Origin: Pseudomonadota bacterium | GTDB taxonomy: Bacteria; Myxococcota_A; UBA796; GCA-2862545 | Assembly: GCA_023954855.1 (NCBI GenBank) | Contig: JAGSGY010000001.1 | Location: 186,001-250,000, forward strand | Length of the DNA: 64,000 nt | Reading direction: 5' to 3' | In this document: positions 1 through 64,000 of the stretch, piece after piece | Position numbering within the stretch: the stretch's first letter is position 1 | How the letters are laid out: the number at the start of each line of letters is the position of its first letter | Translations under genes and position numbers: made by a program | Notes under the pieces: model-generated | What the model saw: the letters and a program-made list of their open reading frames with translations, nothing else | Databases searched by the model: none | Told to the model about the DNA's origin: nothing

Positions 1-192
1 CAGAACCGCGTCGCTGCCTTCGAGCCGGATACTTCGCCCATCGGGTGATGCGAGAAGCTCGGTGCGCACCTCGTTCGCAAGCGCAATGTGCACCCGCGTG
101 GGAAAGGCCTCGGCAACCTCCGCGTTGGCGAGGAGCGAGCCCCCGACAAGAGACACAGCGAGGAGACGACCGGCACTGGGGAAATGAAGCAT
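1..192 (-). CDS. Secreted protein of unknown function, N-terminal part only (runs off the window)
   Basis: An open minus-strand frame begins at the ATG at 192 and runs off the left edge, giving the first 64 residues. The N-terminus is a clear export signal: MLHFPSAGRL, a hydrophobic stretch, and an Ala-rich cleavage region ending near AEAFPTR at residues 26-32. The mature part begins with PTRVHIALANEV. I do not recognise the family from this fragment. The gene is divergent from the DUF2804 gene at 370, and the 177 bp between them should hold both promoters. The signal peptide makes a real gene likely; its function is unknown. Confidence 0.6.
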   Translation of the reverse strand, partial: MLHFPSAGRLLAVSLVGGSLLANAEVAEAFPTRVHIALANEVRTELLASPDGRSIRLEGSDAVL

Positions 193-369
193 TCCGGGAT
201 TATGCCGGAACGACATGCAAGGGTCGAGGGCCAAGCCACAGCCCTGCTCGCACCCACCACGCAGAGCGCTAGGTCTGCGACGCTGGCGAGCCGACGCGCC
301 CTGACAAACGACACGGAGTTGGTGCGGGCCGAGGCTTTCGGGCTCGTATAGACGACGCCCGGAGGAACG

Positions 370-1395
370 ATGCAGCCCCTGCCCCACAACCTAGTCGTCG
401 ACGGCCGATTCTCGATTGGGCGGTTCAATCAGCCGTTCCCCAGGCTGAACTTCCTCGACGCGGACCCCGGCAGCCGCATCGGGCATCGCTTGCGGGGCTT
501 GCGGCTGAAGGAGTGGCAGGCGTTTCAGTTCAGCGACGGCCGCTTCTTCGGAATCGTCGCCCTCTTCGACGCCAAGCTGATCGGGCTGGTGCAAGCGAAG
601 GTCTTCGATAGCCAGACCGGCGAAAAGTACATGTTCGAAGCCAAGGTTCCGAGCTTCAATCTCAGCGTGCCCGACCAAATCCTCGACAGCCGCATGGAGT
701 GGCGAGGCGGCGACGGCTGGATGGCCTTTCACACCCACATGGCCAGGGACCGCGCCACGGTCGGCTTCGACCTGCCTGTCGACGGATCGGCCATGCGGCT
801 GAAAGCCCAGTTCACGCTCGACTACTCTGGCGTCGAGCCGGTGGTGGTCTGCCTTCCCTTCGACGAAAAGCGCGCGATGTACTCCCAGAAGGGCGTGGCT
901 CCCGTGAGCGGAACGCTGTCGGTCGGCGAAACGCAGGTCGAGCTCACCCCGGACGTCGCGTTCGGGTTGCTGGACGACCACCGCGGCTACTACCCCAGGC
1001 TGATGCAGTGGGACTGGCTCACCTGTGGCGGCCACCTCGCGGACGGGACGCTCTGGGGCCTCAACCTCACCCGCAACCAGTGCAAGAACCCCGAGCAGTA
1101 CAACGAGAACGTCCTGTGGGTGGGTGGCAAGGCCTATGCGCTAGGGCCTGTGACCTTCGACCGAACCGGGAACGGCAGGGGCGACACCTGGCGAATCACC
1201 GACGACGCCGGACAAGTCGACGTGCTGTTCACGATCGAAGTCGACGGCCGTGTAGAGCTGAACCTCGGCGTGTTTCAGTCGCGCTATCGGGGTCCCTTCG
1301 GTCAAGTCACCGGCCGCGTCGCCCCTGAGGGCATCGACCCGCTCGAGCTCGACGGCGAAATCGCGATGGGTGAGCGGTTCTGGCTCAAGATGTAA
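370..1395 (+). CDS. DUF2804 family protein
   Basis: This 341-residue protein has no signal peptide or membrane segment. Its sequence resembles the DUF2804 family: HRGYYPRLMQWDWLTCGG near residues 202-219, then WGLNLTRNQ and VLWVGGKAYALGPVTF, which in that family form a lipocalin-like beta-sandwich. The family is widespread in bacteria and has no established reaction. The ATG at 370 follows a GGAGG ribosome-binding site at 361-365. The gene is single, and the exported membrane protein at 1450 follows after 54 bp. The family call is from memory of the motif pattern; no biochemical role can be given. Confidence 0.7.
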   Translation: MQPLPHNLVVDGRFSIGRFNQPFPRLNFLDADPGSRIGHRLRGLRLKEWQAFQFSDGRFFGIVALFDAKLIGLVQAKVFDSQTGEKYMFEAKVPSFNLSVPDQILDSRMEWRGGDGWMAFHTHMARDRATVGFDLPVDGSAMRLKAQFTLDYSGVEPVVVCLPFDEKRAMYSQKGVAPVSGTLSVGETQVELTPDVAFGLLDDHRGYYPRLMQWDWLTCGGHLADGTLWGLNLTRNQCKNPEQYNENVLWVGGKAYALGPVTFDRTGNGRGDTWRITDDAGQVDVLFTIEVDGRVELNLGVFQSRYRGPFGQVTGRVAPEGIDPLELDGEIAMGERFWLKM

Positions 1396-1449
1396 CTGCG
1401 TTTCGGGTACACTTCCCTCGAAGAACACGTCACCAATGAGGTACTGCAC

Positions 1450-2121
1450 ATGAGTCTCCGAGCTGCAGGGCTGTCCCTTCTCCTGGCGCTAGCCCCCGCC
1501 GCGTGGGCCCAAGATGGGCCCGAGCCCAAAGTCCCCTTCTCCGCCACGATTACGAGCGCCTCACCGCAGCTCGCCCGTCACTTCGCTGCGGAGCCCGCCT
1601 CCCTCGGCACACCGGCCGACGCACGCCGGCGGTATCGCAAGGGAAACATCACGAGCGTGGTGGGTGCAGGAACAGCGGTGGTTGGTTTCGGCACACTGGT
1701 GGGCTCAGGATTCGCCGCGGCCATCGTCGCGATCAACCAGGGAGACCAGGTTCCGGTCATTGCCTCGGCCGCGGTGGGCGGAGGCCTCATCCTTCTCGGG
1801 GGGACCGTGGGGGCAGGAGGCACCATCCTGTCCAGTCGGGCTCTGCGCGAATACGGAGGCTCGTCCATCGCGGGCGCCATTGGCACGGCCTCGTTCCTGC
1901 TGGCGACGGCGCTCTATGTCGAAGCCTGGATCTCGCAGAACAACGTCGAGACCGAGGCCGTGATCATCGCCTTCGCCCTGCCCACAGGCATCGTCGCATC
2001 CGCCATCCAGGTGGTCGGGAACCTCCGGACTCATCGCAAGAGCGGCGTGCGCCGCGCGTCTCTCGGCCTCGCACCCATGCGGGGCGGCGGCGCGGCCTTG
2101 GCGCTGACGGGCACGCTGTAG
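1450..2121 (+). CDS. Exported or membrane protein of unknown function
   Basis: This 223-residue protein starts with a typical signal peptide (MSLRAAGLSLLLALAPAAWAQ, cleavage expected after AWA). A charged stretch follows, then three to four hydrophobic segments rich in Gly, Ala and Val between residues 65 and 190 (for example around TAVVGFGTLVGSGFAAAIVA). The C-terminus is basic. The pattern suits a small inner-membrane protein with an exported N-terminus. A GAGG site lies 8 bases before the ATG. No family recognised. The DUF2804 gene ends 54 bp upstream and might be cotranscribed. Confidence 0.6.
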   Translation: MSLRAAGLSLLLALAPAAWAQDGPEPKVPFSATITSASPQLARHFAAEPASLGTPADARRRYRKGNITSVVGAGTAVVGFGTLVGSGFAAAIVAINQGDQVPVIASAAVGGGLILLGGTVGAGGTILSSRALREYGGSSIAGAIGTASFLLATALYVEAWISQNNVETEAVIIAFALPTGIVASAIQVVGNLRTHRKSGVRRASLGLAPMRGGGAALALTGTL

Positions 2122-2421
2122 ACCCGTACCACCGAGGAAGAATCCGGCGCACCCCCGGTTCCATTCGTGGTCGGCGCCAGACAGACGAAGCCTAGGTCGC
2201 TGATGTGGGCTTCCGGTGGTGGGTATGCACCACCCCCAACAGTTCGCGAGCGCCCACGCCCGGAGCGCTTTGCCCCCACGATGAGCGCCTCTGACTGCCT
2301 TGAGAGGACTGCTGTCCGCAGAACACTTGGCTTGACGCCGCATTTGCTGCGGAGTGCACCTATAGTGCGTCGGCGAGTACGCATAGACCTCGCTCGTTTC
2401 AAACAACGGACTAGCCAAAAC
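2122..2421. other. 300-bp stretch without a convincing gene
   Basis: This lies between two plus-strand genes. The frame of the GAF gene stays open back to 2167, but the translated extension (rich in Arg and Pro, no conserved start) does not resemble a domain. A TATAGT box at 2361-2366 and a TTGACG at 2332-2337 are present, but 23 bp separate them, too far for a normal sigma-70 pair. I see no RNA structure or repeat. It most likely carries the promoter of the GAF gene. Confidence 0.4.
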
Positions 2422-3621
2422 ATGTATGAAATCGATGTCTTGGGGTCTCGCGAGAAGGAAAGCGACGTCCTTGCGCGTGTCCTTCTGGCTGAGTCAGACG
2501 ACCCGGAACTCAACCGCATTGTGAGGGAGGCTGCGGAGGAGTTGAGCGCGCCGATGGCCCTCGTCACTCTCGTGCTGGAACACGTGCAGCTCTTTCAGGC
2601 CCACTTTGGGCTTCCTCTCGAGCTTGCCACGGCGCGGGCGACCGAGCGAAGCGTGTCCTTCTGCCAATTCGTGGTGCGAGACGGCGAGCCCTTCGAGGTC
2701 GTCAACGCGGCGGAGGACCAGCGCATTCCTCAGGCCCTAGTAGAGCGCTACGGGATCATGGCCTACCTCGGAGTGCCTATCCGAGTCGAGGGCGTGGTGG
2801 TCGGCTCTCTGTGCGTGCTCGACACGAAAGCTAGAGGATTCGACGAGACCCACCACACGCACCTTATCGAGCTGGGCGGTTTGGTCACCACGAAACTCGC
2901 AAGCCTTGCCGAGCGACGGCGTGGGTTTCGGGCCTCCTTGTCCCGACGAGCACTGGTACCTGGGCTCGCAGAGCTCGCAGACTCTGTCGGCAGAATCTCG
3001 AGCCTGTGCGCGGAAGCCCAGATCGCGGCGGCCAGTGTCGAGTCCTGCCATCGCATGCTTTCCTATGCTCAAGCGGGTGGGACAACGGCTCCAGAGGCTT
3101 TAGAGGCGTCACTTCGAGGCGCCATTCGAGCGCTCACCACAGTGAAGCACGCGCTCATTGAGATCGAGTGCAACAGCGGGGAGGTCGTAGATTGTGGGGA
3201 GGCCATTGCGAGCCTCGTTTCTGTTGAATCTGGGCCGCGCCTGTCTGATGTCCTGCACTCTGCGCAGGATCTTTCGCGAGGTCCATGCAGGGCGGTGGGT
3301 GGAGCGCCCGTCCCGTTCTTTTCAGACGACCCGAGATTGGCGACAGGCATGGCCGAGTCGGTGTCCACGATGGCTGCGGCCATGGTCCACGTGGCGCAAC
3401 GCATGTCCGAGAAAGGCCTAGCCGAAGGTCTGCAGATCCGTGTCGAGGAGTTGGATTCGATGGTCGTGGTCTCGCTGTCGGCACCCGGCTTCGACATCCA
3501 AGACTACAGAGATGCCGAGACTGCCGCTGGGGATCTGAGCGATCCGGCGCTGCGGGTACGCGCTACCGACGAGAGGCTATGCGTGTCCATGGCCAAGGTT
3601 CGTCCGGGCGAGGCGGATTAA
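2422..3621 (+). CDS. GAF-domain sensor protein with degenerate kinase-like C-terminus
   Basis: This 399-residue cytoplasmic protein has an N-terminal GAF domain at about residues 15-165. Recognisable GAF elements are the helix of RIVREAAEELSAPMALVTLV, the SVSFCQFVV segment, and YLGVPIRVEGVVVGSLCVLD. The following 230 residues are mostly helical and Ala/Ser-rich. They sit where a histidine-kinase dimerisation and ATP-binding region would be, but I find no H-box, N-box or G-box. The ATG at 2422 was chosen because homology begins just after it; it has no obvious ribosome-binding site. It may bind a small ligand and signal through protein contacts. Confidence 0.7.
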   Translation: MYEIDVLGSREKESDVLARVLLAESDDPELNRIVREAAEELSAPMALVTLVLEHVQLFQAHFGLPLELATARATERSVSFCQFVVRDGEPFEVVNAAEDQRIPQALVERYGIMAYLGVPIRVEGVVVGSLCVLDTKARGFDETHHTHLIELGGLVTTKLASLAERRRGFRASLSRRALVPGLAELADSVGRISSLCAEAQIAAASVESCHRMLSYAQAGGTTAPEALEASLRGAIRALTTVKHALIEIECNSGEVVDCGEAIASLVSVESGPRLSDVLHSAQDLSRGPCRAVGGAPVPFFSDDPRLATGMAESVSTMAAAMVHVAQRMSEKGLAEGLQIRVEELDSMVVVSLSAPGFDIQDYRDAETAAGDLSDPALRVRATDERLCVSMAKVRPGEAD

Positions 3622-3733
3622 AAGGCAGTTGGCTTCCCTCTCGGGACGCTCACGAAGCGGCTGGATGCATCCAATAGGTCTGTGAACGGAACCAATGCCC
3701 GGCCCCCAAAGTGCACCATTCAGAACCACAAGG

Positions 3734-4294
3734 TCATCTCACGCGCTCCCGGAGCTTCGCCGCGGCTCGCTGGGCGGCACTCGCCTGTTCAGCCGAGTGG
3801 CCAAGACGCTTCCAGGTGGACCGCACGAAGTCTGCGAGTTCCCGCTGTGCGGCCTCGGTGTGAAGCTCCGCCCCGACTCGAAAGCTCCCGCCGCGCGTCT
3901 TCAGCACGACCGCCGCGGACGCGCTCTCGAAGTCGAGCCGCTCGATGCTGTCCCAGCCGTGGAACACGCCGTCCAGGGTGACCCCTCGATGGCCGACGCG
4001 CAGCGTGCGCGTGGTCGGCAGCTGATGCCCACCCGCAGCGACAAAGCGTAGGAGGCCCGCCGCGAAACCCAATGCGGTCACGGTCCCCGCATAGGCCAGG
4101 ACATGAGGCAGGTAGTCGAGTCCTGTGGGACCGTAGAGAAACGCGAGCGACGGAACCACGGCGATGAGGCCAGCGCCCGTTCCAGCAAACAGCCCCCCGA
4201 CTGGACTGCCCCGCGTCGAAGGTCCAAGGCCCTGAATGCGCAGCTCGATGCTCTCCGCATCCTCCTGCACCTCAAAGACGGTGGTGAAACTCAT
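3734..4294 (-). CDS. Two-transmembrane protein with PH-like C-terminus, unknown function
   Basis: This 186-residue protein has two hydrophobic segments at about residues 32-56 and 63-87 (GGLFAGTGAGLIAVVPSLAF and VLAYAGTVTALGFAAGLLRF). A soluble domain follows: TLRVGHRGVTLDG, a Trp, then IERLDFESASAAVVLKT. Membrane pair plus a bacterial-PH-like beta domain is a common layout in small bacterial envelope proteins, but the match here is by pattern only. The gene lies 31 bp downstream of the beta-propeller gene at 4326-5168 on the same strand, so they may share a transcript. It converges on the GAF gene with 112 bp between. Confidence 0.55.
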   Translation of the reverse strand: MSFTTVFEVQEDAESIELRIQGLGPSTRGSPVGGLFAGTGAGLIAVVPSLAFLYGPTGLDYLPHVLAYAGTVTALGFAAGLLRFVAAGGHQLPTTRTLRVGHRGVTLDGVFHGWDSIERLDFESASAAVVLKTRGGSFRVGAELHTEAAQRELADFVRSTWKRLGHSAEQASAAQRAAAKLRERVR

Positions 4295-4325
4295 AGCCAG
4301 AGCCTAGCCACCGTTGGCCGAGCGT

Positions 4326-5168
4326 CTACGGCGCGGACTGAAGGTACCAGCGCAGTAGGGTCGGTCGAGCCGCGTCGAGCTGCCAGACCTCCGCGCTCAC
4401 ACCACCGGCATGAGTCGCTGACTGGCCGAACAGGAGCAGCGTATCGTCGTCGGAGACGTGAAGTCTCTGGGCAGAAGGGCCGAGCGGTTCGGTCTTCTTT
4501 TCATCGGAGACGACCCGAAACACCCCGTGATCCGAAGCGAGGGCCTTGATGTCGTCGGTGAGCTGCCATCGCGTCTTCCATTGATCGATCGCGGTGGTCG
4601 TGGCCGCCATCGAGAAGGTCTGCGACGCGTCCTCGGCCACCTTCGCGAAGCTATCGATGTCACGGATCGAGTGGCTCTTCTGCTTGTAGCTCTTGGCGTA
4701 GCGGAACAGCGTGCCGTCTTCGGAAAAACGCCAGTCGACGTAGCTCACGGCACCGTCCAGGCGCCGACCCGAGCCCGCCTTGACGTCGACGACCACAACG
4801 GCATCGCCGCCGTCCCAGCCACCGACCACGATGTACCGACCATCCGGGGCCACCACCATGTGGTGAAACTGCACACCGGTCTCGACAACGCGAATCTCAC
4901 CCGTCCACGGGTCCAACAGGCTCACCTGCCGTGCCCTGTCCGCCGCGAAGGCAATGGCCTCGCAGTCGCCGACGACGAGAGCGTGCTTGCCAAACTCTCC
5001 GGCGATCGGCTCAAGATCGGGCCCCCGATGGAGCACCTTCGACTCGAGCCCCGCCCAGCGGCCATCTTCGAGCAGGCAGTGCGCGAGTACCCGTCGACCC
5101 TCGGAGGACCAAACGGCGGTGGTGTCGGGCGGCGAAGCGAACGCGAGGCTGAGAAGAAGCGAGATCAT
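4326..5168 (-). CDS. Exported beta-propeller-like protein
   Basis: This 280-residue protein has a very short N-terminal signal (MISLLLSLAFASPPD). The body shows repeated beta-blade patterns of the YVTN/WD type: HALVVGDCEAIAFAADRARQ, LLDPWTGEIRVVE, HHMVVAPDGRYIVVGGWDGG, VSYVDWRFSEDGTLFRYAK. These resemble four or five blades of a propeller. No catalytic motif is visible, so a binding or scaffold role outside the cytoplasm is the simplest inference. It is divergent from the rluF-like gene (126 bp between) and probably leads a two-gene unit with 3734-4294. Confidence 0.55.
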   Translation of the reverse strand: MISLLLSLAFASPPDTTAVWSSEGRRVLAHCLLEDGRWAGLESKVLHRGPDLEPIAGEFGKHALVVGDCEAIAFAADRARQVSLLDPWTGEIRVVETGVQFHHMVVAPDGRYIVVGGWDGGDAVVVVDVKAGSGRRLDGAVSYVDWRFSEDGTLFRYAKSYKQKSHSIRDIDSFAKVAEDASQTFSMAATTTAIDQWKTRWQLTDDIKALASDHGVFRVVSDEKKTEPLGPSAQRLHVSDDDTLLLFGQSATHAGGVSAEVWQLDAARPTLLRWYLQSAP

Positions 5169-5294
5169 CGCGGCAGAACTAGCACCTTTTCACCCCCCTT
5201 CACAAGACCCACCGGCCAAACGGGACCCTTTCCCCCTACTACGCCGGCCAGGAGCCTCGGTTATGGGGGCCGGACACACCCGTCGAATGGCTCC

Positions 5295-6032
5295 ATGACC
5301 ACGCAACTGACCCGCATCAACAAGTACCTCAGTGAGGTCGGCTTTTGCTCCCGGCGCGCGGCAGACAAGCTGATCGACCAAGGTCGGGTGACCGTGAACG
5401 GCGTCGTTCCCGCCATGGGAACCAAGATCGCGCCCGGCGACGAAGTTCGGGTGGATGGTGAGCCGGTCTCCGCTCCCCCCGACAAGCGCGTGTACATCGC
5501 GTTCAACAAGCCCGTCGGCATTGTCTGCACGACCGACACCCGGGTTGAGCCGAACAACATCATCGACTTCATCAACTACCCCACTCGCATCTTCCCGATT
5601 GGTCGCCTGGACAAGCCGAGTGAGGGCCTGATCCTGCTCACGGACGACGGCGACATCGTCAACAAGATCCTGCGGGTGAAGTACAACCACGAGAAGGAGT
5701 ACGTGGTCACGGTCGACAAGCCGATCACGCACGACTTCTTGGTCCGAATGCGCAGCGGCGTGCCGATTCTCGACACCGTCACCCGCGAGTGCACCGTCGA
5801 GAAGCAGAGCCGCTTCGTCTTCAAGATCGTGCTCACGCAAGGACTGAACCGCCAGATCCGTCGCATGTGCGAGCACCTCGGCTACAACGTCACCAAACTC
5901 AAGCGGATTCGGATCATGAACCTGCACCTCGACGTGCCGATTGGCGAGTACCGCGACCTCACTCAGGCCGAGCTTGACGACATCCATCAGTCCTTCGCCC
6001 TGTCCGCCGAAGAGCTCGGCGAGACCCCGTAG
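5295..6032 (+). CDS. rluF: RluF-like 23S rRNA pseudouridine synthase
   Basis: This 245-residue protein has an S4 RNA-binding domain at about residues 5-60 ([20 protein letters not shown], then GRVTVNG) and an RsuA/RluB/E/F catalytic domain. The catalytic aspartate lies in the [10 protein letters not shown] motif (Asp106), and the [13 protein letters not shown] motif lies near residues 184-196. RluF in E. coli modifies U2604 of 23S rRNA, next to the peptidyl transferase centre. The ATG at 5295 is directly before the conserved S4 start; the frame stays open far upstream but antisense to 4326-5168. The rluE-like gene follows after 23 bp, so the two are probably one unit. Confidence 0.85.
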
Positions 6033-6055
6033 ACCCGCTCCACGACGAGGTGAAC

Positions 6056-6598
6056 GTGTCCCGCGTCATCCTTCTCAACAAGCCCTACGGCGTGCTGAGC
6101 CAGTTCACCAGCTCGCATGGTTTCCCGACGCTCGCCGACTACGTCCCCGTGAAGGGCGTCTACGCAGCGGGTCGACTCGACAAGACCTCCGAGGGACTGT
6201 TGGTGCTGACCGATGATGGCGCCTTGCAGGCCCGCATCGCCTCACCGAAGCACAAGATGCCGAAGACCTACTGGGCGCAAGTCGAGGGCATTCCCGACGC
6301 CGGCGCGCTCGAGCAGCTGCGCTCAGGCCTGAAGCTCAAGGACGGCTGGACCAAGACCGCAAAGGCCCGAATCATCGACCCGCCAGAGGTCTGGCCACGC
6401 ACACCTCCGATTCGCGAGCGCAAGGCCATCCCCACCACGTGGGTGGAGCTGGTTCTGCGCGAGGGCAAGAACCGACAGGTGCGTCGCATGACAGCGGCGG
6501 TGGGAAACCCCACGCTTCGGCTGATTCGCTATGCCGTGGGTCCGTGGACCCTTGAAGGCATCGCGCCCGGAGACTTTGTCGAGACCGAGCTGCGCTAG
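6056..6598 (+). CDS. rluE: RluE-like 23S rRNA pseudouridine synthase
   Basis: This 180-residue protein is a catalytic-domain-only member of the RsuA/RluB/E/F family without an S4 domain, as in E. coli RluE, which modifies U2457 of 23S rRNA. It opens with [14 protein letters not shown]. The catalytic Asp42 is in [19 protein letters not shown], and the late motif is [20 protein letters not shown] chose the GTG at 6056 over the in-frame GTG at 6050 because GAGG at 6047-6050 then has a five-base spacing. Its stop codon shares a CTAG with the convergent gene at 6595. Confidence 0.85.
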
Positions 6599-7050
6599 GG
6601 CTTGAAGGTCGTCGAGGTCGCGAAGGTCGCCTTCACCTTCACACCATCGACCCGCACGGGCGCCCACTTCGCGTTCGGTAGGGCCTCGAGCACGCTGGGG
6701 TGAAAGACCGTCGGGCAGTTCAGGAAGCGTAGGTCGTAGGGCGCCCCCTTCTCGTCGATGAACACGCGATAGGCGCAGCGCACGGGTTCTTGGTACATCA
6801 CCCGCGCCTGCACGGGTAGCTTCGGCCGTAGAGGCTTGCGAAGCTCGACCTCACGGACGTGGACCTGCTCAACCCCCTCGAAGGCCTCTCGCTCGACCAC
6901 GCTCTCGAGCTGCTCACCAAGCATGAGCGCCTTTCGGAGCCGCGCGCAGAACTCCTCGCTACCGTCGCAGTCAATCTCGACCGGAGCTGGAGCCTCGTCA
7001 CTCGGAGGCGTGGCCAGCGCGGTAGCGAGAACAAGAGCGGCGATCAGCAT
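6595..7050 (-). CDS. Exported protein with TonB-C-like domain
   Basis: This 151-residue protein has a short signal ([17 protein letters not shown]). The C-terminal 60 residues, from about [20 protein letters not shown] through [17 protein letters not shown] to TTFKP, follow the pattern of the TonB C-terminal domain, which in many exported proteins is not linked to a TonB membrane anchor. Several cysteines suggest disulfides. No proline-rich spanning region exists, so it is not a functional TonB. Its stop shares the CTAG at 6595-6598 with the rluE-like gene. Family call is tentative. Confidence 0.6.
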
Positions 7051-7113
7051 GAAACCCTCGGGAAGATGCCCCCTACTATCACAGCACTCGCGCCCGCTTG
7101 CCGGCGGAACCGG

Positions 7114-7941
7114 TCAGCGCAGACGCGACCACGCCGGCTGGCTCAGCCAGAGCATCATGAAGGTCAGGGCTGGGCCGCGCTTCTTCTTGCTCCAGAGAAA
7201 GCGGAACTGGCCCTTGAGGAACGGTCGACTCAAGAACGAGTCCGCCACTTGAACCGACTCCCGCCGATTGATCTCGAGCAGTTCATCGAGGGTCGCGCCC
7301 GCCCGGAACTCGCGCTTCTTGCCGACGGCAGCCCAGCCCGCGGCAATCTCCTGAGCCTTGGCCATCAGCCCGTCGTGCGGCACCACCCACTGCGCCAGCC
7401 CCATTTCGACGGCCTCGGTGCCGGTCGGACGAAAGCCCTCAGGCCCGAGCATGCGCTGGGCGTGAGTGTCGTTCATGAGACGCGCGAAGTGCACACTCGA
7501 GCAGCCCTCTGCGGCCACACCCAAGGCAGAGAACGGCGTCGAGAAGGTCGCTTTCTCAGAGGCGACGATGCCGTCACAGAGCGTGGCGGAGGTCACGCAC
7601 GCCCCAATCGCCGGGCCGTTGACCGCGATCAGGAGCGGCTTTGGGAAGTTCAGGAACATCTCGAAGAGGCTCTGGTTGTGCTCGACAATCATGGCGTGCA
7701 AGTCCCGCGGATGCCCGAGCTTCAGCGCTCCGCCGAGGTTGACGCCCGCGCAGTAATACGGGTCGGTCCCGGTCAGAATGAGCGCGCCGGTGTTCGCGTC
7801 GGAGGCTGCGGCCGCAAAGGCTTCGGTGAGTGCCTCGAGCATGGGCGCGGTCCAGCCGTTGAGCCGCCGCGGGTCGTTCATGGTGAGCGTGGTCACGCCG
7901 TCTTGGGTCGAGGACAGAATCAGGTCTTTCTTCGCGGACAC
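7114..7941 (-). CDS. Enoyl-CoA hydratase/isomerase family protein, ECI2-like
   Basis: This 275-residue crotonase-fold protein has no targeting signal. Family landmarks are the oxyanion-hole segment TGTDPYYCAGVNL, the second oxyanion segment AVNGPAIGACVTSATLCD, and FSALGVAAEGCSSVHFARLM. The last resembles the region of delta3,delta2-enoyl-CoA isomerases (ECI2/PECI) that carries their catalytic glutamate in an EGCSS motif. That makes isomerisation of 3-enoyl-CoA in beta-oxidation of unsaturated fatty acids more likely than hydration. There is no fatty-acid operon around it; the thiolase at 35462 is distant. It is divergent from 8065. Confidence 0.8.
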   Translation of the reverse strand: MSAKKDLILSSTQDGVTTLTMNDPRRLNGWTAPMLEALTEAFAAAASDANTGALILTGTDPYYCAGVNLGGALKLGHPRDLHAMIVEHNQSLFEMFLNFPKPLLIAVNGPAIGACVTSATLCDGIVASEKATFSTPFSALGVAAEGCSSVHFARLMNDTHAQRMLGPEGFRPTGTEAVEMGLAQWVVPHDGLMAKAQEIAAGWAAVGKKREFRAGATLDELLEINRRESVQVADSFLSRPFLKGQFRFLWSKKKRGPALTFMMLWLSQPAWSRLR

Positions 7942-8064
7942 AGGTCACCGAGGGCCAGAGTGGCGCTCTGGGTATCTCTGCCTGGCTCAAATGCCAGCGC
8001 CCGCATCACTCCGCCCCTTTCCGCCGTTTCGTTGGTGTACAGCTTCGGGGAGTGGAGGTTGCTG

Positions 8065-8334
8065 ATGGGCACCGAAATCGCCGAACGCCGTCCCCTTCCT
8101 TGGGGGGCCATGCTGCTCGAGGTCATCCCGGGTTGGTTCCAGGTCTTTGGCCTCGGCCACCTCTACCAAGGACGCATCGGCATGGGCCTTGGCATCATGC
8201 TCTCGTACTGGGCACTGCAGGCCATCAACTTCGCGCTCAGCTTCGTGCTGATCGGGCTCGTGACGGCCCCACTCACGTGGCTCTTCTACATGATCGCCGC
8301 TCCGCTCAATGCGAAGGACTTCGACAAGGACTAG
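8065..8334 (+). CDS. Small two-helix membrane protein
   Basis: This 89-residue protein has two hydrophobic regions, GAMLLEVIPGWFQVFGLGHL with GIMLSYWALQAI and ALSFVLIGLVTAPLTWLFYM. The first carries a Gly-rich GLGHLYQGRIGMGLG turn reminiscent of TM2-domain proteins. The ATG at 8065 follows a GGAGG six bases upstream. Its function is unknown. Its stop codon shares CTAG (8331-8334) with the convergent helicase gene. Confidence 0.65.
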   Translation: MGTEIAERRPLPWGAMLLEVIPGWFQVFGLGHLYQGRIGMGLGIMLSYWALQAINFALSFVLIGLVTAPLTWLFYMIAAPLNAKDFDKD

Positions 8335-9467
8335 CGCCCGGAGCGACGCGCGGCCTTCTCTTCCCGCTTGCGCAGCCTTGCGAGCAGCGGCTGATCACGC
8401 TGGGTCACAAGGTTCACCACCAGCCCGGAGCGACCGGCCCGCGCCGTACGTCCGACACGATGCAGGTAGTTGTCGATGTCTTGGGGCAGGTGGACATTGA
8501 TGACTCGGCCCACACGCTCGATGTCGAGACCACGGCCGCCCAGATCCGTCGCCAGCAACACTGCGACCTCTCCATCGCGAAAACGCGCCAGGTTTGCACG
8601 CCGCTCCAGGCGGTCCATCTGCCCTCGGTAGCTGGTCGCGGGAATACCGGCTTCGGCCAGCCACTCGGCCACTTTGTCGAGCTGTTCACGGGTGTTCATG
8701 AACAGCATGGTGCCGACGGCGGGCTGCTCGCGAAGGAGCGCAATCAGGGGCTCGCGGCGCTGGCCGTTGATGATGTTCACGTTCTCGGTCTTCAGCGTCG
8801 GTACGAGCCGCTGACTTCCCGATGTGCGGATGCGGACCGGGTTGCTGGGGAACAGGGACGAGACGACGGCGTCGAGCCGCTGCGAGAGCGTCGCCGAGAA
8901 CATCGCGACCTGAACGGCGTTCGGGCAATCCCCAAGGATGCGCTGCGCCACGGGTAGAAAGCCGGGATCGACCATCTGGTCTGCTTCGTCGAAGATGACG
9001 GTCCGCACGTCGTCGAGGTGTAGATCGTCACCATCGAGAAGCTGAATCAGGCGACCCGGGGTCGCCACCAGCACCTCGAAATTCCCAGCCACACTCTGCC
9101 TTGCGACCTTCTTCTTGGACCCTCCAAGCGCAACGCGCACCCGTAGACGCGTGCTGTGGGTCAGTGTCTTGAAGACCTTGCTCACCTGCTCACCGAGCTC
9201 ACGTCCGGGCACGAGCACCAGACCGCGCGGCTTGCCGGGCTCGGAGACCGAAGACCCGCCATTCTCGAGGGTCTTCAGCTTGTGCAGAAGCGGAAGCACG
9301 TAGGCAAGCGTCTTGCCGCTCCCGGTCTCTGCAACACCGAGGACCGAGCGGTCGTCGAGCAGAGGCTGCACCGTCTGGGCCTGAATATCGGTCGGCGCCG
9401 TGAGGCCCTGCGCTTCAAGGCTCTCGAGAAGCGTCGGGAGGAGGGGCAGTTCTGAGAAGGAAGGCAA
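8331..9467 (-). CDS. DEAD-box ATP-dependent RNA helicase
   Basis: This 378-residue helicase has the full motif set in order: F-Q motif region (FSELPLLPTLL, then TAPTDIQAQTVQPLL), Walker A AETGSGKT, motif Ia VLVPGRELGEQV, VATPGRLIQLL, motif II DEAD in IFDEADQMVDPGF, motif III SAT, and in the second RecA domain YRGQMDRLERRANLARFRDG, LLATDLGGRGLDI and HRVGRTARAGR. It ends with a short basic tail, like compact RhlE/SrmB-type proteins of rRNA maturation or cold adaptation. I chose the TTG at 9467 because GGAG lies five bases before it and homology begins at once. Confidence 0.9.
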   Translation of the reverse strand: MPSFSELPLLPTLLESLEAQGLTAPTDIQAQTVQPLLDDRSVLGVAETGSGKTLAYVLPLLHKLKTLENGGSSVSEPGKPRGLVLVPGRELGEQVSKVFKTLTHSTRLRVRVALGGSKKKVARQSVAGNFEVLVATPGRLIQLLDGDDLHLDDVRTVIFDEADQMVDPGFLPVAQRILGDCPNAVQVAMFSATLSQRLDAVVSSLFPSNPVRIRTSGSQRLVPTLKTENVNIINGQRREPLIALLREQPAVGTMLFMNTREQLDKVAEWLAEAGIPATSYRGQMDRLERRANLARFRDGEVAVLLATDLGGRGLDIERVGRVINVHLPQDIDNYLHRVGRTARAGRSGLVVNLVTQRDQPLLARLRKREEKAARRSGR

Positions 9468-9713
9468 CGCGACTCCAGGTCTGGCGGCCCCACCTATCGC
9501 GAACGGATGGAACGCGACGCCGATCGGAGTTGGCGCGCGCCCCGCGACGGACCTCGGCATCGCGTCATGCAAGCCCACCCACCGATCCACGGGAACCCGC
9601 CTAAAAGGCGACAAATGGGCGCCCCGCAGCCAAAGGCAGGAGTCTACGACCCCGCAGAGCAACCATGGGTTGCACCCCGTTCCCACAAGGTGTCTACTGA
9701 GCACAGGGAGGCG
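9468..9713. other. 246-bp divergent intergenic region
   Basis: This separates the helicase gene (minus) from the exported thioredoxin-like gene (plus). The plus frame is open from 9507, but the translated extension is Arg/Pro-rich and not convincing. I see no clear paired promoter boxes, structured RNA or repeats. Confidence 0.35.
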
Positions 9714-10178
9714 ATGATGATGATGCTCTCTACCTTGATTTTCGCGTTTTTCATTGCGGCCCCGGCCGACGCCGCCGACCTGCTCATTCGCGACCTCGGT
9801 GGCTCGGCGGTCACCGCAGATGCCGACGGCACGGTCCTGCTGTTCTTCTCGATGACGGAGTCAGAGTCGACTCGAGAACTCCGCGTCCTCTCGAAGCTGG
9901 AACGGCAAGGGCTCAACGTGCTCGCCGTGAGTACCGACGATGCCACGCAGCGGAGCCGAGTTCGCCCACACCTGCGACGACTAGGCCTAAATGTCGCAGC
10001 GGCGCATGACCCCACGCAGCAGCTCTGCCAATCGCTCCAGGTTCGCCCCGGCGATGCCGTGTTTGTGCGGGTGCAGGACGGACGACAGCAGCAGTGGAGC
10101 GATGCGGACCTGAACCAACTGCAGCTTCCGGATGTCGTCGAGGAACAGGAGCCCGTACTGCTCGTGTCGCAGCGCTAG
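9714..10178 (+). CDS. Exported thioredoxin-fold-like protein
   Basis: This protein of about 154 residues has a signal peptide (LSTLIFAFFIAAPADAAD, cleavage expected after DAA). The mature part, LIRDLGGSAVTADADGTVLLFFS then RELRVLSKLERQGLNVLAVSTD, resembles the peroxiredoxin/TlpA thioredoxin fold, but no CxxC or peroxidatic Cys is visible at the usual place (LLFFSMTESESTR instead of FWASWCxPC). It is probably a non-redox member. Four consecutive in-frame ATG codons stand at 9714-9725; GGAGG at 9707-9711 best supports the second, at 9717. Confidence 0.55.
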   Translation: MMMMLSTLIFAFFIAAPADAADLLIRDLGGSAVTADADGTVLLFFSMTESESTRELRVLSKLERQGLNVLAVSTDDATQRSRVRPHLRRLGLNVAAAHDPTQQLCQSLQVRPGDAVFVRVQDGRQQQWSDADLNQLQLPDVVEEQEPVLLVSQR

Positions 10179-10221
10179 TCCGCGTAGCCCAAGTTTGTCC
10201 CGCCATATGGGACGATGGACC

Positions 10222-11064
10222 ATGGGCTTTCACTACACGCGCGAACCGCAGCTCACACAGCACGCCCTGATCGGAACGTTGGTGGCCTTCGCCTTCGGGG
10301 TCGGGTCGACCGACGCGTTCGCTCAGCTCTGGTCGACAACCGTGGCGAGCACCCACCCAAGGGTGCTTCTCGTCGGCGGACTGCTCGGCATTCATACGTT
10401 GGTGTTCTGGCCGGTCTGCTTCGCCTTCCACTGGGTCGACCAGACCGACAGCCCCCGGTTCATCGCCAAGCACAGAATTCAGCGGGAGCGCCGAAAGCTC
10501 CCGCCGCTCCGCCGCGCCATTGCAGTGCTGGTGCGCAACCAGTTTCTCTTCCTGCCGGTCCTGCTCTTGCTCCTCGCAGAGGCCCTCGCCTGGCGTGGAT
10601 GGCGTCCAGAAGCCGAGCTGCCCACCCTCGGGCGCATCGTCCTGGAGTTGGTGGGGCAAGCCATCATCGCGGTGCTGATCTTCTACGGCGGGCACCGCTT
10701 CCTACATCGAAAGTGGTGGATGAAGCGGGTTCACCGTGTACACCACGAGTTCAAGGCCACGACCGCATTCGCGAGCGAGTACGCCCACCCCGTCGAGTTC
10801 GCCATCGCCAACTTCGCCACTCTGGCGGGAGGCGCGCTCCTGCTCGCCCCACATCTAGCCTCGATGTACTTGTTCACCGTCTTGTCAGTGATGACGATCC
10901 TCGTGCATCACAGCGGCTACGCGTTGCCGTGGGCGCCCTATTCTGTTCCCCATGACTGGCACCACTTCCGCGTGAAGGAGCTGTTCGGAACGACCGGAAT
11001 GCTCGATCGACTGCTCGGTACGGACACCGAGTTGCGCGGCCTCGAAGACGGGGATGAGCTCTAG
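10222..11064 (+). CDS. Sterol desaturase / fatty acid hydroxylase family membrane oxygenase
   Basis: This protein of about 280 residues has four to five membrane segments and the histidine clusters of the di-iron fatty acid hydroxylase superfamily: HRFLHRK, HRVHHEFK, a late HHSGY, and HDWHHFRV. Members hydroxylate or desaturate sterols, carotenoids, sphingoid bases or alkylglycerols; the substrate cannot be read here. The ATG at 10222 or one 15 bases earlier (10207) could start it, and neither has a strong ribosome-binding site. It lies 43 bp after the thioredoxin-like gene. Confidence 0.85.
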   Translation: MGFHYTREPQLTQHALIGTLVAFAFGVGSTDAFAQLWSTTVASTHPRVLLVGGLLGIHTLVFWPVCFAFHWVDQTDSPRFIAKHRIQRERRKLPPLRRAIAVLVRNQFLFLPVLLLLLAEALAWRGWRPEAELPTLGRIVLELVGQAIIAVLIFYGGHRFLHRKWWMKRVHRVHHEFKATTAFASEYAHPVEFAIANFATLAGGALLLAPHLASMYLFTVLSVMTILVHHSGYALPWAPYSVPHDWHHFRVKELFGTTGMLDRLLGTDTELRGLEDGDEL

Positions 11065-11161
11065 CAAGCCGCGTGTAAATCCGCCGTTACCGAAGTGTGA
11101 AGCACGGCTTACCCCCGACCAGATGCGAAGTGTGACGTTGAGAACACCCCTGGAGGTTCTC

Positions 11162-11725
11162 GTGTCTCGCACTCTGCCCACCCCTATTCTCGCCCTCGCA
11201 GCAGCCGCCGCCATGCTGCTCGACCTCTCCGTCGCTGGATCGGCGTCCTTCGCCGACGCCGCCGAGGATGCCGCAACACCTCAGCCCGTCGACCTCCCGC
11301 TGAGCGCCTTTCTCGCCACCGTGGGCGAGGACGCCGTGAAGCTCGACGGCATCGCCCTGGCAGCCCACCACAACACACAGGGCCAGTACGAAGTCGTCTT
11401 CGACAACACTGGCGGCGAAGCCCGCAACCTCAGGCTCGAACTGACCGTCAGCCACACCTCGGGGTCGCCGATGGACCGCATGCCCGCATTCCCCATGCAG
11501 ATTCACACCGAGATCGCGACGCTGACGCTTCCCGCGGACTCGAAGGTGTCGCGGGCGCTCGGGTACGACGTTCCGAGGCCCCAAGGCGCCGAGGACGAGC
11601 CGAGCCCCAGTCGTGCCCTCATCCACATGGGCTCCTTCGAGTACGACGAAGTCGGCGTACGCATCCTCTCGGACGGGGACACCGGCCCCTACGAGGTGCT
11701 GCGCTTGTCCAGCGCCGCCCTATGA
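11162..11725 (+). CDS. Exported protein of unknown function, paired with a deiminase-like enzyme
   Basis: This 187-residue protein starts at a GTG at 11162, five bases after GGAGG. It has an N-terminal hydrophobic signal (LPTPILALAAAAAMLLDLSVA). The mature region is beta-rich: YEVVFDNTGGEARNLRLELTV, then ATLTLPADSKVSRALGYDV and MGSFEYDEVGVRIL, suggesting an immunoglobulin-like fold. No enzyme motif is seen. The last four bases (ATGA) also hold the start codon of the next gene, so the two products are probably translationally coupled and may act together outside the cytoplasm. Confidence 0.65.
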   Translation: MSRTLPTPILALAAAAAMLLDLSVAGSASFADAAEDAATPQPVDLPLSAFLATVGEDAVKLDGIALAAHHNTQGQYEVVFDNTGGEARNLRLELTVSHTSGSPMDRMPAFPMQIHTEIATLTLPADSKVSRALGYDVPRPQGAEDEPSPSRALIHMGSFEYDEVGVRILSDGDTGPYEVLRLSSAAL

Positions 11726-12891
11726 GTCGCCTCCGACGCGTCCTCGTGGCCGTCTGTGTGATCGCACTGGCGCACAGCTCCGCTCAGCTGGGCCTGCGCT
11801 TGCTTGAGACGCCCACACCGCCAGGGCACATGATGGCTGCGGCGGGCGGCCCGGTCACGAATCTCGGCATGCAGTTTCACCGCACGGGCGCGGACGTGTT
11901 CTTGCCCGTATTCGGGCAAATCTTCAGCGCCCTCTCCCCGTCGACAACCGTGCAGATGGTGGTCGCCGACGCCGAAGACCAGGCGATGTTTGAAGCAGCC
12001 TACCGAAGTTGGTTCCCCGATGGTCACGGGCCATCGGTTCAGTTCGCCCACACGAATCGCCCGATCACTTCGTGGATGCGCGACCGGCTGGCCGTGCTGC
12101 CCGCGACCATCGACCGTCCGGCCGTATTCCTCGCTCCGCCCGCGCCCATGGCGGGTGCTGGGGAGCGGGTGCATGACTGGACCGTCCCATGGACGCTGGC
12201 CGACCGCCTAGGGTCGACAGCCATCGCCCGCGAGACGCTGTACCAGTTCGAAGGCGGAGACCTCATCGCTGACGAGCACGCAGCTTATGTCGCAGCACCG
12301 CTCCTTGGTCGCAATCCAGACTGGTCACCCGCAGACCTCGTAGCCGCACTGGAGACCGACCTAGGGCTGCCGGTGATACCCATCGGCTTCGACGGTCAGC
12401 CCGTCCCCGAGCACCACATCGGCATGTTTGTCACCCCCATCGGGCAAGGCAAGGTCATCGTTGCCGACCCCGCCGCCGGCCTTGGGCTGCTCAACGAGGA
12501 AGAGCGACGGCACGGGCTCGAAGTGGGGAACCAGCCACTCCAGGTCGACACGTCCGCAGCGCTCGCGGACCGCTTCGACCTTGTGGCCGAGACGCTCAGC
12601 GCCCAAGGCCTGGACGTGGTGCGCCTGCCTCTCGTGCCCTCGACCACGCCATGGGTCTGGATGTCCTACAACAACGTGATGCTGGAGCACCGAACGGATG
12701 GGCTGCACGTCTTCATGCCCACCTATGGAGTCCCGAAGGTCGACGACGCGGCGACGGCCGTCTGGCTGGCTCAGGGCGCCGTCGTACACCCCATCGACGT
12801 GTCGGCCTTGTTTCGCTACGGCGGGTCTGTGCGCTGCCTCGTGGCGCCACTTTCGAGGAAGGACGCACGTCCACGCGTGGCCGGTCTCTAG
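11722..12891 (+). CDS. Exported agmatine/peptidylarginine deiminase-fold enzyme
   Basis: This 389-residue protein has an N-terminal signal or anchor (RRVLVAVCVIALAHSSAQ). The rest shows the pattern of the guanidine-modifying (pentein) superfamily: WMRDRLAVLP, the substrate-acid motif YQFEGGDLIADEHAAYVA, a catalytic His pair at 231-232 in PEHHIGMFV, SYNNVMLE, and near the end GGSVRCLVAPLSR with the expected nucleophilic Cys372. Family members hydrolyse or transfer guanidine groups of arginine, agmatine or peptidyl-arginine. An exported form could act on extracellular peptides or free guanidino compounds. It overlaps the upstream gene by ATGA. The fold call is good; the substrate is unknown. 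Confidence 0.7.
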   Translation: MSRLRRVLVAVCVIALAHSSAQLGLRLLETPTPPGHMMAAAGGPVTNLGMQFHRTGADVFLPVFGQIFSALSPSTTVQMVVADAEDQAMFEAAYRSWFPDGHGPSVQFAHTNRPITSWMRDRLAVLPATIDRPAVFLAPPAPMAGAGERVHDWTVPWTLADRLGSTAIARETLYQFEGGDLIADEHAAYVAAPLLGRNPDWSPADLVAALETDLGLPVIPIGFDGQPVPEHHIGMFVTPIGQGKVIVADPAAGLGLLNEEERRHGLEVGNQPLQVDTSAALADRFDLVAETLSAQGLDVVRLPLVPSTTPWVWMSYNNVMLEHRTDGLHVFMPTYGVPKVDDAATAVWLAQGAVVHPIDVSALFRYGGSVRCLVAPLSRKDARPRVAGL

Positions 12892-12976
12892 CTAGCCCGA
12901 CCAGCTCCGAGCCCACTTCTAGCCCCTGGCCAAACCGACGGCACGGAAGGTTGAACGTTCGAAGGCGACTGCGATG

Positions 12977-13005
12977 TTTCCACACGGACGTCACGCCGCT
13001 ATAGT
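12977..13005 (+). promoter_or_regulatory. Sigma-70-type promoter candidate for the giant surface protein gene
   Basis: TTTCCA at 12977-12982 and TATAGT at 13000-13005 are separated by 17 bp. The expected start of transcription is near 13012, leaving a leader of about 38 bases with a GGGGG site five bases before the ATG at 13050. The -35 box is weak (four of six matches). Confidence 0.45.
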
Positions 13006-13049
13006 CCCTGTCCAACGCGCCGTGGGGACGGTGTGTACTGGGGGATTCG

Positions 13050-16000
13050 ATGGACGAGATTCGCACCGCCGCACGGCGGATGGCGCTGGTGGCCCTCGGG
13101 CTGATGACCGCGGCACCGGCCATGGCCATCACGCTTCCTGGCGGCAACCTGGGCAACCAGAGCTGGGCCATCGGCGACAGCCCCGTGGTGATCCAGAGCG
13201 ATGCCACCATTCAGGCCGGGGCGACCCTCACCATCGATCCCGGCGTTGTCGTGCAGCTCGCAAGCGGCGCACGCCTCACCATCGAGGGCACCATCGATGC
13301 GGGCACGACCGGCCTGGCTCCGGTGACGTTCAGGGGCCCGTCGACCAGCAATGGCTCCTGGTACGGCCTCGTCATCGCTGGAGGGGTCGAGGGCGCCACC
13401 CTCACCAACGTTGAGATCCTCGACGCCCAGTTCGGCGTGTACGCAAGCGACAGCGCCACCCTCAGCGAGATGTTCATCTCGGGGTCGAGCCAGGCGGGTC
13501 TGTACGTCAACAGCGGCACCACCACCTTCAGCGGAAGCACCTCTGACGGCAGCACCTACGGCATTTGGCTCACCGGTTCGGGCCAAGTCAACGCCACCGA
13601 CTGCATCGTCGCCGACAACGGCAGCTACGGCATCTTCGGAAACAACTCGAGCACGGTCACCAGCACCTTCGACCACTGCACGCTGTACTCGAACACACGC
13701 GGCGGCTTCTACGCCGACATCAGCGGCTCGGGAACCGAGACCTACCGGTTCACCAACAGCATCGTTACCCACCACACGTCGAGCAGCGGCTACGGCTTGT
13801 GGCGAGGCGATGCCAACACGCTGTCGGCCACCAACACCGTGGTCTGGAAGAACCTCAACAATAGCTATACGACGTCGGCCACCAACATCATCGCGAACCC
13901 GATCTACGCGGACGCGGCGAACCACGACTTCGAGCTCACGTCGAACTCCCCCGCTCGAAACAGCGACAGCGTCGGCGGTGACATCGGCGCCGTAGCGTAC
14001 GACACCACCCCTACCCCCGGCCTGTACGGCACGCTCTGGGAAGACACCACCCTGTCGACGAGTCAGAGCCTGCCCGGAGACCTCACGGTCGCCCCCGGGG
14101 TCACGCTGACGGTCGACCCTGGCGTCACGATGACTTGGTCCTCGAACTCTGACATCATGGAGGCCTACGCCGACACCGCGAAGGGCGAGCTGCGCGTGCT
14201 CGGAACCCTCGACGCAGGCGTGTCTGGCACCGACCGCGTCTTCAAGTCGACGAGCACCAGCAACGGGACCTGGAGCGGCATCGCGTTCCTCGGCACCACC
14301 ACCGATTCGGCACTCGACTCGGCCCAGATCCTCGACGCAGTCCACGGCCTTCGCTTCAACGCCGCCGGCGACTTCCCGGTCAGCAACGCCCTCATCTCGG
14401 GTGCTTCCAGCGCAGGTGTCTTGGTCCAGAGCGGACGGGCCGACATCAGCGATGTTCGGGTGACCGCCGGCAGCACCTACGGCGTACACCTCACCGGACG
14501 CGGAGAGGTCGATGCCCTCCGCTGCATCATTGACAAGAACGGTAGCTACGGCATCTTCGGAAACAACAGCATGAGCAGCGGTCAGTCGGTCACCTCGACC
14601 TTCGACTACTGCACGCTGTACGCCAACACGCGTGGCGGCTTCTACGCCGACATTTCGGGCTCCGGAACCGAGACCTACAACGTCACCAACAGCCTCGTCA
14701 CCGATCACACGAGCAGCTCTGGCTACGGCCTGTGGCGCGGCGACGCGAACACCCTGCGGTCGACCGACAGCCTGGTCTGGAACAACCTCAACAACAGCTA
14801 CACCAAGAGCGGCACCGAGATCATCGCCAACCCGCTGTACGCCGATGCCGCAACCGGCGACTTCGAGCTGACCTCCAACTCGCCCGCTCGCCGACCGGAC
14901 GTAGCTGCTGCGGACATGGGCGCGGTCGCCTATGACACCGCGGCCACGCCTGGGCTGTACGGCACGTTGTGGACGAACACCACCGTCAGCTCAAACACGA
15001 CGCTCCCCGGTGACCTGACCGTCGCTCCGGGCAGGACCCTGACGCTGCAGGCTGGCGTCACGCTGACCTGGCAGGCGAACTCGGACATCATGAAGGCCTA
15101 CGACGACCCGGCGAAGGGCGAGCTGCGCATCGACGGCCGCTTGTGGGCACTGGGTACGGCCCAGAACCCGGTCGTGTTGAAGAGCACTTCCACGTCAAAC
15201 GGGACTTGGCAGGGCCTGCACTTCAGGCCCAGTGCATCGGGGGCCTTGGTCACCGACCTTCAGATCCTCGACCCTGTTCGCGGCATTCGCTACACCGCTT
15301 CGCAGTCGAACCCCGTCGACGGCGTGCTGATCTCGGGTGCGAGTGCAGCAGGCGTCTATGTCGACGGCGGAAACTTCCCGATGACCGATGTGCGCGCCAC
15401 CGCCGGCAGCACCTACGGCATCCACCTGGTCAGCTCCGGCGAGGTGACGGCCACCCGCTGCATCATCGACAAGAACGGCAACTACGGTGTATTCGGAAAC
15501 AACAGCCTCACGAGCGGAAGCTCGGTCTCGTCGACCTTCGACCACTGCACCCTCGATGCGAACACGCGCGGCGGCTTCTACGCCGACATCAGTGGCTCGG
15601 GCACCGAGACCTACACGTTCAGCAACAGCATCATCACCAACCACACGAGCAGCTCCGGGTACGGCCTTTGGCGCGGGGACGCCAACACCCTGCGGGCCAC
15701 GAACTCAGTGGTGTGGAAGAACCTGAACAACAGCTACACGACGTCGGGCACGAACATCATCGCCAACCCCCTGTTCAACGACGCGGCGTCCGGCGACTTC
15801 GAGCTGACGCACCGCTCACCGGCACGAAACTCCGACGCCACGGGACAGGACATCGGCGCGACGCCCTACGACACCGCCGCGACGCCCGGCCTGTACGGCA
15901 CGCTGTGGAGCGACCTCACCCTCTCCGGCCCGAACAGCCTGGCCGGCGACCTCACCGTGGCCCCCGGGGTCACACTCACCATTGACCCCGGCTCGAGCCT

Positions 16001-19000
16001 GACTTGGACCGCGAACAGCGACATCATGGAAGCCTACGCGGACACGGCGAAGGGTGAGCTGCGGGTGCTCGGCACCCTAGAGGCGGACGCTACTCTCGGT
16101 CTTCCCGTCACGCTCAAGTCCACATCGACGAGCAACGGCACCTGGTACGGCGTGCACGTCAACGCCTCCTCGCAGGACGGCGTGTTCAGAAACCTCACCA
16201 TCCTCGACGCCGTCTACGGACTCCGCCACACTGGCGGCACCTCGAACATCTTCGACGGCCTGATCATCACCGGAGCCTCGAGCGCGGGCGTTCTCGTCGA
16301 CGGAGGAGCCCCCCTCCTCGACCGAGTCCGGGCCACGGATGGCTCGACCTACGGCTTCCGGTACACCGGTTCAGGCCAAGGCGACGTCACGAACTGCATC
16401 GTGGCAAGCAACGGCAGCTACGGGTTCTTCTTCTCGAACAGCCTGTCGAGCGGCAACTCGGCGACCGTCGACATCACCAACTGCACGGTCGACGACAACA
16501 CCCGCGGCGGCTTCTACGCCGACATCAGCGGCAGTGGTACCGAGACCTACAACATCGTCAACACAGTGATCTCCAACCACGACTCGAGCAGCGGCTACGG
16601 CGCGTGGCGCGGCGACGCGAACACCATGCGCGTGTCGAACAGTGTGCTGTTCAACAACATCAACAACAGCTACACGAACGGCGGCAATGTCACGACCGCC
16701 GACCCACTGTTTCTCGGCGTCGACGACTACCATCTGAGTGAATTCAGCCCGTTGATCGACACCGGCACCGACTCTGGCGCACCGGACCACGACGTGGACG
16801 GCCGGCCTCGCCCCGTCGATGGCGACAACGTGAGTACGGCGGTGACCGACATCGGCGCCTACGAGTTCCAGAACGTGTTCCCCGGAATCACGCTGGTCCC
16901 CGGCTCTGTGCAGGTCGCCGAGTCCGGCACCCAGGCGGTCGTCGACGTGGTCCTCGACTCCCCGCCCTCTGGTGCGGTCATCCTCGCCATCAGCAGCTCG
17001 GACACGGGTGAGGCCACGGTCGCACCCGCATCGCTCAGCTTTGATTCGACCAACTGGTCGACGCCGCAGGCCATCACCGTGACCGGGGTCGACGACGACT
17101 TCGATGATGGCGACATCGACATCGACATTCGCGTCAACCCGAGTTCTTCGCCCGACATCGACTACCAGAACGTCGCCACCGGCATCGTCGATGTACTCGT
17201 TCTCGACGACGACACCACCGCCTTCATCATCGATCCCATCGCGGGCCTGACCACCACCGAACTCGGCGGCACCGACAGCTTCACGGTCAAGCTCGGCTCT
17301 GACCCGGGTGCGTACGTCCGCATCGACATGACCTCCTCCGACACGGTAGAAGGCACGGTCTTCCCCCCGCTTCTCGAGTTCACCTCGGCGGACTGGGACC
17401 AGGAGCAGACGGTGACGGTACGCGGCCAGGATGACGGCGCGCCCGACGGAGACCAGACCTACACGGTCACACTCGACGCCAGCGCGTTCTCGAGCTCCAG
17501 CGGCTACGCAGCGCTCACGCCGGCGACCGTCGAAATCACCAACATCGACGACGAGACCGGCGGCGCCGGCATCACGGTGGTGGGAAGCAGCCTGACGACC
17601 ACCGAGGCCGGAGGCACCGACAGCTTCTCGATCGTGCTCGACTCCCCGCCGACCGCGGACGTGGTCATCGCCATCGGCACCAACAACGCTTCCGAGGCCG
17701 TAGCCGACGTCGCGTCACTGACCTTCACCTCAAGCAACTACGACCAACCGCAGATCGTGACCGTCACTGGCCAAGACGACGCCATCGCTGACGGAGACCA
17801 GGGCTACACCATCGCCATCGGTCCGGTGACCGGCGACTCCGAGTACAGCCCGCTGGACCCCGGCGACATCGACGGAACCAACACCGACGACGACACCGCC
17901 GGCGTCACGGTCTCGAAGTCCGCCGTGGCCACCGACGAGAACGCTCTCGTCGACTCCTTCACCATCCGCCTCGACAGTGAGCCGCAGGCGAACGTGACCA
18001 TCGATGTGGCCTCCAGCGACACGGGCGAAGCCACCGTCGACCAGGCTGCGGTGGTGTTCACGCCGCTGAACTGGTTCCAGGAGCAGGTCGTCGTAGTCAC
18101 CGGCGTAGACGACGACAGCATTGACGGCGACATCGCGTACACGGTGACTCTCGCCGCTCGCTCCCTCGACACGGCCTACGACACCGACCTCGCCGACCTA
18201 ACCGGCGAGAACGTCGACAACGACGTCGCGAATGTCGTGGTCGACCCGACCTCGATTGCCACCGGAGAAGACGGCACACAGGCGACGTTCACCGTGGTCC
18301 TGACCGCCAAGCCCTCGGCGACCGTCACCGTGACGCTGCTGTCGACGGACCCGTCCGAAGGCACCCTCGACGCCTCGTCGCTGACCTTCACCGACAGCAA
18401 CTGGGACACGGCACAGACCGTCACGGTCACCGGCGAGGACGACAGCGTCGATGATGGCGATGTGGCCTACACCGTGCAAGTCGGCCCCTTCTCGGGCGAC
18501 TCCAACTACGCGGCCCTCACGACTGTCGAGGTGGCCGCGACCAACATCGACGACGACGGAGCCGGCATTCTCGTCAACCCGATCGTCGGACTCGAGACCA
18601 GCGAAACCGGCACCACAGACACCTTCACGGTGGTTCTGACCACCCCACCGACCGCGGATGTGACCATCGGTGTGACCTCTTCGGACCCGGGTGAGGCCAT
18701 CACCGACGTGTCGAGCCTCGTGTTCACGAACACGAACTGGGACAGCGCCCAGACCGTGACGATCACCGGGCAGGACGACGGGAACGCCGATGGCGACGTG
18801 GTCTTGAACATCGAGCTCGCCGCGGCGACCTCGAGCGACACGGCCTATGACGGCACGGATCCGGTCGACCCCGAAGTCACCAACCTCGACGACGAAGGTG
18901 CGGCGTCGATCGTCTTCACGCCGAGCGCCGGCCTGACCACGACCGAAGCCGGAGGAACCGACAGCTTCGACGTGACGTTGGCCAACCAGCCGACCGCAGA

Positions 19001-19841
19001 CGTCGAGATTGACTTCGCCTCGGGCGACCTGACCGAGGGCACCATCGACGCGACGACGCTCACCTTCACCGCGTCCGACTGGGACACGGCGCAGACCGTC
19101 ACCATCACCGGCGTCGACGACAGCGACATCGACGGCGATGTGGCCTACACGGTCGAGGTCACCGACGTCCGCAGCACCGATGCGGCCTACGACGACCTGG
19201 ACGCGACTGCCCTGTACGAAGTCGACGTCACCAACACCGACGACGACGCGGGTGGCGCAGGCATCTTCCTGTCCCGCACCAGTGGCCTACAGGTCACGGA
19301 AGCCGGCGGAACCGACAGCTTCGCCGCCGCCCTGCTCACCGCCCCCACCCACGACGTGACCGTGTTCCTGAGCTCCGACGACGTGAGCGAAGGTACCGTC
19401 TCCCCGGCTTCACTGGTGTTCACCACCACCAACTGGAGCACCCCGCAGACGGTGACGGTGACCGGCGTGGATGACGCCGACGTCGACGGCGACGTGGTCT
19501 TCCTCATCGAGACCGACCCTGCGTACAGCCTCGACCCCGCCTACCTCGGACACGACGCCGACGATGTCGAGGTCACCAACCTCGATGACGACACGACGGC
19601 GACCGATAGCGGCGACACCGGGGGCTCCGACACGGGCACAACCGACTCTGGTGACAGCGGCGGCGACTCGGGCACAGACTCCGGCGACAGCGCCACAGAC
19701 TCCGGCGACAGTGACACGGCGGCCGACACCGGCACCGCCGGAGACGACGGAGGCTGCAACTGCAGCAGCGGTGGCTCGGGCTCCAGCGCCTTCGCCATTG
19801 GTTTGCTCGCACTCGCCCTCCGCCGCCGCCGCGAGCACTAG
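13050..19841 (+). CDS. Giant secreted beta-helix/Calx-beta-like surface protein with MYXO-CTERM-like tail
   Basis: This 2263-residue protein has a signal peptide at residues 1-27 (MALVALGLMTAAPAMA). Residues ~25-1276 are four tandem ~311-residue modules of right-handed beta-helix type, each with DLTVAPGVTLTVDPGV, YGIHLTGSGEV-like and GGFYADISGSGTETY segments and ending before GLYGTLW. Residues ~1277-2182 are eight ~113-residue Calx-beta-like repeats (TEAGGTDSFxVxL, then TVTGxDDxxxDGDxxYTV), rich in Asp and probably calcium-binding. A Thr/Asp/Ser/Gly linker follows. The last 28 residues (CNCSSGGSGSS, hydrophobic AFAIGLLALAL, RRRREH) match the layout of MYXO-CTERM tails used for surface anchoring in myxobacteria. 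It is probably an adhesin or matrix protein; no catalytic motif is visible. Confidence 0.85.
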   Translation: MDEIRTAARRMALVALGLMTAAPAMAITLPGGNLGNQSWAIGDSPVVIQSDATIQAGATLTIDPGVVVQLASGARLTIEGTIDAGTTGLAPVTFRGPSTSNGSWYGLVIAGGVEGATLTNVEILDAQFGVYASDSATLSEMFISGSSQAGLYVNSGTTTFSGSTSDGSTYGIWLTGSGQVNATDCIVADNGSYGIFGNNSSTVTSTFDHCTLYSNTRGGFYADISGSGTETYRFTNSIVTHHTSSSGYGLWRGDANTLSATNTVVWKNLNNSYTTSATNIIANPIYADAANHDFELTSNSPARNSDSVGGDIGAVAYDTTPTPGLYGTLWEDTTLSTSQSLPGDLTVAPGVTLTVDPGVTMTWSSNSDIMEAYADTAKGELRVLGTLDAGVSGTDRVFKSTSTSNGTWSGIAFLGTTTDSALDSAQILDAVHGLRFNAAGDFPVSNALISGASSAGVLVQSGRADISDVRVTAGSTYGVHLTGRGEVDALRCIIDKNGSYGIFGNNSMSSGQSVTSTFDYCTLYANTRGGFYADISGSGTETYNVTNSLVTDHTSSSGYGLWRGDANTLRSTDSLVWNNLNNSYTKSGTEIIANPLYADAATGDFELTSNSPARRPDVAAADMGAVAYDTAATPGLYGTLWTNTTVSSNTTLPGDLTVAPGRTLTLQAGVTLTWQANSDIMKAYDDPAKGELRIDGRLWALGTAQNPVVLKSTSTSNGTWQGLHFRPSASGALVTDLQILDPVRGIRYTASQSNPVDGVLISGASAAGVYVDGGNFPMTDVRATAGSTYGIHLVSSGEVTATRCIIDKNGNYGVFGNNSLTSGSSVSSTFDHCTLDANTRGGFYADISGSGTETYTFSNSIITNHTSSSGYGLWRGDANTLRATNSVVWKNLNNSYTTSGTNIIANPLFNDAASGDFELTHRSPARNSDATGQDIGATPYDTAATPGLYGTLWSDLTLSGPNSLAGDLTVAPGVTLTIDPGSSLTWTANSDIMEAYADTAKGELRVLGTLEADATLGLPVTLKSTSTSNGTWYGVHVNASSQDGVFRNLTILDAVYGLRHTGGTSNIFDGLIITGASSAGVLVDGGAPLLDRVRATDGSTYGFRYTGSGQGDVTNCIVASNGSYGFFFSNSLSSGNSATVDITNCTVDDNTRGGFYADISGSGTETYNIVNTVISNHDSSSGYGAWRGDANTMRVSNSVLFNNINNSYTNGGNVTTADPLFLGVDDYHLSEFSPLIDTGTDSGAPDHDVDGRPRPVDGDNVSTAVTDIGAYEFQNVFPGITLVPGSVQVAESGTQAVVDVVLDSPPSGAVILAISSSDTGEATVAPASLSFDSTNWSTPQAITVTGVDDDFDDGDIDIDIRVNPSSSPDIDYQNVATGIVDVLVLDDDTTAFIIDPIAGLTTTELGGTDSFTVKLGSDPGAYVRIDMTSSDTVEGTVFPPLLEFTSADWDQEQTVTVRGQDDGAPDGDQTYTVTLDASAFSSSSGYAALTPATVEITNIDDETGGAGITVVGSSLTTTEAGGTDSFSIVLDSPPTADVVIAIGTNNASEAVADVASLTFTSSNYDQPQIVTVTGQDDAIADGDQGYTIAIGPVTGDSEYSPLDPGDIDGTNTDDDTAGVTVSKSAVATDENALVDSFTIRLDSEPQANVTIDVASSDTGEATVDQAAVVFTPLNWFQEQVVVVTGVDDDSIDGDIAYTVTLAARSLDTAYDTDLADLTGENVDNDVANVVVDPTSIATGEDGTQATFTVVLTAKPSATVTVTLLSTDPSEGTLDASSLTFTDSNWDTAQTVTVTGEDDSVDDGDVAYTVQVGPFSGDSNYAALTTVEVAATNIDDDGAGILVNPIVGLETSETGTTDTFTVVLTTPPTADVTIGVTSSDPGEAITDVSSLVFTNTNWDSAQTVTITGQDDGNADGDVVLNIELAAATSSDTAYDGTDPVDPEVTNLDDEGAASIVFTPSAGLTTTEAGGTDSFDVTLANQPTADVEIDFASGDLTEGTIDATTLTFTASDWDTAQTVTITGVDDSDIDGDVAYTVEVTDVRSTDAAYDDLDATALYEVDVTNTDDDAGGAGIFLSRTSGLQVTEAGGTDSFAAALLTAPTHDVTVFLSSDDVSEGTVSPASLVFTTTNWSTPQTVTVTGVDDADVDGDVVFLIETDPAYSLDPAYLGHDADDVEVTNLDDDTTATDSGDTGGSDTGTTDSGDSGGDSGTDSGDSATDSGDSDTAADTGTAGDDGGCNCSSGGSGSSAFAIGLLALALRRRREH
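13122..16877 (+). repeat. Four tandem ~933-936-bp beta-helix modules within one gene
   Basis: Module boundaries can be set at the recurring GLYGTLW codons (14019, 14952 and 15888). Modules are about 13122-14018, 14019-14951, 14952-15887 and 15888-16877. The marker ggcggcttctacgccgacat (with small changes) recurs at 13701, 14634, 15570 and 16506, a period of 933, 936 and 936 bp. The modules are similar at DNA level as well as protein level, which suggests duplication followed by limited divergence or gene conversion. Confidence 0.85.
16878..19596 (+). repeat. Eight tandem ~340-bp Calx-beta-like modules
   Basis: Eight protein repeats of about 110-117 residues lie end to end. Each has an ESGT/TEAGGTDSF entry, a central SSDxxEGTVxPxSLxFT strand, NWxxxQTVTVTGxDD, DGDxxYTV, and a closing VTNxDDD. 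The DNA is less uniform than in the four large modules, so this array is probably older. Confidence 0.8.
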
Positions 19842-19894
19842 GACATCGACAGCAACCGACCCGCTCAATAGGAGTCTGGGCTGCGGGGGTACGG

Positions 19895-22729
19895 GTGTGG
19901 GCTCTTGAGGTATGGAACCGGTATCTGAACTGGCTGCCGTCCTACATTCCGCTCATCGCAACTGGTGCCGTCGTAGCGGTGGCCTTGGTCGCGCAACGCG
20001 AGAAACTATCGCGCCCCGTGAAGCTCGGCGTGCTCGCTGCCGTGCTGCCCGTCGGGCTCTGGCAGGTGTGGCAGCGGCTCTCCCTCGTCGATGATGCCTT
20101 CATCAGCCTGCGGTATGCGAAGAACCTGCTCGCCGGCCAAGGACTCGTCTACAACCCCGGCGAAGCCGTCCTAGGCATGACCAACTTCGGGTGGACGCTC
20201 TGCTTGGCCGTCTTCAGTGGTGTGAGCGGTGTCGAGCTGCCGCATGCGGCCCTCCTCTTCGCGCTGTGCGGCTACCTCGGCCTGATCACCGCGACCTGGC
20301 GAGTCAGCGATGCGCTCACGCCAGAGGGAACGCGTTGGCCTCCGCTCGCGGCCATCGGCGTCGCGGTCTCCTGGTTGACGACCTCGTTCGCGTCAACAGG
20401 TCTAGAGTCGCTCTCGGTGGCCGCGCTGGTCATCTTCGGTCTCGACGCCGTGCTGCGCGGGCGGTGGGCGACGGCCGGCTTGTTCCTGACGGTCGCCACC
20501 ACCTTTCGGCTCGACCAGGGGCTGTTCCTAGCCATCGGCGCCATTGTGGCGCTGCGGCATGGCGAGGTGAAGCGTTTCCTCTTCGCGAGCCCCCTCCTCG
20601 CCGCAATGCTGGCCTGGTGCACCTGGTCCTATGGCCATCCCCTTCCGAATACTTTCGCCGCCAAGGCCAGTGGCGCCTACTTCTCGATGGGGGGCTTCTA
20701 CCTGTGGACCTTCCTGCTGACGACGCAGCTGCTCTGGCTTGTGCCCTTTGCGCTCGCCGGGCTCGTGCAGGCGCCAGACCCCACCAAGCAGCGCTTCCGA
20801 CTGTTTGTCGGCCTGGGACTGGTGCTCTGGCCCACCTACGTCGGGTACGTCGGCGGCGACTTCATGATCGGCCGCTTCCTGCTCGTGTTGATTCCGCTGC
20901 TGCTGCTGTCGGCCGAGAAGGCCATGCGGGAGTGGGTGGGCACTGGGCAGCTCGTCGCCGCAGCGGCACTCGGGGCGACTGCCTTCGGCCTTCCGATCTT
21001 GCACCCGAAGTCGATGGAGTGGTGGCTCGCGGACGAGGGCAGCATCTACGGTGTGAAGCACGTCGTCCCGTTCGAGATGAAGCACCACACCTACAAGCTC
21101 GGCCTGTACCTCAACGAGATTCTCGTCCAACGAGGATACGAGCCCACGATTGCAGCCCACGGCATCGGCATGATCGGCTACTACAGCGAGCTGCCCATCG
21201 TCGACATCCTCGGCCTCACCGACAGCGTCACCGCCAACATGGAGCTGCCAGAGCGAGGGCGTCCGGGCCACGAGCGGCACGCGCCGCGCTCGCACCTTCT
21301 CGAGGCCGGCGCAGTGCTCACCAGCGTGCGCCCGTTCAAGGGACAGGGCGATCTGACCCGACTCCACGTCGACAAAGAGCACCGCTTCATGGGCCACTGG
21401 CACATGCTTCGCTACGAGCCCGCCGTGGTCGAGAGACTCCGCGAAGTGGCCCCGGAGCTGAAGTTCCTCGACATCGAGAAGTGGCTGGCAAGCTTCGTTG
21501 CGCAGCTCGACGAGCGGCCCACCCGGCTCATCCGCATGCGACTGGAGGCGCTCGAGAGCTACTACTTCAACCAGCCCGGCGCCAAGCTCCACTTCCGCAA
21601 GGCCATCCGCGACCACCTGGCCGAACGCGAGGCTGCTGAGGCCCTCGAGGCCATCGGCTACGTCTCCGGGCAAGAGCCAGCAGCAGAGCAGTCGGGGGTG
21701 ATGGCCCACGAAGCTTCCGCGACTGGAGGACTCAACCTGATCAGCAGCGCGCACGGATCCGAGGCTCTGCTCATCGACATGTCCGGAGCCGTGCGCCACC
21801 GCTGGTCCATTCCCTTCGCCGAGGCCTTCCCTGCGGGCGATGCGAGTGCAACGGGCGCCAAGACCCTGCGACGCGTCCGCGTGTTCGACAATGGCGACCT
21901 ACTGGGCATCTTCGAGGGCATCGGGCTGGTGAAGGTCGACCGAGACAGCGAGATCCTCTGGGCCCAAGCGAACCGCGCGCATCACGACGTGGCCATTGCC
22001 GACGACGGACACTTGTGGGCGCTCACGCGGTCCGTGCGCAAGCAGACACCCTACGGCCGTCCGCTGATCGAAGACTTCGTCGTGGAGCTCGACGCGGATG
22101 GCCGAGAGCTCCAGCGCCACTCGGTGCTCGAAGCCGTACTCAACGGCACTTCCAGACCCGCCCTCGACGCCCTAATCGCCGGCGGTGGCGACGACCCCAT
22201 TCGCGTGAGTGAGGTGGCCTCAGGTGATGTCCTGCACACCAACGCCATCCACGTCATCTCGCGAGATGCCGGCCCACTGAAGAAGGGACACCTTCTGCTC
22301 TCCAGCCGCGTTCTGTCGAGCCTGTGGGCCATGGACCCCAAGACCGGCGCCATCGTCTGGACCACACGCGGGGACTTCGATGGCCAGCACGACCCCGCCG
22401 TCATGGAGGATGGCTCGGTCCTGCTCTTCGACAACGGTGCGGACCAGAGCCGTGTCCTGCGCATCAACGCGGCCGGAGGGACCGCATGGTCGTGGTCACG
22501 CGACGGGCTCTTCTCCAAGTTCTGTGGATCCGTCCAGTCCCTCGAAGGCGGCCAGGTTCTGCTCACCGAGTCCCTGCCTGGACGGGCCATCCAGATCGAC
22601 ATGGCTGGGAACGTCGTCTGGGAGTGGCACAATCCGCACCGCGCCATCGACGATCCGAGCCTCACCGCCAACCTGTACGCGGTTGAGCGGCTCGCTGAGG
22701 ACTACGGTGAGGGCTGGCTCGCAGACTGA
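19895..22729 (+). CDS. Fusion of GT-C glycosyltransferase-like membrane domain and arylsulfotransferase-like propeller
   Basis: This 944-residue protein starts at a GTG. Residues 1-350 have about nine to ten membrane helices and the entry motif LVDDAFISLRYAKNLLAGQG with NPGEAVLGMTNFGW at residues 65-100, the pattern of AftB/ZomB-like GT-C transferases that use lipid-linked sugars (Asp66-Asp67 as likely catalytic acids). A soluble region with VDILGLTDS follows to about residue 600. Residues 605-930 look like an arylsulfotransferase (Arylsulfotran_2) beta-propeller: NGDLLGIFEGIGLVKVD, LHTNAIHVIS (His781), SSLWAMDPKTGAIVWTTRGDF, GQHDPAV (His832), and NVVWEWHNP. The fusion suggests a cell-surface glycan enzyme coupled to a sulfo-transfer or sensing domain. 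It overlaps the convergent gene by 28 bp. Confidence 0.75.
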   Translation: MWALEVWNRYLNWLPSYIPLIATGAVVAVALVAQREKLSRPVKLGVLAAVLPVGLWQVWQRLSLVDDAFISLRYAKNLLAGQGLVYNPGEAVLGMTNFGWTLCLAVFSGVSGVELPHAALLFALCGYLGLITATWRVSDALTPEGTRWPPLAAIGVAVSWLTTSFASTGLESLSVAALVIFGLDAVLRGRWATAGLFLTVATTFRLDQGLFLAIGAIVALRHGEVKRFLFASPLLAAMLAWCTWSYGHPLPNTFAAKASGAYFSMGGFYLWTFLLTTQLLWLVPFALAGLVQAPDPTKQRFRLFVGLGLVLWPTYVGYVGGDFMIGRFLLVLIPLLLLSAEKAMREWVGTGQLVAAAALGATAFGLPILHPKSMEWWLADEGSIYGVKHVVPFEMKHHTYKLGLYLNEILVQRGYEPTIAAHGIGMIGYYSELPIVDILGLTDSVTANMELPERGRPGHERHAPRSHLLEAGAVLTSVRPFKGQGDLTRLHVDKEHRFMGHWHMLRYEPAVVERLREVAPELKFLDIEKWLASFVAQLDERPTRLIRMRLEALESYYFNQPGAKLHFRKAIRDHLAEREAAEALEAIGYVSGQEPAAEQSGVMAHEASATGGLNLISSAHGSEALLIDMSGAVRHRWSIPFAEAFPAGDASATGAKTLRRVRVFDNGDLLGIFEGIGLVKVDRDSEILWAQANRAHHDVAIADDGHLWALTRSVRKQTPYGRPLIEDFVVELDADGRELQRHSVLEAVLNGTSRPALDALIAGGGDDPIRVSEVASGDVLHTNAIHVISRDAGPLKKGHLLLSSRVLSSLWAMDPKTGAIVWTTRGDFDGQHDPAVMEDGSVLLFDNGADQSRVLRINAAGGTAWSWSRDGLFSKFCGSVQSLEGGQVLLTESLPGRAIQIDMAGNVVWEWHNPHRAIDDPSLTANLYAVERLAEDYGEGWLAD

Positions 22730-24504
22730 GGCACCGCCTCGAGGCGAAGCTCCGTGAGGGCAAACCCCGTCTCGGCCACGACGGTCAGGGTGAGCCCTCC
22801 CGGCGCATCAAACGCCAACGTCGCTCCGTCCACCATCTGGCCACCACCCATGCGAAGCCGCGCCCTGCCCTCTCCAACGAGACTTCCTCGCCACTGGCCT
22901 GGTGGGACCTGAACCGTGAACTGCGACTGACTCCCGGCGGTGAACTGGGCCTGCACCTGTCCACTCCGAGCGACGGCCACCACCCCGGGCCCCTGCTTCG
23001 CGAACAGGTGACCTGGCAGCACAATGGCGTCAGCGCTGCGGCGCGGGGACAAGGCGCCTGTCGACGTCCGCAGCCAGATGAGCGCGCTCTCGCCAGCGGC
23101 ACGCAGGCGAATCAGCCGATAGTCCCGGCGAAAAGAGGGGGTGCCCGCAATCTGACGGTCCCCGTAGTACCCCGGCTTGGCCGACCCCATCCAGGTGCCG
23201 AACACGATGAGCTCCGGTTCACGGGACAGAACGTAAGCGCCGTCCCCGAGCTCGTGACCGAGGTGCCCTTGCCCGCGCAGTGGTGACGCGCTCTTGGCGA
23301 TGTGCGCGTCGTTGAGCCCAAGCATGTCGAGCGACGGAAGGCCGCTGAAGTACGGCCAGCAGCCGGCGGCGTTGACCGCCAGAAGCGGTTGCTCAGCCCG
23401 ATAGGCCTCACCCAGCGCGGATGCGAGCACCCCGCACTGCCACTCCCAGCGCTCGCCACGCGCCTTTCGATAGTCCCTGTCCGCGTTCTCCTGCACCGCA
23501 ACATGCCCGACACCGGCGGCAAAGACCGCAACCAGCCACGTCCGCCCCAGACCCGAGAAGGCCGCCGCCGCAAGCATGCACAGTGGCCCCGTGAGCACCA
23601 CGAAGTGGCGACGCGCTGGGAAGATGTCCCCACCGATGAACACCACGTAGGCCGCCCAAGCAGCGATGGCCCCAGCGAGCAACGTCGACTCGCGGGCTCG
23701 CCCTCGCCAGAGCCCTATGAGCGCCAGAACACACAGCAGCGCAAGGCCCATACCGCCTTCGAACAGGTACTCCGCCCCGCCCTGGAGCCGGTGCGCACTG
23801 AGGGCCAACTTCGCGTGCGCGGTATTCGGCACCCACTCTCCGTAGGTGGCCAGCCGAAACACGAGCTGCCCGAGCACCGCAACGGCGACCGGAGCGACCA
23901 CCGAGGCCATCGTCCTCCGACCTCGGGGCACAAGCCAGAGCGCAGCAACGACCGCAAAGATCGGCGCATCCGGCCGGGTTAGACTGGCCAACCCGAGCAG
24001 CACGCCCCCCGTCCACGACCAGCGCACAGACGACTCTTGCTCGGCGTGCAGAAGAGCGACCAAGGCGCCGCCGACGAGCGCCGCGAGCAAGGCCTGCTCG
24101 AGCCCCCCCACGGCCCAGTGGCCAAGGGACAACGTTCCGCCCACTAGAAGTCCTCCGGCGACGGCAGCACTCGGCCCCCGAAAGGCCGACCACCACGACA
24201 CGGCCGAGATCAGCCCGACTGCGCTGACGACACCCACCACGCGGGCAGCGACGATCAAGTCCAGGCCCAGTCCTCCAAGCGCGGCGCAGAGCAGGACCAT
24301 GAGAAGGTTGCTGTAGCCTTCGACCCACTCGCCGGCGGTGAAGGTGAGTCCTTGCCCCTCGAGCAGACGTTGGCTGTAGCGGAGCGAGATCAACGCATCG
24401 TCGGCCACGAATGGCAGGGTGGCGCGAACTTGTGCGCCAAGCAGCAGAAGACCCGCGGCAGCACCGAGAACAGCCTGATTCCGTGCAAATTGCGGGGTCT
24501 GCAT
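22702..24504 (-). CDS. GT-C glycosyltransferase-like integral membrane protein (AftB/ZomB-like)
   Basis: This 600-residue protein has about ten membrane helices over residues 10-420 and a soluble beta-rich C-terminus. The motif FVADDALISLRYSQRLLEGQG, with GEWVEGYSNLLMVLLCA after it, is the same GT-C entry motif as in the convergent gene (Asp35-Asp36). Later PSLDMLGLNDAHIAKS matches VDILGLTDS of the neighbour, so the two are paralogues over the membrane and first soluble part. The family uses polyprenyl-phosphate sugars at the outer face of the inner membrane. I chose the ATG at 24504; a longer frame to 24822 would cover the divergent lipoprotein promoter and gene. Confidence 0.75.
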   Translation of the reverse strand: MQTPQFARNQAVLGAAAGLLLLGAQVRATLPFVADDALISLRYSQRLLEGQGLTFTAGEWVEGYSNLLMVLLCAALGGLGLDLIVAARVVGVVSAVGLISAVSWWSAFRGPSAAVAGGLLVGGTLSLGHWAVGGLEQALLAALVGGALVALLHAEQESSVRWSWTGGVLLGLASLTRPDAPIFAVVAALWLVPRGRRTMASVVAPVAVAVLGQLVFRLATYGEWVPNTAHAKLALSAHRLQGGAEYLFEGGMGLALLCVLALIGLWRGRARESTLLAGAIAAWAAYVVFIGGDIFPARRHFVVLTGPLCMLAAAAFSGLGRTWLVAVFAAGVGHVAVQENADRDYRKARGERWEWQCGVLASALGEAYRAEQPLLAVNAAGCWPYFSGLPSLDMLGLNDAHIAKSASPLRGQGHLGHELGDGAYVLSREPELIVFGTWMGSAKPGYYGDRQIAGTPSFRRDYRLIRLRAAGESALIWLRTSTGALSPRRSADAIVLPGHLFAKQGPGVVAVARSGQVQAQFTAGSQSQFTVQVPPGQWRGSLVGEGRARLRMGGGQMVDGATLAFDAPGGLTLTVVAETGFALTELRLEAVPQSASQPSP

Positions 24505-24518
24505 GGGGGCTGTATAAT
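24490..24518 (+). promoter_or_regulatory. Promoter candidate giving a leaderless transcript
   Basis: TTGCGG at 24490-24495 and a perfect TATAAT at 24513-24518 are separated by 17 bp. Transcription would be expected to begin about seven bases downstream, at 24525-24526, which is the A of the ATG of the lipoprotein gene. There is no room for a ribosome-binding site. The boxes overlap the first codons of the divergent GT-C gene. Confidence 0.55.
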
Positions 24519-24525
24519 CCGCGCC

Positions 24526-25392
24526 ATGTGGTGGCTCATCATCCTCGGGTGCACATCGTCGACGCCCTCCCCCTCCGACACCGTCGATACGAGTGTGGCG
24601 GTGCAGGACAGCGGTGACTCCGAGGACACCCAGGAGGACTCCGCAGACACGGGCAAGGCGTCCGACAGCGGTGACACGGGAGACACAAGCCCGGTGCTCG
24701 CCGAGCCATGGGTCTACATGCCTGGCAGCACGTTCTGGATGGGCACCGAGGCGCCAGCCGACCAGACGCGCGAAGAACCGCGACATCAGGTCACCGTTCC
24801 GAGCTTCGCGATCATGCGCCACGAAGCCACAATGGGCGAGTACACCGCCTGCGAGGACGCCGGAGGCTGCACAGCCCGACCCGACAGTTGCTACGACAAC
24901 AGCAACCCCAACTTGCCCGCGAATTGCCTGGACTATGCGCAGGCGGGCGCCTTCTGCTCGTGGTTCGGAGGGCGCCTACCCACCGAGTCCGAGTGGGAGT
25001 ATGCCGCGACCTCACGTGGGACGGATGCCGAGTACCCATGGGGAAACGAAGCACCAGACTGCACCCGCGTGAACGTCGGCGACGGCCAGGGCACAGCATC
25101 GTGCAACAGCGAAGGCGTCTGGGAAGTCTGCACCCACCCCCTCGGCAACACCTCGGACGGCATCTGCGAGATGGGCGGAAACGTGTACGAGTGGGTCGAG
25201 GATTGGTACTGGAGCAGCTACACCGACCACCCGACGGACGGAAGCGCCCGGACCGACATGAACAACGAGTTCCGCGTCATGCGCGGCGGCGCGATCGGCA
25301 GCGGCGCTCCCCCGCGCTCACGGCACCGAAACTTTCATCCGCCAGACTTTTGGTACGGCGGCATGGGCGTTCGCTGCGTGAAGGACCTCTAG
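24526..25392 (+). CDS. Lipoprotein with FGE-sulfatase-type (SUMF) domain, lacking the FGE cysteines
   Basis: This 288-residue protein has an extremely short lipoprotein signal (MWWLIILGC, lipid on Cys9), then an Asp/Ser/Thr-rich linker (DSGDTGDTS type). The SUMF domain starts near residue 63: WVYMPGSTFWMGTEAPADQT, MRHEATMGEYTAC, CSWFGGRLPTESEWEYAATS, YPWGNEAPDCTRVN, GNVYEWVEDWYW, and RVMRGGAIG at the end. True formylglycine-generating enzymes carry two cysteines after RGGS; here GAIGSGAPPRSRHR has none. It is therefore probably a binding or other-activity member. Eight cysteines elsewhere may form disulfides. The promoter places its start codon at the transcript's 5' end. Confidence 0.8.
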   Translation: MWWLIILGCTSSTPSPSDTVDTSVAVQDSGDSEDTQEDSADTGKASDSGDTGDTSPVLAEPWVYMPGSTFWMGTEAPADQTREEPRHQVTVPSFAIMRHEATMGEYTACEDAGGCTARPDSCYDNSNPNLPANCLDYAQAGAFCSWFGGRLPTESEWEYAATSRGTDAEYPWGNEAPDCTRVNVGDGQGTASCNSEGVWEVCTHPLGNTSDGICEMGGNVYEWVEDWYWSSYTDHPTDGSARTDMNNEFRVMRGGAIGSGAPPRSRHRNFHPPDFWYGGMGVRCVKDL

Positions 25393-25917
25393 CTACCGCC
25401 CGCTGGCAAGCCGGCTCACGCTGCGCCAGTTCCTCGCGGTAATCCTCACGCCGAGCCGCTTCTCGAGCCAGTCGACGGTCAGCTTGGACTTGTGGCTGGG
25501 CCCGCCAAAGAACAAGTGAAGCTCGGTGCCGATGCACACGAGCTGGTCGCCAGGTGAGCGATTCGGGTCGAGGGCCGCAACCGCAGCTGCATCTGGAGCC
25601 TCACTCATGAAGGCGACGTGGACTCGCTTGGGGTCCTCCTCGGCGGCTGCCCGGAACGGCGACGATGCGAGCACTCCCTCGAGAGACGCCAGGGGACGCA
25701 GGACGACGGGCACGTCGAAGCCCCACCGTTCCTTGATCGCGTCGCTGAGCGCGCCCGCATCGGGTTGGGTCGCTGCAAACCAGACATTCCCCGACTGGAT
25801 GTACGTGCGCACGTCTTCCCATCCGAGCTGCCCGCAGACCTCACGAAGGTCGGCCATTGGCAGCTTCCTGTGCCCGCCCACGTTGATTCCGCGAAGCAAG
25901 GCCACGTGCTCTGTCAT
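25393..25917 (-). CDS. DUF1697 family protein
   Basis: This 174-residue cytoplasmic protein matches DUF1697 throughout: ALLRGINVGGHRKLPMADLR, VRTYIQSGNVWF, SLEGVLASSPF, LFFGGPSHKSKLTVDWLEKR, and the closing TARNWRSVSRLA. The family is common in bacteria and its function is unknown. The ATG at 25917 has GGAG six bases upstream. Its stop abuts the stop of the lipoprotein gene (TAGCTA at 25390-25395). Confidence 0.85.
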   Translation of the reverse strand: MTEHVALLRGINVGGHRKLPMADLREVCGQLGWEDVRTYIQSGNVWFAATQPDAGALSDAIKERWGFDVPVVLRPLASLEGVLASSPFRAAAEEDPKRVHVAFMSEAPDAAAVAALDPNRSPGDQLVCIGTELHLFFGGPSHKSKLTVDWLEKRLGVRITARNWRSVSRLASGR

Positions 25918-26054
25918 TGGGAACTCCGAGTCGGTTTTCGTGGGCCTATCGCGTCCCAAGGCCGTCCCAAGAAAATAGCAACACAGATAGCAACGGAGCC
26001 GAACATTTCCCAACGCATTGGGTTATGCCCGCCACCTGCTGGAGAACGCCGCCG

Positions 26055-26972
26055 ATGAGTACTCACGACGCCATTCAACGACTCGCCGGTGACCTGCGCG
26101 AGGCAATGGCCCAGATCCAGGCCGAGCACCGCCGACTCGCGGATCGCCCCACGCTGACCGGAAGTGGCAGTCTGGGAGAAGCCACGGCACGCCGTGATCG
26201 CCTCGTCAGTGAGATTGGCCGCGTCGTTGCCGACGCCCTGCTCGCCAACGAGGCCATCCACTTCGAGGAGGTCGAGGGAGCCCCGGCAACCGCCGCCCCC
26301 GCCGTCGAGCCGGCGCGCTACACCACGCCCGCAGCGCCGGCCAGCGTCGGCACCCGGTACGTCGCACGGCGAGCCGCCACCCGTCGTCCCTTCGATGCCG
26401 TCGACCCCAAGGTCCTCGGCACCTTCATCGAGGAGCTCGGCGGCACCGACGACCTGGAGACCATCCAGGAGTTTGACCAGCGCTACCAGCGCCTGCGCTA
26501 CGCCGCCAGCCACCCGAACCGCTGGAGCGTGATGCCGCCCAAGGCGCAGCGCCACCTCATCGGCGCCACCGTCGCCCTGCTGCGGGATCTCCAGGAAGCC
26601 AACGAGGAGTTTGGCCGACCGCTACGCGAGCCCGAGATCGTCGGCTTGGTGTCGCGCCTGTCGCACTGGTCCAAAGAGCACCGCCCGGGCTGGGTCAACG
26701 GCATGGCCCGCGGCGCCGTCCCGGACGAGGGAGAGTGGCTCGCAGACGCACAGATGCACATCGCTGAGCTCGAAGCCCTCATGGGTCACGCAGACGCTGC
26801 GCCCGCCCCAACCCCGGCGCCGAGCTTTGAACCGACCCCCGCCACCGAAGAGCCCGGCGAAGGCGACCCCATCGAGCGCACCTGCCCCGCATGTGGGGCG
26901 ACTCCTGGAAACCGCTGCCAGACCGACTCCGGCCGCAAGCTCTACTCGTACCACCACAAAGAGCGGCGCTAG
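26055..26972 (+). CDS. Protein with C-terminal phage-type zinc finger, unknown function
   Basis: This 305-residue cytoplasmic protein has a helical N-terminus (IQRLAGDLREAMAQIQAEHR), an Ala/Pro-rich linker near residues 77-105, a helical middle domain (GTFIEELGGTDDLETIQEFD, then GATVALLRDLQEANEEFGRP), a second Pro-rich linker, and a C-terminal zinc finger CPACGATPGNRCQTDSGRK ending YHHKERR. The CPxCGAxxGxxC...SG...H..R finger is known from actinobacteria and their phages as a nucleic-acid-binding module. I do not recognise the rest. The ATG has GGAG ten bases upstream. The stop shares CTAG (26969-26972) with the convergent kinase gene. Confidence 0.6.
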   Translation: MSTHDAIQRLAGDLREAMAQIQAEHRRLADRPTLTGSGSLGEATARRDRLVSEIGRVVADALLANEAIHFEEVEGAPATAAPAVEPARYTTPAAPASVGTRYVARRAATRRPFDAVDPKVLGTFIEELGGTDDLETIQEFDQRYQRLRYAASHPNRWSVMPPKAQRHLIGATVALLRDLQEANEEFGRPLREPEIVGLVSRLSHWSKEHRPGWVNGMARGAVPDEGEWLADAQMHIAELEALMGHADAAPAPTPAPSFEPTPATEEPGEGDPIERTCPACGATPGNRCQTDSGRKLYSYHHKERR

Positions 26973-29380
26973 GCACCCTCGCCCATCATCAGCTTCACGA
27001 GATCCGTGAGCTGTGAGGCGCGGTACGGCTTCTGCAAGAACTCAGCCGGGCTCATGTCGCCGAGTCGAGCCGCGAGTTCCTGCTCATCGTAGCCGCTGGA
27101 GAGGATGACCCGAATGTCTGGGGTCACTGCCCGAATCGCCTCGAGCGCCTCCTTGCCATTCATTCGTGGCATCGTCATGTCGAGGACCACCAGACTGACG
27201 CGCTGCCGTTGCTCCTCGTAGATCTCGACACACTCCACGCCATCGCGTGCGCGGAGCACTTCGAAGCCGCGCCGTGACAGGACGGCCTCGATGAAGTCGA
27301 GTACCTCTGGCTCGTCGTCCGCGACCAGGATCGCCCCTTGGCTGGCCCACATGCCCGAGTCTTCGTCGTCGGGGGTGACGACCATCGCCTCGCCCTTTGC
27401 CGGCGGCAGGTACACCCGAACCATGGTGCCTTCGCCAGGTGAGGACTCCACGTTGAGACCTCCGCCGTGGCCCCTGACAATGCCGAGTGTCGCCGCGAGC
27501 CCTAGCCCTCGTCCCGTCGCCTTGGTCGTGTAGAACGGCTCGAACATGCGCCCGACCGTCTCGCCATCCATGCCATGGCCCGAGTCGGACACGCTCAGCT
27601 CGAAGTACTCGCCGACGCTCATCGACTCACTCGCCACCATCAGTCCTGCGATCGAGTCCGCGTCGAGCAGAACCTTTCGACCGCGCACCGTCAGCACGCC
27701 ACCGCCCGAGCCGAGCGACTCCGAGGCGTTGGTCAGCAGGTTCATCACCACCTGTCGAAGTTGGGAGGGGTCCCCGTCCACGTCGGGAAGCCCCTCGTCG
27801 AACTCCACCTTCAGCTCCGCCTTCTTGGAAATCGAGGCGTCGATGAGCTCGCTCACATCGCGGACCAGCTCTGGGACCTGAATACGCCCAATCTCGAAGC
27901 GCCCTCGACCCGAGTAGGCGAGCATCTGTCGGGTCAGGTCGGCGGCCCGTTGTGCGCTGCGTTCGATGCGTTGAACCAAGGCGCCAGCCGCGTCGTGGCC
28001 CTCGAGTTCGAGTCCCGCCAGGCTCGCGTTGCCGAGAATACCGACGAGCAAGTTGTTGAAATCGTGGGCAATGCCGCCAGCCAGCACACCGAGGCTCTCG
28101 AGCTTTTGGCCCTGGCGAATCTTGTCGTCCAAGACATGACGCTGTTGCTGCAGGCGCAATCGATCGCGGACGTCTCTGGCGACGATGACGATAATGCGTG
28201 GCTGACCGGGCTCATCCGCCAACACCGCTGCCGAAGCGCGCACGGGAATGGCGCCGTCCGCACCGCGAAGCTGGAGGTCCAGGTCACCGAAGTCCGATCC
28301 GGGTGCCGGGGTCATGCGACGGGTGAGCAGCATGTGCACCCGCGACGCCCCTTCAGCCGCAAGTCCGGCCTCGGCAGAATCGTCGAGGAAGTCCTGCAGA
28401 GGGCGCCCAAGGAGTTCGCCCTCGGCGATGCCAAGCAGCTGGCAGGCGGCTTCGTTCGCGCTGCGAATGCCTCGGCCTTCTTGCACTACGAGGAGCACGT
28501 CGGTCATGGAGTCGAGGACCCGTGCCATGAAGGCGCGAGCGCGAGAGACATCCGTCTCGACGGCGATAAACCGTTGCAAGGCGCCGAGTGGGCTTCGAAC
28601 GGGTGTGAGGTCCACAGAGACCCAGGTGACCGTTCCCAGGGCGCTCCGGTGAGGAAGCTCGACCGAAGCTTGGTGACCGCGTCTGAGCGCCTCCGACAGC
28701 AACTCAAGCGCATCTTCGGAAGCATCCGGCCCATGAAGCAGCTCCACCAACCGTCTGCCGCGAAGGTCAGGCGCAGGTTCGCCCGCCAGCTTCACAAAAC
28801 TCGCGTTTACCCACTCGATTCGCCCCTTCGTATCGAGCAGCGCGACCCCGTTGTGGACGCGGCTGGCCACAAGTGAGAGCTCGCCGACCTCGTGCGCCGT
28901 GCGGTCGGCGTAGTAGCCATGAACCAACACCACCGCGCTGGCAACCCCCAGGCAGGTGAGGATGACGCTTGCATCGATGCCGTGGGTCTCCACTACGAGG
29001 AAGCTCGCCGCCGTCCCGACCAGGGTGCCGAGCAGAAACACCACCCGCGCCACCAAGCTCGGGATGATCAGCCCCACCGTGATCGCCGACAACAACAGCA
29101 GCAGCGATGAGTTCGGATCGAGCTCACGGGTGACGGTCAGCCAGAGAATGAAGGCGCCCGTCGTGAAGCAAGCCCCTGTGAACAGCACCGCCCCGCGCGC
29201 TTGGCCCCAGGAGGTACGCATCAGGGAGGCGCAGATAAGGAACACCAGCCCAAGGCCAACCCGCGGAATCCCGAAGCCAGCCCCACCTGCATCCACAAGG
29301 TGAATCGGCAGGAGCGAGAGAGCTCCAACCACAAGAAGGCCTTGCCAGGCGGCCACACGACGCTGGTCTCGTCCATCCAT
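26969..29380 (-). CDS. Hybrid sensor histidine kinase with PAS domains and C-terminal receiver
   Basis: This protein of about 803 residues has six or so membrane helices in residues 10-170. Two PAS-like domains follow ([20 protein letters not shown] and [20 protein letters not shown] regions). Then comes a HisKA domain with the phosphoacceptor in [17 protein letters not shown], an HATPase domain ([13 protein letters not shown]-box, [11 protein letters not shown]1, [14 protein letters not shown]2), and a receiver domain ([25 protein letters not shown] with the phosphoacceptor Asp, [19 protein letters not shown]). The H-box type is common in CckA-like kinases. No partner regulator gene is adjacent. 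The ATG at 29380 is preceded by AAGG. Confidence 0.9.
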
Positions 29381-29438
29381 GCACAAACCTTACCCAAGGT
29401 GGGTGTCACTTTGGTACGCCGATGGCTACCTTCGGCCC

Positions 29439-30890
29439 ATGCAAACCTTCGAACCCAGCATCCTGTCCCTCCTCCCCGCCGCCGTCGCGATCGGGTTGGC
29501 CTTCGCCACAAGGCGCGTTCTCCCCGCTCTGTTCCTGGCGATCATCAGCGGTGGAGTCGCACTGTGGCTTGAAACAGGAGACATCGCCAAGCTCGACTTC
29601 ATCACCGGCTTCATGCTTCCAGCGCTCGGCACCGAGAAATTCGCGGGCATCCTGCTCATCTACCTCTGGTGCATCGGAGGCTTGACTGGAATCTGGGAAA
29701 AGACTGGTGGTGCCTTACACTTCGCCGAAGTGGTGGGCGGGCGCTGGGTCCGCGGGCCCCGGTCTGCGCTCTCTTTTGCCTGGCTGATGGGCTGCGTGTT
29801 CCACCAAGGCGGCACCGTGAGTACCGTCCTCGCCGGAACCACCGTGAAGCCTGTGGCCGATGCACACCGCGTTAGCCACGAGGAGCTCGCCTATGTCGTG
29901 GACTCCACGGCGTCTCCGGTCGCTACGGTACTTCCGTTCAATGCTTGGCCTGCCTACGTGGCGAGCCTGGTGGTCGGCACCGTCCCCCTCCTGGCGAGTA
30001 CTGAGGACGCGACCCTCTTCTTCTTCAGCAGCCTGCCCTACAACTTCTACGCCTGGTTTGCGGTGCTCGGCACGTTGCTGTTCTCGTTGGGCCTGCTTCC
30101 CGCCTTCGGCTCGATGGCTGCGGCACGCACCCGAGCCCGGGAGACCGGCGCTCTCGACTCGCCCCATGCCGAACCGATGCTCGTGTCCACCTCCCCGGCC
30201 CTCGACCCGAAGGACGACCGGCTGGCGGGGTACACCCCGAGCCTTGCCGACTTCCTGATCCCCATCGGCACACTCCTCGGCCTCGCCGTCATTCCCTACG
30301 TGGTCGGCTCCCTCACCGGTACACCCCACAACTGGATCAACCAGGCCTTCGCCGCCTCTGTGATGTCGGCCATGGCCGTCGCCCTGATTCGCGGCATGCC
30401 CTTGGGTGAAGTCATCGACGGCTTCGTGAGTGGCTGCAGCGCCATGACCATCGGCGCAATTGTGCTTGGACTCGCCGTGACCCTTGGCGAAGTCAGCACC
30501 CAGCTGCACACCTCGGTCTACCTCGTCGGTCAGTTTGCTGATGCCCTGCCCTACGTGGCCCTGCCTGCGGTGTTGTCGCTGCTGTGCATGGGCATCGCCT
30601 TCTCGACGGGTACGAGCTGGGGTACCTACGCAGTCGTGTTTCCGGTAGCCATGCCATTCGCCTGGGCGCTGCAGCCCGATCCTGTCTACCTCCAGGTCTG
30701 CTTTGGCGCGGTGCTCGGCGGGGCGGTCTTCGGAGACCAGTGTTCTCCGATTTCGGACACGACCATCCTCTCGGCGATGTTCACCGGCTCCGACCTCATG
30801 GATCACGTACGCACGCAGCTCCCACTCGCGCTCGGCGCCGCAACCCTGGGAATGCTGGCGAGCACCGGGGCAGTCCTTCTTCTGGTCTAG
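29439..30890 (+). CDS. nhaC: NhaC-family Na+/H+ antiporter
   Basis: This 483-residue membrane protein has about eleven helices. Characteristic segments are WCIGGLTGIWEKTGG, FHQGGTVSTVLAGTTVKPVA, DSTASPVATVLPFNAWPAYV, GIAFSTGTSWGTYAVVFP, and GGAVFGDQCSPISDTTILSA. The last two are signature regions of NhaC and related secondary transporters, which also include amino-acid/H+ exchangers such as malate-lactate and tyrosine types, so the ion specificity is not certain. Its start is 58 bp from the divergent kinase gene; shared regulation is possible but not shown. Confidence 0.85.
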   Translation: MQTFEPSILSLLPAAVAIGLAFATRRVLPALFLAIISGGVALWLETGDIAKLDFITGFMLPALGTEKFAGILLIYLWCIGGLTGIWEKTGGALHFAEVVGGRWVRGPRSALSFAWLMGCVFHQGGTVSTVLAGTTVKPVADAHRVSHEELAYVVDSTASPVATVLPFNAWPAYVASLVVGTVPLLASTEDATLFFFSSLPYNFYAWFAVLGTLLFSLGLLPAFGSMAAARTRARETGALDSPHAEPMLVSTSPALDPKDDRLAGYTPSLADFLIPIGTLLGLAVIPYVVGSLTGTPHNWINQAFAASVMSAMAVALIRGMPLGEVIDGFVSGCSAMTIGAIVLGLAVTLGEVSTQLHTSVYLVGQFADALPYVALPAVLSLLCMGIAFSTGTSWGTYAVVFPVAMPFAWALQPDPVYLQVCFGAVLGGAVFGDQCSPISDTTILSAMFTGSDLMDHVRTQLPLALGAATLGMLASTGAVLLLV

Positions 30891-31008
30891 AGGAACAAGC
30901 TGCATTGTCCGCGGGTTGTAGGTTCCTCGTCCTAGACTTGACGGGTGAATCCCGGCCGACCACCATGACTGCTCGAACGGAGCCCGCTCCGTCACTCGGA
31001 GGTACCTC

Positions 31009-31464
31009 TTGACGCTACTCACCCTCGCCGTACTGCTTGGCGCGCCCGCTCACGCGGAGCCGCCCGCCGCAGCCACTCGCACCGTCACCTTGCCCACGGG
31101 CAAGTCCATCGACGCCAAGGTCGTCACCCCCGAGGAAGGAAGCCTCGAGGCGCGCACGGTCGCCGCGATGAAGCTAGTCGAGTCCGGTGATCTCGACGGC
31201 TGGATCGCCAAGTACTGCGGCCCCACCCTCTGCGAAGGTCCCGAGGCGATCACCAGCGTGAAGCGCCTGAACCTCGGCACCGCACAGCGCACGGCTTCGG
31301 CCTGCCACGACGGCGACAACCTCGTCGTCACACGGGTCAAGGGCGATCGCGCAACCGACGACGCCGTCACGCTCTACACCTGGTGCGGCGACGGCCGCAT
31401 GCCCGCGCCCGTGACCTGGGAGCGCGTCGGCGACGACTGGAAGATCCGCTCGTTCAGCTGGTAG
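31009..31464 (+). CDS. Small exported protein of unknown function
   Basis: This 151-residue protein has a signal peptide (MTLLTLAVLLGAPAHAEPP). I chose the TTG at 31009 because GGAGG at 30998-31002 sits six bases upstream. The mature protein has four cysteines in pairs (YCGPTLC, ACHDG, YTWCGDG) and ends VTWERVGDDWKIRSFSW, which suggests an NTF2-like or SnoaL-like small domain. No neighbour gives a functional clue. It overlaps the small minus-strand gene at 31454 by 11 bp at its 3' end. Confidence 0.6.
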   Translation: MTLLTLAVLLGAPAHAEPPAAATRTVTLPTGKSIDAKVVTPEEGSLEARTVAAMKLVESGDLDGWIAKYCGPTLCEGPEAITSVKRLNLGTAQRTASACHDGDNLVVTRVKGDRATDDAVTLYTWCGDGRMPAPVTWERVGDDWKIRSFSW

Positions 31465-31672
31465 CGCGTACCCGCTCTACTTCGACCCCACCCGCGCCAG
31501 TCATCCCAAAGCCATGGGAGGCGGCGCGTGTTCCCGTGACCTCGACGCGCTTGCCGTCGAGGTTCGCTGCGATCTGCCCAGCGAGCTGGAGCTTCTCGCC
31601 GGCATCGGTGTGAAGGATCCAGGTTCCGGACCCGAGGTCTCGGAACTCAAGGCGTCCAGTAAAGCGGCTCAT
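31454..31672 (-). CDS. Small OB-like protein coupled to the subtilase gene
   Basis: This 72-residue protein has the pattern FTGRLEFRDLGSGTWILHTD, LQLAGQIAANLDGKRVEVTG, a five-strand beta arrangement like a small OB fold. No signal peptide is visible. Its ATG overlaps the stop of the subtilase gene (ATGA at 31669-31672), so its translation is probably coupled. It may bind or inhibit the protease, but that is only inferred from position. Confidence 0.6.
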   Translation of the reverse strand: MSRFTGRLEFRDLGSGTWILHTDAGEKLQLAGQIAANLDGKRVEVTGTRAASHGFGMTGAGGVEVERVRATS

Positions 31673-33381
31673 CGGCGGTCCCCAGTCTCGAGTTTCTCGG
31701 CGCCCGCCAACGCGAGCGCAAGTCCGAGGCACAGCACCCCGTTGCCCGCCAACCAGATGCCCTCGAGCGACGAGGGCATCCACGACGGGCTGAGCGCCCC
31801 AGTGGCTGCGGCATGCATCAGATGGGCCCCCACCCCGGCGGTGAAGCCGAGAGCAGCCGCCCGCGTGCCCTTGAAGGCTCCCGCGGTGAAGGCCACGCCA
31901 AACGGGACGAGCGCCGACAACCAGAGCGGGAAGCTTGACCAGCCCGGGCCGAGCAAGACATTGGGCCATGCGAGGAAGGGCTGCGAGATCAGGTCGCCCG
32001 CGAGCCCGAGAAAGGCCAGCCGCGGCAGGAAGAAAAGACCACCCGCAGCCACCGCTCCAGTCAGGGCTGCGACCCGAGTGAAGCCCGCCGAAGAACGCGA
32101 CAGATTCGCGATCAGGGCCGCCATGAGCCCGCCGAGCAAGAAGCCGAGTCCGCTCCGTGATGGCCCCGCCTTGCCCAAGGCCGCGACAAGATCGAGCTGG
32201 CCGTGGCCGAACTTCTCGTTCCAGCCCTCGCCATTTGCCGTGTTCATAAGCGTCTGCTCGACGCAGTCGGCGTCGCAGTTGCCCGTCGAGAGAAGGATCG
32301 CAGCAGCGCCTGCGACGTGAGGCGTCGCCATCGAAGTGCCCTGGAACTCCTTGTAGGCATGGCCGGAGCCATCGATGGTGTCCTGGAGAACACCGCCGCC
32401 AGACTTGCGCTTATCGCCGCCCGGAGCCGAAATGTCGACGCCCTTACCGAAGGAAGAGTACGGTGCGATCGTCCCATCCGGGCCCGTCGCGCCGACGCCG
32501 ATGGTCTCTTTCAGCGCACCTGGGTAGCTGACCCCGCGGCGTCCGCTATTGCCCGCAGCGGCCACCACCACCACGCCCTGCTCGCGCGCCTTGCGCACCG
32601 CGTTGTGGATGATCTTTGAGTACCCCCCGCCAAGCGAGAGGTTGATGACGTCGGCACCTTCATCTACGGCGTAATCGATGCCAGCAGCGATCCACGGGCT
32701 CATGCCAGAGCCCCACTTCGAGAGCACCTTTACCGGCAAGATCGTCGCTTCAGGCGCCACCCCCGCGGCACCCACCCCGTTGTCCGTGGTCTGCGCAATC
32801 GTGCCCGCTACGTGGGTGCCGTGGCCGTTTCCGTCCACTGGACTCTTCTCGCCTACGACGAAGCTCGCGCCCTCGAGGACCTTCGTGCCCTTCAAGTCCT
32901 CGACCACGGCCACGCCAGTGTCGATCACGGCCACGGTCACGCCCTTTCCGCGGGGTGTCGTCTGCCAACCTTCCGGCGCACCCATGGCGCGAAGGTGCCA
33001 CTGCCGTTCGTAGAGCGGGTCGTTTGGAAAGCCCGCACCCACGTCGTCGCTGAGCGGCTGCACGGAGAGCGCCTCGGTCGGCAGCGAAAACTCCATGCTC
33101 GCCTCGACGACTTCGACATCGGGATGCCCCTCGAGGAGTGCAGCGGCTGCGGCCAGATCCGGGACGGTAGCCACGGCGAGCGCCTCATCCTCGGCGAGCG
33201 GGTGCACCCACTCGAGCGATGCGCCAATCAAGGCCCCGACGGCATCGCGCTGGGCCACGGAAGCCCCGTCGACCAGGTCGACCACCAGCGTTCCAGGGGC
33301 GCTCTGGGTCGCCTCCACCTGCGGAACGGGAAGCTCACGCGTCTCCGACGCCGGCCGAAAGGCATACACGCCGGCGGCCAA
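31669..33381 (-). CDS. Membrane-anchored subtilisin-like serine protease (S8)
   Basis: With the TTG at 33381 this is 570 residues. A pro-domain-like N-terminus (LVVDLVDGASVAQRDAVGAL, then HPDVEVVEASMEFSL) precedes the S8 domain with the triad Asp in VAVIDTGVAV, His in NGHGTHVAGTI, and Ser in FQGTSMATPHVAGAA. NLSLGG and AAAGNSGRRG are also present. The last ~160 residues hold about five membrane helices, so the protease is probably displayed from the inner membrane. The TTG start cuts into a hydrophobic segment. In-frame codons back to an ATC at 33420, four bases after GAGGAGG, would complete a normal signal sequence (ARATQTVAALALLAAGVYA). Confidence 0.85.
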   Translation of the reverse strand: MAAGVYAFRPASETRELPVPQVEATQSAPGTLVVDLVDGASVAQRDAVGALIGASLEWVHPLAEDEALAVATVPDLAAAAALLEGHPDVEVVEASMEFSLPTEALSVQPLSDDVGAGFPNDPLYERQWHLRAMGAPEGWQTTPRGKGVTVAVIDTGVAVVEDLKGTKVLEGASFVVGEKSPVDGNGHGTHVAGTIAQTTDNGVGAAGVAPEATILPVKVLSKWGSGMSPWIAAGIDYAVDEGADVINLSLGGGYSKIIHNAVRKAREQGVVVVAAAGNSGRRGVSYPGALKETIGVGATGPDGTIAPYSSFGKGVDISAPGGDKRKSGGGVLQDTIDGSGHAYKEFQGTSMATPHVAGAAAILLSTGNCDADCVEQTLMNTANGEGWNEKFGHGQLDLVAALGKAGPSRSGLGFLLGGLMAALIANLSRSSAGFTRVAALTGAVAAGGLFFLPRLAFLGLAGDLISQPFLAWPNVLLGPGWSSFPLWLSALVPFGVAFTAGAFKGTRAAALGFTAGVGAHLMHAAATGALSPSWMPSSLEGIWLAGNGVLCLGLALALAGAEKLETGDRR

Positions 33382-33556
33382 CAGGGCGAGTGCGGCTACG
33401 GTCTGTGTGGCACGTGCGATGTGTCCTCCTCGGGGTAGTCTGCCCTAGCAACCGGTCATCCACCACGGCGAGCGACTGGGCGCAGCACCGTAGTGACGGC
33501 TGTCGTAGAGCATACGCGCTATGACACCCTTTCATTTCCTTGGTTCCGGAGACGCC

Positions 33557-34693
33557 ATGCGGCAAGGACAAACCTACGCTTTCGCCAAAGCCCTTGGGCA
33601 GAGCGCCCTCGCCGGCGCCCTCTTTGCCTCTGCACCGGCCCTGGCTCAGGAACGCGTCGTCGCCCCGACCGGAAACTACGTGGCCCTGGTCATCGGCATC
33701 TCAAGCTACGCCAACCTCCCCGATGAGGTCGAGCTCGACTACGCCCGCGCCGACGCGGCGAAGGTCGCCGACTCCCTTCGAAACGACGCCGACTTCACCC
33801 ACGTCTTCCAGCTCGGCGACGGTGAGGCGACGCGCGACGGCATTCTCGCAGCCATGCGCGACCAAGCCGGCCCATTGGTCGGCCCGCAGGACGTGTTCGT
33901 TCTCTATTTCGCGGGCCACGGCCTGGGTGCTGACCTCGGCCTGCCTACCTTCTTCGCGCACGATTCGACCCTGCAGAATGGCCAGGAAGACGGTCTCGAG
34001 CTCGCCACCTTCGCACGCGAAGTCGAGGCCACGGTGCCCGCCGGCACCACGCTGATCGTGACCGACGCGATTCACCCCCAGACGCTCGAGGGCTTCGCCT
34101 TCTTCGGCCCGGCCGCCGGTGAGTGGCCGAAGATGGGTCGCAACACCATGGTCGTCAGCGCTAGCCAGTCCCGCACGCCAGGAAAGGACGGCGCCTTCGG
34201 CACCACGTTCGGTGAGGCCATCGGCGGACAGGCAGACACCAATCGCGACACCATGGTCACGGCTTCCGAGCTGATCGCATACCTCGTGACCGAGATGGCG
34301 CCCGACGGACAGATTCCCGTCGCAGCCGGCGACTTCTCTGGAAACATGGTCGTCTCCCGCGGGGTCACGCCCCCGGCCGAAGAGGTTGTGGCCGTCGCTG
34401 CAGGAACCGCCACCGGGCCCGCAAAGCCCACCTTCGATGCCCCAAGTCGCGAGATTCGCTCTGCGAAGTTTATATGGGAAGAAGGCGCCGGACAGCGGGT
34501 GACCTGCGAAGGCCAGCAGCCCGAACAATGCGAGCCATCCTGCTATGCGCGTCGCTTTCCCTCTGGCGCTTGCAAGCTCGACGCTGTGGTCGATGGCGTG
34601 CAGATGTCAGGCTGGGTCGTGATCACAGAAGAGGGCCGCTACGACTGCGGGAGCCGCGGTCCCGAGCTCAAGTGCGAGGCGTCTCGCCGCTAG
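33557..34693 (+). CDS. Secreted caspase-fold protein lacking the catalytic cysteine
   Basis: This 378-residue protein has a signal peptide (MRQGQTYAFAKALGQSALAG, cleavage near ALAQE). The caspase-like (C14) fold is seen in NYVALVIGISSYANLPDEVE, ADAAKVADSL, and VLYFAGHGLGADLG with the catalytic His121. The position of the nucleophile, normally DACHSG, reads TDAIHPQ with Ile172, so it is probably not a peptidase. A DTNRDTMVTASEL EF-hand-like loop and AYLV follow. The C-terminal ~60 residues carry six cysteines (CEGQQPEQCEPSCYAR, then ACKL, YDCGS, KCEAS). I chose the ATG at 33557 (GGAGA five bases before) over 33521. It is divergent from the subtilase. Confidence 0.8.
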   Translation: MRQGQTYAFAKALGQSALAGALFASAPALAQERVVAPTGNYVALVIGISSYANLPDEVELDYARADAAKVADSLRNDADFTHVFQLGDGEATRDGILAAMRDQAGPLVGPQDVFVLYFAGHGLGADLGLPTFFAHDSTLQNGQEDGLELATFAREVEATVPAGTTLIVTDAIHPQTLEGFAFFGPAAGEWPKMGRNTMVVSASQSRTPGKDGAFGTTFGEAIGGQADTNRDTMVTASELIAYLVTEMAPDGQIPVAAGDFSGNMVVSRGVTPPAEEVVAVAAGTATGPAKPTFDAPSREIRSAKFIWEEGAGQRVTCEGQQPEQCEPSCYARRFPSGACKLDAVVDGVQMSGWVVITEEGRYDCGSRGPELKCEASRR

Positions 34694-35394
34694 CTGGCGG
34701 GCAGCCGGTACACACTGAACAGGGCACCCGCCCACTCGAGCGGATGCCGAGCGACCGTGCCCCGCACCGTCAGTAGATTGCGGACCTCGTAGGAATAGTC
34801 GAGGGTATCGAGAGTCGTCTCGCCTCCTGAGTCGACCTCAACAGACACCTCGTCCATCGAGAACTCGAGGGTCTGAAAGGCCTCTTCGTCTAGGCATACG
34901 AGCTGGTCCGCCCCCGAGACCACGCGCAGAGGCTCGAGCAGGGCATCGTCCAGGCCGTCCACATTCACCGCAAACAGCAGCCCGTCTGCATCGGTCACCG
35001 CCAGTTCAAACTCGCCGCGGGTGGTGTTCAGCCCCTTGAAGGCCACGCGCACGCTTCGGCCATCCCCGGGGAGTTCGGCGAGCTGCGGACCACCATTCAC
35101 GCAGATGTCGATCTCGACCCGCTCCCCAGCCGTGGTGTCGATCGCCAGCCCGCCCGGGCAGGAGCCGAGAAGCGGACTCTCGAGCGTTCCTTCGTACACG
35201 GCCTCCACGAGCTCATTGGCTCCCCCTTGGAAGTCGTGAATCGCAACGTCATCGACCAGCACGACGGCCTGCGGCCAGTGGGCGAGGTCGGTCGCACCCA
35301 GACACGGGTCAACCTCGACGGGCTCTGTGTCCTGTGAGTCGTCGGTACTGGGTGTTCCACACCCGGCCAGGGTCAGCGCGAACAGTAGACGCAT
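34690..35394 (-). CDS. Lipoprotein of unknown function
   Basis: This 234-residue protein has a lipoprotein signal (MRLLFALTLAGC, lipid on Cys12) and a short Asp/Ser/Thr linker (TPSTDDSQDTEP). The mature part is beta-rich with four cysteines (DPCLG, GSCPGG, DICVNGG, LVCLDEE). No family recognised. AAGG lies eight bases before the ATG at 35394. It is divergent from the thiolase gene, and its stop shares CTAG (34690-34693) with the caspase-fold gene. Confidence 0.65.
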   Translation of the reverse strand: MRLLFALTLAGCGTPSTDDSQDTEPVEVDPCLGATDLAHWPQAVVLVDDVAIHDFQGGANELVEAVYEGTLESPLLGSCPGGLAIDTTAGERVEIDICVNGGPQLAELPGDGRSVRVAFKGLNTTRGEFELAVTDADGLLFAVNVDGLDDALLEPLRVVSGADQLVCLDEEAFQTLEFSMDEVSVEVDSGGETTLDTLDYSYEVRNLLTVRGTVARHPLEWAGALFSVYRLPAS

Positions 35395-35461
35395 GGAGCG
35401 ATCCTTGGAGTCAGACGCGTTATGCCCGTCCCCTTTCCTCTGCGCCACTCTGGAGCACCGC

Positions 35462-36721
35462 ATGGCCCTCAATCGCCGCATTTTCGTACTCGGTGGTCAC
35501 ATCACGCCGTTCATCGGCAAGAACCACCCCGACTTCATCTGGAAGCGTCACCCGGACTTCGGCACGCGCGAGAACCCGACCCTCGAAGAGACCATCTCGA
35601 CCGCCGTGCTCGGCGCCCTCGAGGCCACGGGAACCCCGGCGGCCGCGATCGAGAAAGCCTGGATCGGAAACTTCGTCGGCGAGCTGTTCGTCAACCAGGG
35701 GCACCTCGGTGCTGCCGTGGTCGGCGCACACAAGGACCTGATGTACAAGCCGGTCATGCGCGTCGAAGGTGCCTGCGCCTCTGGCGGTCTCGCCTTCTCG
35801 TCAGCCGTAGACGCACTCCGCGCCGGACACGACGTCGTGATGGCCGTCGGTGCCGAGGTCCAGACCACGGCCTCGGCCCGCATTGGCGCCGACTACTTGG
35901 CCCGGGCCTCGCACTACGCCCGCCAGCGTTCCATCGATGAGTTTACGTTCCCAGCGATGTTCGCGGCCCGCGCCAAGGCCTACCGCCAGACGCACGGCCT
36001 GACCGAGCGCGAGCTCGCCCAGGTGAGCGTGAAGGCCTACGCCAACGCCAACCGCAACCCACTGGCCCACATGAAGGCCGTGAAGATGGACCTGGACACG
36101 GCGGCGGAGGCCTCAAACCGCAACCCCGCCTTCCTCGCCAACGAGGACCTCAACCCGTGGCTCAAGGTCTCGGACTGCAGCCAGGTGTCCGACGGTGGCG
36201 CCGCCATGATTCTCGTCAGCGAAGAAGGCTTGCGCAAGCTCGGCAAGACCGAGTCCGATGCCATCGAGCTGCTGGCGCTGTCGCACACGACTGGCAACCT
36301 CTACGAAGACGGCAACCCACTCGTGATGGATGCCACCGCACACGCCGTGGCCCAGGTGTACGCAAGCTCGGGCCTCTCGCCCGCCGACATCGGCGTCGCC
36401 GAGGTCCATGACTGCTTCACCATCACCGAGCTGCTGATGTACGAGGCCGCTGGCTGGGCCAAGCCCGGCCGCGCCATCGATCTCGTTGCGAGCGGAAAGG
36501 TCGCCATCGATGGCGCCCTCCCAGTGAACACCGGCGGCGGCCTGGTCGGCTTCGGTCACCCCGTCGGCGCCACCGGCATCAAGCAGGTCCTCGAGATCTA
36601 CCGCCAGATGAAGGGCCAGTGCGGCGACTACCAGATGGCCAGCCAGCCCGAGATCGGCATGACCATCAACATGGGTGGAGACGACAAGACCGTTGTCTCG
36701 GCGGCATTCGCGAATCGTTAG
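35462..36721 (+). CDS. Thiolase-family acyltransferase (SCP2/acetyl-CoA acetyltransferase-like)
   Basis: This 419-residue thiolase-fold protein has the nucleophile in VEGACASGGLAFSSAVDALR (Cys in ACASG), then MFAARAKAYRQTHGLTEREL. The C-terminal catalytic residues lie in VAEVHDCFTITELLMYE (HDCF) and NTGGGLVGFGHPVGATG (GHP). The HDCF and lack of a second C-x-G motif near the end are typical of the SCP2-type thiolase group, active in beta-oxidation or side-chain cleavage. GGAG stands six bases before the ATG. No CoA-ligase or dehydrogenase gene is adjacent. A strong hairpin follows at 36735-36775. Confidence 0.9.
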   Translation: MALNRRIFVLGGHITPFIGKNHPDFIWKRHPDFGTRENPTLEETISTAVLGALEATGTPAAAIEKAWIGNFVGELFVNQGHLGAAVVGAHKDLMYKPVMRVEGACASGGLAFSSAVDALRAGHDVVMAVGAEVQTTASARIGADYLARASHYARQRSIDEFTFPAMFAARAKAYRQTHGLTERELAQVSVKAYANANRNPLAHMKAVKMDLDTAAEASNRNPAFLANEDLNPWLKVSDCSQVSDGGAAMILVSEEGLRKLGKTESDAIELLALSHTTGNLYEDGNPLVMDATAHAVAQVYASSGLSPADIGVAEVHDCFTITELLMYEAAGWAKPGRAIDLVASGKVAIDGALPVNTGGGLVGFGHPVGATGIKQVLEIYRQMKGQCGDYQMASQPEIGMTINMGGDDKTVVSAAFANR

Positions 36722-36734
36722 GCGTCCACATCAC

Positions 36735-36775
36735 CAAAAAACCCCCGGCCTCGCGATGAGACCGGGGGCTTTCTT
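36735..36775. terminator. Bidirectional intrinsic terminator
   Basis: CCCCCGG at 36742-36748 pairs with CCGGGGG at 36762-36768. There is an A-tract before the stem and CTTTCTT after it, so it can work for the thiolase gene (plus) and for the gene ending at 36789 (minus). Confidence 0.85.
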
Positions 36776-36788
36776 GTGCCTGGGGCGA

Positions 36789-37400
36789 CTAGGGCTGGCC
36801 CTCTTCGGCCGGCGGCTCGTACTCACCCGCGGAGTACGAGGCCATGCGCTGGTCGATGAGCGAGAACATCGAGGTGATCTCTTCGTTGACCAAGCCAGTC
36901 GCCTTGACGGCGGCCTCGACCTCATCCTGCTGAGCGACGATAGCGTCGAAGTCGCGGGTGGCCGGGTCGCGGCGCAGCGCGCGAATGTCCGTGACGAGCG
37001 CCTGAATCTTCGGGATGACCTCTTCCGCGCGGGGATCTCCGGTCTTCGCGAGCTCACGGCGAATCTGCGTCCACGGCGCCATGGTGCGAGCGGCCCACTG
37101 CGCTTCGGGGGCCGTGCGGCGCAAGATGACGCCCTTGGCGATTGGGTTTGCGGCGAGCGGATTCCCCTTTGAAAGCGGAAGGCCGTCAGCCCCAATCGGC
37201 ACGGCCGCGGCGCTCCGATCGATGTCCGCGGGCTCCGCGGCTCCGCGGATGAGTTCATCGCTCGAGGCGGGACCTTCGGAGATCACCGGCACGTCGACCT
37301 CGCGTTCGGTGACATCGCCACCTGTGTCAGGGCTACCGATCAGAAGCACCGCGAGCACCACTGCTGCCAGGGCGACTGCCCCCACCCACCATTTCTGCAT
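36789..37400 (-). CDS. Single-pass membrane protein of unknown function
   Basis: This 203-residue protein has one N-terminal membrane segment (MQKWWVGAVALAAVVLAVLL) and an Asp/Glu-rich linker. The C-terminal half is helical: VILRRTAPEAQWAARTMAPW, IRRELAKTGDPRAEEVIPKI, LVTDIRALRRDPATRDFDAI, QQDEVEAAVKATGL. This looks like a periplasmic coiled-coil or helical bundle. GAGG lies six bases before the ATG at 37400. It is divergent from the Dam gene by 145 bp. Confidence 0.6.
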   Translation of the reverse strand: MQKWWVGAVALAAVVLAVLLIGSPDTGGDVTEREVDVPVISEGPASSDELIRGAAEPADIDRSAAAVPIGADGLPLSKGNPLAANPIAKGVILRRTAPEAQWAARTMAPWTQIRRELAKTGDPRAEEVIPKIQALVTDIRALRRDPATRDFDAIVAQQDEVEAAVKATGLVNEEITSMFSLIDQRMASYSAGEYEPPAEEGQP

Positions 37401-37545
37401 ACGAGTCCTCCATATCGGGATCGCAAAGCCGATAACGCGGCACCTGCAGGTTGGGGAACACCCCGGCGATTGATCCGCTTCCTTTGCGGAAGATCCCGAT
37501 CTGTGTAGTCTCCGGCAACCGGGTGATCCGGTGGGGAGGAGACAC

Positions 37546-38397
37546 GTGCGTCCGATTCTGAAGTGGGCCGGCGGAAAGGCCAGGCTCGCCAGCCAGATTA
37601 CCGAAGCCTTCGGCGAGCCATGCACCGGCACCTACTACGAGCCCTTTATCGGCGGCGCGTCGGTGTTCTTGCATCGCAAGGCCAAGGGTCAAATCGGGGA
37701 CGCCGTGCTCTCGGACGTCAATGAAAAGCTCATCGAGCTCTACAAAGCCATCCGCGACGACGTGGACGGCGTGCTCACCGAGCTGATGCGCATGCCACGC
37801 GAAGACTGGCGTGAGCGCTACTACGAGGTGCGGACCGCTTTCAACGAGGGACCATGGGAGGGGCCGCGCCATGCGGCTCGCTTCATCTGGCTCAACCGGG
37901 CTGGATTCAACGGGTTGTACCGTGAGAACCGTAAGGGGGAGTTCAACGTACCCGTTGGCCGATACGCCAAAGTCGGAATTCCGTCACCGGCCCAGTTCCG
38001 GGACATCGCGCAGCTTCTGCAGGGGGTAGATCTGCGCGTAGCGAGCTTCGAACAGGTAATCGAGGAAGCGAGCCGCGGAGACCAGGTGTACTGCGACCCG
38101 CCGTATGTACCCCTCAGCGCCACGGCGTCGTTCACCGCGTACTGCAAGTCGCCCTTCGGCTTCGATGCCCAGGTGGCTCTCGCGGACGCCTCCCGCACTG
38201 CTGCGCTGCGCGGAGCTACCGTGGTGCTGTCGAACCACGACCTTCCCTTGGTGCGCGAGCGCATCTACCCGCAGGCAAACGGCTTCACCGTGGTGGCACG
38301 CCCCGCTGTGACGCGAGCCATCTCTCGCAAGAAGGAGAGCCGCGGCCGCGTGTTCGAGGTCATTGCCAAGATCGGGCCCCGCGCAGTCGCCGGGTAG
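37546..38397 (+). CDS. dam: DNA adenine N6-methyltransferase, Dam-like (D12 class)
   Basis: This 283-residue protein has the D12-class layout: PILKWAGGKARLASQI (SAM-binding motif I) at the very start, YYEPFIGGASVFLH, RFIWLNRAGFNGLYRENRKGEFNVP, and the catalytic DPPY in YCDPPYVPLSATASFTAY near residue 184. Dam in E. coli methylates adenine in GATC; GATC recognition here is inferred. GGAGG six bases before the GTG at 37546 fixes the start. No restriction endonuclease gene is adjacent, so it is an orphan methylase, with possible roles in repair, replication timing or gene regulation. Confidence 0.85.
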   Translation: MRPILKWAGGKARLASQITEAFGEPCTGTYYEPFIGGASVFLHRKAKGQIGDAVLSDVNEKLIELYKAIRDDVDGVLTELMRMPREDWRERYYEVRTAFNEGPWEGPRHAARFIWLNRAGFNGLYRENRKGEFNVPVGRYAKVGIPSPAQFRDIAQLLQGVDLRVASFEQVIEEASRGDQVYCDPPYVPLSATASFTAYCKSPFGFDAQVALADASRTAALRGATVVLSNHDLPLVRERIYPQANGFTVVARPAVTRAISRKKESRGRVFEVIAKIGPRAVAG

Positions 38398-38425
38398 CCG
38401 CACCACACAAAGAGCTGATCCAGCC

Positions 38426-38460
38426 GAAAAAGCCGGCCTCGTGGCCGGCTCTTTTGTTTT
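38426..38460. terminator. Bidirectional intrinsic terminator
   Basis: AGCCGGCC at 38431-38438 and GGCCGGCT at 38443-38450 form an eight-pair stem with a TCGT loop. It is flanked by AAAAA on the left and CTTTTGTTTT on the right, serving the Dam gene and the minus-strand gene at 38491. Confidence 0.9.
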
Positions 38461-38490
38461 GGCGTCACGCCACCGCCGAAGCGGCGAGAG

Positions 38491-38664
38491 CTACTCTCCG
38501 CTGGCGGGGAGCTGCTCCTTGGGGGCGTTCGCGTGGGCTTCGGGCGTGTGCACCGGGAAAACCGGCGTGGTGCCGTTGGCGTTGAGCGCTGCCTTGCGGT
38601 CCTTGCCCATCTTGGCGCGACGGAGCTGGCGGCGGAACTTGGTCTGCTTGGTGTTCGAGGCCAT
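38491..38664 (-). CDS. Very small basic protein
   Basis: This 57-residue protein starts ASNTKQTKFRRQLRRAKMGK and continues DRKAALNANGTTPVFP. It is strongly basic in the first half and acidic/neutral at the end. The composition resembles small ribosome- or RNA-associated proteins, but I do not recognise a named family. The ATG at 38664 is preferred to the upstream ATG at 38703 because homology-like basic sequence begins there. A bidirectional terminator follows. Confidence 0.55.
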   Translation of the reverse strand: MASNTKQTKFRRQLRRAKMGKDRKAALNANGTTPVFPVHTPEAHANAPKEQLPASGE

Positions 38665-38827
38665 AGTGGCGTTCCCTGGGTTCCGGCGGGGTGCGATGCA
38701 CACCGGCGGTTGTGCCTTGCGGCGGATCCGTGTTCAGGTCATGACGCTGTGGTGGCGCAGACCCGGAAACCGCGGCAACCTAGTGAGGCACGACCGCCTC
38801 GTCAAGGCGTCGACGGAGGAGAATCCT

Positions 38828-39601
38828 ATGACCCGAACGCTTCCCCTGCTACTCGTCCTCCCATTAGCCGGCTGTGAGCTGTTTCAGAACGGCACTGACA
38901 TCGTCGGAGGCCTGCTCAATCCACTGGTGGCCGAGGGCATGATGATCACGACTGTGCCCCCCGACGCCGGCGTCGGCGACAGCGGCATCGGCGGCTTCGA
39001 TCTTTCGAGTGCAGGCATCGACGAGGGCGTCACGCTCACACTCTTCCTTGCGGACGCCGCAAACGTCACCCAAATCGACCAGGCCCCCGTTGCCGGCGCC
39101 AGCGTGAGCTTGCACGGTTCCGACGTCACCGACGCAGGTGCCGGCCTGTACACCCTCGCTGGTGGTGGCCTGACCTACGAGGCCGAGAGCACCTGGAACC
39201 TCGACATCGCCGTCGAGGGCACCTCAGCGTCTGCCGCATTGCACCTTCCCGTCGAGCCGACATTCACCCTGCCGGCGCTGGCAGCAAACACCGCCATCGA
39301 CATTGACCTCACCGGTCAGGGCTTCGACTCGGCCCTCGTCATCGTGATGGAGGCCGGCGGAGCCGTCACCTACAGCAACCAGCCTGAGGGCATCCGCGAG
39401 TTCTACGAGTTCACACATGGTGGCGAAGCCGTCACCGTCGTGGAAGTCCCCGGAGAGGCCTTCCCGAACAACGGCTTCTACGCCGTGGGCGTCGCCGGCC
39501 TCACCCACACCGTGGCTGAGGACCTGACCGAGATGAACACCGCGCTCACCTCGATCATGGCCGGCAAGATGGTCTTCGAGACCGCCTCCGTGGGCATGTA
39601 G
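38828..39601 (+). CDS. Lipoprotein of unknown function
   Basis: This 257-residue protein has a classical lipoprotein signal (MTRTLPLLLVLPLAGC, lipid on Cys16). The mature part is beta-rich: GVTLTLFLADAANVTQIDQA, VAGASVSLHGSDVTDAGAGL, YTLAGGGLTYEAE, then FTLPALAANTAIDIDLTG. This resembles two immunoglobulin-like or transthyretin-like domains. GGAGG precedes the ATG. It lies 20 bp from the convergent sppA. Confidence 0.65.
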   Translation: MTRTLPLLLVLPLAGCELFQNGTDIVGGLLNPLVAEGMMITTVPPDAGVGDSGIGGFDLSSAGIDEGVTLTLFLADAANVTQIDQAPVAGASVSLHGSDVTDAGAGLYTLAGGGLTYEAESTWNLDIAVEGTSASAALHLPVEPTFTLPALAANTAIDIDLTGQGFDSALVIVMEAGGAVTYSNQPEGIREFYEFTHGGEAVTVVEVPGEAFPNNGFYAVGVAGLTHTVAEDLTEMNTALTSIMAGKMVFETASVGM

Positions 39602-39621
39602 CAGCGGCCAGCTCCCCTCGC

Positions 39622-41463
39622 CTATTCGAAGCGGGGGGCACCCGGTAGCCAAGCAGCGACGCCGCCGTCAGCGAACACGCGCTCGAGGAGTAGAACTTCC
39701 TGCACAGCCTGCTCGCTACCAGGCAGGCCGAGGTCGACCTTCACCGTCGGCTGCTCAACCGAAGCGTCGGCGAGGTCATCGAGCAACACCTCGAAGAAGT
39801 CCTTCTGGCGCGGCAGGCGGTCGATGCCGTAGTCGTCGACTTGCGCCAGCTCTGCAGCCTTGGCGACCGCCTTGTCGAGTCCGCCAAGCTCATCGACCAG
39901 GCCGTGGCCAAGCGCCTGCTCGCCGGTCCAGACGCGACCTTGGGCGACGGCGTGGATCTCGTCGTAGGTCATGCCGCGGCCGTCCGCGCACTTGTTGACG
40001 AACACGTCGTAGAACTCGACCAGGTACTCCCGGAAGATCTCAGTGCCCTCCTCACCGAACGAGTCAGTGGCCGAGAACATCGTCGCGTTTTCGCCGCGCT
40101 TGTAGGTGTGGTCGGTCATTCCGACCTTGGCGTAGGTGCCCGACAGGTTGATCTTCCCGCCAAGCACGCCGATGGACCCGGTAATCGTCCCCGGCTGCGC
40201 GAAGACGTAGTCCGCGGGTGCGGTGATGTAGTACCCGCCCGACGCTGCGAGCCCGGCCTGGGAGACGACGACGGGCTTGCCCGCCTCGCGGGTCAGCTCG
40301 ATCTCGCGCCACATCATGTCGGAGGCAAGGCCGGATCCGCCGGGGCTGTCGATCCGAAGCACAACAGCACCCACATCGACGCGGTCGCGCGCTTCACGCA
40401 TCCAGCTGGCGAAGGGACGGTCCGCGAGCATGCCGCTTCCGCCGAACAGGCCGCCGCCGCCGTCGCCGCTGACGATCTGCCCGGACGCGTGCACGACGAG
40501 GATCTTCTTACTCGCCGAGGCTTGATCGGCGCGCCAGCCCTTGAGGTACTCACGGACGGAGGTGAGCTTCTCTTCGCGGAGTTCCTTGAGGTCGCCAGAG
40601 AAGCTCGCCTCCGCGAGACCGTCAACCCAACCGTCGGTCCCGGAGGTCTCGATGGTCGCCAGAATCGCGTCGGGGAACGCCACGCCGTCGATGAGGCCGC
40701 GTGTCTGGGCCCCCCGCGGCGTCAAGCTCGGATGGTCAATGGCGTCGCGAACGGCCTCTTCGGTGAGTTCCCGACTCGTCGCAATCTCGGCGACCAGCTG
40801 GCCGTACATCGAGTCGAGCAGTCCCTCCATCGCCTCGGCGGCGGGCTCGGACGGTTCGGTGCGCATGTAGGGCTCGACGGCGCTCTTGAAGTCGCCGACG
40901 TGGACGAACTCGGCCTGGGCATCGATCATGTCGAGCGTGCCCTTGTAGTACGTCGTGGTCATCGCCATGCCCGACACCATCATGGCGCCAGACGGCGCGA
41001 GCAGCACCGTGTCGCAGCCCGAAGCCAGGTAGTACGTGCCCATCGACAGGCCCTCGGAGTAGGCCACGCAGGGCTTTCCGGAGGCGCCGAAGGCCTCGAG
41101 CGAGTCGCGGATTTCCTGGTACGCCGCCATGCTGGCGCCGGGGCCGTCGAGCTGCAGGTAGAGGCCCGTGATCCGGTCGTCTTCGGCAGCCGCCGAAATC
41201 GATGCCGCGTACTCGGTGACGAGGATGGGGGCATCGTTCGGGTCGAGCAAGATGCCGCCAGTCATCGGTGCTTCGGACAGGGGTCCGGCAAGGCGCACGT
41301 GCAGGAAGCTGCCTTCAGACACGGTGCCCCGGTCCGTACGAACGACCAGGTAGGCAATCGCGCCGATCGACGCCGCAAAGACGAGGACGCCGAGCACGGT
41401 GATGGCAAGCAGGATGCGAGTGGCGCGACGGTTGTCGCGCTGGGGACGAGCGTTCTTGGCCAA
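39622..41463 (-). CDS. sppA: Signal peptide peptidase SppA, long (67K) type
   Basis: This 613-residue protein has one N-terminal membrane anchor (ILLAITVLGVLVFAASIGAI) and two tandem S49 domains. The catalytic pair lies across them, as in E. coli SppA: general base Lys193 in VGDFKSAVEPYM and nucleophile Ser408 in QAGLAASGGYYITAP. GTITGSIGVLGGK and VDELGGLDKAV are also diagnostic. It degrades released signal peptides in the membrane. The start is a TTG with GGAGG four bases upstream. It is divergent from holB by 91 bp. Confidence 0.9.
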   Translation of the reverse strand: MAKNARPQRDNRRATRILLAITVLGVLVFAASIGAIAYLVVRTDRGTVSEGSFLHVRLAGPLSEAPMTGGILLDPNDAPILVTEYAASISAAAEDDRITGLYLQLDGPGASMAAYQEIRDSLEAFGASGKPCVAYSEGLSMGTYYLASGCDTVLLAPSGAMMVSGMAMTTTYYKGTLDMIDAQAEFVHVGDFKSAVEPYMRTEPSEPAAEAMEGLLDSMYGQLVAEIATSRELTEEAVRDAIDHPSLTPRGAQTRGLIDGVAFPDAILATIETSGTDGWVDGLAEASFSGDLKELREEKLTSVREYLKGWRADQASASKKILVVHASGQIVSGDGGGGLFGGSGMLADRPFASWMREARDRVDVGAVVLRIDSPGGSGLASDMMWREIELTREAGKPVVVSQAGLAASGGYYITAPADYVFAQPGTITGSIGVLGGKINLSGTYAKVGMTDHTYKRGENATMFSATDSFGEEGTEIFREYLVEFYDVFVNKCADGRGMTYDEIHAVAQGRVWTGEQALGHGLVDELGGLDKAVAKAAELAQVDDYGIDRLPRQKDFFEVLLDDLADASVEQPTVKVDLGLPGSEQAVQEVLLLERVFADGGVAAWLPGAPRFE

Positions 41464-41554
41464 AAGACCTCCGAGGCGTCCCCCCTAACCCTCACTTCCG
41501 TCCACGGCCCGCTGACCTACAGCCAGCCGCCGGCCGCCGCGTTAGCCCCGGACC

Positions 41555-42565
41555 ATGAATGGCACGGCAGACATCGTGGGACACGAACGGGTGATCGGGC
41601 GGCTCTGGGGTGCCCTAGAGCGCGATCAGCTACATCACGCATTGCTCTTCGAGGGGCCGGCCCATGTCGGCAAGCACACTGTCGCCGTTCGGCTCGCGAT
41701 GGCCGCCAACTGCGACGGCCCTCCACCGCTGCCGTGCGGAGAGTGCTCACCCTGCCGTCAGGTCGCCAGCGGGGCCCATCCAGACGTGCTTGTCATCGAG
41801 CCCGCTGCGGAGCGCGCCACGCCGACCATCTCGGTCGACCAGATCCGCGAGGTCGTGCGCAAGGTGGGCTACCACCGCTTCTCTGGCAAGCGCCGGGTGG
41901 TGATCGTCGACCCGGCCGAAGCCATGGGGCCGTCGGCGGCAAACGCCCTTCTCAAGACCCTCGAGGAACCCCCCGAAGGCACGGGCTTCATCCTCGTCGC
42001 CACCCAGGCCAGCACCCTGCTGCCGACCATCCTGTCGCGTTGCCAGCGGGTGCGTTTCTCGGCAGTGCACAGCGAGGCGCTGACGACCTGGCTCAACTCA
42101 CGCGGTATCGAGGATGCGGGGTCGGTCGCAAGATTGGCCTCGGGAGCGCCTGGCAAGGCCCTTGAGCTTGCGGGGGAAGGCCTCGCCGAGCGACGTGCCA
42201 TTCGCGACGAGCTGCTCGCCGTGCTGCGTGGTCCCGTCTCCGGCATCTTTGCCTACACCGCCAAGCTCTGTGGCGGTAGCCGCCAGCAATGGATGCCCCG
42301 CCTCGAGCAGATGCTCGACGTCTTGCAAGACCTCCTCCGAGACGCGGCAGTGATTGGATCCGGCGCCGAGATCGACCTCATCCACGCCGACGAACGACGC
42401 GTCGTCGAAGCCTGGGCCCGCTTACTCTGGCCGACCGGAATCGCGGCCATCCAGGACTCGATTCGCGAACTCCGCGACGGCATGGAGGTCAACGTCATGG
42501 GCAAGACCCTCGCCGACCAGCTGCTCACCCGGGTGCAGTCCGAACTCGGCGTGTCTCCGAGCTAG
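41555..42565 (+). CDS. holB: DNA polymerase III delta' subunit
   Basis: This 336-residue clamp-loader protein starts DIVGHERVIGRLWGALERDQ and has the P-loop variant EGPAHVGKHTVAVRLA, a four-Cys zinc site (NCDGPPPLPCGECSPC), DQIREVVRKVGYHRFSGKRR, VIVDPAEAMGPSAANALLKT (motif II region), LEEPPEGTGFILVA, and LPTILSRCQRVRF (SRC sensor). The delta' subunit helps to open the beta clamp. The frame carries no adjacent tmk; it overlaps folC by the shared CTAG at 42562-42565. Confidence 0.9.
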   Translation: MNGTADIVGHERVIGRLWGALERDQLHHALLFEGPAHVGKHTVAVRLAMAANCDGPPPLPCGECSPCRQVASGAHPDVLVIEPAAERATPTISVDQIREVVRKVGYHRFSGKRRVVIVDPAEAMGPSAANALLKTLEEPPEGTGFILVATQASTLLPTILSRCQRVRFSAVHSEALTTWLNSRGIEDAGSVARLASGAPGKALELAGEGLAERRAIRDELLAVLRGPVSGIFAYTAKLCGGSRQQWMPRLEQMLDVLQDLLRDAAVIGSGAEIDLIHADERRVVEAWARLLWPTGIAAIQDSIRELRDGMEVNVMGKTLADQLLTRVQSELGVSPS

Positions 42566-43884
42566 GCCTCGTCGTCCTCACCCTCTTCGGACGGACCCTG
42601 GCCGGGCTCAATCCCATCGAGCACACCGGCCTTCGCGAGGCTCCGCACCGCGCCGCACAGGTAGAGGCTGCCGGCCACCAGTGTCTCGTCCGCCTCGGCG
42701 TAGACCTCGGCGAGCACATCGTCGATAGGTCCACCATCCGCGAGGATGATCTCGAGTTCCTGCAGCATCGCCGCGAGGTCATGGCTCTTGCGTGCCTTTG
42801 GATGCGCGCAGTGCGTCGTGATGACCTCGTCCACATACGGCAGAAGTGGCTCGAGAATGTCTACAGGGTCACGGGTCTGGCCCATGCCAAAGAGCAGCAG
42901 CCGCGTGCCCTTTTTCTCGCGCTTCGCAAGCCACGCCGCCAGCGCTTCACTTCCCGGCCGGTTGTGCGCGCCATCGATGACCAGTCCAGGTCGGACCTCT
43001 TCGATGCGCCCAGGAAGAACCGCCTTCTCGATGCCGGCGCGAATCGCGTCGTCGCTCACTGGGAAGCCTTGGCGACGAAGCACGTGGAGCACACCGAGGG
43101 CGACCAACGCGTTGTTGATCTGGTGGTCGCCTTTGAGCGCCGGAGTCACCCCTTCGAGGCTTCCGTCCGGTGTCGCCAGTGTCCAGCCGCGCTTTCCGAA
43201 GCTCTTGAACAGCTCTTTTCCAGGACGCCAGAGCGGACAGCCCATGCGCTGGGCGCGAAGCTGGACCACCTCGCGAGCTTCAGCCGGCAGCACGCCAATC
43301 ACCACGGGCACGCCGGCCCGCAGGATGCCTGCCTTCTCTGCGGCGATCTCGCCCAGCGTCTCGCCGAGGACGTCTGCGTGATCGATCCCGATGGAGGTGA
43401 TCACCGAGACCTGAGCGTCGACAATGTTGGTGGCATCGAGGCGACCGCCGAGACCCACCTCGACGACGGCCACATCCACGGCCCGCTGCGCGAACACATG
43501 AAACGCCATGGTGGTCATGAACTCGAAGTACGTGAGCCCCGGCCCTTCCATGCCCATGCTCTCGGACCAGTCGCGACGCACGCGGTCATGGGCCTCGATG
43601 GCCTCGACCAGGGAGCCATCGTCGATGGGCACCATGTTGATGCGCACGCGCTCGTTCACGTCTTCGAGGTGCGGAGACGTGTTCGTGCCGACCTGAAATC
43701 CCGCCTCGATCAGCGCCGCCGAGACCATGGCGCACACGCTTCCCTTTCCATTCGTGCCGGCCACATGGACCACTGGGTACGCTCGCTGGGGCTCACCCAA
43801 GAAGCTCATGAACCCACGAACGCGCTCCAGTCCCAGTTTGACGCCGGAGCGCGCGATCACATCAAGAACCGGATGGTGAATCAC
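42562..43884 (-). CDS. folC: Folylpolyglutamate synthase / dihydrofolate synthase
   Basis: This 440-residue Mur-ligase-family enzyme adds glutamate to folate. It shows HVAGTNGKGSVCAMVSAALI (P-loop), VGTNTSPHLEDVNERVRIN, GPGLTYFEFMTTMAFHVFA, VEVGLGGRLDATNIV, TSIGIDHADVLGETLGEIA, and in the C-terminal domain VIDGAHNRPGSEALAAWL. The GTG start at 43884 overlaps the accD stop (GTGA at 43881-43884), so the two are translationally coupled, a common accD-folC order in bacteria. Its C-terminus is acidic (EGEDDEA). Confidence 0.95.
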   Translation of the reverse strand: MIHHPVLDVIARSGVKLGLERVRGFMSFLGEPQRAYPVVHVAGTNGKGSVCAMVSAALIEAGFQVGTNTSPHLEDVNERVRINMVPIDDGSLVEAIEAHDRVRRDWSESMGMEGPGLTYFEFMTTMAFHVFAQRAVDVAVVEVGLGGRLDATNIVDAQVSVITSIGIDHADVLGETLGEIAAEKAGILRAGVPVVIGVLPAEAREVVQLRAQRMGCPLWRPGKELFKSFGKRGWTLATPDGSLEGVTPALKGDHQINNALVALGVLHVLRRQGFPVSDDAIRAGIEKAVLPGRIEEVRPGLVIDGAHNRPGSEALAAWLAKREKKGTRLLLFGMGQTRDPVDILEPLLPYVDEVITTHCAHPKARKSHDLAAMLQELEIILADGGPIDDVLAEVYAEADETLVAGSLYLCGAVRSLAKAGVLDGIEPGQGPSEEGEDDEA

Positions 43885-44816
43885 CGGCTCTTCCCACCTT
43901 CCTTGACCTCGAGGACGGGCGGTGCGTCGGGCGCGACTTCGCCGGAGGGCAGCTTGAGCAGCATGCGCAGCGTGGTGCCAATCATCGAGCGCATGTCGGT
44001 ACGCGACACGATGCGGTCGACCATGCCGTGCTCGAGCAGGTACTCGGACGTCTGGAAGCCCTCGGGGAGCGACTGACCGATGGTCTGCTCGATGACGCGC
44101 GGACCGGCGAAGCCGATGAGGGCGCCGGGCTCTGCGAGGATCAGGTCGCCGAGCATTGCGAAGGATGCCGCGACACCACCCGTGGTCGGATGCGTGAGCA
44201 CGGAGATGTAGGGCATGCCCGCCTCGTCCTGAAGACGCGACAAGGCCGCACAGGTCTTGGCCATCTGCATGAGCGAGAGCACGCCTTCTTGCATGCGCGC
44301 GCCGCCACTCGACGAGATGATGATCGCCGGGCGTTTGCGCTCGTTCGCGCGCTCGTAGACGTTCGTGATGGCCTCGCCGACCACGGAGCCCATGGAGCCG
44401 CCCATGAAGCGGAAGTCGAAGCAACCAACCTCGACGTCGACGCCCTCGATCGAGCCGCTCACAGCCACAAAGGCATCGCGACGTCCGACCTTCTTCTGGC
44501 TCGCCTTGATGCGCGCGGCGTAGGGCTTGCTGTCGACGAACTTCAGCGCGTCGACGGGACCGAGATCCTCATCGTGGAACTCGACCTCACCGTCGTCAAG
44601 AAGAGCAGCGAGCCGCTCCATGACGCCGATCTTGAAGTGGTGGCCACACGCGGTGCAGACCTGCAGATTTGCCTGGAGAGCCTCGATGTAGAGGGTCTCA
44701 GCGCACCCTGGACACTTGGTCCAAAGATCCGGCGTATCGGGGATCGGCGTGCCCTCGCGGGGCCGCGGGGAGAACTCTTTCCGCTGTTCGAACCAGCGAC
44801 GTCCCTCATTCGACAT
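43881..44816 (-). CDS. accD: Acetyl-CoA carboxylase carboxyltransferase subunit beta
   Basis: This 311-residue protein has the N-terminal zinc ribbon of AccD (CPGC and CTACG pairs, about residues 35-57) and the crotonase-fold carboxyltransferase domain: GCFDFRFMGGSMGSVVGEA, IISSSGGARMQEGVLSLMQ, ISVLTHPTTGGVAASFAMLG, IGFAGPRVIEQTIGQ and LPEGFQTSEYLLEHGMVD. With AccA (not in this window) it transfers the carboxyl group to acetyl-CoA to make malonyl-CoA. GAGG lies six bases before the ATG at 44816. It is divergent from the metallo-hydrolase gene with only 42 bp between. Confidence 0.95.
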   Translation of the reverse strand: MSNEGRRWFEQRKEFSPRPREGTPIPDTPDLWTKCPGCAETLYIEALQANLQVCTACGHHFKIGVMERLAALLDDGEVEFHDEDLGPVDALKFVDSKPYAARIKASQKKVGRRDAFVAVSGSIEGVDVEVGCFDFRFMGGSMGSVVGEAITNVYERANERKRPAIIISSSGGARMQEGVLSLMQMAKTCAALSRLQDEAGMPYISVLTHPTTGGVAASFAMLGDLILAEPGALIGFAGPRVIEQTIGQSLPEGFQTSEYLLEHGMVDRIVSRTDMRSMIGTTLRMLLKLPSGEVAPDAPPVLEVKEGGKSR

Positions 44817-44858
44817 CCAGCACCTCGTGGCGCGCCACTTATCGGATAAGGGGCATCC

Positions 44859-45719
44859 ATGCGAACCCTTTCCTCGGTCATGGGCAATCGCCAGCGTCTC
44901 GACGGTGGTGCAATGTTCGGAAACGCGCCCAAGGCCGTCTGGTCCAGATGGGCGGCTCCAGACGCACTCAACCGCATCGACCTGGCCTGCCGTGCCCTGC
45001 TGATTCAAGAGTCTGGGAAGAACGTGCTTCTCGAGACGGGGATCGGCAGCTTCTTCGAGCCCAAGCTCGCCGATCGCTACGGGGTCTTCGAAGCCGAGCA
45101 CGTGCTGCTCGAGTCGCTGCGTCAGCGCGGACTCACCCACGAAGACATCGATGTGGTGGTGCTCTCGCATCTGCACTTCGATCATGCGGGAGGTCTCCTC
45201 TCCGCGTACATCGAGGGCGAAGAGCCGCAGCTGCTGTTTCCGAACGCGACCTTCGTGGTCGGCGAGAGCGCATGGGAGCGGGCGATGGCACCGCACCCGC
45301 GAGACCGGGCCTCGTTCCTGCCGAAGCTGAACACCATGCTCGAGCAGTCCGGAAGGCTGGAGATCGTCCACGAGCAGAGCAAGGTGCTCGGCGACGGGCT
45401 CCGCTTCCACGTTAGCCACGGCCACACTCCGGGCTTGCTGGTCACCGAGATCGCCATGCCTGCCGGGCCCGTCGTGTTCGCTGCAGACCTGATTCCCGGA
45501 GCCGCGTGGGTGCATACGCCGATTACGATGGGCTACGACCGCTTCCCAGAGCAGCTCATCGACGAAAAGACGGCGCTGCTTGCCGAGCTCATCGCTCGCG
45601 GGGGCCGGCTGTTCTTCACCCACGACCCCAACATCGCGCTGGCAGAACTCGAGCAGGACGGTCGTGGACGGTTTAGAGCCACAAACCCACAAACCTCGCT
45701 TGACGGACTGACGCAATGA
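44859..45719 (+). CDS. Metallo-beta-lactamase-fold hydrolase
   Basis: This 286-residue protein has the metal-binding motif [18 protein letters not shown] and later histidines and acids at [10 protein letters not shown] (third ligand), FAADLIP and FFTHDPN. This fits the glyoxalase II/lactonase-like group of the fold. AAGGGG five bases before the ATG at 44859 supports the start. Its last four bases (ATGA) hold the start of the LD-carboxypeptidase gene, so they are coupled. The substrate is unknown. Confidence 0.85.
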
Positions 45720-46576
45720 GCCTGCTCTCCACTGGCGACCGAGTGGCCATCGTCGCGCCATCACACACCTTCAACGACGCGCGTCTCGCTGCCGGCATCG
45801 AGTGGATTCGTCAGCGCGGACTCATCCCCGTAGAGCTGCCCGACCTGCGACGACCCCACCGGCGGTTCTCGGCCCCCACCCCAGTTCGCCTCCAGCGACT
45901 GGTGCAGGCCCTCAGCGCTCCCGAATACGACGCTGTGTGGATCGTGCGCGGGGGCTCGGGCATGCTCCAGCTGCTCGACGCGCTGGGACAAGCCGCCATT
46001 GCCCCTCGACCGGTGATTGGCTTCTCGGACGTCACTGCCCTGTTCTGCGCTCTCGACCGGCTTGGCGACTGGCCACTCGTCCACGGCCCCGTGTTGCACT
46101 CGATCGTGAACACCGAGGCCGAGAGCCTTGCTCACCTCGAGGGTCTGCTGTTTCACGACAAGGCCACCCGCATCCCCGGCGAGTCTTGGCTTCCCGGCAA
46201 CGCGGAGGGCGCCCTCGTCGGCGGAAACCTTGCGCTCCTTGCCGCCACGTGTGGCACCTCCCATCAGCTCGATGCCACCGGGCGACTCGTGTTTCTCGAG
46301 GAGATCGGCGAGCTGCCCTACCGCGTCGAACGCCTGGTTCAGCAGCTCATCTCGTCCGGCGTCTTCAGAGGCGCCACGGGAATCGTGCTCGGCGAGTTCC
46401 TGAACTGCACGCCCCCTGGCGATGCGCTGTGGACGCTTCGGGACGGCCTAATGGAGCTGCTCGAGCCCCTCGGCATTCCCGTGCTCGCCGGCCTTCCCAT
46501 CGGCCATGGCCGCGCAAACTACGCGTTCAAGTGGGGTCAGCCGGCCCGTATCCACAACGCACACCTGCACTTCTAG
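45716..46576 (+). CDS. ldcA: LD-carboxypeptidase (S66 family)
   Basis: This 286-residue protein has S66 landmarks: [32 protein letters not shown], the nucleophile in [14 protein letters not shown], the catalytic Glu in [20 protein letters not shown], and the His in [16 protein letters not shown]. LdcA removes the terminal D-alanine from tetrapeptide muropeptides during murein recycling. Catalytic residues are intact. It has no signal peptide, as expected for the cytoplasmic enzyme. It overlaps the metallo-hydrolase by ATGA, and pyruvate kinase follows 39 bp downstream. Confidence 0.85.
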
Positions 46577-46615
46577 CGTCGAGCGCGTACCCTACCGCCT
46601 CGCACCGGAGCCTCA

Positions 46616-48043
46616 TTGACTCGTCGTCGAACCAAGATTGTCGCCACCCTCGGTCCCGCCTCATGGGACGTCGCGCGACTCATCGAGCTGATGGAAGCGG
46701 GCGTTGACGTCTGCCGCATCAACTGCTCACACTCGGATCACGCTGGCATCCGCCGCCAGGTGGCTCGCGTCCGGCGCGCCTCCACCGAGACGGGCAAGCC
46801 CGTGTCGATTCTGCTCGACCTCCAGGGCCCGAAGATCCGCACCGGACCGGTGCCGAAGCCTCTCGCCCTCTCCGCGGGGCAAGTGCTCACCGTCCGCATG
46901 TCGAAGGACTTCGTCGGTACGGGTTCGACCGTCGGCACCACCTACCCAGAGATGGCGGGCGACGTCGTGGTCGGCGACAAGGTCCTCTTCGCGGACGGCG
47001 CCCTGTCTGGCGTGGTCAGCGATGTTCGCCCCAACCTCGACCCCGCCGAAGTCGACATCACCATCGACGAAGCTGGGGAGCTCGGCAGCCACAAGGGCAT
47101 CAACCTCCCGGGCGTCGAGATGAGCGTGCCCTGCCTGACCGAGAAGGACCGCGCGGACCTCAAAGTCGGCCTCGAAGTCGGCGTGGACTACGTCGCCCTC
47201 TCCTTCGTTCGATCGCCCGACGACGTGGTCGAGCTCAAGGCCCTCATGGCCGAGCACGGCAAGTCCCTTCCGGTCATCTCGAAGATCGAGAAGCCCGAAG
47301 CCGTGGATGCCATCGACGCGATTCTCGAAGTGAGCGAAGGCATCATGGTGGCTCGCGGCGACCTCGGCGTCGAAGTCGCCATCGAGAAGGTCCCCGTCTA
47401 CCAGAAGCACCTCATTCACCGCGCTTCTCACGCCGGCGCCCTCATCATCACCGCGACGCAGATGCTCGACTCGATGGAGCGCAACCCGCGCCCGACCCGC
47501 GCCGAGACGACAGATGTCGCCAATGCCATTCTCGATGGCACCGATGCCGTCATGCTCTCCGGTGAGACGTCGGTCGGACTCTACCCGCTCGAAGCGGTGC
47601 AGATGATGGACCGCATTGCCGTCGAGGTCGAGCAGTCCGCCTTCTTCAGGCCGACGGGAGCCGACAAGCGTCCCGTCCTCGAGGGTATCGAGGGCGTGGT
47701 CCACAAGAGCGTGGCCGCTGCGCTGACGGACGCGGAGCGACCGCTCATCGTCTACACATGGTCCGGCCGCTCGGCCATCCTGGCCTCAAAGGTGCGTCCA
47801 CACGGCCCGATCTTCGCGCTGACTCCCAATCCCCCCACCCTCGACCAGCTCTCGCTGGCCTGGGGGGTGACTCCGGTCCTCGTACCCCTTGTCCGCGACA
47901 CAGACGACATGCTTGCCTCGGGCGAACGAGCGCTCATTGAAGGCGGTCACGTCGACCGAGGCACCGAGGTCGTGGTGCTCGCCGGGACAAGTCCGGTGAA
48001 GGGAGCGACGAACATGATGAAGATCACGCACTGCGGGGAGTAG
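46616..48043 (+). CDS. pyk: Pyruvate kinase
   Basis: This 475-residue enzyme converts phosphoenolpyruvate and ADP to pyruvate and ATP. Landmarks: RRRTKIVATLGPASWDV, DVCRINCSHSDHAG, ILLDLQGPKIRTGPVP, VGVDYVALSFVRSPDDVVEL, VISKIEKPEAVDAIDAILE (catalytic Lys), IMVARGDLGVEVAIEKVP, ITATQMLDSMERNPRPTRAE, and the C-terminal regulatory-like domain. The TTG start at 46616 has GGAG six bases upstream. The stop TAG overlaps the GTG start of the next gene by one base. Confidence 0.95.
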   Translation: MTRRRTKIVATLGPASWDVARLIELMEAGVDVCRINCSHSDHAGIRRQVARVRRASTETGKPVSILLDLQGPKIRTGPVPKPLALSAGQVLTVRMSKDFVGTGSTVGTTYPEMAGDVVVGDKVLFADGALSGVVSDVRPNLDPAEVDITIDEAGELGSHKGINLPGVEMSVPCLTEKDRADLKVGLEVGVDYVALSFVRSPDDVVELKALMAEHGKSLPVISKIEKPEAVDAIDAILEVSEGIMVARGDLGVEVAIEKVPVYQKHLIHRASHAGALIITATQMLDSMERNPRPTRAETTDVANAILDGTDAVMLSGETSVGLYPLEAVQMMDRIAVEVEQSAFFRPTGADKRPVLEGIEGVVHKSVAAALTDAERPLIVYTWSGRSAILASKVRPHGPIFALTPNPPTLDQLSLAWGVTPVLVPLVRDTDDMLASGERALIEGGHVDRGTEVVVLAGTSPVKGATNMMKITHCGE

Positions 48044-49104
48044 TGACGCAGCCAGACCCCTTCGCCGCACCCCGCTCCGACCCGACTCCTCGCGGACCCA
48101 GCTCGGTCTGGCGCTGGACAAGGTTTCTGGTTCGACGGTCACTCATCCTGGGGTTCATCCCGATGGCGATGGGCATCGTGGCCGGCAGCGTGGGCGGCGT
48201 TCCCGCACTGCTCGCCGCCTGGTTCGTTCCGGTGGCCTTGTGGACGCCCTCGAGCCTGATTCAGGCCAAGGTCCTGTTCGCCCAGCATCCCGACGATCCG
48301 CGCGCTGTCGAGCTCGCCGACGGCCGGGTCATCTCCCGAAGGGACTTCTCCCTGTGGATGGGGGCCAGGGCTTGGGAAGGCGCCACCATCGGGATCATGC
48401 CTCCGGTCCTGGCGCTCGGGTTTTGGCTCTTCTCGCCCCTGGCCGCCTTGGTCCTCGCGGGCCTGCTCGCGATGCTCCCACCGCTGATGATTCGCCACCA
48501 CTGGTACGCACTCAAGCTCGGACACGCGATTGTCGCCCTCGCCTCGGAGCGCACGGAACAGGCCGAAGCACTCCTGCTCTCGGTCATTCGGGCCCGCTTT
48601 CTTTCGCCCACCGTGCACGCGTTTGGCCAGATGCTGCTCGCGAGAGCGATTGCCAGACAGGGTCGCGTACAAGAGGCTAGCGATCTACTCGCACAGACCC
48701 GCGAGATGAGGCAATCCGCCGCACTCGACGCCCAGCTTCGCATCGCCCTCGGAGACCTCGAGCCGGCACGGACACTCCTCGCCGAGGGCGATCTTCCCCC
48801 CGGCTTCTCTGGCGAACTGAGCCGCGCCTTCCTCGAAGGCCTTCTGCACCTGCACACCGGCGACGACGACGCGCTCGTCGTGTCCGCCGAGTCCTGGGCC
48901 GACCTTCAGGAGCGGACCTCCGAGCACACCGCGCGCCTCCTCGACCTGATTCACGCCGCAGGGCTGTGGCGACTCGGAAGACGTGAGGACGCCGACCATG
49001 TCTTCACCCGTCGTGGAGCCCACACCGATGACTGGCCTTGGCTCGAGCCGCTCTACCCCACCCTCGCGGCCCTACGCGACGAGCTCGCGCAGGCGCGCGG
49101 CTAG
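48043..49104 (+). CDS. Membrane protein with C-terminal helical repeats, unknown function
   Basis: This 353-residue protein has a Pro-rich N-terminus, four hydrophobic segments in two pairs (RRSLILGFIPMAMGIVAGSV with LLAAWFVPVALWT, and ATIGIMPPVLALGFWLF with LAALVLAGLLAMLP) and a C-terminal helical-repeat region that resembles TPRs (LARAIARQGRVQEASDLLAQ, LRIALGDLEPARTLLAEGD). It starts at a GTG whose first base is the last base of the pyk stop, so it is probably cotranscribed with pyk. Function unknown. Confidence 0.65.
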   Translation: MTQPDPFAAPRSDPTPRGPSSVWRWTRFLVRRSLILGFIPMAMGIVAGSVGGVPALLAAWFVPVALWTPSSLIQAKVLFAQHPDDPRAVELADGRVISRRDFSLWMGARAWEGATIGIMPPVLALGFWLFSPLAALVLAGLLAMLPPLMIRHHWYALKLGHAIVALASERTEQAEALLLSVIRARFLSPTVHAFGQMLLARAIARQGRVQEASDLLAQTREMRQSAALDAQLRIALGDLEPARTLLAEGDLPPGFSGELSRAFLEGLLHLHTGDDDALVVSAESWADLQERTSEHTARLLDLIHAAGLWRLGRREDADHVFTRRGAHTDDWPWLEPLYPTLAALRDELAQARG

Positions 49105-49770
49105 AACAGGTCGCAGCCGGTCGCGAAAGGACTTCTGAACCAGCAGGTCCTGGCGCACCTCGAGCTCGAGAGCGATGGCATCGTAGGCGTCGGCGTGGGT
49201 CTGGGCCGAGTACATCAGCCCGTTGAGACCGGACCAGGGCTCGTTCTGTGCCACCGGCATGCCCAAGCTCGCCTCAAGCCCCTGCTGAAGCGTCGCTGCA
49301 GCCTCTGCGGCTCGATCGAAGAGCACGCCGATCTGCACGGCTCGCAGCTCGCCCTCGTACTCGGGGGTGAAGCTGTGAATCGAGAACACCAGGCGTCGCG
49401 GAGTCCGACGCATCTCTCCGGCCACGGCCTCGTGGAAGGGCTCATACAGACGCTCGAGGCGGTCTCTTCGCTTCGCGTCGGTCAGCCCCCGATTGAGGGC
49501 GACCTCCGCGCCATCACAGCGCATGCGGAACAGCGTAGGCGAGCTACCGGATCGATTTGGGTCGACGAGAAGGCGTGAGAAGCGGGACAACACCGCGGAG
49601 GTGCCCAGCTCTTCGGCCAACTCGCGAGAGAGGTCTGCAGCCCCGAGGTCCGAGGCCCAGTGCATCGAAGCAAGATGAGCGTCCTCGTCAGACCAGGTCC
49701 ATGGCTCTGGCAGACGGGCAGAGGCGTGTTCGCAAGTCACGAGGATCGGGCTGTCACCTGCCCGGTACAT
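49072..49770 (-). CDS. N-formylglutamate amidohydrolase family protein
   Basis: This 232-residue protein has the family's conserved residues: SPILVTCEHASARLP, HWASDLGAADLSRELAEELG, SRLLVDPNRSG, RLERLYEPFHEAV, VFSIHSFTPEYEG, and LALELEVRQDLL-like end. Members hydrolyse N-formylglutamate in histidine use (HutG) or related N-formyl amino acids. No hut genes are nearby, so the substrate may differ. It overlaps the end of the convergent 48043 gene by 33 bp and is the last gene of a run that starts at 55011. Confidence 0.85.
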   Translation of the reverse strand: MYRAGDSPILVTCEHASARLPEPWTWSDEDAHLASMHWASDLGAADLSRELAEELGTSAVLSRFSRLLVDPNRSGSSPTLFRMRCDGAEVALNRGLTDAKRRDRLERLYEPFHEAVAGEMRRTPRRLVFSIHSFTPEYEGELRAVQIGVLFDRAAEAAATLQQGLEASLGMPVAQNEPWSGLNGLMYSAQTHADAYDAIALELEVRQDLLVQKSFRDRLRPVLAARLRELVA

Positions 49771-49784
49771 CTCGAAGGCGTCGT

Positions 49785-51611
49785 TCAGCGTGAGCTCGCA
49801 TCGTTCTCGGGCGTACAGGGATCCGAGCCGCAGAAATGCGTGACGGTCCCGAACTGCCCAGGCGTGAGGAACTCGATCGCCTGCAGGCGCGCTCCCTCGA
49901 GAAGGCGGGCCTCGGCGTGATTTCCGAGCGGAGATGGAGGCCGATTGATGTCGAGGGGCTCGCCATTGAGCGTGTCGAACTGCACCAACGCACTAGAGCC
50001 TGCCGGCAAGTCTGCGGACTCCTCGAGACCATACGGAAGCCGGACCACGGGACTGAGAATGGGAAGTTCCATCGACCGGGCGAGGGCCTCAGTGGTCATG
50101 TTCGGCACCTGCTCATCGCCGATCGACTCTTGCAGCAAGAAGGTCTTGGTCGAGAGTTCCTCGGTCCACGACACCGGGTCCACCGGGTCCCAGAAGAGCT
50201 GGCTGATGGCGTAGAGCAGCTGACGTTCATGGGGACTCTCGATGGCGTCATCGAGCAAGATCTCGAACAACGGCCACTGCGTGGAGCGCTCGAGCATGGT
50301 GGACCAGATACCACCGGGGACGTGTAGAACCGCTGCTTCCACCGGAGGGTCCTGGGCCATGAACACCTGGCCCTCGATGCCCCCGAGGCTGATGCCGTAG
50401 TAGACCAGCGTGGAGGTATCGGCGAGCTTCTGCCCGCTGTCACCCTCGAAGAAGGCGTCGTCCATCAGGGTTCCATTTCGCACCAGCTCGACCAGCGTGC
50501 GCTGGTTCACGTGGCCCTGCACAAGGCGGTCCGTGATCTGAGGGATGCGGCCAAAGTCGCCAGCCACTTCGAGGGCCTCGAGGCGGTCGTCGGCTTCGAG
50601 CCCCCGCCAGGTGGTTCCCACCGCAATGACGCCAAGCTCGTCGGCGAGTTGCAATACCGCCGAAGTGTCGGAGGTGCCCAGGTAGTTGGCGGGCTCCCCG
50701 AAGATGCCGTGCCCGAAGATCATCACCGGAACGCTTCCGGCATCGGCGTCGCGGACGGACATGGGCACGTGCACCCATAGCGACGCATCCGTCACGGCCG
50801 TGGAAGCCGGCACAGAGCCGTCGTCCTGGAGGTCGAGGACAAGGTCGTCAACCAGGAAGTCCTGAACCCGGAAGCTGCCCTCGGCGTTTCGGAGCGTGAA
50901 CGGTCCGACGCGATCGCCGGCGTCGAACTCACGAATCAAGTCGAGGCTGTACTCGCCGTCGAGCTCCACCTGGTCGAGCGCGGTCGAGAGCGGGGCGACT
51001 GCTCTGCCCACCGGGAAGCTCCAGGCCACAGCGACGTCATCGGAAGAAAGCCCAGCGGACTCTAGGTCGGCCAGCGTCGCGTGTGCGGCCTCGGAGAGTG
51101 CAAGGTCCTCGTCGTGGGGGCGCTCGAGCAGAAGATCGAAGGCAGCCGGTCGCTCAGCCGCCGAAGTGTGCACCACCACTGCAATGTCGTGCCCGTCCTT
51201 GAGGGCCTCGAGCGGCCGAATCAAGAGTCCCGGTCGCTCGGCCGCCGTCTCATGAGCGTCGAGCTCGGCAAAGACGGGCAGAAAGCGCTCGTCCGTGCGG
51301 TCATAGAGCTGAACCCCGCCCTCACCAGGCGTCGGGGCCCGCCAGCTCGGTAGCGTCGAGGCATCCACGGCGTCGAGCCAGATCACACTGGTCTGCCCCG
51401 GCGAGAACCCCGTCCGATAGGACAGCCGCTCGACCGGTAGGACCGTGCCGTCCACTGCCGTGGGCACGGCACTCGCCGGGAGTGATACCGCGCCGGCATC
51501 CATGTGTGCCATGGACGGGAATGGATTGAAGACGCCTTCGTCGAGCATGCCGTCGAGGGGCTCGGGCTTCGAGCACCCGCACAGCGCGAGGAGAATGGTC
51601 AGGCGGCGCAT
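49785..51611 (-). CDS. Lipoprotein with alpha/beta hydrolase domain
   Basis: This 608-residue protein has a lipoprotein signal (MRRLTILLALCGC, lipid on Cys11 or Cys13). A long N-terminal beta-rich region precedes an alpha/beta hydrolase region: VPVMIFGHGIFGEPANYLGT (oxyanion strand), VLQLADELGVIAVGTTWRGL, and the nucleophile elbow LVYYGISLGGIEGQVFMAQ. Late residues such as LESADLPAGSSAL could carry the acid and histidine. It is probably an outer-membrane or surface esterase. GGAG five bases before the ATG at 51611 fixes the start. It lies 19 bp after ygfZ. Confidence 0.75.
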   Translation of the reverse strand: MRRLTILLALCGCSKPEPLDGMLDEGVFNPFPSMAHMDAGAVSLPASAVPTAVDGTVLPVERLSYRTGFSPGQTSVIWLDAVDASTLPSWRAPTPGEGGVQLYDRTDERFLPVFAELDAHETAAERPGLLIRPLEALKDGHDIAVVVHTSAAERPAAFDLLLERPHDEDLALSEAAHATLADLESAGLSSDDVAVAWSFPVGRAVAPLSTALDQVELDGEYSLDLIREFDAGDRVGPFTLRNAEGSFRVQDFLVDDLVLDLQDDGSVPASTAVTDASLWVHVPMSVRDADAGSVPVMIFGHGIFGEPANYLGTSDTSAVLQLADELGVIAVGTTWRGLEADDRLEALEVAGDFGRIPQITDRLVQGHVNQRTLVELVRNGTLMDDAFFEGDSGQKLADTSTLVYYGISLGGIEGQVFMAQDPPVEAAVLHVPGGIWSTMLERSTQWPLFEILLDDAIESPHERQLLYAISQLFWDPVDPVSWTEELSTKTFLLQESIGDEQVPNMTTEALARSMELPILSPVVRLPYGLEESADLPAGSSALVQFDTLNGEPLDINRPPSPLGNHAEARLLEGARLQAIEFLTPGQFGTVTHFCGSDPCTPENDASSR

Positions 51612-51630
51612 GGCAGCTCCAGGCGGAGAG

Positions 51631-52509
51631 TCACTGTATGGGCAGGCCGACGACCTGCGCATGAACGTCACCGATCTGTAGCGCGGTTCCGGGCTCGTCG
51701 TGCGGCATGCGAACCACGGCGAGGCCGATCCATCCGAGCGAGGGGTGCTCGACCGGGCTGCGGAGCGTCCCGACCTTCTTTCCGTCAGCCGAGAGTTCGG
51801 CTCCCGCTTCCAGCGCACCGGGGAGTCGGAGCCCCACGAGTCGCTGCTTCACGCCGCCCCGCACATCGAGACGGTTGATGGTCTCCTGGCCGATGTAGCA
51901 GCCCTTCTCGAAGGAGAGCAGCTGATCGCGCAGTCCCAACTCGTGAACGAGCTGCTTCTCGGACATGTCGACGGGCCAACGCACGTCCCCTGCCGCGACT
52001 CGTAGCGCCTCGAAGTCTGGGTGTGCATCGCCGAGGGCGTTGGATGACCTGGTGATCACGTCGAAGCCCTGCATTCCGGCGCGGCCACGCCGAAAGACGA
52101 TGACCTCGTCCGTCACGATGGCGTCGGCGGAGGGCACCTCGAACCCCGCAGCGCGGAGCCGCTGTTCAGCGTCAGGGCCTTGGATGGTGAGATGTCGACG
52201 CCCGTCACTCTGGTCGTCGAGCTCTGCGTCATCCATGAGCAGGTACCGGCCGTAGTGCGCGATGAAGTCGGCCGCCTGTGCGCCCTCCACCACCACAACG
52301 AACCGCTCTGGGTCGACGCGCAGCAGATCCATCATCCCGGTGATGCGGCCTCGCGCATCGCAGGCCGCATGACGCTGCGCACCCCCATCCGCGAGCTGGC
52401 CCACGTGGTTCGTGAACAAGCCATTCGCGAAGCGAAGCGCGTCGGGACCGGTCAGCGAGACGACAGACGCAGGACCGAGATCCGCGACGACGGAGCTGCC
52501 ATCGCTCAT
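51631..52509 (-). CDS. ygfZ: YgfZ/GcvT-domain protein (tRNA-modifying, iron-sulfur assembly factor)
   Basis: This 292-residue protein has the GcvT fold and the diagnostic YgfZ motif KGCYIGQETINRLDVRGGVK at about residues 199-218. The N-terminus VVADLGPASVVSLTGPDALRF and the central GRITGMMDLLRVDPERFV also fit. YgfZ-type proteins help to maintain some iron-sulfur enzymes (including MiaB) and bind folate. The ATG at 52509 follows the previous stop by three bases, so it is in the run from 52806. It is distinct from the true gcvT at 57893. Confidence 0.9.
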   Translation of the reverse strand: MSDGSSVVADLGPASVVSLTGPDALRFANGLFTNHVGQLADGGAQRHAACDARGRITGMMDLLRVDPERFVVVVEGAQAADFIAHYGRYLLMDDAELDDQSDGRRHLTIQGPDAEQRLRAAGFEVPSADAIVTDEVIVFRRGRAGMQGFDVITRSSNALGDAHPDFEALRVAAGDVRWPVDMSEKQLVHELGLRDQLLSFEKGCYIGQETINRLDVRGGVKQRLVGLRLPGALEAGAELSADGKKVGTLRSPVEHPSLGWIGLAVVRMPHDEPGTALQIGDVHAQVVGLPIQ

Positions 52510-52512
52510 GCG

Positions 52513-52806
52513 CTACTCGTCGTCGAAGTCGTCATCGAAGGCGATGATCGTGGCGCCGGCGGTACGCGGCGGGGGAAGAGGCTTCTCTTCGGCCTTCGGT
52601 GCCGGCGGCGGAGCTGCGGCGGGCTCGGGCTCGGGACGCGCAGGCGGCGTGGGAGCCGGAGCGGCTGCGGGTGCATCGTCAGCGGTGATGGCCTCATCGC
52701 CGCCGCGACCACGGGTGAGCATGACGACGCCGCCAATGATGATGATGACCGACACTAGACAGCAACAAAGCGTGCCTACCGATCCTGCGATCATGACTGG
52801 GTCCAT
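52513..52806 (-). CDS. Small single-pass protein with Pro/Ala-rich tail
   Basis: This 97-residue protein has one membrane segment (IAGSVGTLCCCLVSVIIIIG with VVMLT), then a charged stretch and an Ala/Pro/Glu-rich tail (PARPEPEPAAAPPPAPKAE) ending IIAFDDDFDDE. The acidic C-terminal end could act in protein contacts. GGAGG seven bases before the ATG supports it. Function unknown. Confidence 0.65.
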   Translation of the reverse strand: MDPVMIAGSVGTLCCCLVSVIIIIGGVVMLTRGRGGDEAITADDAPAAAPAPTPPARPEPEPAAAPPPAPKAEEKPLPPPRTAGATIIAFDDDFDDE

Positions 52807-52872
52807 GCGCGTTCCTCCGTTCGCTGCGAGCCCTATCCTGTGACGGGCGACCGGGCACGTCAATCCCGATGT

Positions 52873-53466
52873 CTACGCATCCTCATCTTCGTCGCTTCGT
52901 TCGCGGGTTCGGATGAAGCCAAGCTGCACCCCCGCGCCGACCGCCCACAACAATCCGAGCAGCCAGAGTTTGTCGGGCATTCCGGCGGCCCAGGCAACGC
53001 CCACGGCTCCGACGCCGGGCGTGACCAGCTTGAGCACAGTGGGAAAGACGAAAGGCATCGCAAGGGCGCCGACAACCGCCCCGGCCAGCGGCACCCACCA
53101 GACACCCGCCATGAGCAACGCCCCCACCGCGCTTCCGCCCGCTGCGCCGAGCAACCCACCGACTCCGATGAGAGCGGCCTTGTGGGTCGCCTTGGCAATG
53201 CCAAGTAGCAGCGCACCGCCCACGAGGGCGCCAATCGCGAGTGCGATGGGGGTAGCCGCTCCAGGTACAGCCGCGTCCACGAGCACGACAAGGGACGCTC
53301 CAGCCACCATGCCGAGCACACCAGCGCTCCCAAAGAGCGCCCATTCATAGGCTCGGGCACCCACCAACATCACCAGGGCACCCGTACCGCCCACGACGGC
53401 ACGCAAGGCGACGGGCGCATCCTGGGCCGACTGCAAGAGAGGTTCTACAGCCGAGAAGTCCGGCAT
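52873..53466 (-). CDS. Multi-pass membrane protein of unknown function
   Basis: This 197-residue protein has about seven short hydrophobic segments rich in Gly and Ala between residues 15 and 180 (for example ALRAVVGGTGALVMLVGARA, and PLAGAVVGALAMPFVF). The end is charged (RTRERSDEDEDA). The pattern recalls DUF4203/TMEM-type membrane proteins, with low certainty. Its start is directly next to the stop of the FtsB-like gene (53467), so they are cotranscribed. Confidence 0.6.
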   Translation of the reverse strand: MPDFSAVEPLLQSAQDAPVALRAVVGGTGALVMLVGARAYEWALFGSAGVLGMVAGASLVVLVDAAVPGAATPIALAIGALVGGALLLGIAKATHKAALIGVGGLLGAAGGSAVGALLMAGVWWVPLAGAVVGALAMPFVFPTVLKLVTPGVGAVGVAWAAGMPDKLWLLGLLWAVGAGVQLGFIRTRERSDEDEDA

Positions 53467-53763
53467 CTACTCTTCGTCCTCGAAGCGGTAGAGCGTCGTG
53501 TCTTCGGCAGCCCAGAGAAGCTCCTCGGCCACCATGCGTTCGAGCACGACCGGGTCCTCTTCCATGAGTTTGAGATCCCGCAGCAGGCGCTGGTTGTCAC
53601 GCTCGAGACCCGCCAGTTCCGTGTTCGCGGTCTGGAGTTCGAAGCGCAGCTGGCCCCGCGTGTTCAGCCCCTCTTTTCCCCACAGCAACGTCACCAGCAG
53701 TGCTGAGATCAGCAGAGCCGGCGCGACGGTGATGAGCACGCGCTGTGCAGCGAGAGGTGACAC
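53467..53763 (-). CDS. ftsB: FtsB/DivIC-like septum protein
   Basis: This 98-residue protein has an N-terminal membrane segment (ITVAPALLISALLVTLLWGK), the family GLNTRGQLRFELQTANTELA region, a coiled coil (LERDNQRLLRDLKLM), and the end motif EEDPVVLERMVAEELLWAA and LYRFEDEE. FtsB-like proteins join FtsL and FtsQ at the division site. The GTG start at 53763 lacks a clear ribosome-binding site. A G10 tract lies just upstream (53792-53801), in the leader. A promoter candidate is at 53821-53848. Confidence 0.8.
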   Translation of the reverse strand: MSPLAAQRVLITVAPALLISALLVTLLWGKEGLNTRGQLRFELQTANTELAGLERDNQRLLRDLKLMEEDPVVLERMVAEELLWAAEDTTLYRFEDEE

Positions 53764-53791
53764 GGTGAGACCGGGGGGAGCGGGAGACCGA

Positions 53792-53801
53792 GGGGGGGGG
53801 G
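53792..53801. repeat. Homopolymeric G10 tract in the leader of the FtsB-like gene
   Basis: Ten G bases in a row on the plus strand (C10 in the transcript) lie between the promoter candidate and the GTG start at 53763. Two further G6 runs flank it. Confidence 0.9.
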
Positions 53802-53820
53802 ACGATCGGGGGGTGCGGGC

Positions 53821-53848
53821 AGAATAGCAGCCGATCGATCCCGTGCAA
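53821..53848 (-). promoter_or_regulatory. Sigma-70-type promoter candidate for the FtsB-like gene
   Basis: On the minus strand TTGCAC (53848-53843) and TATTCT (53826-53821) are separated by 16 bp. The predicted transcript starts near 53814, about 50 bases before the GTG and upstream of the C10 tract. Confidence 0.5.
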
Positions 53849-53974
53849 CCCCCAGATCCGCGGACGGATCAGATGATCGGGAGAACCGGGCCTTTCGAGA
53901 TTCCCGCCCCGAGAGCCCCTCGCCCCACACGTGGCGCGCCGATCGTTTTTTCGCTCAGGACAACCCGCCGAGGA

Positions 53975-54394
53975 TCACGGCCCAGACGCGCCCGTCGGCG
54001 ACTCAGTGGCGATGGCCAACCGGGTCAGCCCTTCCGAACGAGCGAGATCCATGATCCCGACCACGCGCCCGTGCTCGACCGCAGTGTCCGCCTTGATAAT
54101 CACCAGTGTTCCTGGGTCATTCTCTGCAGACTGCCGTAGCCGCGCCTTCAGTTCGGTGGCGGTCACGGGCGCGTCATCCACGTAGACCGCCCCTTGCGGC
54201 GTCATCCAGATGTTGATCTCGCGCTTCTCACTCAGCACGGTCTGGGCGCTCGAACGCGGCAAATCGACCTGTATACCCGGTGCCGTGATGAATGTGGTCG
54301 ACACCATGAAGAACAGCACCAGCTGAAACACGATGTCGATCATCGGGGTGATGTCGATGAGCGGGTCGGGCCGCCTGGCGACTCCGAACTTCAC
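53975..54394 (-). CDS. exbD: ExbD/TolR family energising protein
   Basis: This 139-residue protein has the short cytoplasmic N-terminus with PLIDITPMIDIVFQLVLFFM. The aspartate in the membrane helix (IDITPMID) is the proton-path residue of ExbD/TolR. The periplasmic domain follows (VDLPRSSAQTV, then VYVDDAPVTATELKARL, VIIKADTAVEHGRVVGIMDL). It overlaps exbB by GTGA at 54391-54394. It works with the exbB product to use proton motive force for an outer-membrane process; the TonB/TolA-like partner is not in this window. Confidence 0.9.
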   Translation of the reverse strand: MKFGVARRPDPLIDITPMIDIVFQLVLFFMVSTTFITAPGIQVDLPRSSAQTVLSEKREINIWMTPQGAVYVDDAPVTATELKARLRQSAENDPGTLVIIKADTAVEHGRVVGIMDLARSEGLTRLAIATESPTGASGP

Positions 54395-55011
54395 GCGCCG
54401 GCCTCGTCATCGGACGGGTTGAGCGCATCGAGCACGGCGAGACTCGCATCCTCGAGGTCCAGCAGCAGCGCATCCACTCTGGCGAGCAGCCAGCGGTTGG
54501 CAACCACGGCCGGAATGCCCACGGTCAGACCGGCGAAGGTCGTGATCAGCGCTTGCGAGATGCCACCCGCGAGGCTTCCGACGTTGCCAAGCCCAGAGCT
54601 CTGAATCATCTTGAAGGTGACGATCATGCCGCCAACCGTTCCCAGGAGCCCGAGCAGTGGCGCAATCGACGCGATGGTGCCGAGCACCGGAATGCCGCGT
54701 TCCATGTCGGCCGCCTCACGACGACCGACTTCTTCGATGCGCTCTTTGATCAGGCTTCGCGAGCTGCCCCTGTGTGCGATGGCGGTCGCAAGCACGCGTC
54801 CCGCGGGAATGTCTCGGCTTCGGCATGCGGCCTCGGCGTCGTCGAACCTGCCCTGCTCAGTAAAGGTGAGCACCTGAACGCAGAAGCTGCGCGGTGCCAC
54901 GCGTGAACGACGAAGTGCCCAGGCTCTCTCGAGAAACACCGCTACGGCGACGATCGAGCAGAGTGCGATGGGAATCATGACCGGCCCACCGGCCGTCAGC
55001 GTCTCGAGCAA
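54391..55011 (-). CDS. exbB: ExbB/TolQ/MotA family proton channel protein
   Basis: This 206-residue protein has three membrane segments: VMIPIALCSIVAVAVFLERA, then VLGTIASIAPLLGLLGTVGG (family signature), and ISQALITTFAGLTVGIPAVV (signature). The cytoplasmic loop lies between residues 40 and 105. The start is a TTG at 55011 with GGGGG just upstream. It leads the minus-strand run that includes exbD, the FtsB-like gene and others, although a promoter candidate inside the run suggests separate control of the later genes. Confidence 0.9.
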   Translation of the reverse strand: MLETLTAGGPVMIPIALCSIVAVAVFLERAWALRRSRVAPRSFCVQVLTFTEQGRFDDAEAACRSRDIPAGRVLATAIAHRGSSRSLIKERIEEVGRREAADMERGIPVLGTIASIAPLLGLLGTVGGMIVTFKMIQSSGLGNVGSLAGGISQALITTFAGLTVGIPAVVANRWLLARVDALLLDLEDASLAVLDALNPSDDEAGA

Positions 55012-55085
55012 GGAGCCCCCATGAGCGACGAGGCTAACCTAGTATCTTGGGATCGCGCGATGTTCGCCGCAGGCTAGAGTTCGTT

Positions 55086-56201
55086 GTGCCCTCCCCCCGT
55101 CGAATCATCTCCGCCCTCGCTGCAGCCGGCCTGTTGGCTCTCGTCGCCAGCACCGCCTCTCCCCATGCCGTTCCTGGCTACCTCGCCCGGCAAGGCCTGC
55201 ATCAGGTCGCCATGCTGTATGGCCGCATGCCCGTCGAGGAAGCCCGGCGGCTCGAGCTGCTCGATCCCAAACAAGAGAAGGCGCTCGCCAGGGTCGACGA
55301 TGTGCTCGCCTACGCGAGCCAGATGGGCTTGCGAACGGGGCATCGCTACCAGAGCATCCACCCCACGTGGGACCGCCGGATCTACAATGTCTCCGCATGC
55401 CACCCGGTCGCCTTCCGGCCGATGCGCTGGTCGTTTCCGATCGTCGGGCGCGTTCCCTACCTCGGCTTCTTTGACGAAGAGAGCGCAACGGCAGCTTCCA
55501 CACACCTCGCGGGACGCGGACTCGACGTCTACCAGCGCACAGCTGGGGCATATTCGATGCTCGGTTGGCTCGAAGACCCCCTACTCCCGCACATGCTCGG
55601 CTGGCCGGAGGCCCGACTCGCGAACACGCTCCTTCACGAGCTCACGCATGCGACGCTCTGGGTGCCTGGTTCGGTCAGCTTCAATGAGAGCTTCGCCAGC
55701 TTCGTCGGAGGCGAGGCCTCGATGCGCTACCTCGAAGACCGCTACGGCCCCGAGTCCAAGCAGGTCGCACGCGAACAGGACCGCCGGGAAGACCGCCTCG
55801 CCTACCGAGCCATGCTCCGGTCCACCTACAAGGAGCTCGACGCGCTCTACAAGGACTCGGAGCGCGGCAGAAGTGAGAAGCTGCGGGTGAAGGCTTCTCT
55901 GTTGGCCGCCCTACCCCAGCGAACCTCGAAGCTCGGGCTCCACCAGTCGGGCGCCTACGTGCGCTCAGTACGCAAAGGCACGTGGAACAACGCTCGCCTT
56001 GTGCAATACCGGACCTACAACCGCAGCTCCGAATGGTTTGCCGCCCTGCTCGAGCAGGAAGATGGCGACCTTCTTCAGTTTATGGGCCGGGTCGAGGCGA
56101 TCGGACACAGCGGCGAAGACCCGTACGACGCGCTCGCCCGCGCGGTGGGCGTGGACCCCGACATCGAAGACCCCGAAGGCGCCGACGCCGAAGCACCCTA
56201 G
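55086..56201 (+). CDS. Predicted aminopeptidase (COG4324 type), exported
   Basis: This 371-residue protein has a signal or anchor (RRIISALAAAGLLALVASTA). The zinc motif is HELTHATLWVPGSVSFNESF, with HExxH and the likely third ligand in NESFASFVG, as in the 'predicted aminopeptidase' family. Other family segments are YNVSACHPVAFRPMRWSFPI, GRVPYLGFFDEESATA and YNRSSEWFAALL. The GTG at 55086 was chosen as the conserved start. It is divergent from exbB by 74 bp. Its transcript should end before the enhancer-like sites at 56222. Confidence 0.75.
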   Translation: MPSPRRIISALAAAGLLALVASTASPHAVPGYLARQGLHQVAMLYGRMPVEEARRLELLDPKQEKALARVDDVLAYASQMGLRTGHRYQSIHPTWDRRIYNVSACHPVAFRPMRWSFPIVGRVPYLGFFDEESATAASTHLAGRGLDVYQRTAGAYSMLGWLEDPLLPHMLGWPEARLANTLLHELTHATLWVPGSVSFNESFASFVGGEASMRYLEDRYGPESKQVAREQDRREDRLAYRAMLRSTYKELDALYKDSERGRSEKLRVKASLLAALPQRTSKLGLHQSGAYVRSVRKGTWNNARLVQYRTYNRSSEWFAALLEQEDGDLLQFMGRVEAIGHSGEDPYDALARAVGVDPDIEDPEGADAEAP

Positions 56202-56221
56202 CGTTCAAAGAATCCACACAA

Positions 56222-56239
56222 TGTCCGAATTTTCGGACA
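56222..56239. promoter_or_regulatory. Palindromic regulatory site 1 (perfect 8-bp arms)
   Basis: TGTCCGAA and TTCGGACA flank two bases (TT): an 18-bp perfect palindrome. Its centre is about 134 bp upstream of the predicted sigma-54 transcript start, a usual distance for an enhancer site of a sigma-54 activator. A regulator is not identified. Confidence 0.6.
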
Positions 56240-56245
56240 GCCAGT

Positions 56246-56263
56246 TGTACAAATTCTCTGACA
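56246..56263. promoter_or_regulatory. Palindromic regulatory site 2 (degenerate copy)
   Basis: This 18-bp stretch starts TGTACAAATT and ends CTCTGACA. It matches site 1 at 14 of 18 positions and lies 24 bp downstream of it (start to start), about 110 bp before the predicted transcript start. A possible third half site (TGTCG) follows at 56268. Confidence 0.5.
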
Positions 56264-56337
56264 GGCATGTCGTGATTCGACGCCGAGTGACGCGCTGAGA
56301 CCGTTCGCGACCGTGCTCTGGCCCATTCGACCCACCC

Positions 56338-56353
56338 TGGCACGGTGGTTGCA
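56338..56353 (+). promoter_or_regulatory. Sigma-54 promoter
   Basis: TGGCACGGTGGTTGCA at 56338-56353 matches the sigma-54 consensus TGGCACG-N4-TTGCW fully, with the -24 GG at 56339-56340, the -12 GC at 56351-56352 and ten bases between. The preceding base is C, also as in the consensus. The transcript would start near 56364, about 22 bases before the ATG of the sigma factor gene, leaving room for GGAG at 56376-56379. Confidence 0.8.
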
Positions 56354-56385
56354 ACGTTCTCGTCGTGGAAACGCAGGAGACAGGC

Positions 56386-57261
56386 ATGGCGGCTGCAACC
56401 CGACGCAAATCCGACACGAACGACAGCGGTCAGCTGTTGAATCGCTACCTTCGCAACATGGGGGCGATTCCACTGCTCTCGTGTCAAGATGAGGTCGAGG
56501 TTGCTCGACGCATCGAGGACGGCGGTCCGGACGCCGAGATGGCGAAGTCGGAGCTCATCCGAGCCAACCTGCGCCTCGTGGTGTCGATTGCCAAGCAGTA
56601 CTCCTACCGCGGGCTTCCGCTCGCCGACCTGATCCAGGAAGGCAACATCGGCCTGATGAAGGCCGTTGAGAAGTTCGACTACACGCGTGGCTTCAAGTTC
56701 TCGACTTACGCCTCCTGGTGGATTCGTCAGAGCATCATCCGCGCCATCGAGTCCCAGATCCGGACCATTCGCATTCCGATCTACAAGCTCGAAATCGTCA
56801 ACCGCGTCAAGCAGACCCAGAAGCTGCTGTTCACCCGCCTCGGCCGCGAAGCGAGCTCCGCCGAGATCGCCGCCCACCTCGAGATGGACGTCGACAAGGT
56901 GCACGAGCTCAGCAGCCTCGCCAAAGAGCCCGTCAGCCTCGACCAGTGCGTCAGCGACGACTCCGACTCCACCATCGGCGACTTCATCGAGAACCCCGAC
57001 GCCGAGATGCCCTCCGACAACGTCGAGGCCGCCGCCCTCCGGGACGAAATCGAAGGCGTGCTCGCCACGCTCACGCCGCGCGAAGAGAAGGTCATCCGCA
57101 TGCGCTACGGCATCGGCGAGCCGACCCACTACTCGCTCGAGGACATCGGTTCGCGCTTCTGCCTGACCCGCGAACGCATCCGCCAGATCGAGATCAAGGC
57201 CCTGCGCAAGCTGCGTCACGCCAAGCGCCGCAAGAGCCTCGAGGTCTTCATCGCCGCCTAG
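56386..57261 (+). CDS. RNA polymerase sigma factor, sigma-70 family group 2
   Basis: This 291-residue protein has the sigma-70 regions without 1.1: region 1.2 (LLNRYLRNMGAIPLLSCQDE), 2.1-2.4 (LRLVVSIAKQYSYRGLPLAD, LIQEGNIGLMKAVEKFDYTR, GFKFSTYASWWIRQSIIRAI), region 3 (IYKLEIVNRVKQTQKLLF), and 4 (TLTPREEKVIRMRYGIGE, LTRERIRQIEIKALRKLR). Group 2 factors such as RpoS use promoters close to housekeeping ones. The ATG at 56386, six bases after GGAG, is preferred to the GTG at 56365, which would lie at the predicted transcript start. It is preceded by a consensus sigma-54 promoter, so it is probably the second step of a sigma cascade. Its stop shares CTAG with the 57258 gene. Confidence 0.9.
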   Translation: MAAATRRKSDTNDSGQLLNRYLRNMGAIPLLSCQDEVEVARRIEDGGPDAEMAKSELIRANLRLVVSIAKQYSYRGLPLADLIQEGNIGLMKAVEKFDYTRGFKFSTYASWWIRQSIIRAIESQIRTIRIPIYKLEIVNRVKQTQKLLFTRLGREASSAEIAAHLEMDVDKVHELSSLAKEPVSLDQCVSDDSDSTIGDFIENPDAEMPSDNVEAAALRDEIEGVLATLTPREEKVIRMRYGIGEPTHYSLEDIGSRFCLTRERIRQIEIKALRKLRHAKRRKSLEVFIAA

Positions 57262-57503
57262 AGCTGGCTTCGCGCTGCCCCAATCTGTGTCATGCGTGCG
57301 CGGGCCGTCGCGTAGCCCGGCTGCCACGGTCGGATCCGCGCCAGCTCACGTTGGGCGTCGATGAACAGGTCGTGCGAGTGGTCGCCGTGACTCTCGTCGA
57401 CGGCGTGCTGCCAGAGTGCGTCCGCAGCGGCGACGTCTCCCCCGTTCACGCCTAAGCTCGCGATGGCCAGGGCGAGGACGAGGACCGCCGCGTCGCGAAT
57501 CAA
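57258..57503 (-). CDS. Small exported protein in the gcv operon
   Basis: This 81-residue protein has a signal peptide (MIRDAAVLVLALAIASLGVN). The mature part ADALWQHAVDESHGDHSHDL, then LFIDAQRELARIRPWQPGY is helical with a His/Asp-rich patch, perhaps metal-binding. Its ATG overlaps the gcvH stop (57500-57503), so it is translated from the same transcript. It has no known tie to glycine cleavage. Its stop shares CTAG at 57258-57261 with the sigma gene. Confidence 0.6.
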   Translation of the reverse strand: MIRDAAVLVLALAIASLGVNGGDVAAADALWQHAVDESHGDHSHDLFIDAQRELARIRPWQPGYATARARMTQIGAARSQL

Positions 57504-57883
57504 CCCGCCTCGACCTTGGCGCGGTAGTCGGCCACGCTCATCAGCGCGTCGAGCTGCGACCCGTTGGTCACGCGGATCTTGACCAGCCAGCCGGCGCCAT
57601 AGGGATCGGTGTTCACCGTCTCCTCTTCGCCGTCGAGCGCCTCGTTGACCTCGATGATCTCGCCGTCAACCGGGCTGTAGACTTCGGCCACGGCCTTGAC
57701 CGACTCGACCTCGCAGAGGGCCTCGCCCACCGCGATGCTGTCGCCGACTTCCGGCAGCTCCACGTGCACCAGCTCACCGAGGGCATCCTGCGCGTAGTCG
57801 CTGATGCCGAGGGTCACCACATCGCCATCGAGGCGCGCCCACTCATCGTGGTCGCTGTACTTCAAATCGTCGGGGAAGTTCAT
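57500..57883 (-). CDS. gcvH: Glycine cleavage system H protein
   Basis: This 127-residue lipoyl carrier matches GcvH throughout: KYSDHDEWARLDGDVVTLGI, DYAQDALGELVHVELPEVGD, and the lipoylation site Lys63 in CEVESVKAVAEVYSPVDGEI. The end GAGWLVKIRVTNGSQLDALM is also typical. It shuttles the aminomethyl group from GcvP to GcvT. It starts nine bases after the gcvT stop. gcvP is not in this window. Confidence 0.95.
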   Translation of the reverse strand: MNFPDDLKYSDHDEWARLDGDVVTLGISDYAQDALGELVHVELPEVGDSIAVGEALCEVESVKAVAEVYSPVDGEIIEVNEALDGEEETVNTDPYGAGWLVKIRVTNGSQLDALMSVADYRAKVEAG

Positions 57884-57892
57884 TGGGGACTC

Positions 57893-58978
57893 CTAATCGC
57901 GCTTGTAGAACGGGCCCTTGACCACCTCAGCCTCTGCCTCGCGGCCGCGAACGTCAATGACGAGACGCGTGCCCACACGAGAGAGGTCGGGTCGCACATA
58001 GGCGAGGCAGATTCCGATACCGAGGCTTGGTGAGCGGGTACCGCTGGTGATGTGGCCGACGACTTCGCCTTCGTGAAGCACATTCATGCCCTCACGAGCA
58101 ATGCGCTTGCCGTGAATCACCATGCCGCACAGCCGGTGCTTCGCCTTTCCCTTTCGGGCGCGAACGGCGTCGGCGCCAAGGAAGTCGCGGTCGAGCTTGG
58201 TGATCCATCCGAGTCCTGCCTGGAGGGGGCTGGTCTCGTCGCTCAGCTCGTGACCGTAGAGGCAGTAGCGAACCTCGAGCCGCAGCGTGTCGCGGGCTCC
58301 AAGTCCAATCGGGAGCACGCCGAACTCTTCGCCGGCCTCGAGCAGTGCATCCCAGATCTGCACGGCTGCATCCGACGGGCCGAAGACCTCGAAGCCGTCT
58401 TCACCGGTGTAGCCAGTGCGAGCGATGAGGCAGCCTTCGACGCCAGCGACCGAGCCGGGCAGGAAGTGGTAGACGCCAATCGCATCGAGGTCGGCATCGG
58501 TGAGCTTGGCGAGGGTCGCAGCGGCCTTCGGCCCCTGAACGGCGATCTGCGCCCAGTCATCACCTTCGTCGGTGATGGTGACACCCTCGCGGCTGCCGTG
58601 CTTCACGACCCACGCGAAGTCTTTGGCGCGGTTGGCGGCGTTGACGCAGAGGATGAAGTCGTCCTCGGCAAGGCGGTAGACCACGAGGTCGTCAACCACG
58701 CCGCCCTCTTCGTTGCAGAGCACGTTGTACTGGGCCTGATTGACCTCGATTTCAGCGTTGTGGTTCGAGCACAGCCACTCGACGGCCTCGAGGGCCTTGG
58801 GTCCCTTCACGCGAATCTCGCCCATGTGGGAGACGTCGAAAAGGCCGACGGCCTCGCGAACTCGGGCGTGCTCTTCTTTCAGACCGGAGTACTGCACCGG
58901 CATGTCGAAGCCAGCGAAGTCGACGATGCGCGCGCCGTGGGCGACGTGACGGTCATAGAGCGGGGTGCGAAGGGACAC
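57893..58978 (-). CDS. gcvT: Glycine cleavage system T protein (aminomethyltransferase)
   Basis: This 361-residue protein starts RTPLYDRHVAHGARIVDFAG and continues DMPVQYSGLKEEHARVREAV and GLFDVSHMGEIRVKG. The folate-binding and catalytic regions are seen at YRLAEDDFILCVNAANRAKD, RTGYTGEDGFEVFGPSD and GLGARDTLRLEVRYCLYGHE (catalytic Asp in ARDTLRLE). It forms methylene-tetrahydrofolate and ammonia from the aminomethyl group on GcvH. The GTG start has AGGAGG five bases upstream. It lies 66 bp after folD on the same strand. Confidence 0.95.
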   Translation of the reverse strand: MSLRTPLYDRHVAHGARIVDFAGFDMPVQYSGLKEEHARVREAVGLFDVSHMGEIRVKGPKALEAVEWLCSNHNAEIEVNQAQYNVLCNEEGGVVDDLVVYRLAEDDFILCVNAANRAKDFAWVVKHGSREGVTITDEGDDWAQIAVQGPKAAATLAKLTDADLDAIGVYHFLPGSVAGVEGCLIARTGYTGEDGFEVFGPSDAAVQIWDALLEAGEEFGVLPIGLGARDTLRLEVRYCLYGHELSDETSPLQAGLGWITKLDRDFLGADAVRARKGKAKHRLCGMVIHGKRIAREGMNVLHEGEVVGHITSGTRSPSLGIGICLAYVRPDLSRVGTRLVIDVRGREAEAEVVKGPFYKRD

Positions 58979-59044
58979 GAGCGCCTCCTGAGCGGTGGGA
59001 AGGTATGCCTCCCGGGCCGCGGGGTGTCAACGGCTCAGGGCCTC

Positions 59045-59893
59045 TCAGTCCAGGCCGAGCCGAGACTTCGCTGCCGCAGCGGTGTTGGCCATCAGCATCG
59101 CGATGGTCATGGGTCCCACGCCACCGGGTACGGGCGTGATCGCCGCGGCGCGTTCGGCAGCCGCGTCCGTCTCAACATCGCCGACGAGTGATCCGTCCTC
59201 CAGGCGATTGATGCCCACGTCGATGACGATCGCACCGGGCTTGATCCATGCGCCCTTCACAAAGTGGGGACGCCCGACCGCAGCCACGACGATGTCGGCG
59301 CGTCCTACGTGCTCAGCGACGTTCTGGGTGCGGCTGTGGCACACGGTGACCGTGCAGTTCGCCTGCTCGAGCAGCTGTGCCATCGGACGACCGACGATGT
59401 TTGATCGTCCCACGACGACGGCGGTCTTGCCCGAGAGTTCAACGCCTGCATCCGCGAGGAGCTCCATGACGCCCTTGGGCGTGCAGGGCACGAGATGAGG
59501 CTGTCCCTGGGCGAGCTTGCCGGCACTGGTCGCCGTGAAGCCATCCACGTCCTTCTCGGGTGCGATGCGAGCCATGACGGCATCGGCATCGAGTCCCTTC
59601 GGAAGCGGCAACTGAACGAGAATGCCGTCCACGCTGTCATCGGCGTTGAGCTGATCGATGTTCCAGAGCAGCTCTTCCTGGCCGACATCGACGGGCAGGT
59701 CGATCTGATGGTGCGCCAGGCCAATGCGACCAGCCACAATGCCCTTGCGTCGCACGTAGACCTCGGACGCTGGATCTGCGCCGACAAGGATGACGGACAG
59801 CCCTGGCGGACGCGGCCAATCGGCCACCGTGTACTTGAGCGCCTTGTTCAGCTTCTTGGAGAGGGCGCGGCCGTCGAGAAGTGTCGCGCTCAT
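59045..59893 (-). CDS. folD: Methylenetetrahydrofolate dehydrogenase / cyclohydrolase
   Basis: This 282-residue enzyme converts methylene-tetrahydrofolate to formyl-tetrahydrofolate. It shows [20 protein letters not shown] (catalytic Tyr and Lys), [69 protein letters not shown] (dinucleotide site), [30 protein letters not shown] and [16 protein letters not shown]. Its ATG lies one base after the fmdB-like stop (59895), so they are cotranscribed. The gcvT-gcvH genes follow, and together they form a one-carbon operon. Confidence 0.95.
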
Positions 59894-59894
59894 G

Positions 59895-60116
59895 TCAGCC
59901 CTCCGAGGATGAGGAGGAGGACGAGCCGCCCCCGGGGGCGGAAGAGCCGTATCCATCCTTGTACCAACCGCCGCCCTTCAGGACGAAAGACGACGCCGAG
60001 ATGAGCTTGCGCACGGCGCCCTCGCACTCTGGGCAGGGTGGCGCATCATCGCTCATGCGCACCAGCTTCTCGAATCGGTGACCACAGGACTCACAGGCGT
60101 ACTCGTAGATGGGCAT
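59895..60116 (-). CDS. FmdB-family zinc ribbon protein
   Basis: This 73-residue protein starts [20 protein letters not shown] and has a second pair [13 protein letters not shown], the CxxC...CxxC zinc ribbon of FmdB-like regulators. The tail is Gly/Ser-rich ([13 protein letters not shown]). FmdB was named as a putative regulator of formamide and amide use; the family is otherwise poorly characterised. It leads the one-carbon operon. It is divergent from the hydrolase gene. Confidence 0.85.
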
Positions 60117-60275
60117 CTAGACCCCTCCCCTTGGCTTCGGAACCCGATATAGGTACGCACTGTCGCCCCGGCAACTAGACGCCACATCGGAGACACTATC
60201 GCGTCGATTCACTGGCTTCTCGTACCGCCCGTTGCGCTACTGACCTACAACGCCCTCGGAACCTTCGGCGGCTTT

Positions 60276-61016
60276 GTGGTGCTGCGCGCAGATCGCGCTG
60301 AGCCCGCTCCATTCGATGCCCACGGCGCCGCGCTGCTGATCCGAGAGGCCGCGGCACGCGCACTGATGACGGTGGTCCGGCCTCTGGGATGGGGCCAAGC
60401 CAAGCCGAGCGCCGACACCCGATCCTCACAGTTCAGCCGCACGCCGGTGCTTCTCGTTCCGGGAATCCGGCGAAACCGCTCGTCTCTGATGTTCCTGCGG
60501 CAGTTTCTGAAGCACCGCGGCTGGCGATGGGCCCACGCGGTCAATCATCCGCGCTCCGACCTCGGTCTCGCGGGCCTGGCGGCAGCCCTACACGAGCAAG
60601 TGGAGGCACTACGTGAAGCCTCCGGTGCCGATCAGATCGATATCGTGAGCCACAGCTACGGCGGCCTCGTCGCCGCCTGGTACGTCAAGCACATGGACGG
60701 CGACAAGCGGGTGCGCAGGCTCGTCACGGTGGGCTCACCCCTTCACGGCACGAAGATGGCGGTGTTCGGCCGAGGTCGTCCGAGCACAGAGCTGCTTCCC
60801 ACGGCACCGATTCTCGATGAACTCTCGCCCCTGCCGATCCGCACCATCTGCATCTGGAGCCCAGACGACCCGGTGGTCGTCCCGAGCCGTTCGGCGATCG
60901 CCACGGACGCCGAGTCGGTGCGCATCGAGGCGAGCGGACACGTGGACATGCTCGTCAGCGGACGGGTATTTCGCGCCGTACAGACCGCGCTTAGCGACGT
61001 GTCGGAGCCCGCTTGA
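60276..61016 (+). CDS. Alpha/beta hydrolase (lipase-like), anchored if the upstream start is used
   Basis: With the GTG at 60276 this is 246 residues. The hydrolase fold is seen in VLLVPGIRRNRSSLMFLRQF (oxyanion strand), QIDIVSHSYGGLVAAWYVKH (nucleophile elbow, GxSxG as SHSYGG), TICIWSPDDPVVVPSRSA (acid), and ASGHVDMLVSGRVFRAV (His). It resembles triacylglycerol lipases or palmitoyl-thioesterase-like enzymes. The frame is open upstream to 60153 without ATG, GTG or TTG. An ATC at 60198, five bases after GGAG, would add 26 residues that complete a membrane segment (IHWLLVPPVALLTYNALGTF). Its stop overlaps the TTG of the next gene (TTGA). Confidence 0.8.
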   Translation: MVLRADRAEPAPFDAHGAALLIREAAARALMTVVRPLGWGQAKPSADTRSSQFSRTPVLLVPGIRRNRSSLMFLRQFLKHRGWRWAHAVNHPRSDLGLAGLAAALHEQVEALREASGADQIDIVSHSYGGLVAAWYVKHMDGDKRVRRLVTVGSPLHGTKMAVFGRGRPSTELLPTAPILDELSPLPIRTICIWSPDDPVVVPSRSAIATDAESVRIEASGHVDMLVSGRVFRAVQTALSDVSEPA

Positions 61017-61927
61017 GCCTGTTTGATCATCAGCTCATCGCCGTGACAGGCAAAGGCGGCGTGGGGCGCACCACCGCGGCATGCTCGATCGCGCTCGCAG
61101 CTGCAGCCCAAGGAAAGCGCGTCTGCATCGCCGAGCTCGCAGGCCTCGCGCGCGTCCCCGAGGTGTTCGGCCTTCCTGGACGGTCTTACGCGCCCCAGCG
61201 CTGTGCCCCCGGGGTCGACACCATGTCGCTCTCCGCACTCGACTGTCTCGACGACTTCGGACGAAAGCGACTCAAGATTCAGGCGCTGGTGCGGCTCGTC
61301 TTCCACAACCGCCTGACTGCCGCATTCCTCGACGCCATTCCCGGCCTGCAGGACATGCAGCAGCTCGGCAAGATTCGGCACCTGATCGAAGAGTACGAGG
61401 GCGACGAGCCCCCCTACGACCTGATCGTGCTCGACGCTCCCGCCACCGGACATGGCCTCACGCTGCTCGACTCGGCGCGCTCCCTCGGCGAGATGACCCG
61501 GGTGGGTCCGTTCTACGAAGAGACCCAGCACATCGTGCGGCTTCTCTCCGACCCCGACCGAACGGCGATCGTCGTGGTGACCCTCGGTGAGGAGCTCCCC
61601 GTCAACGAGAGCCTCGAGCTGATCTCCAGTCTCGGTGAGGATCGCGCCCAGCTGGCCGCCATCGTAGCGAACCAGGTGCGCAGCCAGCCCCTTCCGGACG
61701 CCCCGCCCTGGCCGAAGCTGCGCGACGCCCTCGCCGCCAGCGACCAGACCGACCTGGTGTCTCTGGCAGACGCAGCCCAGTCGACGTGGACCTCGCAGGA
61801 GAGAGCTCTTGCGCGCCTCCGAACCACCATCGGCCTGCCCATTGCGCGACTTCCGCGATTGCCAGTCGTCGATGCCGAGTCACTGCTCATTCTCGCCGAA
61901 GCTGCTGAACAGCTGGAGGAGCCATGA
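61013..61927 (+). CDS. ArsA/Get3-family ATPase-like protein, first subunit, altered Walker A
   Basis: This 304-residue protein has the ArsA-type start LIAVTGKGGVGRTTAACSIA: the signature Lys14 is present, but the P-loop lysine is replaced by Arg19 (codon CGC). Switch regions are seen in YDLIVLDAPATGHGLTLLDS and IVVVTLGEELPVNESLEL. The family binds ATP at a dimer interface and in eukaryotes (Get3) handles tail-anchored proteins; in bacteria several roles exist, including metal handling. The start is a TTG overlapping the hydrolase stop. The second subunit follows by ATGA overlap. A paired arrangement like that in actinobacteria (Rv3679-Rv3680) is likely. Confidence 0.85.
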   Translation: MSLFDHQLIAVTGKGGVGRTTAACSIALAAAAQGKRVCIAELAGLARVPEVFGLPGRSYAPQRCAPGVDTMSLSALDCLDDFGRKRLKIQALVRLVFHNRLTAAFLDAIPGLQDMQQLGKIRHLIEEYEGDEPPYDLIVLDAPATGHGLTLLDSARSLGEMTRVGPFYEETQHIVRLLSDPDRTAIVVVTLGEELPVNESLELISSLGEDRAQLAAIVANQVRSQPLPDAPPWPKLRDALAASDQTDLVSLADAAQSTWTSQERALARLRTTIGLPIARLPRLPVVDAESLLILAEAAEQLEEP

Positions 61928-62964
61928 CCCGCGTCATCGTCTGTTGCGGCGTCGGCGGCGTCGGCAAGACCACGACCTCGGCAGCCCTCGCCGTGCGCCT
62001 GGCAAAGACGGGACACCGGGCCGTAGTGCTCACCATCGACCCGGCCCGCCGCCTCGCCGATGCACTGGGCGTCGAGCTCGGCAACGAGCCCCGCGCCGTG
62101 GCCATAGACGCTCCCGGCACGTTGCACGCGCTGATGCTCGATCGAAAGGCCACTTGGGATGGCATCATCCACCGCTTCGCTCCGAGTGCCGAAGCCGCGC
62201 AGCGCTTGTTCGACAACCGCTACTACAAAGCCGTCTCGACGCGCCTCGGCGGATCGCACGAGTTCATGGCGATGGAGAAGCTCTACGAACTGGTCGAATC
62301 CGAACGCTGGGACGTGGTCGTGGTCGACACACCGCCTACGCAACACGCCCTCGACTTCTTCAGAGCGCCAGACCGAGTGCATCGCGTCTTCGACCGGTCC
62401 GTGATCGGCATCCTTGTCGAGCCCGGCAAGGGCCTGTTCAACGCCGCGACCCGCAAGGTTGTCGGCGTGCTTCACCGCATGGCCGGAGAGCGCGTCATCG
62501 GCGACATCTCGGAGTTCTTCCGGCTGATGTCGGGCCTCTCGACCGGCTTCCGCAAGCGGTCACGTGCGGTGGCCGACCTGCTCTCGTCGGATCGCAGCCA
62601 CTACTGGCTCGTCACGTCCGCCTCGGCTCCAGCCCGCGCGGATGCGGTCGCTTTTCTGGCGGAGCTCGAGGAGCGGGAGCTGACGCTGCAGGGATTCCTC
62701 GTCAACCGCGTGATCCCCGACCCCGGCGAGCTGGCAGCCGAGCGTCCTGCAGACATCGGCGAAGCTGAATGGACCGAGTGGGGCCCCGCCTTCGACGCCC
62801 TGATCCACGCCCGCCGCAGCGAAGCCGCCCGTCACCGCGCCGGATTGGCCCAGCTCGCTCAGTCCTCGACCCACGCGAGCGTGCATCCTCTCCCCGACCT
62901 CGGCAGCGGAATCGCGGACCTGTCAGGTCTCGAGCGCCTCGCAGAGCACCTCCCCGACGTCTAA
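61924..62964 (+). CDS. ArsA/Get3-family ATPase-like protein, second subunit, lacking the signature lysine
   Basis: This 346-residue protein starts RVIVCCGVGGVGKTTTSAAL. The P-loop Lys15 is present, but the signature position is Val10, so it is a normal Walker A and not the deviant KGGxGKT form. It continues VLTIDPARRLADALGVELG, VVVVDTPPTQHALDFFRAPD (switch II), and LVTSASAPARADAVAFLAEL. The late part has HARRSEAARHRAGLAQLAQS. It overlaps the first subunit by ATGA at 61924-61927, so equal amounts are probably made. A stem-loop follows at 62971-62994. Confidence 0.85.
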   Translation: MTRVIVCCGVGGVGKTTTSAALAVRLAKTGHRAVVLTIDPARRLADALGVELGNEPRAVAIDAPGTLHALMLDRKATWDGIIHRFAPSAEAAQRLFDNRYYKAVSTRLGGSHEFMAMEKLYELVESERWDVVVVDTPPTQHALDFFRAPDRVHRVFDRSVIGILVEPGKGLFNAATRKVVGVLHRMAGERVIGDISEFFRLMSGLSTGFRKRSRAVADLLSSDRSHYWLVTSASAPARADAVAFLAELEERELTLQGFLVNRVIPDPGELAAERPADIGEAEWTEWGPAFDALIHARRSEAARHRAGLAQLAQSSTHASVHPLPDLGSGIADLSGLERLAEHLPDV

Positions 62965-62970
62965 AACAAC

Positions 62971-62994
62971 GAAGGCGGACCGAAGCCCGCCTTC
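62971..62994 (+). terminator. Weak hairpin after the ArsA-like pair
   Basis: GAAGGCGG (62971-62978) pairs with CCGCCTTC (62987-62994) with an eight-base loop. There is no T-tract, so intrinsic termination is uncertain. Confidence 0.5.
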
Positions 62995-63012
62995 AACCCC
63001 AACCCGTCGGCA

Positions 63013-63948
63013 TCAGCCGCCGAAGGTCGCCTCGCTGATGCAGAGGTCGTTGTACTCCTTGCCAGCCTTCACCTCGGTGAAGGTGAGCTTGACGGAGGTG
63101 GTCGTCTTGGCGCTGAACGGGATGACCTGGGGCATCATCGAGTTCTTGATGACGATCGACTCGGTCGAGCCGTCGGAAAAGGTCAGCGTGCCGCCCACAG
63201 CGCGGTTTGCCTTCATCCACAGCGGCATCGAGCCGCCGATTCCGTTGATAAGACTCAGCTTGGAGATGCGCGTGGACGCGCCAAAGGCGAAGTCGAGCGA
63301 CTGGCCGCTGCCATCACCGTCGTCGCCCTCACACCACATCGAGTCTTTGATGCCGTCGGCGACATTCGAGGGGTTGTAGTTGCCGTCGCCGTCCGCGGGC
63401 AGCTCGGTGGAGGCGGTGACCTCGCGAACCACCGGACCGTCGCCGCTCGCGTCAAACACCTGGATCTCGGAGATCACGGTATCGAGCCACGTCGAACCCG
63501 AGTGGATGCCCTTCACCTTGAAGCGAATGGACGAAGTGCTCTTGGGGCTCGCCAGATCGAGGACCTGCACCTCCTGAGCGTCGTCGAGCTTCCACGTCTG
63601 CTTGGTTCCATCCGAAAAGGACAGCTCCACTTCTTTGGGGCGATTGGCGCGGCGCCAGTAGTCGGTGCTGTACCAGTCGCCGGCCCACATCTTGATGCGG
63701 GTCACGTCCTGGCTCCCGCCGAGATCGAGCTCAATCCAGGAACCGAGGCCCGAGCCATCCTCGCCTTCGACCCAGGACTTTCCGTGCTTGCCGTCGATGG
63801 CGTGCGCGGCGTCGTAGGTTGCCCCTTCTTGAGGAGCGTAGGTCGAAGACGCCATTGCACCCGCAACCTTGATCTGGCCGGCGAAGGCCGTGGTGGAGAA
63901 CAGCGTCGCGCACAACGCGATCGTGAAGGTGGCGGAGTTGGCTCGCAT
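63013..63948 (-). CDS. Exported protein with two discoidin-like glycan-binding domains
   Basis: This 311-residue protein has a signal peptide (MRANSATFTIALCATLFSTTAFAG). Two homologous domains follow, about residues 25-165 and 175-311. Each has an ASSTYAPQ or ASTELPAD entry, an Asp-rich ADGIKDSMWCEGDDG or AIDGKHGKSWVEGEDGSGLG loop, a long core strand (WIELDLGGSQDVTRIKMW) and a SFSDGTK or TFSDGST hairpin. This pattern is that of the F5/8-type-C or NADase-type glycan-binding domain. It has no catalytic domain and is probably a secreted binding protein. An Arg-rich start and no lipobox argue for a soluble periplasmic or secreted form. Confidence 0.7.
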   Translation of the reverse strand: MRANSATFTIALCATLFSTTAFAGQIKVAGAMASSTYAPQEGATYDAAHAIDGKHGKSWVEGEDGSGLGSWIELDLGGSQDVTRIKMWAGDWYSTDYWRRANRPKEVELSFSDGTKQTWKLDDAQEVQVLDLASPKSTSSIRFKVKGIHSGSTWLDTVISEIQVFDASGDGPVVREVTASTELPADGDGNYNPSNVADGIKDSMWCEGDDGDGSGQSLDFAFGASTRISKLSLINGIGGSMPLWMKANRAVGGTLTFSDGSTESIVIKNSMMPQVIPFSAKTTTSVKLTFTEVKAGKEYNDLCISEATFGG

Positions 63949-64000
63949 AGAAGGTATCCTCGGCGTAGCGTGCGGATGGAGGAGGCAGAAGGGCGGCCAG

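Follow-up and report, generated by a model that had tools for sequence, protein, structure and literature searches.

The question

Two adjacent genes in the window (the whole stretch of 64,000 nucleotides that was analysed) encode ATPases of the ArsA/Get3 fold, each lacking one of two lysines that such enzymes normally carry. How many working nucleotide sites can the two proteins form between them? According to PMC10248533, the signature lysine in Get3-type ATPases crosses the dimer to the nucleotide of the partner, while the P-loop lysine touches the phosphates within its own subunit, and Asp57 of Get3 aligns the attacking water. The first gene, here called A (61013..61927, plus strand, TTG start, 304 aa), carries the motif GKGGVGRTT, with the signature lysine in place (Lys14, 61052..61054, codon AAA) and an arginine at the P-loop lysine position (Arg19, 61067..61069, codon CGC). 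The second, B (61924..62964, plus strand, ATG start, 346 aa), carries GVGGVGKTT, with Val10 at the signature position (61951..61953, codon GTC) and an intact P-loop lysine (Lys15, 61966..61968, codon AAG). At the position of Get3 Asp57 in switch I, the alignment places Ala43 in A (61139..61141) and Asp39 in B (62038..62040).

An earlier note on this DNA had described the four residues of the two motifs, together with an ATGA overlap of the stop of A and the start of B (61924..61927, plus strand) and a TTGA overlap of an upstream lipase-like gene with A (61013..61016, plus strand). The codons agree with it exactly, and both overlaps are read directly from the sequence. A relative from the same genus has GKGGVGRT in A and GTGGVGKT in B; since it carries the same two deviations, a sequencing slip is excluded. 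In our opinion, A and B belong to the BagA/BagB family of bacterial Get3-like proteins and probably form an A:B heterodimer that is obligate and has a single complete composite site, a reading to which the pattern of sequence conservation points.

Family assignment

Both proteins pass the Pfam gathering score of PF02374 (24.3 bits), A with 77 bits and B with 107.6 bits. The best PDB match of A is 6bs3_A (92.6 bits) and that of B is 6bs3_B (226.7 bits). These are the Mycobacterium tuberculosis (Mtb) proteins Rv3679 and Rv3680 (BagA and BagB; PDB 6bs3-6bs5), which were crystallised as one A/B complex (6bs3) and are likewise encoded by two adjacent genes of the ArsA/Get3 fold. Rv3679/Rv3680 are said to be the subject of a 2019 J. 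Bacteriol. paper. AlphaFold models, which are single chains predicted from alignments of relatives, give the same assignment: the model of A (pLDDT 91.6) has 6bs3_A as its top structural match (Z 26.2, rmsd 3.2, 283 residues aligned) and that of B (pLDDT 86.8) has 6bs3_B (Z 31.4, rmsd 4.1, 332 residues aligned). In sequence and in fold, then, A is closest to BagA and B to BagB. Against the NCBIfam models, A scores 123.0 bits for BagA (NF053622, equivalog cut-off 400) and B 274.3 bits for BagB (NF053621, cut-off 521). Because these scores lie under the mycobacterial cut-offs, A and B are members of the family in the broad sense and not mycobacterial equivalogs. Together they make up a divergent pair within this known family of Get3-like ATPases.

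Several other assignments were considered and rejected. The canonical Get3/TRC40 subfamily (TIGR00345) gives 79.0 bits for A and 95.2 bits for B against a cut-off of 135, and the CXXC zinc motif, sought in both sequences, is absent from both. The ArsA arsenical pump ATPase (TIGR04291) gives 66.2 and 56.1 bits against an equivalog cut-off of 650, and the window has two separate genes. The family NF047398 shares the KGGVGR motif with A, which scores 27 bits for this model against a cut-off of 90; it is a different family, and a literature search for the string KGGVGR found no paper. A role in anti-phage defence is unsupported, the PADLOC matches being weak (about 20 bits) and mostly of P-loop size, and a search of viral contigs for close relatives returned no relative of A.

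Yeast Get3/TRC40 has the same fold (Z about 22-25) and the same layout of deviant Walker A, switch I, switch II and A-loop; however, it forms homodimers in which both sites are complete, and it carries a CXXC zinc motif, whereas the sites of A and B are asymmetric and CXXC is absent. In our alignment the yeast Get3 positions are numbered K26, K31, D57, D166 and N272, in agreement with the literature. The arsenite ATPase ArsA (1f48 and the 9nb-series) belongs to the same Pfam family, and its two ArsA-type domains form paired sites; but it is one polypeptide, and E. coli ArsA has GKGGVGKT in both halves, with neither the P-loop nor the signature lysine lost.

Which residues are constrained

With A as query we surveyed 285 genomes of the phylum and found relatives in 257. 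We read 110 loci from these genomes and 80 named loci from other organisms, which include Actinomycetota, Myxococcota, Bdellovibrionota, Acidobacteriota, Thermodesulfobacteriota and Planctomycetota. Membership of A or B was set by overall similarity and not by motif. The resulting alignments have 190 A rows, Mtb BagA included, and 178 B rows, Mtb BagB included. The signature lysine of A is kept in all 190; as the named set was found partly through a pattern containing this lysine, the unbiased count is 110/110, from the set found without such a pattern. The P-loop position of A is freer, with lysine in 154 rows, arginine in 35 and threonine in one. In B the constraint is reversed: the signature lysine is missing in 176 of the 177 relatives, its place being taken by S, A, T, P, C, V, L, D, R or G, while the P-loop lysine, the Mg-binding threonine and the switch-I aspartate are invariant (178/178). 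The same two lysines are constrained throughout these relatives (about 190 for A, 177 for B), and the pattern is therefore not a matter of chance.

The alignment with Rv3679/Rv3680 and Get3, proposed in the earlier note as a check, puts the window into this frame. Rv3680 lacks the signature lysine too (GAGGVGKTT) and so do 176 of 177 B relatives; Val10 is therefore ordinary for B and a trait of the family. Rv3679, by contrast, retains both lysines (GKGGTGKST) and has a glutamate as its switch-I acid, where the A protein of the window has Arg19 and Ala43. Of the two deviations, Arg19 alone is a derived feature of the window's lineage. The 'complementary loss' that the note had described is thus real in that both lysines are missing, but it is neither symmetric nor specific to this pair. 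It is the final stage of an asymmetry that runs through the whole family: B lost its signature lysine long ago and almost everywhere, and the replacement of lysine by arginine in A is recurrent and lineage-specific.

Two loci depart from the rule. In one from Planctomycetota (L213:3788-6213) A and B each have both lysines, the sole symmetric pair seen, which may reflect an ancestral-like condition or else a reversion. In another (L216:1-1089) the P-loop lysine of an A-type protein has given way to threonine (GKGGVGTT); all other replacements are arginine.

The remaining site residues of A are unequally kept. Aspartate occupies the position of Get3 Asp57 in only 25 of the A sequences; elsewhere the residue is mostly G, E, N, S, A or Q. 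A switch-I acid is present in 50 of 154 A proteins with lysine and in 4 of 35 with arginine (Fisher p 0.013, kinship ignored), a weak indication that the change to arginine may go with loss of the acid. Thr/Ser20, Asp141 and Asn220 remain conserved in A proteins of the arginine type.

A probable single complete site, and what A could still do

These constraints suggest a division of labour. B has all the elements that a subunit contributes to its own site (P-loop Lys15, Thr16, switch-I Asp39 and switch-II Asp135) and no signature lysine. A has the invariant Lys14, together with Arg19 in its P-loop and alanine at the catalytic aspartate position. In the closed dimer, Lys14 of A would reach the ATP on B and so complete the sole competent site. 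The earlier note had proposed precisely this heterodimer, with exactly one complete site built from the P-loop of B and the signature lysine of A, and the family-wide pattern of constraint predicts it as well. Ala43, in place of the switch-I aspartate of A and not mentioned in the note, is additional evidence for the one-site model.

The site of A itself retains a positively charged residue at position 19, as well as Asp141, Thr20, which binds Mg, and Asn220, which contacts adenine. Since arginine is almost the sole replacement and Thr/Ser20, Asp141 and Asn220 are kept, this site probably still holds a nucleotide. It would hydrolyse it poorly or not at all and may have a structural or regulatory role. 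That the P-loop lysine of A gives way nearly always to arginine while the signature position of B is free suggests that charge is kept at the site of A and that a trans lysine is unneeded there. With no trans lysine at its site, and usually no aspartate, A could spare its P-loop lysine more easily than B could, which would explain why this lysine alone was lost repeatedly.

Arginine at position 19, taken by itself, would be no proof that A is inactive, because Get3d of Nostoc (All4481; 3igf/8egk), with a natural arginine for the Walker A lysine and the signature lysine kept as in A, does hydrolyse ATP: PMC10248533 gives a kcat of 0.28/min for this protein, which has glutamate at the Asp57 position, against 2.7 for yeast Get3. 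Get3d differs from A in having been studied as a protein active by itself, in its extra C-terminal domain and in the absence of an A-loop, and the available portion of the same report describes no partner subunit. Hence the earlier note goes too far with respect to A in holding that neither protein should be active by itself. If arginine were tolerated, A would bind and slowly hydrolyse ATP, alone or in the complex, both sites would work, and the asymmetry would be one of rate only. The preference for arginine and the retention of the other nucleotide contacts fit this reading as well. We nevertheless regard it as unlikely, since in the window the switch-I acid is missing from A too, the site of A in a heterodimer would have no trans lysine in 176 of 177 cases, and the signature position of B varies freely, as expected if the site of A does without.

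The note had also named orthologues with both lysines in one subunit as evidence against the model. Literally taken, most A orthologues and Mtb Rv3679 are such proteins. In our opinion this is the wrong test, because B almost never gives a trans lysine to the site of A, and the one-site model is not refuted by them.

Other observations weigh on the lysines as such. The MinD-type protein MSMEG_3743 retained its measured ATPase activity unchanged when either lysine was replaced by alanine, and TadZ of E. rectale is active without either (PMC10482377). It is conceivable, then, that A and B act as a nucleotide-binding switch or scaffold with little need for hydrolysis, the lysines being retained because they serve binding or dimer formation. 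Conservation of sequence would indeed be no proof that hydrolysis matters. However, the switch-I aspartate is invariant in B and not in A, which points to hydrolysis being selected at one site, and we give the switch or scaffold a somewhat smaller chance than a slowly active A. Taken together, the activity of Get3d with its arginine, that of MinD and TadZ proteins without one or both lysines, and the symmetric planctomycete pair may be held against the one-site model.

Repeated loss of the P-loop lysine in A

The history of the arginine in A was traced on two trees. With the scored residue masked, a mixture-model tree of 111 A sequences requires 7 changes between lysine and arginine, of which at least 4 are forced by supported branches. 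A FastTree tree of all 190 rows, faster and rougher, gives 13 changes, at least 10 of them forced in the same way. Of the 14 A proteins from the family to which the window belongs, 12 have arginine and two (L012 and L013) have lysine; lysine within a mostly arginine family shows the state to be labile. In B, no loss of the P-loop lysine occurs among the 178 rows.

Pairing of A and B across genomes

A adjoins B in 72 of 110 loci. In the 36 genomes that have A and no linked B, a B-like match was found elsewhere every time, strong in 35 and weak in one (G060, 56 bits). Conversely, only 2 of 20 genomes without A have a clear B, one of them beside a fragment of A. The co-occurrence is significant by Fisher's test (p about 1e-18, relatedness ignored). 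That A and B are not partners at all, each forming homodimers or pairing with another SIMIBI ATPase, might be argued from the lack of linkage between the two genes at roughly one in three of the loci sampled, but this is highly improbable given their near-perfect co-occurrence, the ATGA overlap, the crystallised complex of the Mtb homologues and a search of the window's own genome that found no further A- or B-type, nor other ArsA/Get3-type, paralogue.

Some loci have unusual arrangements. In a Myxococcales MAG (fen_1127; L202:3383-5989) A and B lie in a single open frame, which is possibly a natural A-B fusion or could be a frameshift error of the assembly. One family, f17 (L067, L068, L071, L080, L102 and L110), has an A of the arginine type without an adjoining B; here A follows a gene of one shared cluster about 1 kb upstream, whose member in L067, the one scanned, has response-regulator and HD domains. 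Four unlinked B genes of f17 genomes (L142, L145, L146 and L147) have aspartate at the signature position (GDGGVGKT).

The upstream hydrolase and the neighbourhood

The gene that overlaps A from upstream (60276..61016, plus strand) encodes a lipase-like alpha/beta-hydrolase (PF00561, 35 bits; PF02089, 34.5 bits) in which candidates for the serine (SHSYGG), aspartate and histidine of a catalytic triad are present. Its first standard start is GTG at 60276. However, the frame is open from 60153, and 60153-60276 encodes a hydrophobic segment common to relatives (e.g. L009). The true start may thus lie upstream, perhaps at a non-standard codon, and the protein may be membrane-anchored. Within the same order (families f1, f2, f5 and f6), 23 of 42 loci have a homologue immediately ahead of A, as do a few further loci from the same class or from Myxococcota; it was not found in the remaining loci searched. 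This conservation among relatives of the order and class supports the suggestion of the earlier note that the gene may belong to the same system. Mtb BagA/BagB differ in this respect, and the hydrolase is plausibly an operon partner in the window's lineage and not a core part of the BagA/BagB family. Outside the order and class, several clusters of neighbours are without a Pfam match and no shared functional context was found.

On the minus strand, divergent from the hydrolase-A-B set, a frame at 59940-60116 has two CxxC pairs, like FmdB-type zinc-ribbon proteins. Downstream, a convergent gene (63013-63948, minus strand) has a signal-peptide-like N-terminus and, by eye, apparently two discoidin-like repeats, and between it and B there is a terminator-like hairpin (62970-62995). 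A scan for sigma-70 promoters found nothing.

Implications

If A and B work as proposed, their dimer, like that of Get3, would open and close with the cycle of a single hydrolysing site and act on a client that is probably membrane-related. At a guess, the overlapping hydrolase, possibly membrane-anchored, could be a partner or the client. In Mycobacterium, bagAB is tied to glycerol and nitric-oxide toxicity and to survival on citrate and streptomycin (PMC10597346, PMC12216072), phenotypes that do not yet define the client.

The wider proposition, for and against which we see the case as evenly balanced, extends this mechanism to all BagA/BagB-type pairs, which occur in at least six bacterial phyla: as a class they would be obligate, asymmetric heterodimers of the Get3 kind that hydrolyse ATP at one composite site only. 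One subunit would donate the trans lysine and have a non-hydrolysing nucleotide site of its own, with its P-loop lysine lost many separate times. A proteins of the arginine and lysine types would then be a natural experiment on the relevance of the site of A. If the pattern holds, it tells which site of BagA/BagB hydrolyses ATP and at which individual residues a change should destroy the complex's activity or leave it unharmed, and it accounts for the joint occurrence of the A and B genes. This conserved but uncharacterised Get3-like complex would then have a mechanism that can be tested directly.
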